Shown: piece by piece, positions 1 through 51,115 of the stretch
Layout: every line of letters begins with the position of its first letter
Position numbering within the stretch: position 1 is the stretch's first letter
Assembly: GCA_937128055.1 (NCBI GenBank)
Contig: CAKZMC010000018.1
Span: 1 to 51,115 of the forward strand
Length of the DNA: 51,115 bases
DNA from: an uncultured Actinomycetes bacterium
GTDB lineage: Bacteria > Actinomycetota > Geothermincolia > Geothermincolales > RBG-13-55-18
Direction: 5' to 3'
Position numbers and translations under genes: made by a program
The notes under the pieces: generated by a model
Seen by the model: only the letters and a program-made list of their open reading frames with translations
Databases searched by the model: none
What the model was told of the DNA's origin: nothing

Positions 1-173
1 TGGAAGCCGCGCATCCCGGCCGCATAGTGGTCCTCGACCTCTACAGCACGCTGGCATCCCCGGGCGGCTGGCTGCGGCCCGAGTTCGCCCTGGACCCCTA
101 CGACTCCCACCTCAACGACGCCGCCTACGATGCCCTGGACCCGGCCCTCGCGCAAGCGCTCGAGGAGCTCTGA
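1..173 (+). CDS. C-terminal end of an SGNH/GDSL-type hydrolase (5' truncated by window edge)
   Basis: An open frame runs from the window edge (first full codon at 3) to a TGA at 171-173 and encodes about 56 residues. The tail contains VVLDLYSTLAS and then DPYDSHLNDAAYDAL. A D-x-H-x-N motif close to the C-terminus followed by a short helix is the usual last block of SGNH/GDSL esterases and AlgJ/AlgX-like acetyl-transfer proteins, where the Asp and His belong to the catalytic triad. GC-rich third positions support real coding. The nucleophile Ser and the N-terminus lie outside the window, so the substrate cannot be judged. The family call rests on one motif only. Confidence 0.45.
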   Translation, partial: EAAHPGRIVVLDLYSTLASPGGWLRPEFALDPYDSHLNDAAYDALDPALAQALEEL

Positions 174-370
174 CTGCCCCGATTCGTAAACACGCTCGCA
201 TGCGAACGCCGCTGCATCCACACCCACCGCCTTCGGGCAAGACGGCATCTTCCTCCCGGGGATGGGTCTCGCGCGAGAGCGAGCGGACGGCCAGTCCCCG
301 GCGCTCTCCGTGGCAAGCCGGTTGCGCGGCTTCGGGAGCGAGGGGGCGCCGTAAACCCATCCCCTGACGT
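174..370 (-). repeat. Dispersed ~200-bp repeat, copy A
   Basis: Read on the minus strand this stretch matches 14155-14352 on the plus strand. Shared blocks include ggggatgggttt, a cctcgctccc-aagcc block, cacggagag, tggccgtccgc, gcatgcagcggcg and finally atcggggca. The match stops about four bases from the stop codon of the preceding gene. Small indels break any common reading frame between the copies, so this looks like a non-coding repeat or a decayed non-autonomous element. The boundaries are approximate. Confidence 0.7.
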
Positions 371-454
371 GGACCGCATTCATAGACTGGGGCGCTGGCC
401 TACGGGGGTTTTACCTTCGGCCATGGACCCACCGCCCGTAGACCTTACCCGGGC

Positions 455-486
455 TTGCGCAACCGTCCCGCAACGTGGGGTATAAT
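455..486 (+). promoter_or_regulatory. Candidate sigma-A promoter for the epimerase gene
   Basis: A perfect TATAAT at 481-486 lies about 230 bp upstream of the epimerase start. The best -35 candidates are weak (ttgcgc at 455-460 with 20-bp spacing, or cgcaac at 458-463 with 17 bp). Confidence 0.4.
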
Positions 487-627
487 CTCGGCAGCGTCCT
501 CGAACGGGGGTTCCGCCATCCCGGCACTCCCGTTGCGCGAGCCTCCTGGGCAGGCTGGCCACGGAGCTCATGCACGCACACGCGAATTTGCCGGAAAATA
601 TCGGGATGCTGGGTGACGGTCTTCCGG

Positions 628-663
628 CCTCCCGTGGGGCTTCCCGTGGGGTTACTCATGGGG
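628..663 (+). repeat. Three 12-bp tandem units in the epimerase leader
   Basis: Units of the form c-t-t-c-c-c-g-t-g-g-g-g occur three times in a row (about 628-639, 640-651 and 652-663, the third diverged as ttactcatgggg). They sit 55-90 nt upstream of the start codon. Confidence 0.55.
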
Positions 664-717
664 CTTATCACGGCCGGTCCGCAGCACCGGGAAACCGTCG
701 CAAGAAGGAGGTCTGAA

Positions 718-1179
718 ATGTGCGCGACGCATAACGTCGAGAAGTTGGACCACGTGGCCTTCGCCGTCAAGGATAAGGATCTGGCCACCGCCTTCCTGAC
801 CAAGGTCCTGGGCGCGAAGGAAGTCATGGATATGGAATGGGGTGGCTTCCGCTTCACCTCTTTCCTGCTGGGCTCGGGAAGCATGCTGGAGCTGGTTTAC
901 TCGCCGGACCCCGACAACTTCGTCAACCGTTTCATCGCCCGGCGCGGGGAGGGGCTGCACCACCTCACCTTCAAGGTAAGCGACCTGGAGGGGACGGTGG
1001 AGCACCTGCGCGGTCAGGGTCTGAACCCCTTTGACATCAACACCTCCAATCCATTGTGGAAGGAATGTTATCTCCATCCCCGGGAGGCGCTGGGAACCAT
1101 CGTGCAGTTCGCGGAGTTCCCCGAGGAGGAATGGGCCGAGGTCTGGGCGCAGACGCAGAAGCAGCCGCCCCTCGCATGA
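718..1179 (+). CDS. VOC-family protein, methylmalonyl-CoA epimerase-like
   Basis: This 153-residue protein of the vicinal-oxygen-chelate (glyoxalase) fold probably epimerises (S)- to (R)-methylmalonyl-CoA in propionyl-CoA metabolism. The N-terminus (VEKLDHVAFAVKDKDLATAFLTKVLGAKE) gives the first beta-alpha-beta-beta-beta unit with its metal-ligand His, GEGLHHLTFKVSDLEGTVEHLRGQGL gives the second with the second His, and TIVQFAEF closes with a hydrophobic strand. Length is typical of epimerases. The start at 718 is fixed by an aaggagg at 705-711. It is transcribed alone and converges on the DUF35/thiolase pair. Other VOC lyases are possible, since no mutase gene is in the window to confirm the pathway. 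Confidence 0.7.
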   Translation: MCATHNVEKLDHVAFAVKDKDLATAFLTKVLGAKEVMDMEWGGFRFTSFLLGSGSMLELVYSPDPDNFVNRFIARRGEGLHHLTFKVSDLEGTVEHLRGQGLNPFDINTSNPLWKECYLHPREALGTIVQFAEFPEEEWAEVWAQTQKQPPLA

Positions 1180-1266
1180 ACTCCCCGCGGAGCGGCGGCA
1201 GGCACCGTCCTTTGCTCTCAAGCCATAAAAACGTGCCCCGCAGGCCGTTGCTCCCATCCCCCGCGC

Positions 1267-1653
1267 TCAGTCCACGGGGCGGAACTGGTGGAGCGCCAGC
1301 CCGTCCGGCGAAGTCCAGGGGCTGAATGAAACCCGCTGCCCGATGCGCAGGCTCTCGTAGGGCGCGTCGATGCGGGTGAATATGTTTCCAACTCCTTCCA
1401 ACTCTACCAGGCCCAGCACATCGGGCTTGATGCAGCGGATGGCCGCCTCCTGCCAGGTGAAGGCCAGCAAGGTGCCCTCGCGTGGCAGGTCCACCCATTC
1501 CAGGTCCTCCCCCAGGCAACGCGGGCATAAGACGCGGGGCGGGTAATGCGTCTCCCCGCAGGCCCTGCAACGCGTGGTCTGGAACTTCCCCTCCGCGAGG
1601 CGGGAGAAGAACTCCCCGGCGGCGCTGTCCTGGATATACGGCTTGGTGTCCAT
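1267..1653 (-). CDS. DUF35 / OB-fold acyl-CoA-associated zinc-ribbon protein
   Basis: This 128-residue protein has an N-terminal helix, a rubredoxin-like zinc ribbon with Cys29, Cys32, Cys43 and Cys46 (RCRACG and LCPRC), then an OB-fold (GTLLAFTWQEAAI to GQRVSFSP). Proteins of this family pair with thiolase-superfamily enzymes, for example the archaeal acetoacetyl-CoA thiolase/HMG-CoA synthase complex and the Ltp2 steroid retro-aldolase, and hold the CoA substrate in a shared tunnel. The thiolase-fold gene lies directly upstream on the same strand, 121 bp away, which fits a co-expressed complex. A palindromic element (1730-1763) sits in the gap. The family call is secure; the substrate is unknown. 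Confidence 0.85.
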   Translation of the reverse strand: MDTKPYIQDSAAGEFFSRLAEGKFQTTRCRACGETHYPPRVLCPRCLGEDLEWVDLPREGTLLAFTWQEAAIRCIKPDVLGLVELEGVGNIFTRIDAPYESLRIGQRVSFSPWTSPDGLALHQFRPVD

Positions 1654-1729
1654 TCTACCCTCCTGCCCTCACGCCGGCCTTCTTTCAAGCGCCATCATCA
1701 TCATCTCGCCCCTGCCGTTTCTCCGTCCC

Positions 1730-1763
1730 AGACATATCCGCGGTTTGACCCCAAGATATGTCT
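1730..1763. repeat. REP-like palindromic element, copy 1
   Basis: agacatat at one end and atatgtct at the other form an 8-bp inverted repeat around a cgcggtttgacccca core. A near-identical copy lies at 42454-42487. It sits between the thiolase-fold and DUF35 genes. Confidence 0.75.
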
Positions 1764-1774
1764 GTGAACGGTGT

Positions 1775-2959
1775 TCATGGTGCCTGCCGGTCGAGTACCA
1801 TGACCACGGAGCCGTTGATGAAACCCTGCTCCGTGTGTACCAGCCCGATGGAAGCCCCCGGCCTCTGCCGTTCACCCGCCTCCCCACGCAACTGGCGTAC
1901 CACCTCGGTAATCTCCAGCAGAGGGGTGACATAGGCCGGGTGCCCCAGGGAAAGCCGGCCCCCGCTGGGATTGAGTAGCACCTCCCCGCCGTGGGTCGTC
2001 CTGCCCTCCTTCACCGCCGCGGGAGCCTCTCCCCTTGCGAAGAACCCCAGTTCCTCGTACATCATCAGCTCCAGCCCCGCGAAAGCGCCGTAGACCTCGG
2101 CGACGTCGACGTCCCCGACGCGGTAGCCGCTCTCCGCCAGAGCCGCCTCGGCCGCCCTCTCCACGCATGGGAAGCGGGATATCTCTCCCCGGTAGGGGTG
2201 AAAGCTGGTGGGGTCGTGGGACTCGGCGACGGAGGCTACGCGCGCAGCCCTTTCGCTTTCCCGCAGCATCTCCCCGCTGACCAGTACCACCGCCGCGGCG
2301 CCGTCGTGCATCTCCGAGCTCTCCAGGCGGTGGATGGGAGGGGATACCTGCGGGCTGGAAAGAACCTTCTCAAGGGTGATGGGTTCCTTGTAGGCGGCCT
2401 GCGGATGCCGCAACGCATGCTCCCGCAAGAGAACGGCCACCCGCGCGACATCCTCCGGTTCCACCCCGCATTCGTGCATGTAACGCTGCACGGCCATGGC
2501 GTAGAAGGGCAGGGGGCTTATGACCCCGTAGGCCGCCTGGTAGGAGTCGTAGAGGGAATTGGCGCTCATGATGAGGTGGAAATAGCTGAATACGTCCTGC
2601 TGGATGACCTTCTTGGGCACCTCCCTCTGCGCCGCGAAGACCAGGCAGGACCTTATTCTCCCTGCCCGCACGCGCTCGTAGGCTGCGTGGACCGCGGCGG
2701 TGCTCGAGTTGCCCCCGCTGTCCACGTCCATCATGAAATCGGCGGTGATGCCCAGGTAATCGGCCATCCTCTGGCTGGCGAACTTGCGGCTTTCCGCCAT
2801 GTAACCGTGGGGTGTGGACGCGATGCCCTCTATGTCGCGGGGCAGCAGTCGCGCATCCCGCAATGCCTCCACACAGACGCGCGCCCCCAGCTCGTGGGCA
2901 TCGAGCTCGTGCCAGCCCACGTCGGCCATGGATACGCCCGCGATATAAACCTCGTTCAT
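1775..2959 (-). CDS. Thiolase-superfamily protein (SCP-x/Ltp2-like) lacking the catalytic cysteines
   Basis: This 394-residue protein has the two-lobed thiolase fold. The usual nucleophile Cys position reads SGGNSSTAAV (residues 81-90) with no Cys. The second catalytic Cys motif near the C-terminus reads HTEQGFINGS (375-384), also without Cys. The GHP motif is kept (His340, in GGRLSLGHP), and the NEAF-equivalent reads VYGAF. Claisen condensation through a Cys-acyl intermediate is therefore unlikely. A retro-aldolase role like Ltp2, or a non-catalytic role, fits better, especially with the DUF35 partner just downstream. Start at 2959 was chosen because MNEVYIAG begins the conserved fold with a gaaggga upstream; the longer frame is GC-rich read-through. 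Confidence 0.8.
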   Translation of the reverse strand: MNEVYIAGVSMADVGWHELDAHELGARVCVEALRDARLLPRDIEGIASTPHGYMAESRKFASQRMADYLGITADFMMDVDSGGNSSTAAVHAAYERVRAGRIRSCLVFAAQREVPKKVIQQDVFSYFHLIMSANSLYDSYQAAYGVISPLPFYAMAVQRYMHECGVEPEDVARVAVLLREHALRHPQAAYKEPITLEKVLSSPQVSPPIHRLESSEMHDGAAAVVLVSGEMLRESERAARVASVAESHDPTSFHPYRGEISRFPCVERAAEAALAESGYRVGDVDVAEVYGAFAGLELMMYEELGFFARGEAPAAVKEGRTTHGGEVLLNPSGGRLSLGHPAYVTPLLEITEVVRQLRGEAGERQRPGASIGLVHTEQGFINGSVVMVLDRQAP

Positions 2960-3218
2960 GCCATCGTCCCTTCCGCCACGCCCTCGCATCCGCCTCCGGC
3001 GTAAGGGCAGCGCGAGCCTCGCACGGCCCTGCCGTTCAGCCCTGCCGTTCACCGCCGGTGCCGTCCCCTCGCCGCGCCTTTGTCCCGCCAGAGGCGCGCC
3101 ACGGCCATGTGTTACGCCGTCGCGGTTCGGGGAAACATATAGATTATACAATATGCGCCAACACCTTGCCTTGCTCGCAAGCCGGGGTACCTTCACCGGG
3201 AAGCTGCGGAGGGAGTGG

Positions 3219-4634
3219 ATGAGCATGGGAGACCTGAAAAAGATCGTGGTCATAGGGGGAGTGGCCGGGGGCGCCACCGCCGCCTCCAAGGCCAGGCGCT
3301 GCTGCGCGGACGCGGAGATCGAGATCTACGACCAGGACGAGTTCATCTCATATGCCGGGTGCGGCCTTCCCTATTTCATCGGGGGCCATTCCCCCAACTG
3401 GCGACGGCTTCTTGCCCGCATGCCGGATGAGTTCGCGAACAGGCAGAACATCCGCGTCTTCCTGCGCCACCGCGTCAACTCCATCGACGCCGCGAACAAG
3501 CTCGTACGGGTGGTGGACCTCGAAGGTGTCAGCGAGTTCTCCATCGAGTACGACCGGCTGATCATCGCCACAGGCGCGGTGCCCCTCGTCCCTCCCCTGC
3601 CGGGAAAAGAGCTGGACGGCGTCTTCGTGCTGCGCAGCTTAAAGCACGCGCTGGAGATGAAATCCTTCATCGACCTGCAGGCTCCGCACAGGGTGGCTAT
3701 CGTGGGGGGAGGGGCCATCGGAATGGAGATGTGCGAGGCGTTGCGCCGGCTGGGGATGGAGGTCCACCTGGTGGAGCTCGCGGACCATGTCCTGCCCCCC
3801 ATGGACGCAGACCTCGCCCTCAGGCTGGGTGAACACCTGGAGAAACGAGGCGTGGTCCTGCACCTGGGAGAGAAGGTGGAGGGCATGGAGGGAAAGAGGG
3901 ACGGCAGGGTGGCCCGCCTCATCACCTCCCGGGGGAGCTTGGAGGCGGATATGGTGCTTCTCTCCATCGGCATACGTCCCGCCAGCGAGCTGGCCAGACA
4001 GGCCGGCATCGCGCTGGGAGCGAGGGATGCCATCCGCGTGGACGAGTCCATGCGCACCAGCGCTCCCGACGTGCTGGCGTGCGGCGACTGCGCCACCACC
4101 TTCCACATGGTCGCGGGCAGTGAAAGCTGGGTGCCCATGGGATCCACCGCCCGCAAGCAGGGGAGGGTCGCGGGGGAGACGGCCTCCGGCAACCAGGCCT
4201 CCTTCCCGGGAGTCCTGGGCACCTTCATCCTCAAGGCCTTCGAGATGACCGCCGGCAAGACGGGGCTCGGCGTTTCGGAAGCGGTGGAGGTGGGTTTCCC
4301 GGCGGAGTCCGTGACGCTCGAGGACAGCACGTTCCCAGCCTATTACCAGGCCGGCCCGCGCATGACCGCCCGCGTCACCGTGGAAAAGGGCTCGGGGCGC
4401 ATCCTGGGAGCCCAGGTGCTGGGGGATTTCGCGGCACAGGTGGACAAGCGCCTGGATATCCTGGCCGCCTGCACCGCGGCCCGCCTCACCGCGAGCGACC
4501 TCTCTTCCCTGGACCTGGCTTACGCCCCTCCCTACAGCCACCCCCTCGACCTCCCCATCGTGGCCGGGAACCTGGCCGAGGCCCGGGTGCTGGGAAAGGA
4601 GTGCACCTGCACCGTAGAGGGCCTGGAAGACTGA
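3219..4634 (+). CDS. CoA-disulfide reductase / NADH oxidase family flavoprotein
   Basis: This 471-residue FAD- and NAD(P)H-dependent disulfide oxidoreductase has an N-terminal FAD Rossmann motif (VVIGGVAGGATAA), then SYAGCGLPYFIGG. The single Cys in SxxxCGxPY is the redox residue of CoA-disulfide reductases and Nox enzymes. A second Rossmann motif (VAIVGGGAIGMEMCEAL) binds NAD(P)H, and VLACGDCA is the second FAD contact. A dimerisation domain follows (GTFILKAFEMTAGKTGLG). No rhodanese domain is fused. Start ATG 3219 has ggaggga 5 nt upstream; ATG 3225 is an alternative. It is divergent from the thiolase gene, with AT-rich promoter-like sequence at 3131-3156. The reaction could be CoA-disulfide reduction, polysulfide reduction or NADH oxidation. 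Confidence 0.85.
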   Translation: MSMGDLKKIVVIGGVAGGATAASKARRCCADAEIEIYDQDEFISYAGCGLPYFIGGHSPNWRRLLARMPDEFANRQNIRVFLRHRVNSIDAANKLVRVVDLEGVSEFSIEYDRLIIATGAVPLVPPLPGKELDGVFVLRSLKHALEMKSFIDLQAPHRVAIVGGGAIGMEMCEALRRLGMEVHLVELADHVLPPMDADLALRLGEHLEKRGVVLHLGEKVEGMEGKRDGRVARLITSRGSLEADMVLLSIGIRPASELARQAGIALGARDAIRVDESMRTSAPDVLACGDCATTFHMVAGSESWVPMGSTARKQGRVAGETASGNQASFPGVLGTFILKAFEMTAGKTGLGVSEAVEVGFPAESVTLEDSTFPAYYQAGPRMTARVTVEKGSGRILGAQVLGDFAAQVDKRLDILAACTAARLTASDLSSLDLAYAPPYSHPLDLPIVAGNLAEARVLGKECTCTVEGLED

Positions 4635-4690
4635 GCATCGCCGGGGACCGTTGGATTGTTGCCGGGGCTTCGCACGCGGGCGCGCTAATA

Positions 4691-4728
4691 CATGAACGGG
4701 GTCAGGCCCCGTTCAGGCCCCGTTCATG
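4691..4728. repeat. Palindromic repeat overlapping the methyltransferase 3' end
   Basis: Perfect 11-bp arms catgaacgggg (4691-4701) and ccccgttcatg (4718-4728) flank a 16-base loop. Two 11-bp direct units tcaggccccgt (4702-4712 and 4713-4723) lie inside. The element contains the stop codon of the minus-strand methyltransferase. Confidence 0.85.
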
Positions 4729-5448
4729 CCCGGGAAGGTCTGGGGGCTTCGTGCCGGTGATGACGCGGTACCCGAACTCGCCGGGGGGGACGGGGAAGAC
4801 CTCCAGGTCCGCGAAGCCCGCCCGCGCCAGGGCCTTCCGCCAGACCCCTTCAGTGGTGAAATGCTCGCCGTCCTCGGTGAGCACGGCGGGAATATCCCCC
4901 AGGTGGAGGAGCATGGTCCGGTAAGCGCCGTGCTCCCGGTCATAAAGGGATTTTCCTACCATTTTATGGATAATATCGCGGCAGCGCTCCGGGTCCTCCG
5001 GCGGCGCGTCCACGTCGCAGAACATGTCCGCATAAACCAGGCGCCCGCCGGGGCGCAGCACGCGGGCCAGCTCGCGGGCGCAGCCCTCTCTCTCGCCAGG
5101 AGGCACGTGGTGCAGGGCAAGGTTGGAGAGCACGGCGTCTACGTAAGCCTCGGGAAAGGGTATGGCGGTTGCTGTCCCCCTACGCACCCTCGCGCCTCGC
5201 ACCTTTCCGAGCTTACGCTCGCAGCGTCGCACCATCTTCTCCGAGGGATCCACGCCCAGTATCTCGGCCCCGGGGTACATCTCCACCAGGCGGAAAAGGA
5301 GCGCTCCCGCGCCGCATCCCAGGTCCAGGACCGTCTTTCCGGAAAGGTCCCCGGCGAGATCGATCACCATGCGCAGCGCCTCCGCGTAGACGGGATCGCC
5401 GTCGAAGAGGCTCTCGTAATCGCCCTCGTAACTGTCCCAGAATCCCAT
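4702..5448 (-). CDS. Class I SAM-dependent methyltransferase
   Basis: This 248-residue protein is a Rossmann-fold methyltransferase of the UbiE/Methyltransf_11 type. Motif I is VLDLGCGAGAL, the acidic residue after strand 2 is in ILGVDPSEKM, and motif IV is AVLSNLALHHV; LRPGGRLVYADMF follows. The substrate cannot be told. It starts 16 bp after glpD ends on the same strand, so the two may share a transcript. The last ten codons (encoding GHERGLNGA plus stop) lie inside the palindrome at 4691-4728. The native C-terminus has therefore probably been replaced by repeat sequence. Confidence 0.85.
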   Translation of the reverse strand: MGFWDSYEGDYESLFDGDPVYAEALRMVIDLAGDLSGKTVLDLGCGAGALLFRLVEMYPGAEILGVDPSEKMVRRCERKLGKVRGARVRRGTATAIPFPEAYVDAVLSNLALHHVPPGEREGCARELARVLRPGGRLVYADMFCDVDAPPEDPERCRDIIHKMVGKSLYDREHGAYRTMLLHLGDIPAVLTEDGEHFTTEGVWRKALARAGFADLEVFPVPPGEFGYRVITGTKPPDLPGHERGLNGA

Positions 5449-5464
5449 GGCTCAACCCATAACC

Positions 5465-7117
5465 TCAGCTGCCGCGGTAGGCGCGGGAAAGCTCCACCAC
5501 GCGGCGGTACTCCTCCAGCTGCCGCCCCCTTTCCGCCTCGTCCCAGCCCAACTCGCCGCCCAGCAACTCCGCCACCCTCGCGGCGCAACCCAGTCCCTGG
5601 TCCCTGTCATCGTAAAAGACGAAGCTGCGGCGCACCATGAAATCGCTCAGCCCGACGACCATCTCCTCGCGCGCCGCGTAGACCACCTGGGCCTCGATGT
5701 AAGGGATGCCCTCGCCCAGCCTGCGGGCAAGAGCGGGTTCCCCGGCCAGCATATCCAGCACGCGCAGGGCACCCGTTCCCAGCAGCTGCAGCCTGGCGAT
5801 AACGTCGTCGTCGAGGCGGATTTCCCTGGCAAGCCTTTCCAGCCGCTTGGGGAAATCCACGTCGCCGCTGCCGAAAACGGGGGCTTTCTTCGTCGTGCAC
5901 CTGGCCACGCCCGCCACCCCATGTCTCTCCGCCAGGCGGCGCGCCGCCAGGTCGACGAGCTCCTGGGCCATGGAGCGCGCGGTGGTCAGCTTCCCTCCGG
6001 CGATGGAGATCAGGCCGGAGTGGCTTTCGTAGATGGAATGCTCTCGCGACACCTGGGATTCCTTGACGTCCCTGCCGCCGCCTTCCACCACCAGGGGGCG
6101 TAGCCCCGCGTAGGTGCTGAGCACGTCATCGTAGGTGAGCTGGGCGCGGGGAAGGGCGCGGTTGGCGGCCTCCAGGATGTAGTCCACGTCCTCGCAGGAT
6201 GCGTGTATGTCGTCGTAATCGCCCTCGTAATCGGTATCCGTGGTGCCGATGATGGTGAAGTCCCGCCAGGGTATGACGAAGAGCATGCGCTTGTCGGCGG
6301 GAGAGAGGATGGGCATTGCGTTGTAGGCCTTGACCCGCCTCCAGGGGACCACCACGTGCGCCCCCTTGGTGGGTCGCAGCTTGGGCGCCGCCCCGGGATC
6401 GTCCAGGCGGCATATGTGATCCGTCCAGGGCCCGGTGCAGTTGAGAACCACCCGGGCCTCGATGTCGAACTCGCTCCCCCCGACCTCGTCCCGCGCCCGC
6501 ACGCCGCAGACATGGTCGCCGCGGCGCAGGAAGTCCACCACCCGCACGTAACTCAAGCAGCACGCCCCCTCCAGGTGGGCGGACTGCAGGTGCGAGAGGG
6601 TGAGGCGGGCATCGTCGGTAGAGCAGTCGTAGAACTGGCCGCCTCCCTTGAGGCGCTCCCGGTCCAGCTCCGGCTCCACCTCAAGGATGCGCCGGGAACC
6701 GTGTAGCTGGTGGTTCTGCACGTTGCGGAAGAGGGCAAGGATGTCGTAGAGCCACAACCCGGCAGCGATCATGAAAAGGGGGTTCTTGTCCCCTTTGTAC
6801 ACCGGGAAGATGAAGGACTGCGGCCATACCACGTGGGGGGCATTGTGCAGGAGGCGCCGCCTTTCCCTGCAAGCCTCGAAGACCAGCTTGAAATCGAAGA
6901 GCTCCAGGTAACGCAACCCGCCGTGCACCAGCTTGGAGGAACGGGAGCTGGTGCCAAAAGCCCAGTCGTTCTTCTCCACTATGGCGGTGGAAAGCCCCCT
7001 GCGCGCCGCGTCGCGCGCCGCGCAGGCGCCGGTGATGCCTCCCCCCACGACGAGCACATCGAAGACGCGCGCCTGCGCCCGTTGCAAGTTCTCCTTCCTC
7101 TGCTGCATCGAAAACAT
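5465..7117 (-). CDS. glpD: Glycerol-3-phosphate dehydrogenase, FAD-dependent
   Basis: This 550-residue enzyme oxidises glycerol 3-phosphate to dihydroxyacetone phosphate and passes electrons to the quinone pool at the membrane. The N-terminal DAO domain opens with VLVVGGGITGACAARDAARRG (FAD binding), then TSSRSSKLVHGGLRYLE, which is diagnostic of GlpD. NCTGPWTD and GTTDTDYEGD are further family blocks. The C-terminal helical DAO_C domain (from about residue 400) is complete. Length matches bacterial GlpD. The start at 7117 has a ggggaggag about 9-11 nt upstream; Met at 7108 is an alternative. The methyltransferase follows 16 bp later. Confidence 0.93.
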   Translation of the reverse strand: MFSMQQRKENLQRAQARVFDVLVVGGGITGACAARDAARRGLSTAIVEKNDWAFGTSSRSSKLVHGGLRYLELFDFKLVFEACRERRRLLHNAPHVVWPQSFIFPVYKGDKNPLFMIAAGLWLYDILALFRNVQNHQLHGSRRILEVEPELDRERLKGGGQFYDCSTDDARLTLSHLQSAHLEGACCLSYVRVVDFLRRGDHVCGVRARDEVGGSEFDIEARVVLNCTGPWTDHICRLDDPGAAPKLRPTKGAHVVVPWRRVKAYNAMPILSPADKRMLFVIPWRDFTIIGTTDTDYEGDYDDIHASCEDVDYILEAANRALPRAQLTYDDVLSTYAGLRPLVVEGGGRDVKESQVSREHSIYESHSGLISIAGGKLTTARSMAQELVDLAARRLAERHGVAGVARCTTKKAPVFGSGDVDFPKRLERLAREIRLDDDVIARLQLLGTGALRVLDMLAGEPALARRLGEGIPYIEAQVVYAAREEMVVGLSDFMVRRSFVFYDDRDQGLGCAARVAELLGGELGWDEAERGRQLEEYRRVVELSRAYRGS

Positions 7118-7269
7118 CGTCTCTTGCTCCTCCCCTTGTACTCGTCGATCCCTCCCGTGGCTTTCCAGGCTCTTCCGCGGCGCCTCACGCAGTCACGCGG
7201 CCCTGTCTTGCCGAGGCCGCGGAAGAAGCGCATCCCGGCGTCAATCGCCGCGCATCCCGTAACCTTTCA

Positions 7270-7294
7270 GCCCGCAGAACGCAAGGCTGCGGGC
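7270..7294. terminator. Hairpin downstream of the first acyl-CoA dehydrogenase gene
   Basis: gcccgcag (7270-7277) and ctgcgggc (7287-7294) form an 8-bp perfect stem with a 9-base loop, 10 bp beyond the stop codon. There is no T-run, so intrinsic termination is only possible. Confidence 0.4.
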
Positions 7295-7304
7295 ATGCTC
7301 GCCT

Positions 7305-8450
7305 TCAATGGCTGTCGATATCCTCCGCGAGCCGCAGGAACTCCAATTTTCTCAGCGGATGGTGCCCCATGAGAACCTTCAACTGGTGCGCGTCGCGAAA
7401 ACGCTTCTCCTGCCCGTAATCCCGCATGTAACCGTTGCCCCCCAGGAGCTGCACGCCGTCCGAGACTACCTGGCAGGCCATGTCCTGCACCTGGAGGGCC
7501 GCCGCCCGCGACGATACCTCCCACCCCGGCTTCCCCTCCGCCATCTCCTGCATGACCGCGGCCAGGAGCATCTCCCCCGTGCGGCAATGGAGCGACATCT
7601 GGGAGAGGATCATGCGCACCTCCGACCAGTTGATGATCTCCCGTCCCCCCTGCACCCTCTGCCTCGCGTACTGCAGGGCCTCCCGTAAGGAGCCTTTCAT
7701 CACCCCCAGCGACATGGCCGCGGCGGAAACCGCGAGGAGATCCGCGGCGGACCCGTAATACCTCGCCCCCTCACCCGGTTCCCCGACCAAGCTGGAGACC
7801 GCTCCCTTCATGACCAGGTCCACTCCCGGGCAGGAACGCAGGCCGAGGCTCAGCACGGCGGGACCAGCCTCCACCCCCTCCCCTCCCAGTGGACACAGGA
7901 AAAAGGAAAAGCCTTCCACGCCCATGGTGCGCGCGGGAAGGAGGGCCCACGCCGCCATGCTTCCCAGGACCACGAAATCCGCCTTTCCCGTCAGGAGGTA
8001 ATTCCCATCCTGCTTTTCGGCCCGCAATCCCCGTGCCGTCTCTCCCGGCGCATCGAAGGAGGGGAAGGCGACGAGGGGAAGGCGACCTTCCGCCGTCCCT
8101 CCCTCCGCGGCCTTGGCCTTCAGCTTGTCCAGGACATCCGCCCGCCCCGCCTGCAGGATCACCATCTGCGACAAAGAATGGGTGAAAACGGCCCCCGCGA
8201 ATGCGGCGTCTTCCATGGAAAGATTTTCCAAGATAAGATTAAGGGCTCGCAGGTTTGCCGGCGCCTCCTCCCCATCCTCCTGCAGCAGGGAGAAGAAGCC
8301 CAGCTCCTCACCCTTGCGCAGCAGATCCAGGTCCAGGGGCGCGAAGGGGTGCGCGTCACGCTCTTCCCTGCCGGTCCGCAGCTCCCGCAAGGCGAATTCG
8401 CAGGACATCCTCTCCAGCAGTTTCCATTCCTCGCTTCTCTGGCTCGTCAT
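7305..8450 (-). CDS. Acyl-CoA dehydrogenase family protein, divergent
   Basis: This 381-residue protein has the acyl-CoA dehydrogenase layout: N-terminal helices, a middle beta domain (GNYLLTGKADFVVLGSMA), and a C-terminal helical bundle ending in VVSDGVQLLGGNGYMRDYGQEKRFRDA. The family normally then reads I-x-x-I-x-E-G-T, where Glu is the catalytic base. Here the segment is HQLKVLMGHHPLRKLEFL, so that Glu is absent. The beta domain is also poorly conserved. It may have lost activity, use another base, or act as a partner of the neighbouring full-length enzyme. Start at 8450 (MTSQRSEEW) was chosen because the longer frame runs into a repeat. It lies 219 bp downstream of the second dehydrogenase gene, same strand. 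Confidence 0.75.
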   Translation of the reverse strand: MTSQRSEEWKLLERMSCEFALRELRTGREERDAHPFAPLDLDLLRKGEELGFFSLLQEDGEEAPANLRALNLILENLSMEDAAFAGAVFTHSLSQMVILQAGRADVLDKLKAKAAEGGTAEGRLPLVAFPSFDAPGETARGLRAEKQDGNYLLTGKADFVVLGSMAAWALLPARTMGVEGFSFFLCPLGGEGVEAGPAVLSLGLRSCPGVDLVMKGAVSSLVGEPGEGARYYGSAADLLAVSAAAMSLGVMKGSLREALQYARQRVQGGREIINWSEVRMILSQMSLHCRTGEMLLAAVMQEMAEGKPGWEVSSRAAALQVQDMACQVVSDGVQLLGGNGYMRDYGQEKRFRDAHQLKVLMGHHPLRKLEFLRLAEDIDSH

Positions 8451-8469
8451 ATCCAAGGTCCCCCCTCTA

Positions 8470-8575
8470 CCGTTTTTCCGGACCCTTATCCCCGCGTGCA
8501 ACTAATCTACCTCGGCAGGCTTCACCGGCTTTATCTCGTATACCTTTTCCCCGGGCCCTTATCCCCGCGTGCAAC
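8470..8575. repeat. Direct repeat pair between the two acyl-CoA dehydrogenase genes
   Basis: Two copies of about 33 bp (8470-8502 and 8542-8575) share an identical 20-base core cccttatccccgcgtgcaac and a similar acc-tttt-cc-gg lead-in. They are 72 bp apart, immediately upstream of the first dehydrogenase start, where they could be regulatory. Confidence 0.75.
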
Positions 8576-8669
8576 AGAAACGCGCGGCGTAAAGGCCCGG
8601 GCGCTGCCCGCGACGTCGGCCGTCATCCGCCATCCCGACCTCAGCCACCGCCTCCCCCCGCATGTTCGC

Positions 8670-10187
8670 TCATTCCTCGAAAGCCCTCACCCCGGGCAGC
8701 GACCGCCCGATGAGGCAGTTGAAGAGGTTCAGCCGGTTAAGCTGGTTTGTTCCCTCGTAGATCTGCAGGAGCTTGCAATCCCTCAGGTGCTTCTCCGCCC
8801 CCTGGTCGAAAAGCACCCCCGCTCTCCCCATGAGATCCAGGGCAAGCTGGCAGTTGCGCAACCCGAAATCCGAGGCGGCGAACTTGGACAGGGAGGCCCA
8901 GCCCGAGGTGCGCTGCATCTCCTCGTCTTTCTGGCCGTCAAGGCATATCTTGCGGAAGAGCCAGGTCACCGCCCCCAGGTTCAAGAAGGGAGCTACCACC
9001 GAGTCCATCATCTTCCTCGGGGTGAGCTTGAGGATATAGAACATGGGCTTCCACTGCAGCACCTTGAACATGCCGTAAAGGGAATTCGCGTAGTTGGTCT
9101 CCACGTAGGAAAGCCTCGCCAGCGCCACGTTCTTGTACATCTCTGCGAGCAGGCAGCGCGCCCATTCCTGGTCGATGAGCCTCTTGCCGCCCACCTCCGT
9201 CTCCACCGCGAAGCGCAGGGCCTCCTCGTAAGCGCCCCGCGCCACGCCGGTGGCGAATCCCGCTACCCCGGCGCGGGAGGTCGAGAGCACGTAGTGGATA
9301 ACCTGCGAGGTGTATTCCGGCACCGACCTCCTGGGCCTTCCCAGCCAGCGGACCATCCTATCCATGTAGCCGTAATCGAAGCATACGTTCTCCTCGGGGA
9401 CAAAGCAGTCCTCGAAGATCAACTCGCTCGCCGGGCAGGCCCTCTGCCCCATCTTCTTCTCCATGCGCCCGAAGGAAAAGCCCTTGGTGCCCGTCTTCAC
9501 CGCCAGCATCACCGTGGTTTCCTCAGGCCGCTGGAGATCCTCGTAGCCCACCAGCATGTGCCACGTCGAGAGGTGGCCGTTGGAGATGAATATCTTGCGC
9601 CCGTTTATCACCCGCCCGCCCTTCACCCTCTCCACGCGGCATGTCACCTTGGCCTTGCTCAAGAGCTCCACTTCCTCCACGTCGGTGCCCGCCTCGGGCT
9701 CCGTGATCGCCAGGGACACGATCCGCGGCTGGCCCACCCTTTCGCCTTCCGCCACGTCGCGCATGATCTTGTTCATCAGGCGCATGTTCCATGAGGCGGC
9801 CAGGGTGTCTATGCCGAGGTAATGCACGCCCACCAGGTTCGCCATGGCCGTGCACGCGGAAGCCATCTCCTCAAGCACGCAGGACAGGGCGGGGATGTTG
9901 TATCCCCTGCCCCCGAAGAGCCTGGGGATGAACATGGTGTAAAACCCCCGGCGGTTGGCCTCCTGCACGAAGTCCCAGGGCAGGTAGTCCGGGTCCTCCT
10001 GCATCTTCATGTCCAGCTCCAGCGCCCTGGGCCGGATGACCTCCCGGTTGAACCTTTTCGCCTCCTCCAGGGCCTGGCGGGTTTCCCGCAGCACGGCCCG
10101 CGGTATGCGCTGCAAAGCCTGCAGGCTGACTATGGCGTCCTCCAATTCCGACTTCGCCGCAGAGCGCGGCTCATCTAAAGCGGCCAT
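8670..10187 (-). CDS. Acyl-CoA dehydrogenase, long form
   Basis: This 505-residue flavoenzyme probably oxidises an acyl-CoA to its 2-enoyl-CoA. The core blocks are GGRGYNIPALSCVLEEMA, SLAITEPEAGTD (flavin/substrate contact), GRKIFISNGHLSTWHMLVG, and LQIYEGTNQLNR near the C-terminus. Glu at about residue 478 in YEGT is the expected catalytic base, so this copy looks active, in contrast to its neighbour. It is over 100 residues longer than short-chain enzymes, with extra sequence at the N-terminus and in the helical region (about 330-440). Start at 10187 has ggggga 7 nt upstream. A TTG at 10208 would add seven residues. Chain-length preference is not predictable. Confidence 0.87.
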   Translation of the reverse strand: MAALDEPRSAAKSELEDAIVSLQALQRIPRAVLRETRQALEEAKRFNREVIRPRALELDMKMQEDPDYLPWDFVQEANRRGFYTMFIPRLFGGRGYNIPALSCVLEEMASACTAMANLVGVHYLGIDTLAASWNMRLMNKIMRDVAEGERVGQPRIVSLAITEPEAGTDVEEVELLSKAKVTCRVERVKGGRVINGRKIFISNGHLSTWHMLVGYEDLQRPEETTVMLAVKTGTKGFSFGRMEKKMGQRACPASELIFEDCFVPEENVCFDYGYMDRMVRWLGRPRRSVPEYTSQVIHYVLSTSRAGVAGFATGVARGAYEEALRFAVETEVGGKRLIDQEWARCLLAEMYKNVALARLSYVETNYANSLYGMFKVLQWKPMFYILKLTPRKMMDSVVAPFLNLGAVTWLFRKICLDGQKDEEMQRTSGWASLSKFAASDFGLRNCQLALDLMGRAGVLFDQGAEKHLRDCKLLQIYEGTNQLNRLNLFNCLIGRSLPGVRAFEE

Positions 10188-10301
10188 GGATTTTCCCCCT
10201 TTGCCCAAACGCCTTCATAGCGGCTGCGCCGACATGGACCGCACCGACACGGGGTGCCCTCCCTTAAAAGGGCTTGGTCCGGGCTCCAGCCCTGCAGCAC
10301 C

Positions 10302-11132
10302 TTACTTTGCGGCCAGTTCCTCCAGGGGGATGCCCAGGTTCTCCTGCATCAGCCTCACGAGCAGGGGCAGGGAGAGGCGGTCGGGTCCATAGAGTATGCA
10401 CTGTATCTCCGGCATGTAGATGTAAATGAGGGACTGGGTGGTAAGGAGCGTCCTCCGCAGTTCCTCCGCCACGGGATGGGAGGTCCCCAGCTCCAGCTTC
10501 ACCTTGCCCAGGGCGGGAACCAGGGCATACCTGATGGCGTTGACCTTGAACTCCGCCCCCTGCAGTTGCTTGAACTGGTAGAGGTGGCAGAAGTACTTCA
10601 TTACCTGGCTCCTTGTGGCGCTGATCTTCTGCCCCGTCAGCCTCAGTATGAGGTCCCCTCCCTCCGAGAGGTTGCAGGTCACCTCCCGGTCGCTGTCGGA
10701 AAAATCGATGCCCGCCAGGAACTTGGGGTAGTTGTAGATGTCGATGCCTCCCCGCAGGGCGAGTTCCGTGGTCACCGGCAGGTGATGGATGTAGGTGTAG
10801 AAGTTCATGCGTATCAGCTGCCACAGCAGGTTGTATCCCGGCACGGGCATGACGTGGGGGTCGTTGAGCAAAACCCCGATGGCGAACTCGTTATACGGCT
10901 CTATGTCGGTGTCGTAATACTCGAGGGCCGTGAGGTGCAGCGCGCCTATTCCGGGGGCGATCTGCGCCGGGCTGTAGCGCGGGTCGGGGATCAGCTTCTT
11001 CAGGGCGAACACGGTAGCCGGGAAGACAGCGGTCATAGCCCTGGCGCTGCGGTAGAAGACCGGAAGCTTGACTTCCTTGCCCAGCAGGTCAGCGCTCACC
11101 TGCTCCACGCCGTCAAAGAAATCGTGATGCAT
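10302..11132 (-). CDS. Acetoacetate-decarboxylase-like protein
   Basis: This 276-residue protein resembles the acetoacetate decarboxylase superfamily. PYNEFAIGVLL (79-89) matches the conserved Y-x-E-x-x-x-G-V strand, and RGGIDIYNYPKFLAGI places Lys137 where the Schiff-base lysine sits in the G-x-P-K motif. The overall beta-barrel pattern is consistent. The protein may decarboxylate or otherwise act on a beta-keto acid; many relatives are not decarboxylases. It follows a thiolase/acyl-CoA context and is 114 bp upstream of the long dehydrogenase on the same strand. Start at 11132 is set by ggaggtgaggtc directly upstream; the in-frame Met further upstream lies before this ribosome site. Confidence 0.65.
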   Translation of the reverse strand: MHHDFFDGVEQVSADLLGKEVKLPVFYRSARAMTAVFPATVFALKKLIPDPRYSPAQIAPGIGALHLTALEYYDTDIEPYNEFAIGVLLNDPHVMPVPGYNLLWQLIRMNFYTYIHHLPVTTELALRGGIDIYNYPKFLAGIDFSDSDREVTCNLSEGGDLILRLTGQKISATRSQVMKYFCHLYQFKQLQGAEFKVNAIRYALVPALGKVKLELGTSHPVAEELRRTLLTTQSLIYIYMPEIQCILYGPDRLSLPLLVRLMQENLGIPLEELAAK

Positions 11133-11291
11133 GACCTCACCTCCCATATCCACACGGGCCCCGGCATCCTTCCATGTTTACCGGGTTTCAAGCGCATTAT
11201 ACAACGTTTCCTCGCCCTTTTGCAGTTTTTGCAATGCCCCCGCGCGGCCCCCATAAGCGTTCCCCTGACGGCGTTGCCGCCCCGCGGAGCA

Positions 11292-11394
11292 CGCCGCGGC
11301 CATATATGCGGCCGCGGCGACGGACCCGCGTGACCGGGAGCCGGTCACGGCACGGAGGAACCGCGTACAACTCGGCACGGCGCGGAGCGCCGTG
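11292..11394. repeat. Cluster of three perfect hairpins upstream of the kinase promoter
   Basis: Hairpin 1: 11292-11301 with 11310-11319 (10 bp, 8-base loop). Hairpin 2: 11329-11337 with 11341-11349 (9 bp, 3-base loop). Hairpin 3: 11376-11383 with 11387-11394 (8 bp, 3-base loop). The third fills the spacer just before the -10 box. They could be operators of a dimeric regulator. Confidence 0.75.
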
Positions 11395-11400
11395 TATAAT
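11372..11400 (+). promoter_or_regulatory. Promoter of the GAF histidine kinase operon
   Basis: A perfect TATAAT lies at 11395-11400 with a weak -35 (tcggca, 11372-11377) at 17-bp spacing. A palindrome occupies the spacer, which suggests repression or activation by a DNA-binding protein. Confidence 0.5.
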
Positions 11401-11560
11401 AGAGCCATTCCCGGTCAACCGACGCGGAAATCCAAACGGCAAGGCATCTCTTTCGCAGCAGGCCTCCGGGCCACGTCAACCGGCATCGCAGCCAGCAAGC
11501 TAGGCCATTCCCGGCACGGCGTCCGGTGGAGGGTGGAATCCGCCCGGGAGGATGCGGTCA

Positions 11561-12907
11561 ATGCCGGGAGCGACCGGGAGCGTTAAGGACGGTGACCCAT
11601 TGCGCCGGCGTATCATCCAGGAGATCGCCCGCTCCGTGGTGGCAGCGGGAGGCGTGGACAACATCATACGCGCCCTGGTGGAGTCCACCACTCGCGGTAC
11701 GGGAGCAAAGGGGTGCTCTCTCGTCATCGCGCAGGAGGGAGAGAGGCAGCTGTCTCCGCGCATGAGCTGCGGTGTCGAGGACGGCTACCTGCTCGGGGGG
11801 CAGATCATCGCCGATCATGCCCTGCGCCAGGTGCTCAAGGGCAACCCGCTCTTCATATGGGACGTCTCCGGGGATCCCCGCATCATTCGCCGGGAAGAGC
11901 TCGCGCGCGAGGGGATCTCCTCCATCGTGTTCCTGCCCTTCCGGGACGGCCAGGGGGTGCGCGGCATCATGCGCCTCTATTTCGCGGAGGCGAAGAAATT
12001 CAACCGCGAGGACCTCGATTTCCTCAACGCCATCGCCGAGCTGGGGGGCATGATCCTGAGGATCGCCGAGGAACGGGAGCTCGTGAGCAGGGACGCGGAG
12101 GAGGCGCGGCGCAGCCTGATGCGCATGCGGGAGGAGAGGCGCCACTTCCTCAGCTTCCTTTCCATGGTCACCCACGACCTCAAGTCTCCCCTGGTGGCGG
12201 TGCAGGGTTACCTTAAGATGCTCCTGCGCAAGGGCGCGGACCGCCTGGACGAGCGCATGATCCAGGGCATACGCCGCAGCATCCAGCGCATGGACGGGAT
12301 GATGGAGCTCATCAGCGATCTCCTGGAGCTTTCCCGTCTGGAGAGCGGGCAGGTCCTGGCGGAGCTGAAGACCGTGTCCTGGGAGGAAGTCCTATCCGCG
12401 GCGGTGGAGATGGCTCACGAGCTCGCGGAACCCCAGGGCATCGGCGTGACCACCGAGATCCACCATCCCCTGCCGGAGGTATTCGCCTCCGACATACGCC
12501 TGCAGCAGCTCATCATGAACCTGGTCTCCAATTCGGTGCGCTTCACCCCCCGGGGCGGGAGGATCATCATCCGCGCCCGCCAGGAGGAAGACGCGGTGAC
12601 CGTCAGCGTGGAGGACGAGGGAACGGGCATAGAGGCCGACAAGCTGCCCCATATATTCAAGGAGTTCTACAAGGGCGATCCCGATGCGGCCGAGGGAACG
12701 GGTCTGGGCCTTTCCATATGCAAACGCATAGTGGACATGCACCACGGGGAGATCTGGGCGGAGAGCCCGGTGCCCGAGACCGGCAAGGGCACGCGGGTCA
12801 CTTTCACCATCCCCGTGGGCATCACCTGCTCTCTCGAGGACCGCTGGATGCTGGGCGAGGGCCGGGGCGACACGGTCATCATCAGGGAAAGGACCGAGGA
12901 AGGTTAA
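11561..12907 (+). CDS. Soluble GAF-domain sensor histidine kinase
   Basis: This 448-residue cytoplasmic kinase has no membrane segment. Residues 15-170 form a GAF domain that would bind a small ligand. A short coiled coil follows (170-195). The HisKA dimerisation helix has the phosphoacceptor His205 in MVTHDLKSPL. The ATPase domain shows an N box (NLVSNSVRF), G1 (DEGTGI) and G2 (GTGLGLSI). Start ATG 11561 is favoured over ATG 11552 because gggagg (11546-11551) is 9 nt from the former and abuts the latter. The lone receiver gene begins 21 bp after its stop and is the likely partner. The signal is unknown. Confidence 0.9.
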   Translation: MPGATGSVKDGDPLRRRIIQEIARSVVAAGGVDNIIRALVESTTRGTGAKGCSLVIAQEGERQLSPRMSCGVEDGYLLGGQIIADHALRQVLKGNPLFIWDVSGDPRIIRREELAREGISSIVFLPFRDGQGVRGIMRLYFAEAKKFNREDLDFLNAIAELGGMILRIAEERELVSRDAEEARRSLMRMREERRHFLSFLSMVTHDLKSPLVAVQGYLKMLLRKGADRLDERMIQGIRRSIQRMDGMMELISDLLELSRLESGQVLAELKTVSWEEVLSAAVEMAHELAEPQGIGVTTEIHHPLPEVFASDIRLQQLIMNLVSNSVRFTPRGGRIIIRARQEEDAVTVSVEDEGTGIEADKLPHIFKEFYKGDPDAAEGTGLGLSICKRIVDMHHGEIWAESPVPETGKGTRVTFTIPVGITCSLEDRWMLGEGRGDTVIIRERTEEG

Positions 12908-12928
12908 CAGCAACATCGGAGGTGCGCC

Positions 12929-13318
12929 ATGGAGAAGAAAATACTGCTCGCCGACGACGATCCCGACGTGATAGAGGTAGTCTCCATGCTCCTCGAGGAG
13001 GAAGGATACGAGATAATCACCGCCAGGGACGGGGCGGAAGCCCTGGAGAAGATCGAGCAGGAGGAACCCGACCTCGTCATCCTCGACCTGCTCATGCCCC
13101 GCGTGGACGGCTTCGCCGTCTTCAACACGCTGCGCGAGCCGCGCTACGAAAAGTGGTCGCGCATACCCGTAATCGTCCTCACTTCGGTGCGGGAGGAGGT
13201 ATGCAACCGCCGCTACGAGCTGGAGACCGGCAAGAGGATGGAATATGCCGCATACCTGGAAAAGCCGGCCGACCCCGATGAGCTCCTGGAAACTGTTACC
13301 AGGCTGCTCGCCGGTTGA
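12929..13318 (+). CDS. Stand-alone response-regulator receiver domain
   Basis: This 129-residue CheY-like protein has Asp10 and Asp11 for Mg binding (LLADDDPD), phosphoacceptor Asp53 in VILDLLMPRVDG, and a conserved Lys in AAYLEKPADPDE. There is no output domain, so it acts by protein contact or phosphorelay. An insertion (REPRYEKWSRIPVIVLTS and then VREEVCNRRYELETGKR) lengthens the region around helix 4. A cggaggtg lies 7 nt before the start. It is the second gene of the kinase operon, and the DUF169 gene follows 59 bp downstream. Confidence 0.9.
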   Translation: MEKKILLADDDPDVIEVVSMLLEEEGYEIITARDGAEALEKIEQEEPDLVILDLLMPRVDGFAVFNTLREPRYEKWSRIPVIVLTSVREEVCNRRYELETGKRMEYAAYLEKPADPDELLETVTRLLAG

Positions 13319-13377
13319 GCGGCGAGCGGGGTATCCTTCTCGGGTACGCGAGAAAGTCGAGGGATGGGGAGAAGCAA

Positions 13378-14145
13378 ATGGAAAAGTGGTTCGCTCTCGG
13401 AAGAAAACTGGAGGAGCACCTCAGGCCGGCCACCTTCCCGGTGGCCGTGCGTTTCCTCACGGAGGGGGAAGACCCCCCCGAGAAAGCCCGGCGCCCGCGG
13501 GAGGAGGCGGGAGAGCCCGTGGCCCTCTGCCAGGGGGTGACCCTAGCCCGCCGCCGCGGCCTGACCATGTGTTTCGACCGCGAGGAGTCCAGCTGCCCGC
13601 TGGCCGTATCCGCCCTCGGCTGGGACGGAGGAGAGGGGCTCGACTTCCTCCCTGCCTTCGCGCTCGCCATGAACTACGCCCGGGGCGAGGAGGAGGCGGC
13701 TAGGAAGGCGGAGGGCATGGCCCGCCTGGAAAAAGGCGAATGCGGCAAGTTGATCCTCTCTCCCCTGGTACGCACCCGGGTGGAACCCCACGTGGTGCTG
13801 GTCTTCGGCAATCCGGCACAGGTCATGCGCCTGGTACAGGCGGTGAGCCGCTGGACGGGAGATAGTGTTTCCGCCGGCTTCGGCGGCATAGGGGGGTCCT
13901 GCAACGAGGGCATCGTGCGCACCTTCCAAGAACAGGAACCGCGGGTGGCCCTGCCCGGCAACGGGGATCGCGTCTTCGCCGCCACCCAGGACGACGAGCT
14001 CGTCTTCGCCTTTCCCGCCGCCTGGGCGGAGAGGGTGGTGGAAGGGCTGGAGGCCACCAGCGCGAGGGGCGTAAGGTATCCCATTCCCACCTTCATCAAT
14101 TACCGCCTGCCCTTCGTCGACCTCATGGCAAAATATGGCACTTAG
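13378..14145 (+). CDS. DUF169 family protein
   Basis: This 255-residue protein matches the DUF169 pattern: an N-terminal helix and strand (FPVAVRFLTEGED), a Cys-containing block (PVALCQGVTLARRRGLTMCFDREESSCPLA), LSPLVRTRVEPHVVLVFGNPAQVMRLVQA in the middle, and GFGGIGGSCNEGIVR followed by PGNGDRVFA. The spaced cysteines suggest metal or cluster binding, but that is inference. The function of the family is unknown; members are common in anaerobes. Start ATG 13378 has ggggaga 5-6 nt upstream. It is the third gene after the kinase and receiver, possibly one operon, and is directly followed by repeat copy B. Confidence 0.75.
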   Translation: MEKWFALGRKLEEHLRPATFPVAVRFLTEGEDPPEKARRPREEAGEPVALCQGVTLARRRGLTMCFDREESSCPLAVSALGWDGGEGLDFLPAFALAMNYARGEEEAARKAEGMARLEKGECGKLILSPLVRTRVEPHVVLVFGNPAQVMRLVQAVSRWTGDSVSAGFGGIGGSCNEGIVRTFQEQEPRVALPGNGDRVFAATQDDELVFAFPAAWAERVVEGLEATSARGVRYPIPTFINYRLPFVDLMAKYGT

Positions 14146-14154
14146 GTACTCCGG

Positions 14155-14352
14155 TTCATGACTACGGTCCGCGCTGGGGGATGGGTTTGCGGCGTCCTCG
14201 CTCCCCAAGCCACGCAGCCGACCTGTCACGGAGAGGACCCGGTGATGGCCGTCCGCCATCTCACTCTCGCAACAAATACCTGGGAGCAAGGTGCCGGCGG
14301 CTTGCATGCAGCGGCGACCGCATGCGATCTTGTGCATGGATCGGGGCAACGA
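14155..14352 (+). repeat. Dispersed ~200-bp repeat, copy B
   Basis: This is homologous to the minus strand of 174-370. Like copy A it begins a few bases after the stop codon of the gene before it, and it ends with atcggggca. Copies A and B are clearly diverged, with several short indels. Confidence 0.7.
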
Positions 14353-14406
14353 GAAGCCCGGCGTTCCCGCCAAGGCCTGCAACGGTAAGCCGCGTCCGCG
14401 CGCTGC

Positions 14407-15495
14407 TCAACTGGCGGCGGTGATGACCCCTCCCCCCACCACCTCGTCTCCCCGGTAGATGACCGCGTGCTGGCCGGGGGTGAGAGCCCATACCCGGTAG
14501 GCGAAATCCAGGGAGAACCCCCTGCCGGCGACCGTCACCCGGCAGGGGACGGGCGCCGTGTTGTAACGGGCCATGGCCTCCGCCACGAAGGAGGGGGCGG
14601 GCGGGGCGCCCTTCAACCAGTGCGCCTCCTCGGCCTCCAGCCGGACGCCGGGCACCTCCTCGCGGCGCCCCACCACCACGGCGCCGCGCTGCGGCTCCAG
14701 CCTCACCACGTAGAGGGGATAGGGGGCCGAGACGCCCAATCCCCTGCGCTGTCCCACGGTGTAGAAGGCGACTCCCTCGTGCCTTCCCAATTCCTCGCCC
14801 GCCATGTCCACCACGGGTCCGGGGGAGAGACAACGCGGCTCGTAAAGCGCGAGGAAATCGCGGTAATCCAGGCCGGCCAGGAAGCAGATGTCCTGGCTCT
14901 CCGCCATCTCTGCAAGCGGCAACCCGCGCGAGGCGGCGAGCTCCCTGACCTCTTTCTTGCTGCGTTCCCCGTTGGGGAAAAGGCAGCGGGACAGCGCTTC
15001 CTGCCCCAACCGGTGGAGCACGTATGACTGGTCCTTCCCGCGTTCCCTCGCCCGCAGGAGGGAAAAACTGCCGTCTTCGCACCGGCGCACCCGGGCGAAA
15101 TGGCCCGTTGCCACGTACGCGGCCCCTTCCTCCTCCGCCGCCTGCAGGAGGGCGCGCAACTTCACCTCCAGGTTGCAGCCTACGCAGGGGTTGGGAGTCC
15201 TGCCCCGCAGGTAATCCGCAGCGAAAGGCGCCACCACCGCGGAATGGAAAGCCTCGCGCAGGTCCAGAACCCGGTGCACGATGCCCAGCCGCCGGGCCGC
15301 CTCGCGCGCCCTCCGGAGGTAGCACGGCTCGCCCCCCGCGAGATCGCTCTCCGAACGGGCAATGTCCTCCCACATGCGGAAAGTAACGCCCATCACCTGG
15401 TAACCCCTCTCCAGGAGCGAGAGGGCGGCGGCGGCGGAATCCACGCCCCCGCTCATGGCCACCAGCACCTTGCCCTTCTCTTTCCGCCTGTTCAT
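14407..15495 (-). CDS. mnmA: tRNA-specific 2-thiouridylase MnmA
   Basis: This 362-residue enzyme thiolates U34 of tRNA-Lys, Glu and Gln. The PP-loop SGGVDS lies at residues 15-20. RTPNPCVGCN carries the catalytic Cys, and SQDICFL carries the second Cys that takes the persulfide. GRHEGVAFYTVGQRRGLG is the family signature, and the C-terminal beta-barrel (RVWALTPGQHAVIYRGDEVVGGG) is complete. It is transcribed alone, convergent with repeat copy B and divergent from marR. Confidence 0.95.
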   Translation of the reverse strand: MNRRKEKGKVLVAMSGGVDSAAAALSLLERGYQVMGVTFRMWEDIARSESDLAGGEPCYLRRAREAARRLGIVHRVLDLREAFHSAVVAPFAADYLRGRTPNPCVGCNLEVKLRALLQAAEEEGAAYVATGHFARVRRCEDGSFSLLRARERGKDQSYVLHRLGQEALSRCLFPNGERSKKEVRELAASRGLPLAEMAESQDICFLAGLDYRDFLALYEPRCLSPGPVVDMAGEELGRHEGVAFYTVGQRRGLGVSAPYPLYVVRLEPQRGAVVVGRREEVPGVRLEAEEAHWLKGAPPAPSFVAEAMARYNTAPVPCRVTVAGRGFSLDFAYRVWALTPGQHAVIYRGDEVVGGGVITAAS

Positions 15496-15536
15496 GAACT
15501 AATGATACATTTTCTCCGCTACCCTGCCGATACAGC

Positions 15537-15565
15537 TTGACATGAAAATCAATCGCGGCTATCAT
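15537..15565 (+). promoter_or_regulatory. Near-consensus sigma-A promoter of the marR-RND operon
   Basis: TTGACA at 15537-15542, 17 bp, then TATCAT at 15560-15565 (11 of 12 consensus bases). The start of marR is about 45 bp downstream of the expected transcript start. Confidence 0.75.
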
Positions 15566-15576
15566 GATGAACATAC

Positions 15577-15600
15577 TTGCTGATTGCAAATATTAGCTAA
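15577..15600. promoter_or_regulatory. Candidate MarR operator
   Basis: ttgctgat (15577-15584) and attagctaa (15592-15600) form an imperfect inverted repeat in AT-rich DNA, just downstream of the expected transcript start. Position and symmetry fit autorepression by the MarR protein. Confidence 0.45.
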
Positions 15601-15614
15601 AACAAGAGTTAACG

Positions 15615-16067
15615 ATGGAAGAAGCACAACTGGACAAGCTCGCCGAGGACCTTATAGAGACCATCACGCAGGTCTTTCACCGCTTCCGCGATGAGCGCCG
15701 CTGGCGGGGCGCCGAGGACCTTTCCTTCCCGCAGATCATGCTCCTGCTCCAGCTCGACCGGGAGGGCCCCATGAGCGCCGGGGAGATGGCCCGGAACCTG
15801 TGCGTGACCCAGGGGGTCATAACCCGCATGGTGGACCGCCTCATGCAGAAGGGGTTCATCGAGCGCGTGCGCAAGGAGGAGGACCGCCGCGTGGTCATCC
15901 TCTCCCTCACCGCACGGGGCAAGAGAAAGGCGTCCCGCATCCGGAAAGTCATGGTGGAGGAGACGAAGGGCGTACTGCGCACCGTCGCCTCCCGGGAGAG
16001 GGAGGAGCTGCAGGCTCTGTTGCAGAGGATAAGGGATCGCTTCGAAAACCCGGCGCAGGCGCCCTGA
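15615..16067 (+). CDS. MarR-family transcriptional regulator
   Basis: This 150-residue winged-helix regulator has dimerisation helices at both ends. The recognition segment is MSAGEMARNLCVTQGVITRMVDRLMQKGFIERVRKEEDRRVVILSLTARG, with the D-x-R wing (EDRRVV) typical of MarR. It probably represses itself and the exporter whose gene starts 54 bp downstream, with release on binding a lipophilic ligand. The upstream region has a strong promoter and an inverted repeat. No strong ribosome site is seen, so expression may be kept low. Confidence 0.9.
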   Translation: MEEAQLDKLAEDLIETITQVFHRFRDERRWRGAEDLSFPQIMLLLQLDREGPMSAGEMARNLCVTQGVITRMVDRLMQKGFIERVRKEEDRRVVILSLTARGKRKASRIRKVMVEETKGVLRTVASREREELQALLQRIRDRFENPAQAP

Positions 16068-16121
16068 AGGCGTCCGCCGGCGGTTTGAGGGCTGACGCGC
16101 AGAAAAGGGAAGGGACAGGAC

Positions 16122-18524
16122 ATGCTGGAGAAGATTTTCCGGTGGCTTGCCTCGCACAGCGAGAGAAGGCCGGTCCTGCTCATCCTGGTCATCCTGGCTG
16201 TCACCGCGCTGGCCATGGTGGGCTTCACCTTCATCAAGTCGGAGTTCGGTTACAAGGCCATGCTTCCCAAGAAGCTGGAATCGGTAAAGACCATGGAGGA
16301 GGCGGAGGATGTCTTCGGGGGGACCATCGAGGAACAGTTGCTCCTGGAGGGGGATATCCTGGACCCCGCCGTCCTGCGCAAGGTGGCGGGCTACGAAGCC
16401 TTCCTGCAGTCCAAGCCGGACGTCTGGGAGACCTTCGTCACCGATGTAATCACTCCCCTGGACGAGATGAGCTACTTCTCCGGCGCGGGAAGCGACAACG
16501 CGACAGCCACGGAAACGCCTCTCACGCAGAAGATGGGCGGCCTGGACGACGAGGAGCTGGTCCTCCAGGTGGAACGGAACATCGAAGCCGCCGCGGAGAG
16601 AGCGCGGCTCGTGGGGATGGCGAGCGGCGGCATACAGGGGATTTCCCAGGACCGCCACGCCCTGCTCATAACCGCGCGCATCAACCCCGAGAGGGATACC
16701 AACGAGCAGATAAAGCTGGTGGACCCCTTCGAGGATTACACGCGGGAATACTTTCAGGACCTGCGGGACGTCACCCTCTACGAGAGCGGCATCGCTTCCC
16801 AGAACCGGGACGCCAACCAGAAGGTCATGGAGGAGAGCCGCCTCCTCTTCGGCCTGGCCATGGCCTTCATACTCATCGTGCTCTTCCTCACCTTCCGCCG
16901 CGTCTCCGACGTACTGCTCACCATGATGGTCATCATCGTCACCATCATCTGGGTGATAGGCCTCTCCGGCTGGCTCCGCTTCCCCTACACCTACACCAGC
17001 ACGGCTATCATGCCCCTGCTCCTGGGCATAGACATCGCCTACGCCATCCACGTCATGAGCCGTTACTACGAGGAGCGGAGGAGCGGCGGCAACCCCTTCG
17101 CCTCCTCCACCGCCGCGGTAGTGACCACCGGGGTGGCGGTCTTTCTCACCGCCGCCACCACCGCCTTCGGTTTCGCCTCCTTCGCCATCTCCGACATGCC
17201 GCCCGTGGTGCAGTTCGGGATGCTCTGCATGGCCGGCGTACTCTTCAGCTTCCTCCTCTCGGTCACCCTGCTGCCGGCCGCCATCGTGCTGCGCGACCGC
17301 AGCGGCAAGGCGCAGGAGAAGTGGGCGCGCAAGAACGCTAAACGCATCGAGCGCGCTGGCGAGACGCGGTTGGACCGCGCGCTGGCCAGGATAGCCGTGC
17401 TTTCCGAGCACCACCGCCTGACGGTGGGGATCGTCACCCTGCTTACCCTGGTGGCCTGTGGCGTGCTGGCATCGAACGTCTCCACCAACGCCGACCTCGC
17501 CAGGATGATGAAGGGAGACACTCCTTCCATGCAGGCCTCCGAGGTCATACAGGAGTATTTCGGAGGACAGAACATCGCCTACGCGCTGGCGAAAGGGGAC
17601 ATCCTGGAGCCCGCCAACCTGGAGTCCCTGCTGCGCTACGAGGAGGAGATATCCTCCTCCGAATATGCCAGCGAGCAGGGCGGTCAGCTCATCGAGCGCG
17701 GCCGGGTGACCAGCATCGCGGACATCGTGCGCAACGTCAACCAGGGCACCATCCCCTCAAGCAAGCAGGAGGTGGTCTCCCTCCTCCTGAAGTTGTGGGG
17801 GAACGGGGGCAATTCCAATACGCGACTGCTGAGCGAGGACGGGCAGGTGGCCATGATCAGCGTGCGCTTTGCCGCCACGACCCAGGAAGACATCGAAAGG
17901 ATCGCCGACATCATGCGGGGGGCGGGCAAGAACGTGACCGCGGACAACCCCGCGCTTGCCATGAGCTACAGCGGTATACCGGTACTCATGCGCGACCTGC
18001 TCAAATCGCTGGTACCGACCCAGCTCAAGACCTCCACCCTCGCCCTCTTCCTCTGTGCCCTCATCGTCTCGCTCGTCTTCGGCTCCCTGGTACTGGGCCT
18101 GGCGGCAACCAGCGTTGTCTTCCTGGGCATAGCGCTGGAGATCGGGGCGCTCGTGGTGCTGGGCTGGTCCCTGGACTTCATGACCGTGATGATCTCCTCC
18201 CTGGTCATCGGCGCGGGCATCGACTTCGGCATCCATGTAACCCACCGTTTCCGGGAGGAATGGCGGGGCGGGGTGGGCGTCGACGAGGCCATCCGCCGCA
18301 CCGTGGCGCACGTGGGCAAGGTCCTGCTGGCGGCGGCCGCGACCACGGCGGGGGCCTTCGCAATCATCGCCGCGAGCGACCTCGAGCCCCTGCGGCGCTT
18401 CGGCGGCATCACCGCCCTTTCCCTCACCTTCGCCCTCCTGGCCTCCCTGTTGGTGCTCCCCTCCATCCTAGCCTGGTACGCCAACCGGGTGGAGAGAAGG
18501 AAAGCGGTTCGGGCGAAGAGTTGA
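16122..18524 (+). CDS. RND-superfamily exporter (MMPL/HAE3 type)
   Basis: This 800-residue membrane protein shows the duplicated RND layout. The first membrane helix is at about 19-40, followed by a large extracytoplasmic loop (40-230) and a block of five helices, then the same again from about residue 430. The paired motifs LLGIDIAYAIHVMSRYYEE and VIGAGIDFGIHVTHRFREE in the two halves carry the Asp used for proton coupling. There is no adaptor or outer-membrane gene nearby, as expected for HAE3/MmpL-type pumps of actinobacteria and archaea, which move lipids, hopanoids or amphiphiles. A purine-rich aagggaaggga precedes the start. It forms an operon with marR. Confidence 0.88.
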   Translation: MLEKIFRWLASHSERRPVLLILVILAVTALAMVGFTFIKSEFGYKAMLPKKLESVKTMEEAEDVFGGTIEEQLLLEGDILDPAVLRKVAGYEAFLQSKPDVWETFVTDVITPLDEMSYFSGAGSDNATATETPLTQKMGGLDDEELVLQVERNIEAAAERARLVGMASGGIQGISQDRHALLITARINPERDTNEQIKLVDPFEDYTREYFQDLRDVTLYESGIASQNRDANQKVMEESRLLFGLAMAFILIVLFLTFRRVSDVLLTMMVIIVTIIWVIGLSGWLRFPYTYTSTAIMPLLLGIDIAYAIHVMSRYYEERRSGGNPFASSTAAVVTTGVAVFLTAATTAFGFASFAISDMPPVVQFGMLCMAGVLFSFLLSVTLLPAAIVLRDRSGKAQEKWARKNAKRIERAGETRLDRALARIAVLSEHHRLTVGIVTLLTLVACGVLASNVSTNADLARMMKGDTPSMQASEVIQEYFGGQNIAYALAKGDILEPANLESLLRYEEEISSSEYASEQGGQLIERGRVTSIADIVRNVNQGTIPSSKQEVVSLLLKLWGNGGNSNTRLLSEDGQVAMISVRFAATTQEDIERIADIMRGAGKNVTADNPALAMSYSGIPVLMRDLLKSLVPTQLKTSTLALFLCALIVSLVFGSLVLGLAATSVVFLGIALEIGALVVLGWSLDFMTVMISSLVIGAGIDFGIHVTHRFREEWRGGVGVDEAIRRTVAHVGKVLLAAAATTAGAFAIIAASDLEPLRRFGGITALSLTFALLASLLVLPSILAWYANRVERRKAVRAKS

Positions 18525-18608
18525 GCCATCGCGGCGGCAACGAGCGCGCATCCGCCGTCCCCGTGCGCCTTCCCCGCCAGGACCCGCACTGCCCAACAAG
18601 GACTCCTA

Positions 18609-18614
18609 TATAAT
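18609..18614 (+). promoter_or_regulatory. -10 box of the DMT-type gene
   Basis: A perfect TATAAT in an AT-rich patch that also holds two aatatgtga units (18612-18620, 18622-18630). The -35 is poor. Confidence 0.45.
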
Positions 18615-18657
18615 ATGTGAAAATATGTGAGAGACGGGAACGGCAAGGGAGGTCGGC

Positions 18658-19602
18658 GTGGTCCTCGCACTGGCGGTGATCATGGCGCTGGTGGCCACCA
18701 CCATGATCAATTACAGCGGTTACATGCAGAAGCGGGAGCTGGACAAGCTGCCCATGATCGGGTCCCAGAAGCCGCTACAGACCGTCAAAGCCTTCCTCTC
18801 CTGCCGCCCCTGGCTGGAAGCCCAGGGGCTGCAGTTCGCGGGCACCTTCATCAAGGGCATCGCCGTGGGCCTCGCCCCGCTTTCGGTGGTGCAGCCCATC
18901 AACACCGCGGGCATCGCCGTCCTGGCCCTGCTCGCCATCACGAAGTTGGGCGAGCGCCCCTCGCTCTCCGACTGGCTGGGGATCGGCACCATCGTGGTGG
19001 GGCTGATCATGCTGGGAAGGAGCCTCATCGGCGTCCACTCCAAGGCCTTCAGCTACAACCCCTACGTGCTCTGGTTCTTCGTCCTCTTCTTCTTCGTCGT
19101 GGCGGGCATCTCGCTCTTCAACGGGGTCACCAAGCGGGGCAAGCAGGCGCCTAACCTAATAGCCGTGGCCTCCGGCGTGCTTATCGGCCTTACCGCGGTG
19201 ATCATCAAGCTCGCCTGGAACGACTTCGGCAGCCGCTTCTGGGCTCACGGCTTCCGCAATGCTCTCTGCTCGCCGTACATATGGATGGTCTTCTTCCTGC
19301 CCTTCGTCACCCTGGTGCTCGACCAGGTAGCCATGCAGAGGGGCAAGGCCATCATCGTGGTCCCCATCACCACCGGCATGTCCAACCTCATCCCCATCAT
19401 CATCGGTGTCGTGGCCATGCACGAGCCCATGCCCTCAACGGCCGGCATGTTCCTGCTGCGACTGGGTTCCTTCGTCTTCATCATCGGCGGCGCCGTGATG
19501 CTCTCCCTGCGCAAGGAGGAGGTTGGGGCGGAGAGGCCGCGAAGCGGGCCGAAGGGCATGCGTTCGCCTTCCCGGGCAAGAGAGGAGCCACGCCTCCCCT
19601 GA
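18658..19602 (+). CDS. DMT/EamA-type multi-helix membrane protein
   Basis: This 314-residue protein has about nine or ten hydrophobic helices. The pattern resembles the drug/metabolite transporter superfamily, including NIPA-like magnesium transporters: an N-terminal helix with ATTMINYSGYMQKRE, LAPLSVVQPINTAGIAVLALLA, then a repeat half with IIVVPITTGMSNLIPIIIGVVAMHEP. The C-terminal 35 residues are charged and probably cytoplasmic. Substrate is unknown. The start is GTG 18658, supported by aagggagg at 18645-18652 with 5-nt spacing. It has its own -10 box and need not share the RND transcript. Confidence 0.7.
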   Translation: MVLALAVIMALVATTMINYSGYMQKRELDKLPMIGSQKPLQTVKAFLSCRPWLEAQGLQFAGTFIKGIAVGLAPLSVVQPINTAGIAVLALLAITKLGERPSLSDWLGIGTIVVGLIMLGRSLIGVHSKAFSYNPYVLWFFVLFFFVVAGISLFNGVTKRGKQAPNLIAVASGVLIGLTAVIIKLAWNDFGSRFWAHGFRNALCSPYIWMVFFLPFVTLVLDQVAMQRGKAIIVVPITTGMSNLIPIIIGVVAMHEPMPSTAGMFLLRLGSFVFIIGGAVMLSLRKEEVGAERPRSGPKGMRSPSRAREEPRLP

Positions 19603-19677
19603 CCGTGCGGGCCCTGACCGGGCGCGAGGGCCGCCGGCAGCATGGCACATGTTTTAACCTAGCCTAGCGCCGATCCC

Positions 19678-19708
19678 TTTTCAAACGGGCGCCGTGTTAT
19701 CATATAAT
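19678..19708 (+). promoter_or_regulatory. Candidate promoter of the nitronate monooxygenase gene
   Basis: TATAAT at 19703-19708 with a weak -35 (ttttca, 19678-19683) at about 19-bp spacing, some 50 bp before the start codon. Confidence 0.45.
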
Positions 19709-19755
19709 GCGTCTGTGGAAAGGCTCGGCAAACAGTAAGCAGAAAGGGGACGGAG

Positions 19756-20799
19756 ATGATACAGACCAAGCTCACGGACATGCTGGGGACAAGGTATCCC
19801 GTGATCCAGGCAGGCATGGGGCCCTGGAATACCGATAAACTGTGTATTGCGTCCGCCAACGCCGGCGCCCTCGGCATGATCAGCACCGTCGGCATAGGGT
19901 ACTTCTGGTCCAAGCCCGCGGATGACATGCCGAAAAGCCCGTATGACTACCTGCGCAGGGTGATCTCCGACGTCGGCAAGGCCACGGCGGAGAAGAAGGG
20001 CGTCTTCGGCTGCAACATCCCCCTCGCCATAGAGTTCAGGGAGATGGTGGAGCAGTTGATCAAGGCGACCGGTGACGCGCGCAAGGAGGACCCGGACATA
20101 GCGGAGCGCCTCAAGGTCGTCATCACCTCCGCAGGCAATCCCACGCCCTGGACCGAGGCCATCAAAGAGACGGGCTGTTACTGGTTCCACGTGGCCCCCT
20201 CCGTGTACCACGCGCAGAAGGCGGAAAAGGCCGGGGCCGACGTGATCATCGCCTCGGGGCGCGAGGGCGGCGGCCACGTCGCCTTCGAGCCTATCCACAC
20301 CATGGTACTGCTCCCTAAGGTGATCAGGTCCGTGAGCGTCCCCGTGGTGGGGGCGGGCGGATTCGCCGACGGCGCCAGCCTCGTGGCCGCTCTCTCACTG
20401 GGCGCCATCGGCGTGCAGATGGGGACGCGTTTCATCGCCACCAAGGAGAGCGATTTCCACGACCTGTGGAAGAACAAGGTGGTGGAGAGCACGGAGATGG
20501 ATTCCCTGGTAGGCATCTCCATCTTCGGGCCGGCGCGCTACCTGAAGAACACGGTATCGGTCAGGCTGCACGAACTCCTCAAAGAAGGCTTCGAGCAGGG
20601 CTACAACGAGGGAGTGATGCTGGAAACCAAGGGCATCGTCCTCTCCATGGAAGGCGGGGACCCCGAGTGGTCCATATACTTCGGCGGCGAGGTCGCGGGC
20701 AGGATCGACAGCATCATCAGCGTGGAGGAGCTCCTGCAGGGCATCGAGGAACAGGCGGAGGCGATCATAAGGGACCTGCAGCTGACCCTCGGCGGGTAA
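19756..20799 (+). CDS. Nitronate monooxygenase family (FMN) TIM-barrel enzyme
   Basis: This 347-residue protein belongs to the 2-nitropropane dioxygenase/nitronate monooxygenase family. PVIQAGMGPWNT begins the barrel, GCNIPLAI is in the middle, ASGREGGGHVAFEP is the phosphate-binding loop, and PVVGAGGFADGASLVAALSLGAIGVQMGTRFIATKES is the FMN signature. The family includes nitronate oxidases, NADH:quinone reductases and FabK-like enoyl-ACP reductases. With no enoyl-reductase context, the exact reaction stays open. It is a single gene with its own promoter and an aaggggacgg ribosome site. Confidence 0.85.
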   Translation: MIQTKLTDMLGTRYPVIQAGMGPWNTDKLCIASANAGALGMISTVGIGYFWSKPADDMPKSPYDYLRRVISDVGKATAEKKGVFGCNIPLAIEFREMVEQLIKATGDARKEDPDIAERLKVVITSAGNPTPWTEAIKETGCYWFHVAPSVYHAQKAEKAGADVIIASGREGGGHVAFEPIHTMVLLPKVIRSVSVPVVGAGGFADGASLVAALSLGAIGVQMGTRFIATKESDFHDLWKNKVVESTEMDSLVGISIFGPARYLKNTVSVRLHELLKEGFEQGYNEGVMLETKGIVLSMEGGDPEWSIYFGGEVAGRIDSIISVEELLQGIEEQAEAIIRDLQLTLGG

Positions 20800-20802
20800 G
20801 AA

Positions 20803-20945
20803 CCGCCGCCCCGGGCACGAAGCGAGTCCCCACCTCCATGCCGGTCTTGCGGGGAGCGGCCCGGTGACGTCATCGCGGGCTAAGCGCGGCGATCTCGCCC
20901 GGACTCCGCCGCCCCGGGCATGAAGCGAGTCCCCACCCCCATGCC
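20803..20945. repeat. 40-bp direct repeat pair upstream of tRNA-Thr
   Basis: Copies at 20803-20842 and 20906-20945 match at 38 of 40 positions; the shared core is ccgccgccccgggca then gaagcgagtcccca. The second copy ends 3 bp before the tRNA -10 box. Confidence 0.85.
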
Positions 20946-20948
20946 TGA

Positions 20949-20954
20949 TATAAT
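20949..20954 (+). promoter_or_regulatory. -10 box of tRNA-Thr
   Basis: A perfect TATAAT, 14 bp before the mature tRNA start. The -35 region falls inside the second 40-bp repeat and has no consensus match. Confidence 0.55.
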
Positions 20955-20968
20955 TTAGACTTGTAAGA

Positions 20969-21043
20969 GCCGGTGTAGCTCAATGGTAGAGCGTCCGCCT
21001 TGTAAGCGGTTGGTTGGAGGTTCGATTCCTCTCACCGGCTCCA
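20969..21043 (+). tRNA. tRNA-Thr (anticodon TGT)
   Basis: Acceptor arms GCCGGTG and CACCGGC pair over 7 bp. The D arm is GCTC...GAGC, and the anticodon loop CTTGTAA gives TGT (reads ACA). The T arm is GAGG TTCGATT CCTC, and an encoded CCA ends the gene. The outer anticodon-stem pair (27-43) is T-T, a mild oddity. Confidence 0.95.
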
Positions 21044-21067
21044 TTTCTGCGGCGCCATCCCTCCGGC

Positions 21068-21577
21068 TTACCCGTAACGCATGCGGTCCAGCAGTTCCCT
21101 TATCTCCTCGCTCACCAGCTCCTCGAGGGGTCGCCGGCCAGGTCCCGCGATCCTCTTCAGTTCCCCCCGCATACGCTCCCTCTCGTCACGTGCGAGGGAG
21201 AAAAGGGAACCCCCGTCCAGCCCTTTCGCCCCGAACCCCTCCACCACGCCACGCAGGAGGCGGTCGTGGGTTGCCACCACCACCTCTCCTCGCGCCGCCA
21301 TGCGGCGGGCCGCCGCCTCGATGAAGGAATCGGCCGTCTGCCGGCGCCTGGTGAAAACCACCGCTATACCCCCGCACTCCTCCCACGCCGGCTCCGCTCC
21401 GCCGGAACCCGCAGCGTCGAACACCACCACCACCAGGTCGTACGCGTCCGGCGAAGCCAGGGGCGCCAGCTCACGCAACAGCCCTTCCCTCGCTGCGCCC
21501 AGGTCGCTCTGCAGCAAGCCGGAGAGGGAAGGGTGGGTGTATATAAGGTTGTAACCATCCACCAAGAGGGCTTTCAT
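21068..21577 (-). CDS. yacP: NYN-domain ribonuclease, YacP/Rae1 type
   Basis: This 169-residue PIN-like NYN-domain protein opens with MKALLVDGYNLIY, containing the first conserved Asp and Asn. It continues with DLVVVVFDAAGSGG and IAVVFTRRRQTADSFIEAAAR (acidic active-site residues), then VVVATHDRLLR. In Bacillus subtilis the homologue Rae1 cuts mRNA in the ribosomal A site. It is the last gene of the gltX-cysE-cysS-rlmB-yacP group, 93 bp after rlmB, matching the Bacillota/Actinomycetota gene order. It converges on the tRNA-Thr gene. Confidence 0.9.
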   Translation of the reverse strand: MKALLVDGYNLIYTHPSLSGLLQSDLGAAREGLLRELAPLASPDAYDLVVVVFDAAGSGGAEPAWEECGGIAVVFTRRRQTADSFIEAAARRMAARGEVVVATHDRLLRGVVEGFGAKGLDGGSLFSLARDERERMRGELKRIAGPGRRPLEELVSEEIRELLDRMRYG

Positions 21578-21670
21578 CCGTCTCTTCTCACGCTCTCTTT
21601 CCGTTCTCGCCGCGCTGCAAGGGGCACAGCCTCACGCGCCCTTCTGCGCGGCGGAGCGTTCCCGCGCCGT

Positions 21671-22411
21671 TCATACCGAGTCGCGCTGGCGCATGATCTC
21701 GTAAAGGATAACCGCCGCGGCCACGGAAACGTTCAGGGAGGACACCCGGCCGAACATGGGAATACTTACCAGAGCATCGCAGGTCTCCCTCGCCAGCCTG
21801 TGAAGGCCCTGCCCTTCCGAGCCCATGACCAGCGCCAGGGGTCCTGTGAGATCGGCCTGGAAGCACGAGTTTTCCGCATGGACGTCCGCCCCCACCACCC
21901 AGATACCCAGCTTCTTGAGTTCCTTCATCACGCCCACCAGGTTGGGCACGGTGGCCACAGCGATGTTCTCCACCGCCCCGGAGGAGGCATGGAAAACCGC
22001 GGGCGTCACCGGGGCGGAGCGGCTGCGCGGCAGGAGGATGGCGTCCACGCCGAGCGCCTCGCAGGTCCTGGCCACGCTTCCCAGGTTCCGCGGATCGGTC
22101 ACCCCGTCCAGGAGGACCACCAGCGGCTCGTCCTTCCTCTCCAGGTCCCGGTAAACCTGTTTGAAGGTGGCGTAGCGGAAGGGCTCCACCCTCAGGATCA
22201 CACCCTGGTGGTTTTCGGAAACGGCGAGCCTGTCCAGCTCCCGCCGGGGAAGCACGGTCACGGGCAGCTTCCTGCGGTGGGCCACGGCCATTATCTCCCC
22301 GAGCACGGGTCCCGCCTTCAAGCCCTCGGCCACCAGGAGCTCGTAGGCGGAACGGGCCCCGCGCAGGGCCTCGAGGACCGCCCGCTTCCCCTCCACCTGC
22401 TCGTACCTCAC
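21671..22411 (-). CDS. rlmB: 23S rRNA (guanosine-2'-O)-methyltransferase RlmB family
   Basis: This 246-residue SpoU/TrmH-type methyltransferase has a small N-terminal substrate-binding domain (GKRAVLEALRG). The knotted catalytic domain shows motif 1 VLLDGVTDPRNLGSVARTCEALG, motif 2 LALVMGSEGQGL and motif 3 IPMFGRVSSLNVSVAAAVILYE. It probably 2'-O-methylates G2251 of 23S rRNA. The start codon overlaps the end of cysS by 4 bp, so translation is coupled. Other SpoU targets such as tRNA cannot be excluded, but gene order favours RlmB. Confidence 0.92.
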   Translation of the reverse strand: MRYEQVEGKRAVLEALRGARSAYELLVAEGLKAGPVLGEIMAVAHRRKLPVTVLPRRELDRLAVSENHQGVILRVEPFRYATFKQVYRDLERKDEPLVVLLDGVTDPRNLGSVARTCEALGVDAILLPRSRSAPVTPAVFHASSGAVENIAVATVPNLVGVMKELKKLGIWVVGADVHAENSCFQADLTGPLALVMGSEGQGLHRLARETCDALVSIPMFGRVSSLNVSVAAAVILYEIMRQRDSV

Positions 22412-23934
22412 GCGGGCGGCTCCTCCTCGCTTCCTCCCACGAATTTCCAGCGTTGGCCCTCGCGCAGGTCATCCACGCGGATGCCCATCTCCCGCAGGCG
22501 TGAACGGATGAAGTCCGCCGTCTCGTACTGTTTCCTGTCCCGCGCCATCGCCCTCACCTCGAGCAGCAATTCCACCAGGAGCTCCGGCGAGGGCATCGCT
22601 TCCCCGCTCATCTTCCTCTCCTCGCGCGCTACCTCTCCGGGAGCCTCTCCCTCTCCCCCTTCTTCCCCGGGCAGGAAAAGGCCCAGCACGCGGCAGAGCT
22701 TGAGCAGCAGGTCCCTTCCCAGGCTGGCGATGATGGGAGCCGCCGGGGTCGGGAAGCGTTCCTGCTCCCCCAGGTAGGCGTTGAGCTCCTTTACCAGCTC
22801 GAAGATCACCGCCAGCGCCCGGGCGGTGTTGAAGTCGTCGTCCATGGCTTCCTCGAAGCGCCGCTCGTAGTCGAAGAACGAGTCGGAGAGCTCCACTTCC
22901 CTCTGCGTGCGCGCCGGCGCCGCCCGTTGCGCGGGTCTTGCCAGGAAGTGGTCCAGGGCGAAGCGGCAGTTCTCCAGGCGCTCGTAGGCCCGCCGCGCGT
23001 CCTCCAGCGCCTCCGGCCCGAAATCGATGGGGCTGCGGTAATGGGTCTGCAGCGCCAGCAGCCTCACCACGTCCGCATGGTATTTCTTCAATATCTCCCG
23101 CACCAGGATGATGTTGCCCAATGACTTCGACATCTTCTCCTCGCTGATGTTCACGAACCCGTTGTGCACCCAGTAGCGGACGAAAGGCTCGCTTCCCGCA
23201 TAGGCCTCCGCCTGTGCGATCTCGTTCTCGTGGTGGGGGAAGATGAGGTCCTGCCCCCCGCCGTGGATGTCGAAGCCCATTCCCAGGAAATGGAGGGACA
23301 TGGCGGAACACTCTATGTGCCATCCCGGGCGGCCTTTTCCCCAAGGGGAATCCCAGGCCGGCTCCCCCTCCCGGGAGGACTTCCACAGCGCGAAGTCCAT
23401 GGGGTGGCGCTTGCGCTCGTCCACCTCCACCCGCTCGCCGGCGCGCATCTCCTCCAGCGAGCGCCCGGATAATTTACCATATCCTGGAAACTGTTCCACG
23501 CTGAAGTAGACGTCGCCGTCCACCGCGTACGCGAAACCCTTGTCCACCAGCCGCTGGATCATCTCCAGCATGCGCGGGATGGTCTCGGTGGCGCGGGGAG
23601 CGACATCCGGGGGCATGACCCTCAGGGCTCGCATGTCCTCAAGGAAAGCCTTTTCGTAGAAGCGCGCCACCTCCTCGGGCGTCTTTCCCTCCTCGCGCGC
23701 GCGGTTGATGATCTTGTCGTCGACGTCGGTGAAGTTCTGCACGTAAAGCACCTGGTAGCCCCTGTAGAGAAGGTACCTGCGGATGGTGTCGAACACCAGG
23801 TAAGCCCGTCCGTTTCCCACGTGTATGTAGTTGTAAACGGTGGGTCCGCACACGTACATGGCCACCTTGCCCTCCTCGCGGGGGACGAAGGGTTCCTTGC
23901 GGCGGGACATGGTGTTGTGGACTACCAGGGCCAT
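22408..23934 (-). CDS. cysS: Cysteinyl-tRNA synthetase
   Basis: This 508-residue class I synthetase charges tRNA-Cys. The CGPTVYNYIHVGNGR block carries a zinc-ligand Cys and the HIGH motif in the form HVGN. WHIECSAM and GGGQDLIFPHHENEIAQ supply further zinc ligands, and EEKMSKSLGN is the KMSKS loop. The C-terminal anticodon domain has a Glu/Gly-rich linker (about 420-440, with GEEGGEGEAPGE) that makes the protein slightly long. It starts 18 bp after cysE, with gagggag upstream, which links cysteine synthesis to its use in translation. Confidence 0.96.
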   Translation of the reverse strand: MALVVHNTMSRRKEPFVPREEGKVAMYVCGPTVYNYIHVGNGRAYLVFDTIRRYLLYRGYQVLYVQNFTDVDDKIINRAREEGKTPEEVARFYEKAFLEDMRALRVMPPDVAPRATETIPRMLEMIQRLVDKGFAYAVDGDVYFSVEQFPGYGKLSGRSLEEMRAGERVEVDERKRHPMDFALWKSSREGEPAWDSPWGKGRPGWHIECSAMSLHFLGMGFDIHGGGQDLIFPHHENEIAQAEAYAGSEPFVRYWVHNGFVNISEEKMSKSLGNIILVREILKKYHADVVRLLALQTHYRSPIDFGPEALEDARRAYERLENCRFALDHFLARPAQRAAPARTQREVELSDSFFDYERRFEEAMDDDFNTARALAVIFELVKELNAYLGEQERFPTPAAPIIASLGRDLLLKLCRVLGLFLPGEEGGEGEAPGEVAREERKMSGEAMPSPELLVELLLEVRAMARDRKQYETADFIRSRLREMGIRVDDLREGQRWKFVGGSEEEPPA

Positions 23935-23952
23935 GGGGGCACTCCCTCTTTG

Positions 23953-24858
23953 CTAACCTCCGCCCTTCTTGCTCTCCTTGCCGCTCTCCTTCTCGCTGTC
24001 CTTCTTGCCGCGCTGTTTCATCGCCTGCTTGCTCACCTGCTCGCCGTCCCCGCCTTGGCCGGAAGGTCCTTTGCCGCTCCTGCCGCCTTTTCCGGCAGCT
24101 TTCATGGGGCTGCCCTTCTTGGCAGCTCCTTCCGCAGCGCTGGCCTTGTGGGTCAGGCCGATCTTCTCCTCCACCATTTTCAACTCCGCGTCGGCGCGGC
24201 GCATCTTCTTCTCCGCCGTCTCCAGTTCCCTGTGGGTCTTCTCCAGCCTTTCCTCGAGCCTGCGGATAAGCTCGTCCAGGGCGTCGATGCGGTCCATCAC
24301 CGGGTCGGGAATGGCTTCGTGGTGGAGATCGATCACCGGCTCGCCCTCGCGCATCACCACTTTCCCGGGAACGCCCACAACCGTGCAGCGCGGGGGCACG
24401 TCGCGGATGACCACGGCGCCCGCGCCCACCTTGGAATCGTCCCCTATGGTGATGGGTCCCAGTACCTTGGCTCCCGCCGCGATGACCACGTTCCTGCCCA
24501 CGGTGGGATGGCGTTTCCCTTTTTCCTTGCCCGTCCCTCCCAGGGTCACGCCCTGATAGAGCGTGACGTTGTCGCCGATCTCCGCCGTCTCCCCGATGAC
24601 CACGCCCATGCCATGGTCGATGAAAACGCCCTTGCCGATCCTGGCGCCCGGGTGGATCTCTATCCCCGTAAGCCAGCGGTTGAGATGCGAGATGAGGCGG
24701 GGGAGGACCGGGACTCTCCGCTTCCACAGGCGGTGAGCGACGCGGTGCATCCAGAGGGCGTGCAAGCCCGGATAGGCGAGGAGTATCTCCAGGATGTTGC
24801 GGGCCGCCGGGTCCCTGTCCCGCGCCGCCTGGATGTCATCCTTCAAGCTCTCGAACAT
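23953..24858 (-). CDS. cysE: Serine O-acetyltransferase with coiled-coil and Lys/Gly-rich tail
   Basis: This 301-residue protein is an EpsC-type serine acetyltransferase in residues 1-170, with left-handed beta-helix hexapeptides ([55 protein letters not shown]). The acetyl-CoA and serine site residues DH and KRHPT are present. It makes O-acetylserine for cysteine synthesis. The tail is unusual: residues about 185-234 form a charged heptad-like coiled coil ([13 protein letters not shown]...), followed by a low-complexity Lys/Gly/Ser-rich stretch (235-301). Standard CysE normally ends with a short tail that docks on cysteine synthase. Here that tail is replaced or buried. Confidence 0.9.
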
Positions 24859-24889
24859 GCCTTTGCCTCCTCCGCTCCGTACAGGGTAA

Positions 24890-24918
24890 ATTATAAAGAA
24901 CGCGGGCGGAACTTATAA
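24890..24918 (-). promoter_or_regulatory. Candidate promoter of the cysE-cysS-rlmB-yacP operon
   Basis: On the minus strand TATAAT (complement of 24890-24895) lies 32 bp before cysE, with TTATAA at 17-bp spacing as a weak -35. Confidence 0.45.
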
Positions 24919-24941
24919 GGGGAGCCGTCATGAACGCCCCG

Positions 24942-26411
24942 CTAGCGGCCACCGCCTTCGCCCAGCGCCCCCCGCAGCCGCCGGAGACATTCCCCCTTGC
25001 CCAGGACGTATAGGAGGTAGTGAAGGGCGGGGCCGTGATCCATCCCGGTGAGCGCAACCCGCAGGGGCATGAGCACCTCCCTGGGCTTCAAGTCCCGGTC
25101 CACAAAGGCGCCCTTGAGCCTTGCCACCACCTCCTGGGCTTCCTCGAGGTCCCGTACCTCGCCCGCCTCCAGGATGTCCAGAGCCTTCCCCAAGGCCCTT
25201 GCGGCCACCTCCCCGTGCAGCCATTCTGAAACGCGCTTATCCGGAACCGCCGCCTCGCCGTAGGGAGCGAGGAAGCGGGGGAGATCCCCCAGGGTGGTAA
25301 GATTATCCAGCACGGATTCTACCATCACCGGAAAAAGAGGGTGGCGTGACCAGGAGCCGGCGAATTCCCTTGCCGCCTCCACGACCTCCTCCCGTGAGAG
25401 GCGGCGGATATGCTTCCCGTTCAGCCAGTCCAGCCGCTCCCGGTCGAAGACGGCGGGGCTGGAAGAGAGGTCGCCGACGTCGAACATGAGCACCAGTTCC
25501 CCCAGGTCGAGGACTTCCTTGCCCTGCGGTGGCGACCAGGAAAGCAGCGCAAGGTAATTCGCCAGCGCCTGGGGAAGGTAGCCCATCTCCCGGTACTCGC
25601 GCACTGAGGTGGCGCCGTGCCGCTTGCTCATCTTAGAGCCGTCCGGCCCCAGGAGCAGGGAATGGTGCAGGTACATGGGAGCGGGGTAGCCAAGCGCGGC
25701 GAAGAGCAGCAGGTGCCGGGCAGTGTTGGTGAGATGGTCCTCGCCGCGTATGACATGGGTGATGCCCATGGCGGCGTCGTCCACCACCACCGAGAAGTTG
25801 AAACCGGCGCGACCGTCGGAGCGCAGGATGATGAAATCGCCGAAGGAGCCCGCGGGAAAGCGCACGAAACCGTGCAGGAGGTCCTGGAAGACGATCTCCT
25901 TCTCGGTCACCCGGAAGCGCAGGGCGGGTCTTTCGCCCGCCGCCTCGCGCCTCCTCACTTCCCCCGCGGGAAGGTCGCGGCAGGCCCCGTCGTAGAGGGG
26001 GGCGCGCCCCTCCGCCAGGGCCCTGCGCTTCTTGTCCTCCAGCTCCTGCGGGGAACAGAAACACGGGTACGCCAGCCCCTTTTCCGCCAGCAAGCGCGCA
26101 TGCTCGCGGTAAATCTCCCCGCGCTCGCTCTGGCGGTAGGGTGCGTGCGGCCCGCCCACGTCGGGACCCTCGTCCCAGTCCAGACCCAGCCAGCGCAGGT
26201 CCTGGAGTATGGCTTCCTCCCACTCCCGCCGGGAACGCTCCGGGTCCGTATCCTCGATGCGCAGGACCATACCTCCCCCTTGTCCGCGCGCGAAAAGCCA
26301 GTTGAAGAGCGCCGTTCGCGCCGATCCCAGGTGCAGGTGGCCCGTGGGTGAGGGAGCGAACCTCACCCTTAACGGCACGGCCGCCCCGTCCGTATTGCTG
26401 TCAGCATCCAT
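24942..26411 (-). CDS. gltX: Glutamyl-tRNA synthetase
   Basis: This 489-residue class I synthetase has the HIGH motif in FAPSPTGHLHLGSARTALFNWLF and the KMSKS loop as KMSKRHG. A zinc-type insert is present (PCFCSPQELEDKK). The C-terminal anticodon domain is complete, with GMDHGPALHYLLYVLGKGE at the end. It could be discriminating or non-discriminating (also charging tRNA-Gln); the sequence read here does not decide. It lies 83 bp upstream of cysE on the same strand, in the classical gltX-cysE-cysS order. The intergenic DNA upstream holds a 46-bp direct repeat. Confidence 0.95.
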   Translation of the reverse strand: MDADSNTDGAAVPLRVRFAPSPTGHLHLGSARTALFNWLFARGQGGGMVLRIEDTDPERSRREWEEAILQDLRWLGLDWDEGPDVGGPHAPYRQSERGEIYREHARLLAEKGLAYPCFCSPQELEDKKRRALAEGRAPLYDGACRDLPAGEVRRREAAGERPALRFRVTEKEIVFQDLLHGFVRFPAGSFGDFIILRSDGRAGFNFSVVVDDAAMGITHVIRGEDHLTNTARHLLLFAALGYPAPMYLHHSLLLGPDGSKMSKRHGATSVREYREMGYLPQALANYLALLSWSPPQGKEVLDLGELVLMFDVGDLSSSPAVFDRERLDWLNGKHIRRLSREEVVEAAREFAGSWSRHPLFPVMVESVLDNLTTLGDLPRFLAPYGEAAVPDKRVSEWLHGEVAARALGKALDILEAGEVRDLEEAQEVVARLKGAFVDRDLKPREVLMPLRVALTGMDHGPALHYLLYVLGKGECLRRLRGALGEGGGR

Positions 26412-26800
26412 GAGGGCATCTTAACACACCAACCCTCTCCCATCCCTCTCGCGCACCGGCCCCGTTTTCCCCGTCCCGGCAAGCGCGTTGAAAGGCCCCG
26501 GCGAAAGGTGGGGCGAGCCGCCCCGCCACGCAAGGACCGCCTCAATGCAAGCCCGCGGTCCGCGCAGGCAGCTCGTTGCCGGAGAGTCAAGGGGTGGTGA
26601 CCGGGTGAGGCCAGGGGACGGATTGCGGGTCGAACGGTCCGCGCAGGCAGCTCGTCGCCGGAGCGTCAAGGAGTGGTGACGCGGGAAGCGGTGTTAACCG
26701 AGATCCCGCGCGAGCGCAGGCGCGCCGCGGCGTCCGATAGCTTCGTGTTTTACCCGCGCGAATCTCCCTGGTGGTTAACGCTGCCATGCCGCGAGGCCGG
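26412..26800. other. Intergenic region upstream of gltX with a direct repeat
   Basis: No gene is seen. A ttaagat just upstream of the gltX start is the only -10-like sequence. The main content is the 46-bp repeat pair. Confidence 0.5.
26556..26680. repeat. 46-bp direct repeat pair upstream of gltX
   Basis: Copies at 26556-26601 and 26635-26680 differ at only three positions; both begin cggtccgcgcaggcagctcg and end agtggtgac or gggtggtgac. They are offset by 79 bp. Confidence 0.85.
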
Positions 26801-27883
26801 TCACGGGGTGACGGGGGCGACCTCGATGAGGAGGTCTCCGTCGGGAGTGAATTCCCACTCCACCCTGCTCTCGATGTTGAAAGCCTTCTCGAAAAGCCCT
26901 TGGGCGAGGCCTATGCCCAGCAGGGGCAGGGCCACGTTGGCAATCTTCAGCTGCACGCCCTTCCTGCCCATGCGCAAATACTCCAGCAGACCCAGCCCCC
27001 GCACGGCCAGCTTCTCGCGCATGCCTTCCTCGGTGGTCACTTCCTCCACCGCGAAGAAACCGGATTTAACGAAGCGCCTCTGGGCTTCCACCACCACCTG
27101 GGGTATCATCTCCCCCAGCTCCTCTTCCAGCTCGTCGAATATGGGGTCGATCAAGGCGGGGCCCGTCATTACCATCCGCCTCCTGGTGAGCGCGCTCCTT
27201 ATGGAGCCGTTGGCAAGGTCCCACTTGAACTCCTGCAGCGCCAGCGGCGCTTCGCACCGCGGACATTTCTCCAGCCTGCAGTGGCCTTCCTTGCACTCGC
27301 GGTCCAGGGCCTTCCACAAGAGCCTGCTTTTCAACTCCCGGGGGTTCTCGGACTCATAAATGGTGATGCGGTAGACGCCGGGGGAGGTTTCCTCGTAGGA
27401 GATGCCGGGTTCCCTGCCCACGATGGCCTCGATGGCACCCGCGAAGTTGCCCACGGCCAGGGGAACGGAATAGGGCCTCTCGGCAAGCACGGTGATGTAG
27501 TCGTCCTTCGTGCCCTCGTACTTCACCTCCTCCAGGGTGAGTTTCCCGTAACCCATGGCCTTCCAGATAAGGAAGGTGGAGTCGAACACGAGCGTCAGGT
27601 CTATCTCGCGGTTCCTGATCATCGCCCGCAAATCCTCCGGCACCACGTACTTCATGTACTCCCGGCTGTACCTGCGCGAGGCATCGATAACCAGGTGGCC
27701 TATGGGGATGCCTATGATATCCTCAATGCCCTCAAAAAGGGGGTCGATGTTGCCGCATTCGAAAAACACCAGCCTCTGCCGCTCATCCCTGCGGGGGCGG
27801 ATTATCCCGTTTTCCAGCCACACGTGCTGGCTGCTGATAAACATGGGGGTCCCGCATTCGGGACAGGTATCTATCTCCGCCAT
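26801..27883 (-). CDS. Internally duplicated zinc-ribbon protein, paralogue 1 (uncharacterised)
   Basis: This 360-residue protein has no family I can name. It consists of two tandem copies of one unit, offset by 200 residues. Unit 1 has Cys7/Cys10 (CPECGTP), VWLENGIIR, NIDPLFEGIEDIIG and VIDASRRYSREY. Unit 2 has Cys207/Cys210 (CPRCEAP), KWDLANGSIR, LIDPIFDELEEELG and VVEAQRRFVKSGFF. Both units end in a hydrophobic helix and a two-strand segment (SPGVYRITI; DGDLLIEV). Cys197 and Cys202 may complete a second metal site. No signal peptide or membrane helix is clear. The N-terminal helix-strand pattern vaguely recalls V4R-type ligand domains; that is speculation. Start at 27883 has aggagg 11 nt upstream. 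A paralogue lies at 39425-40498. Confidence 0.8.
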   Translation of the reverse strand: MAEIDTCPECGTPMFISSQHVWLENGIIRPRRDERQRLVFFECGNIDPLFEGIEDIIGIPIGHLVIDASRRYSREYMKYVVPEDLRAMIRNREIDLTLVFDSTFLIWKAMGYGKLTLEEVKYEGTKDDYITVLAERPYSVPLAVGNFAGAIEAIVGREPGISYEETSPGVYRITIYESENPRELKSRLLWKALDRECKEGHCRLEKCPRCEAPLALQEFKWDLANGSIRSALTRRRMVMTGPALIDPIFDELEEELGEMIPQVVVEAQRRFVKSGFFAVEEVTTEEGMREKLAVRGLGLLEYLRMGRKGVQLKIANVALPLLGIGLAQGLFEKAFNIESRVEWEFTPDGDLLIEVAPVTP

Positions 27884-28377
27884 GCCTATATTCCTCCTGA
27901 ATGATTCCTCGTCATCTCGGGCACGCAAACTGAAGCTACGGATATGGGCGCGCACGCTCGTCCGTGATAAGATCCCTTCTCGGCACGGCGCGTCAACTCC
28001 CTTCCATGTGCTCCGCCCCCGAGATTCGCGAGGGATAACCATCGGCAAGCTAAATAATTATAGTGAGGGCAAATGAACATGACAAGGAAGGCAACACCTC
28101 GTTCGCCGCCTTTGGCCGCCTCCGCAATGCACCGACGCCGTCCCGTGGAAGGAAGCAACAGGTGCGCGAAAAGCGAGCGGATACCGGGATGTTCCCTGTG
28201 AAAAACGCCGGCTTCCCGCCCCTTCGCCCCTTGGCTGGCAGGCGAGAGAACCGGCCCCATCTCCAGCACGTACGGCATCACCCACCCGCGGGCAAGGCCT
28301 CGCATCCCGGATAGATCGAGGCCGTCCCGGCTGCCGGGGAGCGCGTGTTCGCCACGCGCGGTAAGCGATGCTGTGCC
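27884..28377. other. Intergenic region holding the paralogue 1 promoter
   Basis: No gene is supported. It contains a near-consensus minus-strand promoter (28057-28085), leaving a leader of about 170 nt. The rest, up to the phoU stop, has no feature I can name. Confidence 0.55.
28057..28085 (-). promoter_or_regulatory. Near-consensus sigma-A promoter of the zinc-ribbon gene
   Basis: On the minus strand TTGTCA (complement of 28080-28085), 17 bp, then TATAAT (complement of 28057-28062): 11 of 12 consensus bases. This separates the gene from the upstream pst-phoU operon. Confidence 0.75.
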
Positions 28378-29013
28378 TCAGCTCCCCTCCACCAGGAAAC
28401 GGACGTGCTCCCCGATGTCCACCGCGTGGTCCGCGATGCGCTCGAAGAACCGGGCGATCATTATGATGCGGATGGCCACCTCGATCTCCTCCTCGCGGCC
28501 GCGGTCAAACTCCTTGAAAAATCCCCGGTTGAGGCGGTCCACGGCGTCGTCCATGGCGTCGAGCTCGCACGCCATCTCCACGTTGCGTTCCTTGAAGCAC
28601 TCGATGGCCCGTTCCACCAGGCGTATGGCCTGCCTGGCCATCTCATCGATAGCATCGCGCATCCAGTCATGTATACGGTCAGTGGGGATGTTCTTCACCG
28701 CGACCGCGATGTCCTCGCAAAGGTCCGCCATGCGCTCGAACTTCTGCGCTATGCGCATGATGACGATGATCAGACGCAGGTCAACGGCCACGGGCGCCTG
28801 GCGGGCCAACAGCTCCAAGCCGCCTTCCTCCAGGCGGTTGCGGTAGTCGTCGAAGAGGTCGTCTCCCGCGATTATCTTCTCCGCCGCCGCAAGGTCGAGT
28901 TCGAGAAAGCAGCGCCTCGTCTTCTCGATGGTGAGAAGCAGGTCGCTCCCCATGCGCAGCGTCTCTGCGTACAGTTCGTCAAGATGCTCGTGAAAGTCCC
29001 TTCTCAGTTCCAA
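28378..29013 (-). CDS. phoU: Phosphate-signalling protein PhoU
   Basis: This 211-residue all-helical protein has two PhoU repeats. Each carries the metal-binding E/D-x-x-x-D motif: MRIAQKFERMADLCEDIA in the first half and IARFFERIADHAVDIGEHV in the second. PhoU lies between the Pst transporter and the PhoR kinase and shuts signalling down when phosphate is plentiful. It is the last gene of the pst operon, 242 bp after pstB. That gap contains a 25-bp tandem repeat at the pstB end. Confidence 0.95.
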   Translation of the reverse strand: MELRRDFHEHLDELYAETLRMGSDLLLTIEKTRRCFLELDLAAAEKIIAGDDLFDDYRNRLEEGGLELLARQAPVAVDLRLIIVIMRIAQKFERMADLCEDIAVAVKNIPTDRIHDWMRDAIDEMARQAIRLVERAIECFKERNVEMACELDAMDDAVDRLNRGFFKEFDRGREEEIEVAIRIIMIARFFERIADHAVDIGEHVRFLVEGS

Positions 29014-29225
29014 GGTTTCACCCTTCCTGCCGTCACGCGCCCCCAGGGGCTCTCGACCACTCTATGGCGGCAACGCGGATCGGCGCAGGTCAGTCCGGCC
29101 CCACCACGTGGTTGCCCGCCTTCCCTTTCCACCGACGCAGGGCCCAGCACGCGGCGCCGGCTCAGAACTCGCTCCCGCCGCCTCGAACGTTTCGCGGTTC
29201 GCTCCTTTCGTCAAACACAGGCGTC

Positions 29226-29275
29226 GTTTCCTATCCGAATCTACCCGTTAGTTTCCTATCCGAATCTCCCCGTTA
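29226..29275. repeat. 25-bp tandem duplication at the pstB 3' end
   Basis: Two adjacent units, 29226-29250 and 29251-29275, differ at one base; each begins gtttcctatccgaatct. The pstB stop codon lies in the second unit, and the first unit is an extra copy downstream of the gene. Confidence 0.85.
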
Positions 29276-30125
29276 TGTATCTCTCCGTCCTCTCGTCCGC
29301 GGGATTGGTGAAGATCATGCCCGTTTCCCCGTATTCTACCAGCCTCCCCGGATCCCCCTGCCCCTTGATCATGAAGAAGGCCGTGTAGTCGCTCACCCGG
29401 GCCGCCTGCTGCATGTTGTGGGTGACGATGACGATGGTGTAACTCTCCTTCAACTCCGCGAGCAGGTCCTCGATACGCTGCGTGGCAATGGGATCCAGGG
29501 CGGAGCACGGCTCGTCCAAGAGGACTACCTCGGGCTCCACCGCCAGCACGCGCGCTATGCATAGGCGCTGCTGCTGCCCGCCGGAGAGCGCCAGCGCCGG
29601 CTGGCGCAGCTTGTCCCTGACCTCTTCCCAGAGGGCGGCCCGCCTGAGACTCATCTCCACTATCCCGTCCAGGATATCCCTGTCCCTGATGCCGTAGAGG
29701 CGGGGGCCGAAGGCCACGTTCTCGTACACCGTCTTGGGGAACGGGTTGGGCTTCTGGAAGACCATCCCCACCTTGCGGCGCAGAGAGGTCACATCGTAGT
29801 CACGGTGATAGATATCGGCCCCGTCGAGTAAAGCCCTGCCCTCCACGCGGCACCCCTCCACCAGGTCGTTCATGCGGTTGAGGCAGCGCAGAAAGGAAGA
29901 CTTGCCGCAGCCGGAAGGGCCGATGACCGCGGTTATGCGGTGCTCCAGGATATCCAGGTCGATGTCCTCGAGTATCTTGTCCTTGCCGTAATAGAGGCAC
30001 AGCCCCTGGAGCCTGAACTTGACCCCGTGTCCTTCTTCATCCACGCCGGTCCCCGACTTCTGGGATCGCAGCCCGACACGCAGCAGCGGGCGTTCCTCTC
30101 CCTCCCTCGCCAGAACATGACTCAT
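29256..30125 (-). CDS. pstB: Phosphate ABC transporter ATP-binding protein PstB
   Basis: This 289-residue ATPase powers phosphate uptake through PstCA. It has Walker [11 protein letters not shown]-loop FQKPNPFP, signature [13 protein letters not shown], Walker [14 protein letters not shown] and switch His in [14 protein letters not shown]. The QKPNPFP and [19 protein letters not shown] blocks are typical of PstB. The N-terminus has about 35 residues more than usual before [21 protein letters not shown] in GHGVKFRL is an alternative start. It begins 24 bp after pstA. Confidence 0.95.
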
Positions 30126-30149
30126 GCAACATCATTCCTTTTCCACGCC

Positions 30150-31070
30150 TCAGGCACTATATCCCATCTTTCTCCTCAAGAAGGCCGCGAGCATCCTGGC
30201 CGCCATGTTGAGTGCCAGTACTGAGAGGAGGAGAAAAGCGGCTTCGCCGCTCGCCACCCTGAACCAGTCCGGCACCAGCGCCCCCTCGGTGTACATATGC
30301 CAGATATTGGCAGCCATGGGCGCCGCCGGCGCGAAAGGAGACCAGGGGACCTTGCGCACGAAGAGCCCCACGGTGTAGATGACCGCCGCGCTCTCCCCTA
30401 CGATCCTCCCCACGGTCAGCACGGCACCGGTGGTGATCCCGGGCTGCGCTACCGGTAGCACCACCTTCTTCACCATCTCCCAGCGGGTGCATCCCATGGA
30501 GAGAGCGGCCTCGCGGTAAGACTGCGGCACCGCACGTATAGCCTCCTCCGAGGCGCGTGCAACGGTTGGGAGGTTGAGCAGGGTTAGGGTTAGTGCGCCC
30601 GCCAGTAGGGAATAACCCAAACCCAGGTAGATGACGAAGACCACCATGCCGAAGACGCCGAAGACCACCGAGGGGACCGCGGAAAGGGAATCGGCGCCGA
30701 AGCGCACCAGCCGGGCAAGGCGCCCCGCGCGCGCGAACTCGGCCATGTAGACGGCCGCCCCTACCCCCAGGGGTATGACCAGTGCCAGGGTGAGCACGGA
30801 CAGATAGACGGACGAAACCACCATGGGCCAGATCCCGCCGCCCTCTCGCATGGCCTGTGGCTTCCCGAATACAAAGGAGGGCGAGAGGGCCGTTCCCAGA
30901 CCGTTCCACAGGATGGCCCCGATGATGAAGAGCAAGATCGCCAGCGCCGCCAGCGCCGCCGACCAGATGGAAACGGTGGCTGCGCGGTCGGCCCCCATGC
31001 GCCACCTCAACGGTTTTCCGCCGCCCGCTTCCCGGACGGCTACCGTAAGACCTCTCCCGTACGACGCCAA
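30150..31070 (-). CDS. pstA: Phosphate ABC transporter permease PstA
   Basis: This 306-residue inner-membrane permease has six hydrophobic helices. The cytoplasmic EAA-type loop is EEAIRAVPQSYREAALSMGCTRWEMVKKVVLPVAQPGI, which contacts PstB. GGIWPMVVSSVYLSVLTLALVIPLGVGAAVYMAEFA is typical of PstA. It pairs with PstC as the channel. The start is TTG at 31070 with ggaagtggtg upstream, 14 bp after the pstC stop. Confidence 0.93.
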   Translation of the reverse strand: MASYGRGLTVAVREAGGGKPLRWRMGADRAATVSIWSAALAALAILLFIIGAILWNGLGTALSPSFVFGKPQAMREGGGIWPMVVSSVYLSVLTLALVIPLGVGAAVYMAEFARAGRLARLVRFGADSLSAVPSVVFGVFGMVVFVIYLGLGYSLLAGALTLTLLNLPTVARASEEAIRAVPQSYREAALSMGCTRWEMVKKVVLPVAQPGITTGAVLTVGRIVGESAAVIYTVGLFVRKVPWSPFAPAAPMAANIWHMYTEGALVPDWFRVASGEAAFLLLSVLALNMAARMLAAFLRRKMGYSA

Positions 31071-31084
31071 TACACCACTTCCTT

Positions 31085-31978
31085 TTAAGCGTGAACCGAC
31101 CCCTCGGGCATGCGGCTACCGGACACCCGCCGCACCAGCAGCACCATGGCCATGGCCAGCAGCAGCAGCACCAGACTCATGGCGAAGAGCGAGGACCTCT
31201 GCACCCCCGTGGACTCGCCCATCTCCACGAGTATCTTGGTGGTCAGCGTGTGGGTGGGCGAGGTGAGGGAGGTGGGGAACACGGATGCGGGCCCTATCAC
31301 CATGGCCACCGCCATGGTCTCCCCTATGGCCCTCCCCGCGCCCAGGATGACCGCCGCCAGTATCCCCGGGCGCGCCGCCGGCAACAGCACCCTGCGGATG
31401 GTCTGCCAGCGGGTGGCGCCCATGGAATATGCGGCCTGCAGGTAGGAGTCCGGAACCGCTTCTATGGCGTCTCTGGAGATGGCGGCGATGGTGGGTAGCG
31501 CCATCACCGCGAGAATGATGGACGCGGCCAGTATGCCGCTTCCGGAACCGCCGCCCACCTTCCTTATCCACGGCACCAGTATGGTGAAGCCCAGCCAGCC
31601 GAGGACGATGGAGGGCACCCCTGCCAGCAGTTCCACCACGCGTCCGAAGAGCGGCCGGGAACGCCGGGGAGCCATCTGGGTGAGGAAGAGGGCTAAGCCC
31701 AGGGCTAGGGGGGTGCCCAGTAGAAGCCCCCCGGCGGTGGTCGTGACTGTCCCGGTGAGGAAGACCAGCATGCCATAGCGGCCGCTCCCCGGATCCCAGG
31801 TCGAGCCGAAGAGGTTGGCGGGACCGGCCTCGGTGAAGGCGGGGAGGGACTCCTTGGCGATGAAGAAGATGACCAGGGCTAACCCGAACACCATCACCAG
31901 GGCCATGACCAGGAGCGCCTTTCTTACCAGCCATTCCTTTCCTATGGGCGCCATCCCATCCCCGCCTTTCACCGGCAT
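31085..31978 (-). CDS. pstC: Phosphate ABC transporter permease PstC
   Basis: This protein of about 297 residues is the second permease of the phosphate transporter. It has six helices, the extracytoplasmic loop LFGSTWDPGSGRYGMLVFLTGT typical of PstC, and the EAA loop RDAIEAVPDSYLQAAYSMGATRWQTIRRVLLPAARPGI. The start is uncertain: ATG 31978 follows aaggg by 4 nt, while ATG 31954 gives a shorter cytoplasmic N-terminus and is also preceded by purines. It begins 31 bp after pstS. Confidence 0.93.
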   Translation of the reverse strand: MPVKGGDGMAPIGKEWLVRKALLVMALVMVFGLALVIFFIAKESLPAFTEAGPANLFGSTWDPGSGRYGMLVFLTGTVTTTAGGLLLGTPLALGLALFLTQMAPRRSRPLFGRVVELLAGVPSIVLGWLGFTILVPWIRKVGGGSGSGILAASIILAVMALPTIAAISRDAIEAVPDSYLQAAYSMGATRWQTIRRVLLPAARPGILAAVILGAGRAIGETMAVAMVIGPASVFPTSLTSPTHTLTTKILVEMGESTGVQRSSLFAMSLVLLLLAMAMVLLVRRVSGSRMPEGSVHA

Positions 31979-32009
31979 CAACCCTTGAAGAGCTCCAGCT
32001 CGCCCGACA

Positions 32010-32873
32010 TCAAACCTGGGTCATGGGAATGTATTCCTTGGCCACCACCTCGTCCTGGAAGCGGTCGGAGAGCACGAAATCGATGAAGGCCTCCGCCAGG
32101 CCGGATGCCTCTCCCTTGGTGAACATGTGAAGGTAACGGGAGAGGGGGTAGCTCTTGTTCACGGCATTCTCCTTGCTGGCCTCCACCCCGTTGTACTTGA
32201 CCGCCTTCACCGAGGAATCGAGGTAGCCGAGGGATATGTAGCCTATGGAGTAGGGGGTGGAGGAAACGGTCTGGCGCACGATGCCGTTGCTGTTGCACTC
32301 GATGGCGCCGGCCACCGGCTTCTCCTTCTGCAAGGCCTTTTCGTCGAACATCTCGCGGGTGCCCGAAGCCTCGTCGCGCACCACCACGACGATGGCCTTG
32401 TCGGGGCCTCCCATTTCTTTCCAGTTCCTCACCTTGCCCGTGAAGATGTCGAAAACCTGGTCCTTGGTCAGGTTCTCCACGGGCACTTCCTTGTGCACGA
32501 TGACCGCGATGACGTCCAGCGCTATCCTGTGGTCCACGAGCCCCAAGCCCTTCTCGTCGTCCTTCAGGTCTCGCGAGGTGTTGCCTATGTCCACCACCCC
32601 TTCGGCGACGTTGGAGATGCCCACGCTGGAACCGCCGCCCTGCACGTTCACCGTGACCTCCGGGTTCTCGTCCATGAACATCTCGGCGGCCTCCTGGGCC
32701 AGGGGCAGCACGGTGGTGGAGCCGGAGAGGTTGAGGGTCCCGGAGAGCCTGGGCTTCTCCCCCCCGACATCGCTTTGGCCTCCCCCTCCGCCGCCGCAAC
32801 CCGTCGCGGCCAGCGCCATCGTCAGCGCCAGCAGCGTCACGACCGCGATGGACATGTTCTTTCTCGACGTCAT
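32010..32873 (-). CDS. pstS: Phosphate-binding lipoprotein PstS
   Basis: This 287-residue extracytoplasmic lipoprotein captures phosphate for PstCAB. A signal peptide ends in the lipobox LAATGC with Cys26, followed by a Gly-rich linker. The binding fold begins with LNLSGSTTVLPLAQ (phosphate loop), then VQGGGSSVGISNV, GNTSRDL and RDEASGTREMF, all typical of PstS. It is the first gene of the pst operon. The upstream region has an array of four Pho-box-like hexamers. Confidence 0.95.
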   Translation of the reverse strand: MTSRKNMSIAVVTLLALTMALAATGCGGGGGGQSDVGGEKPRLSGTLNLSGSTTVLPLAQEAAEMFMDENPEVTVNVQGGGSSVGISNVAEGVVDIGNTSRDLKDDEKGLGLVDHRIALDVIAVIVHKEVPVENLTKDQVFDIFTGKVRNWKEMGGPDKAIVVVVRDEASGTREMFDEKALQKEKPVAGAIECNSNGIVRQTVSSTPYSIGYISLGYLDSSVKAVKYNGVEASKENAVNKSYPLSRYLHMFTKGEASGLAEAFIDFVLSDRFQDEVVAKEYIPMTQV

Positions 32874-33285
32874 TACCTACCTCCTTGTCTTGACGAGCGC
32901 CTTTCTCGCTTGCCTCGTTCCCTTCCTGGCCGGACACGCCGCCCGCCTCCCCCCTTCCGCTCCGGAACGCAGGTGGAACCCGGCTGTTTCTCCTCTTGCC
33001 TTTCTTTCTCTCCCACGACACTCATTAAAGGAACAGCCCTTTAAATGCGGGTGTAGGGGAGGTAAATTCTTTGCTAACTTTTTCTTAAGGGCAGTTAAAA
33101 TGCCACTTTGAGCGGTTGATGAGGTTGAGGCGGCTTTGCCCGTAGACGGCGTCCGCCCGCCGGTCGCGCCGCAGCGGGAAGCCCGGAAAGCGGTGGGCAT
33201 TGCCTGTAAGGTAGGCGGTCAGGGCACATCAAGGCGGCGTAAGCCCTTTCTCATGCGCCGGGCTTGCACGCCCCACGCGTCCCCC
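32874..33285. other. Regulatory region between phoR and pstS
   Basis: No gene is seen. It contains the Pho-box-like array (33061-33098) and an inverted repeat cattaaagg (33023-33031)/cctttaaatg (33038-33047), both on the pstS side. Confidence 0.6.
33061..33098 (-). promoter_or_regulatory. Pho-box-like array upstream of pstS
   Basis: On the minus strand the hexamers TTAACT, TTAAGA, TTAGCA and TTTACC start at intervals of 10, 11 and 11 bp, in pstS orientation. Direct TTAACA-like hexamers with an 11-bp period are the binding pattern of PhoP in Gram-positive bacteria. The array is about 190 bp before the pstS start. Confidence 0.7.
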
Positions 33286-35061
33286 TTACACCGCGGCCGG
33301 CGGGGGTTGGGGCAGGAAGACCCTGAAGTTCGAGCCCTCTCCCACCTCGCTTTCCACGGAGACCACGCCCCCGTGCAGCTCAGCGATATGTTTGACTATG
33401 GAAAGCCCCAGCCCGGTGCCACCCGTCTCCCGTGAACGCGCCCTGTCCACGCGGTAGAACCTCTCGAAGACGCGTGGCAGCTCCTCGCGCGGCATACCCA
33501 CGCCGGTGTCCCGCACCTCGATAGCCAATCCCCCGGGAGCCGCGCGGCAGCTGGCATAGACCTTGCCGCCGGGGCGGTTGTACTTTATGGCGTTGTCCAG
33601 CAGGTTGCCGACAAGGGTGGCCAGGAGGCGCCTGTCGGCTTCGACCTCCATACCGGGGTCGCCCTCCACCACCACCCCGACCTCGTACTCAGCGGCCAAG
33701 GTGGCTTTGGACTCCACGCACTCGGCGAGCAGCTCGCCGGGGTCGAACCTCTCCATGCGCAACACCGTCTCCCTGGCCTCCAGCCTGCTCAGGGTGAGCA
33801 GGTCCTCGATGAGCTGCGACAGCCGGGTGGTCTCGCGGTCGAGGTCACGGAGGAAACGCACGGCGGTATCCCGGTCCTCGAGCGCGCCTGCCAGGAGGGA
33901 ATCGGTGAGGGCACGCACGGTAGCCACCGGCGTGCGCAGCTCGTGGGACACGTTGGCCACGAAATCCTGCCGCATGCGGTCGACCTGTCTCAAGGCGGCG
34001 ACGTCCTCCAGGGTGTTGACGGTGACCGCGACCCTACCGTCCGACGCCTTCACCGGGTACGACTTCAGGCGTAACGTCATCTTCCTCGGGTAGACCAGTT
34101 CCATCTCTGCCTCTACCCCCTCTCCGGCGGCAGCCCGGCTTACCGCCGCCTCGAGGTCGGTGCTGGGGAAGACCTCTATCAGCCGGCGTCCCACTACCCT
34201 TTTCGCCTCGACGTTGAGGATGTGTGCCGCGGCGGGGTTAAGGAGCAGGATGTGGTTCCCGGCGTCGGCAACCATGACCCCCGAGGAGACGTTGTCCAGA
34301 ATGGTCTCCAGCTTTCGCCTCTCGCCGTCGGCCTCCTCTATGCGCAAGCGCACCTGCTCGGCCATAGCGTTGAAATTATCCGCCAGCTCTGAGAAGTCCG
34401 CGACCTCCGGCGCCGTCACCCTCCTCCCCAGTTCGCCGGCGGCCACATCCGCCACCGCTTCCCGGAGGTCATTAAGCGATTTCACCACCGTCCTCTCGGT
34501 CCAGATACTTGCCGCTACGATCACCAGGAGCAGCAGCCCGAGGGCACCCAGGAAAATCCACCATACCCGCCAGGTGACCGGCGCGATGTCCCGCTGCTCC
34601 ACCGAAACGCGCGCCACCCCCCTGATGCCGCCGTCAATGACCACCGGCGCGGCGGCGTAGATGAAAACCTCTTCGAGGGTGCGGGATTCCCGCTTCGCGG
34701 AAGAAACCTCTCCCTTGAGGGCGGCCGCCACTTCCGGCCTTCCTGCATGGTTCTCCATCTGCGCGGCGGGGAACTCCGAATCCCCGAGGACATTCCCCTC
34801 CGTGTCTATGATCGTCAGCCTCAGCGGAAGCTCCCCCACCAGCTCCTTGAGGTAGGCGTCTATGACCTCCGCGGCCATTTCCCCGGTGAAGAATCGGCGG
34901 GACTGCCCGGCGAAAAGCCTTGCCTGGTCCTCGAGGTCGCTCTCTTCGAGGGAGTAGACGAACGTCCTTATGGGAAATAATACCAACAAGGAAAGTAATG
35001 CTAGGACGGCAATTACCGGCAGGGTATACCTGGTGATGAGGATCAGCTTTAAGCTCCTCAA
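33286..35061 (-). CDS. phoR: Membrane sensor histidine kinase PhoR
   Basis: This 591-residue kinase has a membrane helix at about 9-30, an extracytoplasmic sensor region (LTIIDTEGNVLGDSEF), a second helix (IFLGALGLLLLVIVAASIW), a HAMP domain and a PAS domain (ILDNVSSGVMVADAGNHILLLNPAA). The HisKA helix carries VANVSHELRTPVATVRA, and the ATPase has NLLDNAIKYN, DTGVGM and GTGLGLSIVKH. This is the PhoR/PnpS layout. The probable start is a TTG at 35061 that overlaps the phoP stop (TTGA), so the two are translationally coupled. The open frame upstream is only phoP shadow. Confidence 0.92.
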   Translation of the reverse strand: MRSLKLILITRYTLPVIAVLALLSLLVLFPIRTFVYSLEESDLEDQARLFAGQSRRFFTGEMAAEVIDAYLKELVGELPLRLTIIDTEGNVLGDSEFPAAQMENHAGRPEVAAALKGEVSSAKRESRTLEEVFIYAAAPVVIDGGIRGVARVSVEQRDIAPVTWRVWWIFLGALGLLLLVIVAASIWTERTVVKSLNDLREAVADVAAGELGRRVTAPEVADFSELADNFNAMAEQVRLRIEEADGERRKLETILDNVSSGVMVADAGNHILLLNPAAAHILNVEAKRVVGRRLIEVFPSTDLEAAVSRAAAGEGVEAEMELVYPRKMTLRLKSYPVKASDGRVAVTVNTLEDVAALRQVDRMRQDFVANVSHELRTPVATVRALTDSLLAGALEDRDTAVRFLRDLDRETTRLSQLIEDLLTLSRLEARETVLRMERFDPGELLAECVESKATLAAEYEVGVVVEGDPGMEVEADRRLLATLVGNLLDNAIKYNRPGGKVYASCRAAPGGLAIEVRDTGVGMPREELPRVFERFYRVDRARSRETGGTGLGLSIVKHIAELHGGVVSVESEVGEGSNFRVFLPQPPPAAV

Positions 35062-35762
35062 CTGCTTTCGCCACCCGCTTCGAATCGGTAACCGACCCCG
35101 CGCACGGTGATGATGTGACGGGGATGCGCGGGGTCCTCCTCCACCTTCTCGCGTAGGCGGCGTACATGCACGTCCAAGGTCTTGCTCTGCCCGAAATAGT
35201 CGCCCTCCCACACCTGGGTGGTGAGGTACTCCCGGGGCAGTGCCTTGCCCGGGTGACGCAGGAAGAGCTCCAGGAGGCGAAACTCCATGAGGGGCATCTC
35301 CACCACTTCGCCCCGCACCCTGACCTCGTGCCGCTCGCGGTCCAGCGCGATGTCACCCGCTTCAATGACTCCCTCGGAGGCCGCTTTTCCCTTCTCCTCC
35401 CCCTGGTATCGCCTCAACACGGCTTTCACCCGCGCCACCAGCTCACGCATGTTGAAGGGCTTGGTGACGTAATCGTCCGCGCCCATCTCCAGGCCCAGGA
35501 TCTTGTCCACGTCCGCGTCCTTGGCGGTGAGCATGATCACGGGGACGTCGCTCTCCCGGCGCAGCCGCCGGCACACCTCCATCCCGTCCATGCCGGGGAG
35601 CATCAGGTCCAGGAGCACGAGGTGGTAAGCGCCCTGCTGACACATGCGCCAGCCCCTCTCGCCATCAAGGGCGATGTCCACCTGGTAGCCTTCCTTTTCC
35701 AGGCTGAACGCGACTGCCTCCGCAAGCGGCCTCTCGTCCTCGACGACCAGTATCTTTTTCAT
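35058..35762 (-). CDS. phoP: Phosphate response regulator PhoP (OmpR/PhoB family)
   Basis: This 234-residue regulator has a receiver with Glu8, Asp9 and phosphoacceptor Asp52 (LVLLDLMLPGMDG), switch Thr in VIMLTAKDADVDK and Lys in DDYVTKPFNMREL. The C-terminal winged helix ends with KTLDVHVRRLREKVEEDPAHPRHIITVRGVGYRFE, the OmpR/PhoB DNA-binding signature. Its neighbours phoR (overlapping) and pst make PhoP the natural assignment. A Pho-box-like array lies 82-131 bp upstream, in the opposite orientation, so autoregulation is possible. Confidence 0.94.
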   Translation of the reverse strand: MKKILVVEDERPLAEAVAFSLEKEGYQVDIALDGERGWRMCQQGAYHLVLLDLMLPGMDGMEVCRRLRRESDVPVIMLTAKDADVDKILGLEMGADDYVTKPFNMRELVARVKAVLRRYQGEEKGKAASEGVIEAGDIALDRERHEVRVRGEVVEMPLMEFRLLELFLRHPGKALPREYLTTQVWEGDYFGQSKTLDVHVRRLREKVEEDPAHPRHIITVRGVGYRFEAGGESS

Positions 35763-35843
35763 CGTCGCGCTTTCCCCGCATTCCGGGTATTCATGGGATC
35801 GCCATATCGACCTGCATGACCGTTCCTATCAACGATACCATCA

Positions 35844-35893
35844 TTTACCGAAAATTTTCACGCTTTTTACCTTTCTTAAACCCGCCTTTTACC
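35844..35893 (+). promoter_or_regulatory. Second Pho-box-like array, facing the ppa side
   Basis: On the plus strand TTTACC (35844), TTTTCA (35855), TTTACC (35866), TTAAAC (35876) and TTTACC (35888) recur every 10-12 bp, with looser TTTACT (35903) and TTTAGA (35912) beyond. The orientation is toward the short ORF and pyrophosphatase. Confidence 0.6.
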
Positions 35894-35953
35894 CTACCCC
35901 TCTTTACTTCATTTAGAAACGTGGAAGATGGGAGTGGAAGGAGGTGAGCATGA

Positions 35954-36157
35954 ATGGAGCTCTACGAGTTCCTGGATCAGAACCTGTGCGCGACGCCCTT
36001 CTCGGACGGGGAACGGCCCCGGGACCGGGCAGAAAGGTGCCGCCATGGGGAGGAACCGGGCGGCATCGAGCCAGCGCCCGGCGCGGAAGCAGCCGGAAAC
36101 GTTCCTGGCCAAGGCGAGATGAAGCCCGCTGCCGGGTACCGCACGGCGCGCCCCTGA
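35954..36157 (+). CDS. Short ORF with strong ribosome site, possibly frameshifted
   Basis: An aaggaggtg at 35938-35946 precedes ATG 35950 (5 nt from ggagg) and ATG 35954 (9 nt). The frame from 35954 gives 67 residues starting MELYEFLDQNLCATPFSDGE; its first 20 codons have strongly GC-ending third positions, as in real genes here. Codon pattern then decays, and another frame improves (MGRNRAASSQRPARKQPETF from about 36043, ending 36122). This could be a small gene with a frameshift, a leader peptide, or chance. I recognise no homologue. If real, it would be the first gene after the second Pho-box-like array. Confidence 0.3.
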   Translation: MELYEFLDQNLCATPFSDGERPRDRAERCRHGEEPGGIEPAPGAEAAGNVPGQGEMKPAAGYRTARP

Positions 36158-36176
36158 AAGGCCCTGAAAGGGGCGC
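36148..36176. terminator. Hairpin downstream of the short ORF
   Basis: gcgcccct (36148-36155) and aggggcgc (36169-36176) form a perfect 8-bp stem with a 13-base loop that itself repeats gaaaggccctgaa. There is no T-run after it, so it may be a terminator or a repeat-type palindrome. Confidence 0.4.
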
Positions 36177-36362
36177 ATCCTATCGTCGCCGGGATTGAAC
36201 GCCTCCGTTCGACTTGTTTTCATGCCTCTCGTGCGTAGCGAGGAAACGGGGGCAGGCCGGCGACTTGGGCGTTGTAATACCGGACCCCGCCTGCGATCAT
36301 GGATAAAGTCAAGGCAGACGCTCGCCCCTCCAGGGCGACATGGCGCGGGAGGTGAGACCAAG

Positions 36363-36854
36363 GTGGATGACGACGGCTTTCCAGGCGTAGTCAGGGTGGT
36401 CGTGGAAGTGCCCAAGGGGTCGCGGAACAAGTATGAAACCGACCGGGAAAGCGGCAGGATCAAGCTCGACCGCGTCCTCTTCAGCGCCGTTCATTATCCC
36501 GCGGACTACGGGTACGTGGAGGGGACCCTGGCCGAGGACGGGGACGAGGTGGACGTCCTGGTGCTCATCGACGAGCCCACCTTCCCCGGCTGCCTCATCA
36601 GGGCCAAACCCATCGGGATGCTGCGCATGAAGGACGAGAAGGGGATCGACAACAAGATCCTCGCGGTTCCGGTGAATGATCCCCGCTGGTCGCCCTTCGA
36701 AGACATTTTCGAGCTACCGCCGCACCTGCTGGTGGAGATCGAGAACTTCTTCCTTACTTACAAGAAGCTGGAGGTCAAGGAAGTGGTGAGCGAGGGTTGG
36801 TCAGGCCGCGATCGAGCCGGGGAATACCTGGTGAGATGCAGGGTCAAGCGCTGA
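36363..36854 (+). CDS. ppa: Inorganic pyrophosphatase, family I
   Basis: This 163-residue soluble enzyme hydrolyses pyrophosphate to two phosphates. The family I signature is seen in EVPKGSRNKYE (substrate Lys/Arg), YPADYGYVEGTLAEDGDEVDVLVL (metal-binding Asp residues; Glu replaces the usual Pro in D-x-D-P-x-D), GCLIRAKPIGML and KILAVP. GTG 36363 is chosen because gggagg (36347-36352) lies 10 nt upstream and the conserved fold starts a few residues later. It stands alone on the plus strand beside the Pho genes, downstream of a Pho-box-like array. Confidence 0.92.
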   Translation: MDDDGFPGVVRVVVEVPKGSRNKYETDRESGRIKLDRVLFSAVHYPADYGYVEGTLAEDGDEVDVLVLIDEPTFPGCLIRAKPIGMLRMKDEKGIDNKILAVPVNDPRWSPFEDIFELPPHLLVEIENFFLTYKKLEVKEVVSEGWSGRDRAGEYLVRCRVKR

Positions 36855-37042
36855 TATCTCTGCAAACGGCCTTCTCCGGCAGCGCCCTCTCCATGCCGCC
36901 CGCGAGGGCAACGGGCGATATCACGGTCACGCGCCGATAAGCAGGCCGCCATCGCAGGCGACCTCCGCATTACCCTCGGAGACAAACCAAGACCGGAGAA
37001 AGGGGGGCTTCCCGCCGCCGGGTAACACGAGCGCCCTCTCCA

Positions 37043-37522
37043 TCACGCCCGCGACCGCGGCGCCGCGGGAGGCTCGCCTCCTACCCGCATTGAACGCAAG
37101 GCCTCCTCCCACCAGTCCAGGGAGGGGACCTGCCAGGCGCAGGCGTCCCTCGAACCCCATTCGCCCGAAAAGTCGACGCGCAGCAGCTCCCGTCCCCTCG
37201 TCTTTCCCAGGAAAGAACGCTGCCGGGACACGCCGCATACGGACGGCAGGGGAACGAAAAGGTGGCGGCGGGGGAGGAACATGCGGAAGTGGATGCCCCT
37301 ATCGGTCAGCGCCAGCACCCCGTTCCCCCTGACCTGGGCATAGCCCTTCGAGAGAATGCCGAGGAAGTTGCAGCCCTCCACGTGGTAGACCCTCTCCCCG
37401 CCCACCGCCTCCCGCAAGGCGTTCACCGCCTCCACCCTCAGGCGCTTTATCCACAAGAGGAAGAAGCATAGGATGGCCGCGATGCCCGCCAGCGCGGCAA
37501 GGGCTATTATGAACGCGGCCAT
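37043..37522 (-). CDS. Membrane-anchored protein with a PH/GRAM-like domain (uncharacterised)
   Basis: This 159-residue protein has an N-terminal membrane helix (AAFIIALAALAGIAAILCFFLLWI, about residues 2-25) followed by basic residues, so the rest is likely cytoplasmic. The soluble part (GNGVLALTDRGIHFRMFLPRRHLFVPLPSVCGVSRQRSFLGK) has the strand pattern of bacterial PH or GRAM-like domains, which start with a G-x-L-x-L-T-x-x-x-L/I-x-F motif. The C-terminus is Pro/Arg-rich. Function is unknown. It stands between ppa (convergent) and a thiolase gene with no clear operon link. Confidence 0.6.
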   Translation of the reverse strand: MAAFIIALAALAGIAAILCFFLLWIKRLRVEAVNALREAVGGERVYHVEGCNFLGILSKGYAQVRGNGVLALTDRGIHFRMFLPRRHLFVPLPSVCGVSRQRSFLGKTRGRELLRVDFSGEWGSRDACAWQVPSLDWWEEALRSMRVGGEPPAAPRSRA

Positions 37523-37717
37523 GCGCAGCTCCTTTCCTTCCTTTTAAGCATATCGAAAGAGGGCGCGAAAACATTTACGGAAGACGAGCGCTACGCTGCA
37601 CCGGGTGCGGCCTTGGCGCGCATGGAGGGGAGTCGCTCCTTGCGTCGGGGATCCGCTTGGAAAAGGGACGGGGCGCGGCTCGCCGCGCCCCGTCTCGCGC
37701 GCCGTACTATTGGAAGG

Positions 37718-38902
37718 TTATTCCACCTTTTCCCAGAGGGTGGCGTTGGCGTTTCCGAAACCACCGCAGAGGGTGGCGATGCCGCGCTTGGCCTCCGGGA
37801 AATCCTTCTTCATGATGTTGTTGAGGGTGATGACGATGCGCGCTCCGGATTCACCCAGGGGATGGCCCAGGGCCAGCGCCCCTCCCCACACGTTGATGTT
37901 GTCGAAGGGGGCGTTATGCCCGATGCCCAGCTCGCGGATGACCGCCAGGGACTGCGTCCCGAAGGCCTCGTTAAGCTCCCAGAGGTCTATATCTTCTTTC
38001 TTCAAACCCTTAAGGGCTAACAGCTTGCGCACCGCGTACACGGGACCGATGCCCATTACGGTGGGGTCGCAGCCAGCCATACAACCTCCGCCGTAACGCA
38101 GGTGGTAGGAGTAGCCCAGCTCGTCAGCCTTCTCCCGGCTCATGAAGAGCAAGGCGCAGGCGCCCACGGTGAGGGGGGAGCTGATGGCAGCGGTGACGAC
38201 GCCGTCCGGCTTGAAGGCCGGCTTCATCTGGGCCATCTGCTCCAGGCTGGGGTTATCCCTTATCCACTGGTCCCGGTCGCACATGAACTCCTTGCCGTCG
38301 TCATCCAGGGCGGGGATGGGCACTATCTCATCCTTGAACTTGCCGGCGTCGCGGGCTTCACGGGCCTTGATATGGCTCCAGTAGGCCATGAGTTCGGCGT
38401 CCTCGCGGGAGACGTTGTAGATCTCGGCGATCTTTTCCGCCGTGGATCCCATGGGCAGCTCGAGGGGATTGTAGTACTCGGCGATGCGGGGCGGGATGTC
38501 CATGCCTGCGGCCATGGGGACATTCATCATGTCCTCAACACCCGAAGCGATGTAGATGTCACCCTCCCCGCACATGATAGCCCGGCATGCGTGTTCGATG
38601 CATGACATCCCGGAGGGACACTGCTGGTTTACGCCGTTGGTGGCCACGCTCACCGGCAGCCCGGAGGCCAGCCAGCCCAGGCGCGCGATGTCGTTCTGCA
38701 TGCCAGACTGGTTGGCGGTGCCGCAGAAGACCGCCTCCACGTCCTCCGGCTTCACCTTGGGGTTGCGCTCGAAGAGCGCCTTGTACACGTAGGTGAGGAG
38801 TTCGTCCGGCCGCAAATGGCGGGCCCAGCCCTTCTCCGCATGAGCCCGGAAGTTGGGGGTTCTCACCCCGTCCACCAGGACCGCTTCTTTCAACTCTGCC
38901 AT
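37718..38902 (-). CDS. Thiolase (acetyl-CoA C-acyltransferase)
   Basis: This 394-residue enzyme has the full catalytic set: nucleophile Cys in NGVNQQCPSGMSCIE, the NEAF motif (LNEAFGTQSLAV), His in GGALALGHPLGESGAR, and the second Cys in ATLCGGFGNANA. It would cleave 3-ketoacyl-CoA in beta-oxidation or condense acetyl-CoA units. The N-terminus DGVRTPNFRA is typical. Unlike the thiolase-fold protein at 1775-2959, nothing essential is missing. It is a single gene; aggtaagga precedes the start. Chain length preference is not predictable. Confidence 0.92.
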   Translation of the reverse strand: MAELKEAVLVDGVRTPNFRAHAEKGWARHLRPDELLTYVYKALFERNPKVKPEDVEAVFCGTANQSGMQNDIARLGWLASGLPVSVATNGVNQQCPSGMSCIEHACRAIMCGEGDIYIASGVEDMMNVPMAAGMDIPPRIAEYYNPLELPMGSTAEKIAEIYNVSREDAELMAYWSHIKAREARDAGKFKDEIVPIPALDDDGKEFMCDRDQWIRDNPSLEQMAQMKPAFKPDGVVTAAISSPLTVGACALLFMSREKADELGYSYHLRYGGGCMAGCDPTVMGIGPVYAVRKLLALKGLKKEDIDLWELNEAFGTQSLAVIRELGIGHNAPFDNINVWGGALALGHPLGESGARIVITLNNIMKKDFPEAKRGIATLCGGFGNANATLWEKVE

Positions 38903-39424
38903 GTTCCTTACCTCGCTTTCCTCTTCTCCGATACCTACTCCGACGTATCGCTATTCACCGGAGACCCGGTTCAGGTCCGGCTCACCCCTCCAATCCTCTT
39001 CCCATAACCGCTTTTCTGCTCCTTGAAGGCTCCACGTCCTCTCTCCAGGCAGGGGTTATTATATCAAATCCGTCGCGGCAGGGTACCCGAGACACGGCCG
39101 GGGCCGCTGCCGGCTGGCCATCCGAGCGGGGCACCCGCATGCGTATGCCCCGGCATGCAGCCCCAGCTCAGCGCTCCCGGCACAACTCACGCAGCCATTG
39201 CCGCTTTTCACGGAAAGGCGCCTGCGTAGGGGCCGGTTCCCGGTGCCGCTACGGCGGCTACGCCAGCTGCCGCTCCACAGAAAAACCCGGTCTGAGACGA
39301 GTTTAACTCGAGCCTAAAACGCCAATAATATAGAATAGAACAGGGTATAAGCGGTTACAAGCCGGGAGGCAACGCCGTATTCAACGCAGGCCCGCCAGCA
39401 TTTCACGGTGGAAAGGAGGCCGTT
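38903..39424. other. Intergenic region upstream of zinc-ribbon paralogue 2
   Basis: No gene is supported. It contains a weak 6-bp stem (ggggca at 39128, tgcccc at 39146) and a palindrome cgagtttaactcg at 39298-39310 next to AT-rich promoter-like sequence. Confidence 0.5.
39298..39334 (+). promoter_or_regulatory. Candidate promoter with palindrome, zinc-ribbon paralogue 2
   Basis: The 13-bp palindrome cgagtttaactcg covers a possible -35 (tttaac, 39302-39307). AT-rich taatat/tatagaat follows at 39326-39336. The start codon is about 90 bp further on. Confidence 0.35.
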
Positions 39425-40498
39425 ATGAGCGATGTCGAGAGTTGTCTCGAGTGTGGGATTCCCAGGCAATTCGTGGATAATCACACGTGGGCGGGGGGCG
39501 GTTTTATCGTGCAGAGCAGCAATCGCTCTCACCGCATGGTGCTGATCGAAAGCGACAACCTGGACGGCCTCTTCAGGGGAATCGAGGAGATTATCGATCT
39601 TCCCATCGAGCGCATCGTCATCGAGACCAAGCGGCGCGCTACCCGTGAATATATCGACCGCCTGGTGCCAGACGACCTCAAGGAAAAAGCCATCAACAAG
39701 GAGTTGGACATGAAGGTGATGATCGACGCCAACAACGCCGTGGCGCGCATCATGGGATACGGGGATGTCTCCCTGGTGGGATACCGTTATGAGCGCGACG
39801 ATGACGATTATCTCAAGCAGCGGGTGCGCGAACCCTATTCGGTCCCCCTCTGGTGCGGGGATATGGCCGGCGCCGTGGAGGCCATAACGCGCAGGGACAA
39901 CGACGTGAACTACACGTTCCTGGAAGATGACACCATCGAGATAACCGCCGTACCATCAGAACATCCTCCGCAGTTCCAGGACAGGTTGCAGCTCAGGAAG
40001 TACCCCCTTCGCGAAGGCGACGTGACGCTGGAGCGGTGCGGGAGTTGCGGCGGGCCCTCCGCTCTTGCCTCTTTCGCGTGGCAGCTGGAGCGGGGGGTTA
40101 TCGTGGATAAGGTCACAGGTCGGCGCGTCGCCATGCTGGGACCTGCCTACCAGGAGGCGGTCTTCGACGAGCTGGAGAGGGAGCTGGGCGAGGAGATACC
40201 CCGTGTTATCGTGGAAGCGCAGCGCCGCTTCGTCAAATCCGGTTTTTTCAAAGCCACGGAGATAGGGAACAAGGAGCAGTTCCGGAAGCTCCTCGCGCTC
40301 CGCGGCCTGGGGAACCTCCGCTCCCTCCAGACAAAGAAAGACAAGTTGCGTATGGTGCTGGAAAACCCTGCCATGCACCTCATGATCATCGGCCTCATAC
40401 AAGGATATTTCGAGGTGATCAGCGGTACGGGTTCCAGGGCGGAATGGGAAGTCTCGGACGACGGTGTCCTGAACCTGGAGATCCATGCCGTCTGCTAA
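39425..40498 (+). CDS. Internally duplicated zinc-ribbon protein, paralogue 2 (uncharacterised)
   Basis: This 357-residue protein is a full-length paralogue of 26801-27883. Shared blocks include GIEEIIDLPIERIVIE, REYIDRLVPDDL, IMGYGDVSL, REPYSVPL and GDMAGAVEAI in the first unit. In the second unit they include FDELERELGEEIPRVIVEAQ and RRFVKSGFF. Cys pairs are at 7/10 (CLECG) and 205/208 (CGSCG), so both ribbons are kept, but the extra Cys197/202 of paralogue 1 are not. Each ribbon has only two clear Cys, so metal ligation may need a dimer or other residues. An aaaggagg lies upstream. It is followed 36 bp later by the convergent flippase gene. Function unknown. Confidence 0.8.
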   Translation: MSDVESCLECGIPRQFVDNHTWAGGGFIVQSSNRSHRMVLIESDNLDGLFRGIEEIIDLPIERIVIETKRRATREYIDRLVPDDLKEKAINKELDMKVMIDANNAVARIMGYGDVSLVGYRYERDDDDYLKQRVREPYSVPLWCGDMAGAVEAITRRDNDVNYTFLEDDTIEITAVPSEHPPQFQDRLQLRKYPLREGDVTLERCGSCGGPSALASFAWQLERGVIVDKVTGRRVAMLGPAYQEAVFDELERELGEEIPRVIVEAQRRFVKSGFFKATEIGNKEQFRKLLALRGLGNLRSLQTKKDKLRMVLENPAMHLMIIGLIQGYFEVISGTGSRAEWEVSDDGVLNLEIHAVC

Positions 40499-40533
40499 GC
40501 CGCTCCCCCGTTTTCCACCAGGGTGGTATGCCC

Positions 40534-41982
40534 TCAACTCCTGGAGGCAGCGCGCACGGGAAGGGCGGAGCGGAAGATGCGCAGGTCGGTGGCGTCGAAT
40601 GTCCGTAAGGCGAAAAGCGCACCCAGGTAGCAGGCCACGAAGGTGAGTACCAGCCCGTAGAAGGGGAGGATGCCACGCAACGGCAGGCATACCAGCGCTC
40701 CCGCCGCGGCCGCCAGCGCCGGTTTCCAGTTACCCAGCAGGCGCGGGTCTATGCGCATATGCTTCCAGGCGAAGAAAAGGGTGGTGGCCAGCAGGCACAC
40801 TTCGGATATCAACGTGCTCACTGCCGCTCCCACGAATCCCATGACCGGCGCCAGCCCCAGGCACAGCATCACGTTGATCCCCGCGCAGGTAAGGATGGCG
40901 TAGACGCTTAAACGGTGCTTGTAGTGCGCGTTCATGAGATCGATGAGCGGTATGTAGGTGAAGCTGAAGAGGGGTATGGCCGCCAGGATCCACAGGGCGG
41001 ACCTCGCTTCCAGGTACGATTCGCCATAAACGGTGGAGAGCAGCTGCGGCGCGAAGAGCGCCAGGATCACGCAGAAGGGAAGGCTCACGCAGGCCAGGTA
41101 TTTCACCACCCTGCGGATGACCTCCCGGTGGCGACCGTCGGCGGACCTGCCTATCCTGGCAAGAAATGGAAATATGGCGTTCATGCAGGTTGCCGGGACC
41201 ACGGCCATGGCCCAGACGATGCGGTAGGCGGAGCTGAAGAGGCCGGCCTGGTAATCTCCCTTGAAGGCCGAGATCATCACCGTGTTGGTGTAGCCGAAAA
41301 GGAAGGTCACCAGGCCGATGACTCCGAAGGGCAGGGCGCCTGTGGCCATTCTCTTCCAGAAGGTTAGGTCGAAGGAGAAGACGGGTTTACCCATCCTGCG
41401 AGTGAGGATGAGGAAGTCCACTCCCATGGAGACGACGGCCCCCAACATGAGGGCGTAGGAGATGCCCACCAGCCCGTAGCCCTTGAAAAGGAGCAAGGTT
41501 CCCACCCCGAAGGTGAGGAGGATATCCACCAGGTCCGATATCGCCTGGTACTTCATCACCTCGAAGGCCTGGAAGATGGCGTCGAAGAAGCGCCGCAGTC
41601 CCGTGAAGACCACGTAGCTCAACCCGATGAGGAAGAGGGGAAGGCGCGTATCCGCGGAACGCGAGGAAAGGGCGATGATGGCGTAGATGATGCCCATGCT
41701 GGCAAGCCCGGTGACCAGCCTGAGCACGGTGAGGTCCCCCATGTAACGCGCCACCTGCTTCCGGTCGGCAGCGAGTTCCCTCACCACCAGCTTGGGCAGT
41801 CCCATCTCCCCCACGATGAGGAGGATATAAGCAAGGGATAGCGCGAAGGAATAAGCCCCGAACCCTTCCGTGCCCAGCTTGCGTGCGACGAGCACGGTGA
41901 AGACGGGCATGAGCACGGCGCGGAAGGTCCCGCCTCCCATGATCACCAGTATATTTCTTGCTATCCTCTTCGCGTCGTTCAA
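40534..41982 (-). CDS. Polysaccharide flippase, Wzx/MATE-like (MOP superfamily)
   Basis: This 482-residue membrane protein has 12-14 hydrophobic helices. The opening (RIARNILVIMGGGTFRAVLMPVFTVLVARKLGTEGFGAYSFALSLAYILLIVGEMGLPKLVVREL) is typical of polysaccharide-biosynthesis flippases, as is the later GDYQAGLFSSAYRIVWAMAVVPATCMNAIFPFLARI. It would move lipid-linked oligosaccharide across the membrane. No glycosyltransferase or polymerase gene is adjacent, so it is an orphan. The substrate is unknown. Confidence 0.88.
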   Translation of the reverse strand: MNDAKRIARNILVIMGGGTFRAVLMPVFTVLVARKLGTEGFGAYSFALSLAYILLIVGEMGLPKLVVRELAADRKQVARYMGDLTVLRLVTGLASMGIIYAIIALSSRSADTRLPLFLIGLSYVVFTGLRRFFDAIFQAFEVMKYQAISDLVDILLTFGVGTLLLFKGYGLVGISYALMLGAVVSMGVDFLILTRRMGKPVFSFDLTFWKRMATGALPFGVIGLVTFLFGYTNTVMISAFKGDYQAGLFSSAYRIVWAMAVVPATCMNAIFPFLARIGRSADGRHREVIRRVVKYLACVSLPFCVILALFAPQLLSTVYGESYLEARSALWILAAIPLFSFTYIPLIDLMNAHYKHRLSVYAILTCAGINVMLCLGLAPVMGFVGAAVSTLISEVCLLATTLFFAWKHMRIDPRLLGNWKPALAAAAGALVCLPLRGILPFYGLVLTFVACYLGALFALRTFDATDLRIFRSALPVRAASRS

Positions 41983-42453
41983 AGGTCCTTGTCTCCGCCC
42001 TGCAATTTGCGTCCTTTCCGGCGTGCGGGAACCTTCCCTTGGATAGATCTGCCCTCACTATCGCCTTCCCGCTCCCGCGGGACCAAGGGTCAAGTATGGA
42101 GTCCCGAATCTAAGATGTCAATCGGCTTTGTTTCGGAATACTTTTAGCGGAACCGGCAAAAATACATGTGATGCCAGGCTTCACTCTGTCCGAAGCAGGT
42201 TGGCCCTGGGGGCCGGGCGAGGGATATCGCAAGCGGCCTCCTGCCCGGCCATCTTGCGGGGGCGGAGGCGGCGATAGGGCATGCCTTGCGGAGGAGGGAA
42301 GGGGTCACTGGAGACCGCGCGTCGCGGAGCGAGCCCTATCCCCCGGCCCGGCCCGGAAGAAGGAAGGAGAATCATTCACCTGCGGGGGATGGATGCGGCG
42401 AAGGCCCGTCCAGAGGGCCGAGACGCACTCCATCCCCAGGAACGACCCCTCTC

Positions 42454-42487
42454 AGACATAAACGCGGTTTGACCCCAAAGTATGTCT
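42454..42487. repeat. REP-like palindromic element, copy 2
   Basis: agacata and tatgtct flank the same cgcggtttgacccca core as at 1730-1763. The two 34-bp copies differ at only a few positions, near the arms. Confidence 0.75.
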
Positions 42488-42497
42488 GGGGAGGGTC

Positions 42498-42522
42498 AAG
42501 GGAGGGGCGGAGCCTCTCCCTT
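42498..42522. terminator. Hairpin downstream of the SDR gene
   Basis: aagggaggggc (42498-42508) and gcctctccctt (42512-42522) form an 11-bp stem (one G-T pair) with a 3-base loop, 12 bp past the SDR stop. A short T-run follows on the plus strand only. Confidence 0.5.
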
Positions 42523-42533
42523 GGTCTTTTACC

Positions 42534-43385
42534 TTACTGGATCAGGCCCCTGCGCGCCATCCAGAGAAGTATGCGATGGCCTATATCGCCGTGGTTGAAG
42601 AACGCCAGGGTGCCGTGGTACATGCCGGGACGCATGCGTTTCAGGGACCAGAACAGCTTTCCGGAAAACTGGGGCACCACGTAGAGGCGCCTCTTTTCCA
42701 CCGCCTTGACCACTGCGGCCGCCACCTGGTCGGCGGTCATCCTCGCGTACTGGAAGGTGGTCTGGGAGAACTCCCTTTCGAACTCGTCCGTGTAGCGCAT
42801 GTCCTGCAAGAGGTTGGTGTTGAAGAACATGGGACAAACCACGGTGACCCCTATCTTGGAGGGAGCCAGCTCGCTCCTGAGCGTTTCGGAAAGAGCGATG
42901 ACCGCCGCCTTGGTGGCGTTGTATGGGGCCATCTCCAACAGGGTCAGCAAGCCCGCAGCCGATGCCACGTTGACGACGTAGCCTCCCCCCTGAGCCTTCA
43001 TACGGGGGACGAAGTAATGGCACCCGTAGAGCATTCCCCAGAAGTTGACGCCGAAGACCCATTCCCAGTCCTCAAGGGGGATATCGCCCACGAAGCCCAC
43101 AGATACCACGCCAGCGTTGTTCACCAGGACGTCCACCCCACCCCAGCTCCGGAAAAAATGTTCGGCCATGGCCTCCACCTCTTGCGGCCTGCTCACATCG
43201 AGACGGTAGGCCTCGCCGTCCCCGCCCTTCTGCCTCACCATCTCCAGGGTTTCCCGCGCCGTTTCCTCGTTGATGTCCGCGACCCCTATGCGACATCCCC
43301 TGGACGCCAGGGCCAGCGCCAGCGCCCGCCCCAGCCCGGACCCCGCTCCCGTGACGACCACCCTCTTGCCATCCACCTTGTACAT
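42534..43385 (-). CDS. Short-chain dehydrogenase/reductase (SDR)
   Basis: This 283-residue classical SDR has the cofactor motif VVVTGAGSGLGRALA and Asp in IGVADIN, which suggests NAD(H) preference. It also has NNAG, and the catalytic Ser in VNVASAAG with Tyr/Lys in YNATK. The C-terminal extension after about residue 230 (VVPQFSGKLFWSLKRMRPGMYHG) is hydrophobic and basic and may touch the membrane, as in SDRs acting on lipids or fatty-acyl substrates. Start at 43385 has ggagg just upstream; the longer frame has no ribosome site. Confidence 0.9.
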   Translation of the reverse strand: MYKVDGKRVVVTGAGSGLGRALALALASRGCRIGVADINEETARETLEMVRQKGGDGEAYRLDVSRPQEVEAMAEHFFRSWGGVDVLVNNAGVVSVGFVGDIPLEDWEWVFGVNFWGMLYGCHYFVPRMKAQGGGYVVNVASAAGLLTLLEMAPYNATKAAVIALSETLRSELAPSKIGVTVVCPMFFNTNLLQDMRYTDEFEREFSQTTFQYARMTADQVAAAVVKAVEKRRLYVVPQFSGKLFWSLKRMRPGMYHGTLAFFNHGDIGHRILLWMARRGLIQ

Positions 43386-43631
43386 GGGACACCTCCCTCC
43401 CCGCAGCTTGTAAACAACGTATACGATGCGGTGGCCAAGCAATCCGCACGAAGTATCATCCCTTGGAACATCATGCTCTCATTACCTCATTGATTAATTC
43501 CTTCTCCCCTTCTCCCAAACGGTTTAAACCCATTTATAATAGCTACGTGCTCCAAGTTCACGAGCATGGTCCGCACTGGTGGAAGCGCTGCCTCTCGGCG
43601 CCGGCCACGACAGTCAAGGAGGGAGAGCCGC

Positions 43632-44189
43632 ATGGACCGCGAAGAGGCGCTTGCCCTGCTGCATGCCAACCTCAAGTCCGAAAACCTGCGCAAGCACTGC
43701 TACGCCACGGAGGCGGTGATGCGGCGGCTGGCGCGCGAGCTGGGGGAGGACGAGGAGACGTGGGGGCTTGCCGGCCTGCTCCACGACCTCGACCTGGAGC
43801 TCACCGGCAACGACATGTCCGTGCACGCGGAAAAGGCCGCCTCATTGCTCGCGGAAAAGGGCGCGCCCGCCGCTATGGTAGACGCCGTGCGCATGCACAA
43901 CGCCGAGGGGCTGGGCCTGGGCGAGAGGACCACCGTCTTCCAGCACGCCCTTGCCGCCGCGGAAACGGTGACCGGCCTCATCGCGGCCGCCGCGCTGGTG
44001 CTTCCGGATAAGAGGCTCGCGGGGGTCAAGGTCAGCTCGCTGCGCAAGCGCATGAAGGAGAAGGCCTTCGCGCGGGGCGCCCGGCGGGAGGTTATCCTCG
44101 AATGCGAGCAAGCCGGCCTCTCGTTGGACGCCTTCCTGGCGCTGGCCTTGGAGTGCATGCAGGAGATCTCGGACCAACTGGGCCTTTAG
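43632..44189 (+). CDS. HD-domain phosphohydrolase-like protein
   Basis: This 185-residue protein has an HD domain: His22 in LRKHCYATEAVM, His51-Asp52 in LLHDLDLEL, and later His residues in MSVHAEKAA and VRMHNAEGLG. It probably hydrolyses a nucleotide or other phosphoester. Short HD proteins with this pattern are common and uncharacterised. It is the only plus-strand gene in the ispF-SDR stretch. A strong ggagggag precedes the start. TATAAT at 43535-43540 is a possible -10 box. Confidence 0.82.
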   Translation: MDREEALALLHANLKSENLRKHCYATEAVMRRLARELGEDEETWGLAGLLHDLDLELTGNDMSVHAEKAASLLAEKGAPAAMVDAVRMHNAEGLGLGERTTVFQHALAAAETVTGLIAAAALVLPDKRLAGVKVSSLRKRMKEKAFARGARREVILECEQAGLSLDAFLALALECMQEISDQLGL

Positions 44190-44304
44190 GAACCTCGCGC
44201 GGTTCGCTCCCTTCCCAACCTGCGGCGCGCATTGCCGCCGGCGCTCAGTGTCCCCGCGTAACGGGGAAAGTTGAGACGGGCTGTGCAGGGCCGCGATGGG
44301 ACGG

Positions 44305-44790
44305 TCACGGCTCCTGCATCGCCAGGAGAACGGTGGCCAGGGCCGCTATGCCCTCTCCTCGCCCGGTAAAACCCATGCCTTCCGTAGTGGTGGCCTTTAT
44401 GCCCACCTGCTCGGGGGGAACCCCGAGGAAAGCAGAGATGCGGGACCGCATTTCCGGGATATGGGGGGAGAGGCGCGGTTCCTGGGCCACCACCACGCAG
44501 TCGACGTTCACCACGCGGTACCCTTTCTCGGAGACGAGGCCCATCACCTCCTCCAGGAGGACGAGGCTGGATATGTCCCGGTAAGCGGGATCGGTGTCCG
44601 GGAACCTTTCCCCGATGTCCCTCTCCCCGCAGGCTCCCAGCAGGGCGTCCATGAGTGCGTGCACGAGCACGTCGGCGTCGGAATGGCCGGCCAACCCGCG
44701 CTCATGCGGTATTTCCACCCCGCCCAGGACCAGCCTGCGCCCCTCCTGAAAAGCGTGGGCATCAAGTCCCAGTCCCACCCGGTAAGGCAA
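44305..44790 (-). CDS. ispF: 2-C-methyl-D-erythritol 2,4-cyclodiphosphate synthase
   Basis: This 161-residue MEP-pathway enzyme has metal ligands Asp10, His12 (GLGLDAHAF) and His44 (AGHSDADVLVHAL). FPDTDP and the C-terminal GIKATTTEGMGFTGRGEGIAALA are IspF signatures. The start is a TTG at 44790, supported by ggagg 8 nt upstream, and overlaps the end of ispD by 29 bp. The two are fused in some bacteria; here they are separate but coupled. Confidence 0.95.
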   Translation of the reverse strand: MPYRVGLGLDAHAFQEGRRLVLGGVEIPHERGLAGHSDADVLVHALMDALLGACGERDIGERFPDTDPAYRDISSLVLLEEVMGLVSEKGYRVVNVDCVVVAQEPRLSPHIPEMRSRISAFLGVPPEQVGIKATTTEGMGFTGRGEGIAALATVLLAMQEP

Positions 44791-45493
44791 CTTCCAGACC
44801 TCCTCTCTCCAGAAGGGCCTCGGCCAGAATGAGGTCGCTGGGATAGGTTATCTTGAGGTTGGTCAGCTCTCCCTCCACCACACGCACACGGTAGCGGTAT
44901 CTCTCGAGGAGCGCGGCATCGTCCGTGGCCCACACCCTCTCCCGGTACGCGCGCTCGTGCGCATCCAGGAGGGCGGCGGCGCGAAAGCACTGCGGCGTCT
45001 GCACCGCCCACAGACGCCTCCTGTCCGGGGTCCTCAATACCCAGCCTCCCTCCACCTCCTTAACCGTGTCCACCACCGGCACGGCGGATATAACGCCCTC
45101 ACAATCCGCGTCCCGTAGAGCTTTCAATGTCTTATGGAATAATCTGGGGGTTGCCAGCGGGCGTGCACCGTCATGGACCACGATATATTCCGCTCTCGAG
45201 GAAAGCGTGCGCAGCGCGTTGCATACGGATTCCTGCCTCCACTCGCCTCCCGCCACCACCGCCGATACTTTCCGCAGGCCGTAGGAGGCGATTATCTCTC
45301 GCTCCGTCCGCTGCAGCTCCTCCTGGTTCACCACCAGGATTATCTCGCCTATCTCCTCCACGGCCTCCAGGTTGAGCAGGGAGCGCGCGAGAACGGGGAT
45401 CCCGGCCAGCTTGATAAATTGCTTTCCCTCCGGAGCACCGATCCTCTCGCCGCGGCCCGCGCCTGCCACCACCGCCGCCGTCCCCAAGGTCAT
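44762..45493 (-). CDS. ispD: 2-C-methyl-D-erythritol 4-phosphate cytidylyltransferase
   Basis: This 243-residue enzyme transfers CMP to MEP in isoprenoid synthesis. AAVVAGAGRGERIGAPEGKQF is the nucleotide-binding loop, although the usual A-A-G-x-G is shifted to A-G-A-G. VVHDGARPLATPRL, PVVDTVKEV, RRLWAVQTPQCFR and ATDDAALLE are family blocks. It overlaps yacL by 4 bp (ATGA) and ispF by 29 bp, so the three are coupled. Confidence 0.95.
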   Translation of the reverse strand: MTLGTAAVVAGAGRGERIGAPEGKQFIKLAGIPVLARSLLNLEAVEEIGEIILVVNQEELQRTEREIIASYGLRKVSAVVAGGEWRQESVCNALRTLSSRAEYIVVHDGARPLATPRLFHKTLKALRDADCEGVISAVPVVDTVKEVEGGWVLRTPDRRRLWAVQTPQCFRAAALLDAHERAYRERVWATDDAALLERYRYRVRVVEGELTNLKITYPSDLILAEALLERGGLEVALPGGTGT

Positions 45494-46557
45494 GCGCCCC
45501 TCCCCTTCAATGCCGCGAAAATCATCCTGCCCGCCGGCGTCTGGAGAATGCTGGTAACGGTCGCGCTCACCTCTTCGCCGATGAACCTCTTCCCTCCTTC
45601 CACCACCACCATGGTGCCGTCATCCAGGTAGCCGACCCCCTGGCCAGTCTCCTTTCCTTCCCGGATGAGGGAGACCGCGAGCGATTCGCCGGGCAGGACC
45701 ACCGGCTTCAAGGCGTTAGACAGTTCGTTTATGTTCATCACCCGCACTCCCTGCAACTCGGCGATCTTGTTGAGGTTGAAATCGGTGGTCATCACGGGCA
45801 GATTCATGGCCTTGGCGAGAGCCACCAGCTTGGAATCCACTCCGGACAGTTCCGGAAAGTCCTGTTCCTCTATGCGCACCTCGACCAGGTCCTGCCTCTG
45901 CAGGGCGTTGAGCACCTCGAGGCCCCTACGGCCACGGTTGCGCTTGAGGGGTTCCTCGGAATCGGCTATGGCCTGGAGCTCGTTGAGGACGAAGCGCGGC
46001 ACCACCAGCTCGCCCTCCAGAAAACCGGAATAGCAGATGTCGGCTATGCGCCCGTCTATGATGACGCTGGTGTCCAGGATGCGCGAAGCCGTCTCCCTGG
46101 CGATCCTGCCCGGTGCAGTCGCCGTACGCGAGGGGCGGAAGAAATTGAGGAGGTCCTCCTTCTTCTGCACCGCGATGATGTAGCCGACCACCCCGCAAAA
46201 TGCGTAGAGGATAAGCGCGAATACCCAGCCAGGGTACGTTCTGAAGAGGATCATCGAGGGCAAAAAAGCTATCAGGAACCCCGCGATAATGCCTACCGCC
46301 CCCATCAGGAGGTCGGTTCCGGGAATATCCTGGATGGCGACCTCAAAACGGTTGAGGAGTCTCGCGGTGTACCTACCGGCGGCCCCTCCCATCACGAACC
46401 CCAGACCCACGCAGACAAGAATAGAAACTATGAAGCCGATGACCGAATACGTGGGATCCAGCTTCTGTAGGTAGGACCTATCCAACAGTTCCCCGAGCTC
46501 GTAGCCCCCGATGCCTCCGACGAACATAAAGATAAGCCGGACGACCAGGACTACCAT
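45490..46557 (-). CDS. yacL: Membrane PIN/TRAM-domain protein, YacL type
   Basis: This 355-residue protein has four membrane helices in the first 135 residues, then a PIN nuclease domain starting with RILDTSVIIDGRIADIC. Acidic PIN residues continue in GVDSKLVALAKAMNLPVMTTDFNLNKIA, and a TRAM RNA-binding domain follows (GKETGQGVGYLDDGTMVVVEGG). This architecture is conserved next to disA/radA and ispD in Bacillota and Actinomycetota. The target RNA is unknown. It overlaps ispD by 4 bp. Confidence 0.93.
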   Translation of the reverse strand: MVVLVVRLIFMFVGGIGGYELGELLDRSYLQKLDPTYSVIGFIVSILVCVGLGFVMGGAAGRYTARLLNRFEVAIQDIPGTDLLMGAVGIIAGFLIAFLPSMILFRTYPGWVFALILYAFCGVVGYIIAVQKKEDLLNFFRPSRTATAPGRIARETASRILDTSVIIDGRIADICYSGFLEGELVVPRFVLNELQAIADSEEPLKRNRGRRGLEVLNALQRQDLVEVRIEEQDFPELSGVDSKLVALAKAMNLPVMTTDFNLNKIAELQGVRVMNINELSNALKPVVLPGESLAVSLIREGKETGQGVGYLDDGTMVVVEGGKRFIGEEVSATVTSILQTPAGRMIFAALKGRGA

Positions 46558-46722
46558 TGATCCCCTCTACCCCTCAGGGTTGGCAACCCTCCTTTCGCCG
46601 CTTTTCCGACCTCCCCCGGGGAGGTTCCGCTCCCGGCTCCCGCGGATGATGACGATGATGAAATGCGGTGCCGGCCTAACTTATGAATCTATGGTTAAGG
46701 ATAGGCGAAGGCCTCAGCCCGA

Positions 46723-47208
46723 TCAAGACGCAGAGTCGAAAACATCCTCTATCATGCGCAGCGCCTCGTCCACCTCCACCTCCACGGCGTACATGAGCTC
46801 GCTGGCCAGTATCTCCCGCGCCTGGCTCAGCATGCGTTTCTCACCGGAGGAAAGGCCTCTCTCCATGTCCCGCAAGGTGAGGTTGCGCACCACCTCCGCC
46901 ACCTGGAATATATCGCCGCTCCTGAGCTTGTCGCGGTTCTTCTTGTAACGGTGGTTCCAGTTGCTGGGCATGGGGGTGCCCTCCGCCCCGAGCACCTCGA
47001 AAACCTTGTCCACTTCCTCCCTGCCGATCACCCGGCGCAGCCCCGCTTCCGCGGTACTGTCCGCAGGCACCATGACTTTGAGGTTCCCCTGGCACATCCG
47101 GAGAACGAAATATTCCCGCGTTTCCCCGCCCACGGCCGTCTCCGAGATCTCCTCGATCACCCCCGCCCCATGCTGAGGATAGACTACCACGTCTCCAACA
47201 CGAAACAT
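46723..47208 (-). CDS. carD: CarD-family transcription factor
   Basis: This 161-residue protein has the N-terminal RNA-polymerase-interacting domain (FRVGDVVVYPQHGAGVIEEI and EYFVLRM) and a C-terminal helical DNA-binding domain (WNHRYKKNRDKLRSGDIFQVAEVVRNL, SSGEKRMLSQAREILASEL). CarD stabilises open complexes, especially at rRNA promoters. Start 47208 is favoured because ggagagg is 8 nt upstream; ATG 47214 would leave only 2 nt. Confidence 0.95.
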   Translation of the reverse strand: MFRVGDVVVYPQHGAGVIEEISETAVGGETREYFVLRMCQGNLKVMVPADSTAEAGLRRVIGREEVDKVFEVLGAEGTPMPSNWNHRYKKNRDKLRSGDIFQVAEVVRNLTLRDMERGLSSGEKRMLSQAREILASELMYAVEVEVDEALRMIEDVFDSAS

Positions 47209-47381
47209 CCTCATCACCTCTCCAGACATACCAGGTGGCTCCAACCCGTTCCGTTCAAAGGCGGAATTCTCGGGGTGATTCTGTGAGGCTTGCTCTCACA
47301 ACGCCACGTTCGTAAGAATCTCCAGCTTCATTTATGTTCAGCCCTTCGCCCATTGCAGGACTGATTTTTGCGATCCGGTAA

Positions 47382-47777
47382 TCAGGTCAGGCTGTAAACA
47401 CCCAGCGTGCGTATGCGGTCGTTTTCCCTTTCCAGGACACTCTTGAAATCCAGGTCGAGGAGACAGCATATCGCTGCCAGGTAAAAGAGGGCGTTCCCCA
47501 GCTCCGTCTCGATCACGTCAGCGCAATTCTGGCAAAGCCCGCCCTCTATATGACTCTTAACGTAGTCGGCCACGTGGGAAAAACTTACGTCCTCGGGCAA
47601 TTCCTGCTTGCTGGCCTCGACGCGCAGGCACCCGCAACTGGTTACCGTCTTGGCCAACGCTCGGTTCACCCTGGTGGCGGCGTCCTGAAGCTTGGTCATG
47701 ACATCGAGAATGCTTCGGTTGCGGACGAGGAATTCCGACACCGTCTTCTGGAAATCGGCGCAATCCGCTTCCCGCAT
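47382..47777 (-). CDS. MazG-like helical protein with conserved cysteines (DUF1573-type)
   Basis: This 131-residue protein matches a small family found in the same place in Bacillota and labelled DUF1573 (label from memory). FLVRNRSILDVMTKLQDAATRVNRALAKTVTSCGCLRVEASKQELP is the typical N-terminal block. HIEGGLCQNCADVIETELGNALFYLAAICCLLDLDF looks like the E-x-x-E helix of MazG pyrophosphohydrolases. Cys pairs (SCGC, CQNC) suggest metal binding. Start 47777 is chosen because a ggagg lies 8 nt upstream; ATG 47792 has no such site. It has its own strong promoter. Function unknown. Confidence 0.75.
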   Translation of the reverse strand: MREADCADFQKTVSEFLVRNRSILDVMTKLQDAATRVNRALAKTVTSCGCLRVEASKQELPEDVSFSHVADYVKSHIEGGLCQNCADVIETELGNALFYLAAICCLLDLDFKSVLERENDRIRTLGVYSLT

Positions 47778-47808
47778 TCTTACGACCTCCATGATCCCGC
47801 TAGTGAAT

Positions 47809-47838
47809 ATTATATGTTTGCGGTTTCGGGGGTGTCAA
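47809..47838 (-). promoter_or_regulatory. Consensus sigma-A promoter of the DUF1573-type gene
   Basis: On the minus strand a perfect TTGACA (complement of 47833-47838), 18 bp, and a perfect TATAAT (complement of 47809-47814). An inverted repeat gcggttt/aaaccg overlaps the -35, a possible operator. Confidence 0.8.
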
Positions 47839-47926
47839 ACCGTGCACTACCTGGCAATATATGGTATTTCATTGTTATCCGTCATGAGGGTGCGGAGGTG
47901 GCACGGGGTTGCAGGGACTTTCCCGC

Positions 47927-49003
47927 TCAGACATACCTTTCCACCAGCGAAGCCTCGGCTATGCGGCGCAACCCCTCCTTGATTGCGCGTGCTCTCGCTT
48001 TCCCTACTCCTTCCACGCCCTCAAGCATTTTTTCCGAGGCCTGCATTATGCTGTGCATGTTGCCGAAGCTCTTCACCAGTTTTTCTACCACCGACGTGGG
48101 GAGGCGGGGGATGCGCTCCAACATGCGGTAACCGCGGGGGCTCATGGTCCTGTCCAGCTCGTCGTGCGCCCCCGAGTAGCCTATGGCCTGGGCAATGTTG
48201 GTGAGTTGCAGAAGATCCTCGTCACTCAGGCTTGCCAGGCTCCTCTCTGCCGCCTCCGCCGTTTTTCCCCTTTCCTCGACCATGTAGTCGCGGATTATAT
48301 TCCTCTTCTCCCTCTCCACGCCGGTCATCAGCTCCTCCAGTTGGAGTTCGATGAGCCTGCCCTCCCTTCCCAGCTCCGCCAGGTAAACCTGGATCTCATC
48401 GGCTATCCTCTGCATCATCTCCGCTCTCTGCAACACGCTGACCACGTCCTGCAGGGTCACCAGGTCCTCGAATTCCAGCGCGCTCAAGGTCGCGGTCACC
48501 TGGTCCAGCCGAGACTTGTACTTTTCCAGCGTCTGCAGCGCTTGGTTGGCCTTGCTGATAAGGACTCGTACCGGTACAATCACGTGGCTCCAATCGCCCT
48601 TGTACATGGTAACTCTTTCCATGCGCTCGGAAACGGCGATGACCAGTTTTCCGGTCTGGCGGGCGACCCTTTCGGCGGTACGGTGGCGGGTCCCGCTCTC
48701 GGAGGTGGGTATGGAAGGTTCGGGAACCAGGTGCACGTTGGCCAGCCTGATGCGCGAGAGGCTCTCATCCACGATTACCGCTCCGTCCATCTTCGCTACC
48801 TGGTATAAACTGGCAGCGCTGAACTCACAGTCGATGTTCACCCCTCCGTTGACCACCGCCAGCACCTCTTCGCTGTCCCCCACCACGATCAGGGCGCCCA
48901 GGTGCGAGGCGATTATCCGCCCCAGGGCTTCCCTCAGTTCCGTGCCCGGGGCAATCCCTCTCAGCAATGCAAGCCGATCACGGTCTTTACGCTGCTTCTC
49001 CAT
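47927..49003 (-). CDS. disA: Diadenylate cyclase DisA
   Basis: This 358-residue enzyme makes c-di-AMP and scans DNA for branched structures. The DAC domain has Asp73-Gly74-Ala75 (KMDGAVIVD) and Arg106-His107-Arg108 (SGTRHRTAERV). A helical linker follows, and the C-terminal helix-hairpin-helix DNA-binding region ends with LEGVEGVGKARARAIKEGLRR. Start 49003 has gggagg 4-5 nt upstream. It lies 226 bp after radA, as in Bacillus. Confidence 0.96.
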   Translation of the reverse strand: MEKQRKDRDRLALLRGIAPGTELREALGRIIASHLGALIVVGDSEEVLAVVNGGVNIDCEFSAASLYQVAKMDGAVIVDESLSRIRLANVHLVPEPSIPTSESGTRHRTAERVARQTGKLVIAVSERMERVTMYKGDWSHVIVPVRVLISKANQALQTLEKYKSRLDQVTATLSALEFEDLVTLQDVVSVLQRAEMMQRIADEIQVYLAELGREGRLIELQLEELMTGVEREKRNIIRDYMVEERGKTAEAAERSLASLSDEDLLQLTNIAQAIGYSGAHDELDRTMSPRGYRMLERIPRLPTSVVEKLVKSFGNMHSIMQASEKMLEGVEGVGKARARAIKEGLRRIAEASLVERYV

Positions 49004-49229
49004 GCGCCTCCCACCACGACCTTTATAATTGCAGCTTTTCCCCGCAAGGCAGTGGGGCATCACGCTATAGCCTCGCCTTTATCATGGTTGCCTTGCTTGG
49101 CAAGGCGGCCGGTCCGGATCCTCGCAGGGCACGGTCGCGGGTCCACGAAACGACCCAAACTTGCCTACGAATAATTTATATCACACCTCTTTTATCCGGG
49201 AAAACAACGCGGGGGGCGGCGCCGCGCCC

Positions 49230-50579
49230 TTAAGCCACGTCGAACGCTGCCAGTGCCTGCCGGACATCTCTTACCCTGATCAGTTTCGCGGGCACGGCGG
49301 CGAGCCCCCGCCGTGCCCGGTCCGACACCACCACCGAAGAGAAACCGAGGCGCGCCGCCTCCCGCAGGCGATCTTCAAGTTTGGAAACCGGCCTTACCTC
49401 GCCGGTGAGGCTGACCTCCCCGATAAAGACGGCCTCGCGTGGGAGGGTGCGATCCTGTCGCGAGGACGCTATGGCCATGCAAACACCGAGGTCCAAGGCC
49501 GGCTCGCTTACCCTCAAGCCTCCCGTAATACCGACATAGACGTCCCGGTCCGCCAACTTCACCCTTGCCTTGCGCTCGAGCACCGCCACGTCGATGGCCA
49601 GGCGTCGATGGTCCATGCCCGTGGAAACGCGCTTGGGCGTGGGCAACCTGGTGGGTACGACCAGGGCCTGTACCTCCACCACCAGGGGGCGCCTTCCCTC
49701 CATGATCACCGTCGCCGCCGTCCCGGACACCGGCTCATCCCTGCGGTCCAGGAAGTACTGGGAGGGGTCCTCCACCTCCCGCAGGCCGCCGTCGGTCATC
49801 TCGTAGATGCCTACCTCGCTCACCGACCCATAACGGTTCTTCACCGCGCGCAGGATGCGCATGGCATCGAACCTCTCTCCCTCGAAGTAGAGCACGCAGT
49901 CCACCATGTGCTCCACCAGCCTGGGTCCCGCCAGGATGCCCTCCTTGGTGACGTGCCCTACGAGAAAGACCACCGTCCCCGTCTCCTTCGCCAGAGCCTG
50001 GAAGCGGAAAACGCTTTCCCTCATCTGGTTCAACGCACCCGGCGTGGAATCGACGTCGCGGCAGCGCATGGTCTGGATGGAGTCGACCACCATGACTTCG
50101 GGAGACATCTTCTGCGCCGCTCCCAGCACGGCTTCCACGTCCGTCTCGCAGAGCAGTAAAAGCTCCGGGTGAAGGCTCCCGATCCTCCTGGCACGGGAGC
50201 CGATCTGGGCCGCCGACTCCTCCCCGCTGACCATGAGCACCCTGGCCCCCCTCGCCGCCAGCGAGAAGGCCGCCTGGAGCAGCAGGGTGGACTTCCCGAT
50301 GCCCGGCTCTCCTCCCAGCAGGACCAGTGAACCCGGCACGGCACCTCCACCCAGCACGCGGTCGAACTCGGGCATGCCGACCATCAGCCGGGGGCCTTCG
50401 CTCTCCACGCTGTCCATGCGCACCGGCTCACGGCCGCCGGCGTGGGCTCCGGCCGCCGTGTAATGCTTGCTCTCTTTCTCCATGGTCCCGAAACTGCCGC
50501 AGGCCGGGCATCTTCCCAGCCATTGCGCCGAACCTTCCCCGCACTCCGAGCACAGATATAAGGTCCTTTCCTCCTTCAT
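49230..50579 (-). CDS. radA: DNA repair protein RadA
   Basis: This 449-residue branch-migration helicase has a zinc finger with Cys10, Cys13, Cys24 and Cys27 (CSECGEGSAQWLGRCPACG), Walker A GEPGIGKSTLLLQ, Walker B VMVVDSIQTM, the RadA-specific KNRYG motif and a C-terminal Lon-like domain (GGLRVSEPALDLGVCMAIASS). It processes recombination intermediates. Start 50579 was chosen because MKEERTLYLCSEC begins the fold. It is the first gene of the minus-strand housekeeping block in this window. Confidence 0.96.
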   Translation of the reverse strand: MKEERTLYLCSECGEGSAQWLGRCPACGSFGTMEKESKHYTAAGAHAGGREPVRMDSVESEGPRLMVGMPEFDRVLGGGAVPGSLVLLGGEPGIGKSTLLLQAAFSLAARGARVLMVSGEESAAQIGSRARRIGSLHPELLLLCETDVEAVLGAAQKMSPEVMVVDSIQTMRCRDVDSTPGALNQMRESVFRFQALAKETGTVVFLVGHVTKEGILAGPRLVEHMVDCVLYFEGERFDAMRILRAVKNRYGSVSEVGIYEMTDGGLREVEDPSQYFLDRRDEPVSGTAATVIMEGRRPLVVEVQALVVPTRLPTPKRVSTGMDHRRLAIDVAVLERKARVKLADRDVYVGITGGLRVSEPALDLGVCMAIASSRQDRTLPREAVFIGEVSLTGEVRPVSKLEDRLREAARLGFSSVVVSDRARRGLAAVPAKLIRVRDVRQALAAFDVA

Positions 50580-51115
50580 CCCATCCGCCTTCCTTTCCCG
50601 GACAGCCGCCTTTTTCGTGCCACGACAGCCACGTCCGTGCGTAGCTCGACTGACCTGCGTCCGAAGCCGCACTTACCGCCCGCATCCTGCCATGCCCCGA
50701 TTATATTTCCCGGCAGTGTCATTCCCGGGAAACACTTCCGCCCCGCCGGGCCAAGCACAGCCTTCAGCGCCGCGGGGAGGTTACCCGCGTCGCCGTTCGT
50801 GCAAGGCACCCCCTCCCCATAAAGGGAATTACCATTGATTGGTATTTTTCTCACGCACCGGTCATTTCCTTATTGTCGCTACTTTCCCTTCACCTCTTCC
50901 CCTGAGCTCTTCCGTCTCACATGTCGTGGGATTTGCTCAGGGGTATTTTAACTTTCCCCTCTCTTCCCCTTCTTGCCCCTTTGCCGGCTTTTCTGACGTC
51001 TTCGAGCACCCGGCCAACCACGTACTTGCAACATCATTCCCTGGGCTCCCTTCCCCGTGTCCCGAAGTTCCTTTCCGGAAGAAAGAGGGATCTCCACCCC
51101 ACTTGCCCGGAGAAC
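50580..51115. other. Region upstream of radA, no gene seen
   Basis: It is pyrimidine-rich on the plus strand, with no convincing ORF. It contains an inverted repeat (50899-50943). clpC often lies here in related genomes, but none is seen before the window ends. Confidence 0.5.
50899..50943. repeat. 9-bp inverted repeat upstream of radA
   Basis: cccctgagc (50899-50907) and gctcagggg (50935-50943) are perfectly inverted around a 27-base loop; it could be a terminator of an upstream gene or an operator. Confidence 0.5.

Follow-up and report, generated by a model that had tools for sequence, protein, structure and literature searches.

Domains of the V4R-type fold contain cavities that bind phenols, palmitate or haem, and they dimerise (PMC10933270, PMC10715001). 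A GxxxG motif in helix 5 is a hallmark of V4R and Bet3, and a core subunit of eukaryotic trafficking probably descends from V4R as its prokaryotic ancestor (PMC2253512). The described systems closest to the protein analyzed here are the V4R proteins themselves (PF02830), including the MopR/PoxR/DmpR sensors and the archaeal V4R proteins, the Bet3/TRAPPC3 subunits of TRAPP, and H-NOX. The first-pass annotation of the window (the whole stretch of 51,115 nucleotides under analysis) had presented one of its gene products (Table 1) as two tandem copies of a zinc-ribbon unit on a common alpha/beta core. The two copies on a common core are supported by homology over the whole of both halves, but the name zinc ribbon does not fit the repeated unit, which is better described as a V4R/Bet3/H-NOX-like domain carrying a one-CxxC hairpin on its N-terminal side.

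Table 1. Coordinates of the duplicated V4R-like protein, its halves and promoter-like site, and of the second family member in the window
Feature	Position	Strand	Basis or remark
Duplicated V4R-like protein, 360 aa	26801..27883	-	ATG start, AGGAGG ~10 nt upstream
N-terminal half, residues 1-198: CxxC hairpin (C7, C10) and V4R-like domain	27290..27883	-	AF2 model; hhalign to V4R proteins E=1.6e-5
C-terminal half, residues 199-360: CxxC hairpin (C207, C210) and V4R-like domain	26804..27289	-	AF2 model; Foldseek MopR 3.4e-6, PoxR 5.1e-6; hhalign to V4R E=7e-4
Promoter-like site TTGTCA-17-TATAAT	28057..28085	-	11/12 consensus matches; 1 found vs 0.4 expected
Second family member, 357 aa, 41% identical to the 26801-27883 protein	39425..40498	+	Own ortholog group, 11 genomes

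The motifs previously reported as repeated were all recovered at the residues quoted, namely CPEC (7-10) and CPRC (207-210), NGIIR (25-29) and NGSIR (225-229), IDPLF (46-50) and IDPIF (245-249), and ASRRY (68-72) and AQRRF (267-271). Aligned with hhalign on the basis of a 73-member family alignment, the N-half and the C-half matched with a probability of 99.7% (E=1.1e-25, 159 columns), all 20 column-shuffled controls giving E-values of at least 0.09. Moreover, a profile built from C-halves alone recovers the N-halves of the paralogs genome-wide, that of the present protein at E=1.1e-16. It is therefore well supported that the duplication is real, old and spans a complete domain of 160-200 residues rather than the cysteine motifs or a zinc-ribbon unit alone. 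The N-half is the longer of the two, with an additional helix at about residues 83-109.

AlphaFold2 modelled the whole protein with a mean pLDDT of 93 and a pTM of 0.90, which makes the relative position of the two halves look reliable as well, and the C-half alone with a pLDDT of 91 and a pTM of 0.83. Each half of the model consists of the CxxC hairpin, then helices, then a strand-strand-helix-strand-strand arrangement, and the helices packed on one face of a four-stranded antiparallel sheet that define the V4R/Bet3 fold are found in the models and in the Foldseek matches. The whole model matches H-NOX, DmpR/PoxR, Bet3/TPC6 and YslB, and the fold matches also include BcsD. Searched on its own, the C-half finds its best PDB matches in the phenol-sensor domains of MopR and PoxR (E 3e-6 to 1e-5, TM 0.59-0.66), and it also matches Bet3 and 2oso, a V4R protein of M. 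jannaschii; a TM of about 0.6 at 12-15% identity indicates the same fold and a distant relation. Profile alignments of both halves with true V4R proteins from the host's class likewise run from end to end (Table 1; shuffled controls at or above 0.035). At the GxxxG positions of helix 5 (145/149 and 325/329) both halves have G or A, and near helix 2 just one glycine is conserved per half (58 and 257), not a pair. It is thus well supported by the models that each half is a complete domain of the V4R/Bet3/H-NOX fold.

That the protein could not previously be placed in a named family agrees with the absence of any Pfam or NCBIfam match to it above cut-off. Sequence searches of Pfam, NCBIfam and the PDB returned only sub-threshold zinc-knuckle or chance matches, those in Pfam being mostly to zinc ribbons such as the zf-Mss51 and Zn_ribbon families. 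The V4R (PF02830) and TRAPP models gave no match to the protein at E<=10, and no HNOB or HTH match was found in it. Over the whole host genome the V4R Pfam model has 0 matches, while it detects true V4R proteins in related genomes. Those of about 190 residues occur in relatives of the host as adjacent gene pairs (L118/L128, L127/L117, L119/L130, L109/L124), which are perhaps an unfused two-gene counterpart of the fused family.

The family resembles V4R in its fold, in the succession of helices and strands, in the helix 5 GxxxG and in an end-to-end profile alignment of each half, but differs by two domains in one chain, the lack of a V4R model match and the lack of an attached output domain. 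Fold and helix-5 glycines are also common to Bet3/TRAPPC3, which works as a dimer, whereas the family looks like a bacterial fused pseudo-dimer, without Pfam match and with many single-gene paralogs. H-NOX is a fold match for the whole model, but the family has neither an HNOB match nor a conserved histidine that could serve as the proximal haem ligand, the best histidine column reaching 74/131. The zinc-ribbon proteins resemble it by a CxxC knuckle in each half, with weak matches that stay below curated cut-offs for the 26801-27883 protein, whereas the single knuckle of each half is only a small addition to a larger domain.

The cysteines C7, C10, C207 and C210 are conserved in 130-131 of the 131 full-length members, with no further conserved cysteine. 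One of the two apparent exceptions is a probable start-site artefact and the other an intact ortholog with C10 changed to Gly. After each CxxCGxP come a W and a beta-hairpin, which gives the CxxC units the look of zinc knuckles. V4R-type proteins bind zinc elsewhere, by three cysteines and one glutamate (PMC10715001) or by four cysteines (PMC10933270), examples being MopR and Thor-TRAPPC3. Neither type of site was found among the 131 members, which lack the canonical zinc cysteines (VC, EVEC, CxF) seen in the V4R proteins of their class and bear a CxxC at the N-terminal hairpin instead. A C4 zinc ribbon, with its two CxxC knuckles in one ribbon, was not found either, since a single half with one CxxC is unable to form a four-ligand ribbon; with two ligands per half, one Cys4 zinc common to both halves is the simplest reading. 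The sequences thus suggest that one zinc could be shared between the halves through C7, C10, C207 and C210. Because the V4R model match and the V4R zinc site are both missing, the family should not be filed as V4R (PF02830); a new, duplicated family within the V4R/Bet3/H-NOX fold is the best name for it. Its mode of action is probably that of a V4R-class ligand-binding domain.

Searching the host genome (2.7 Mb) at the protein level gave 23 family matches at E<=0.001 and 24 at E<=10, counts that take in fragments and one frame-broken copy; there are about 20 sister proteins, one of them also in the window. Related genomes carry 2 to 37 copies each, and in a phylum-wide sample of 396 genomes the family occurs in 31/31 of the same little-known actinobacterial class and in 0/365 of the others. 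A relative is also present in JACIXB010000011.1, an Actinomycetota MAG. The plasmids and viral contigs searched contain no relative, so the family does not look like mobile cargo. In a tree of the 131 full-length members, stable ortholog groups are formed, those of the two genes of the window with a support of 1.0 (10 genomes for the 26801-27883 gene); a further group of 12 genomes has a support of 0.12, yet its neighbours are shared. One copy, at G000:C160:37957-38993 (L066 3946-5003), is split across two overlapping frames and is probably a decaying paralog, and another is similarly broken at G019 C3:284051-285102. Four consecutive same-strand members lie at G000:C6:6767-11932 (L068), two of them being 70% identical, which represents a recent local duplication. 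The open literature, most subscription journals being outside the scope of the search, yielded no earlier description of tandem V4R or of V4R paralogs in Actinobacteria. Given its size and the lack of a named entry in the protein-family libraries searched, the family has the appearance of a sensor repertoire not described before.

Upstream, within 100 bp, a neighbour on the same strand was found for 9/120 members against 278/690 background gene pairs, and the median upstream gap is 294 bp against 111 bp, both comparisons being approximate as they rely on a simple gene caller. Close same-strand neighbours (<=100 bp) occur for about 8% of members on either side. With so few close neighbours and such wide upstream gaps, members are mostly single-gene units. 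For the 26801-27883 gene this is also supported by its near-consensus promoter, proposed by the first-pass annotation and retained here (Table 1), with a -10 element at a conserved position, ATAAT being found at the equivalent aligned place in 4/5 orthologs and AAAAT in the remaining one. A leader of about 170 nt (27884-28057, minus strand) is predicted from this site, and its comparison with Rfam matched no known RNA family. A k-mer comparison of upstream regions revealed no clear regulatory motif common to family members, the top 8-mers resembling ribosome-binding sites or -10 boxes. An upstream TTG at 28048 was rejected as the start of the gene, the family alignment favouring the ATG at 27883, and a long antisense open reading frame (26771-27904, plus strand) was regarded as merely shadowing the coding strand, homologs and coding score both pointing to the minus-strand frame.

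In several genomes the 26801-27883 gene sits between phoU, at the end of the pst cluster, and gltX; the 39425-40498 gene lies between thiolase and flippase genes, an arrangement kept in six genomes. In five genomes (G008, G004, G010, G012, G014; loci L138, L145, L010, L101, L008) a second paralog stands directly downstream of the 26801-27883 ortholog and forms its own group of five genomes (support 1.0); it is absent from this place in G000, G001 and G013. No attached effector, DNA-binding or membrane domain was found in the family, and no common neighbour gene supplies one.

Divergence between paralogs is unevenly distributed. When seven ortholog groups were compared for specificity-type positions, i.e. 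those constant within a group and different between groups, 35 of the top 45 fell in the N-half (p=7e-4), with a mean specificity score of 0.66 against 0.30 for the C-half (p=2e-8), and they were concentrated in N-domain helices 2, 3-4 and 5. Between paralogs the N-half is less conserved than the C-half (0.277 vs 0.327; 149/190 pairs). Within ortholog groups, however, the halves are equally conserved (0.657 vs 0.652), so that the N-half bias is not simply a faster evolution of this half. The V4R/Bet3/H-NOX fold has its cavity between the helices and the sheet, and the N-half pattern thus fits a diversified ligand choice combined with a more constant output half, the variable N-domain helices being expected, by analogy with this fold, to line the ligand pocket.

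Copy number follows the number of response regulators (rho 0.66, and 0.96 within family f4), with a partial r of 0.36 after genome size (p 0.05) over 30 genomes in which size, phylogeny and regulator number are confounded. The first guess at a function had been a metal-linked sensor or an acyl-CoA/lipid adaptor: the fold is sensor-like, whereas the adaptor gains no support from the few close same-strand neighbours or from acyl-CoA dehydrogenase numbers, whose partial r with copy number is 0.00 once genome size is allowed for. The copy-number pattern weakly favours signalling over lipid metabolism.

We propose, with a probability of roughly one half, that the family is a repertoire of stand-alone, pseudo-dimeric intracellular small-molecule sensors that would act on a partner in trans. 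Two subunits, dimeric in PoxR, MopR and Bet3, would be fused in a single chain as a pseudo-dimer, clasped by a putative Cys4 zinc site to which each half may give one CxxC. The N-terminal domain would form a hydrophobic pocket with a lining that differs among paralogs, so that the ligand, a small hydrophobic molecule, would be a different one for each of the about 20 paralogs, and the C-terminal domain, the constant half, would signal the ligand state, in trans, to a common partner. In a fuller version of this proposal, which can be put forward only tentatively, a genome would encode a class-specific and undescribed sensory system of up to 20-37 fused double-V4R-like proteins. Each of these would have a ligand of its own, a Cys4 zinc clasp between its domains and a constant C-domain addressing one partner shared by all.

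Among the alternatives, a role in scaffolding or tethering, as for Bet3/TRAPP or BcsD, in which the pseudo-dimers would be bricks of a larger assembly and the paralogs would enter different assemblies, appears unlikely. In its favour, the top fold matches include Bet3 and TPC6, with BcsD also present, proteins of this type function without an attached effector domain, and Bet3-family paralogs make homo- or heterodimers in TRAPP (PMC2253512). However, family members are scattered single-gene units without co-transcription, their diversified positions lie in the helices expected around the pocket instead of being even over both halves, and the usual dimer contact could already be provided by the two fused halves. 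A nucleic-acid-binding regulator, whose zinc hairpins would touch DNA, RNA or RNA polymerase while the V4R-like core serves as ligand pocket, would suit a large stand-alone family with single-gene layout, and binding to nucleic acids or polymerase is common among zinc ribbons; the acidity of the proteins (pI 5.0 here, family median 5.1) and the lack of an HTH match and of a clear common upstream motif in the k-mer comparison make it distinctly improbable. The least probable reading is a redox switch, in which the CxxC pairs would form disulfides and report oxidation instead of holding zinc: it accounts for just four conserved cysteines arranged as two CxxC pairs, but the CxxCGxP, W and beta-hairpin resemble zinc knuckles, the weak Pfam matches are mostly zinc ribbons, and C10 is lost in one intact ortholog.

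Seven V4R proteins in one archaeon have been termed unusually many (PMC2253512), and we describe here a small bacterial genome with about 20 proteins of two V4R-like domains each, none of which matches the V4R model. If these proteins are sensors, about 1% of the genome would be devoted to a signalling system without known ligand or partner. Because one half varies and the other is more constant, the family represents a natural set for studying ligand change in a V4R-type fold.
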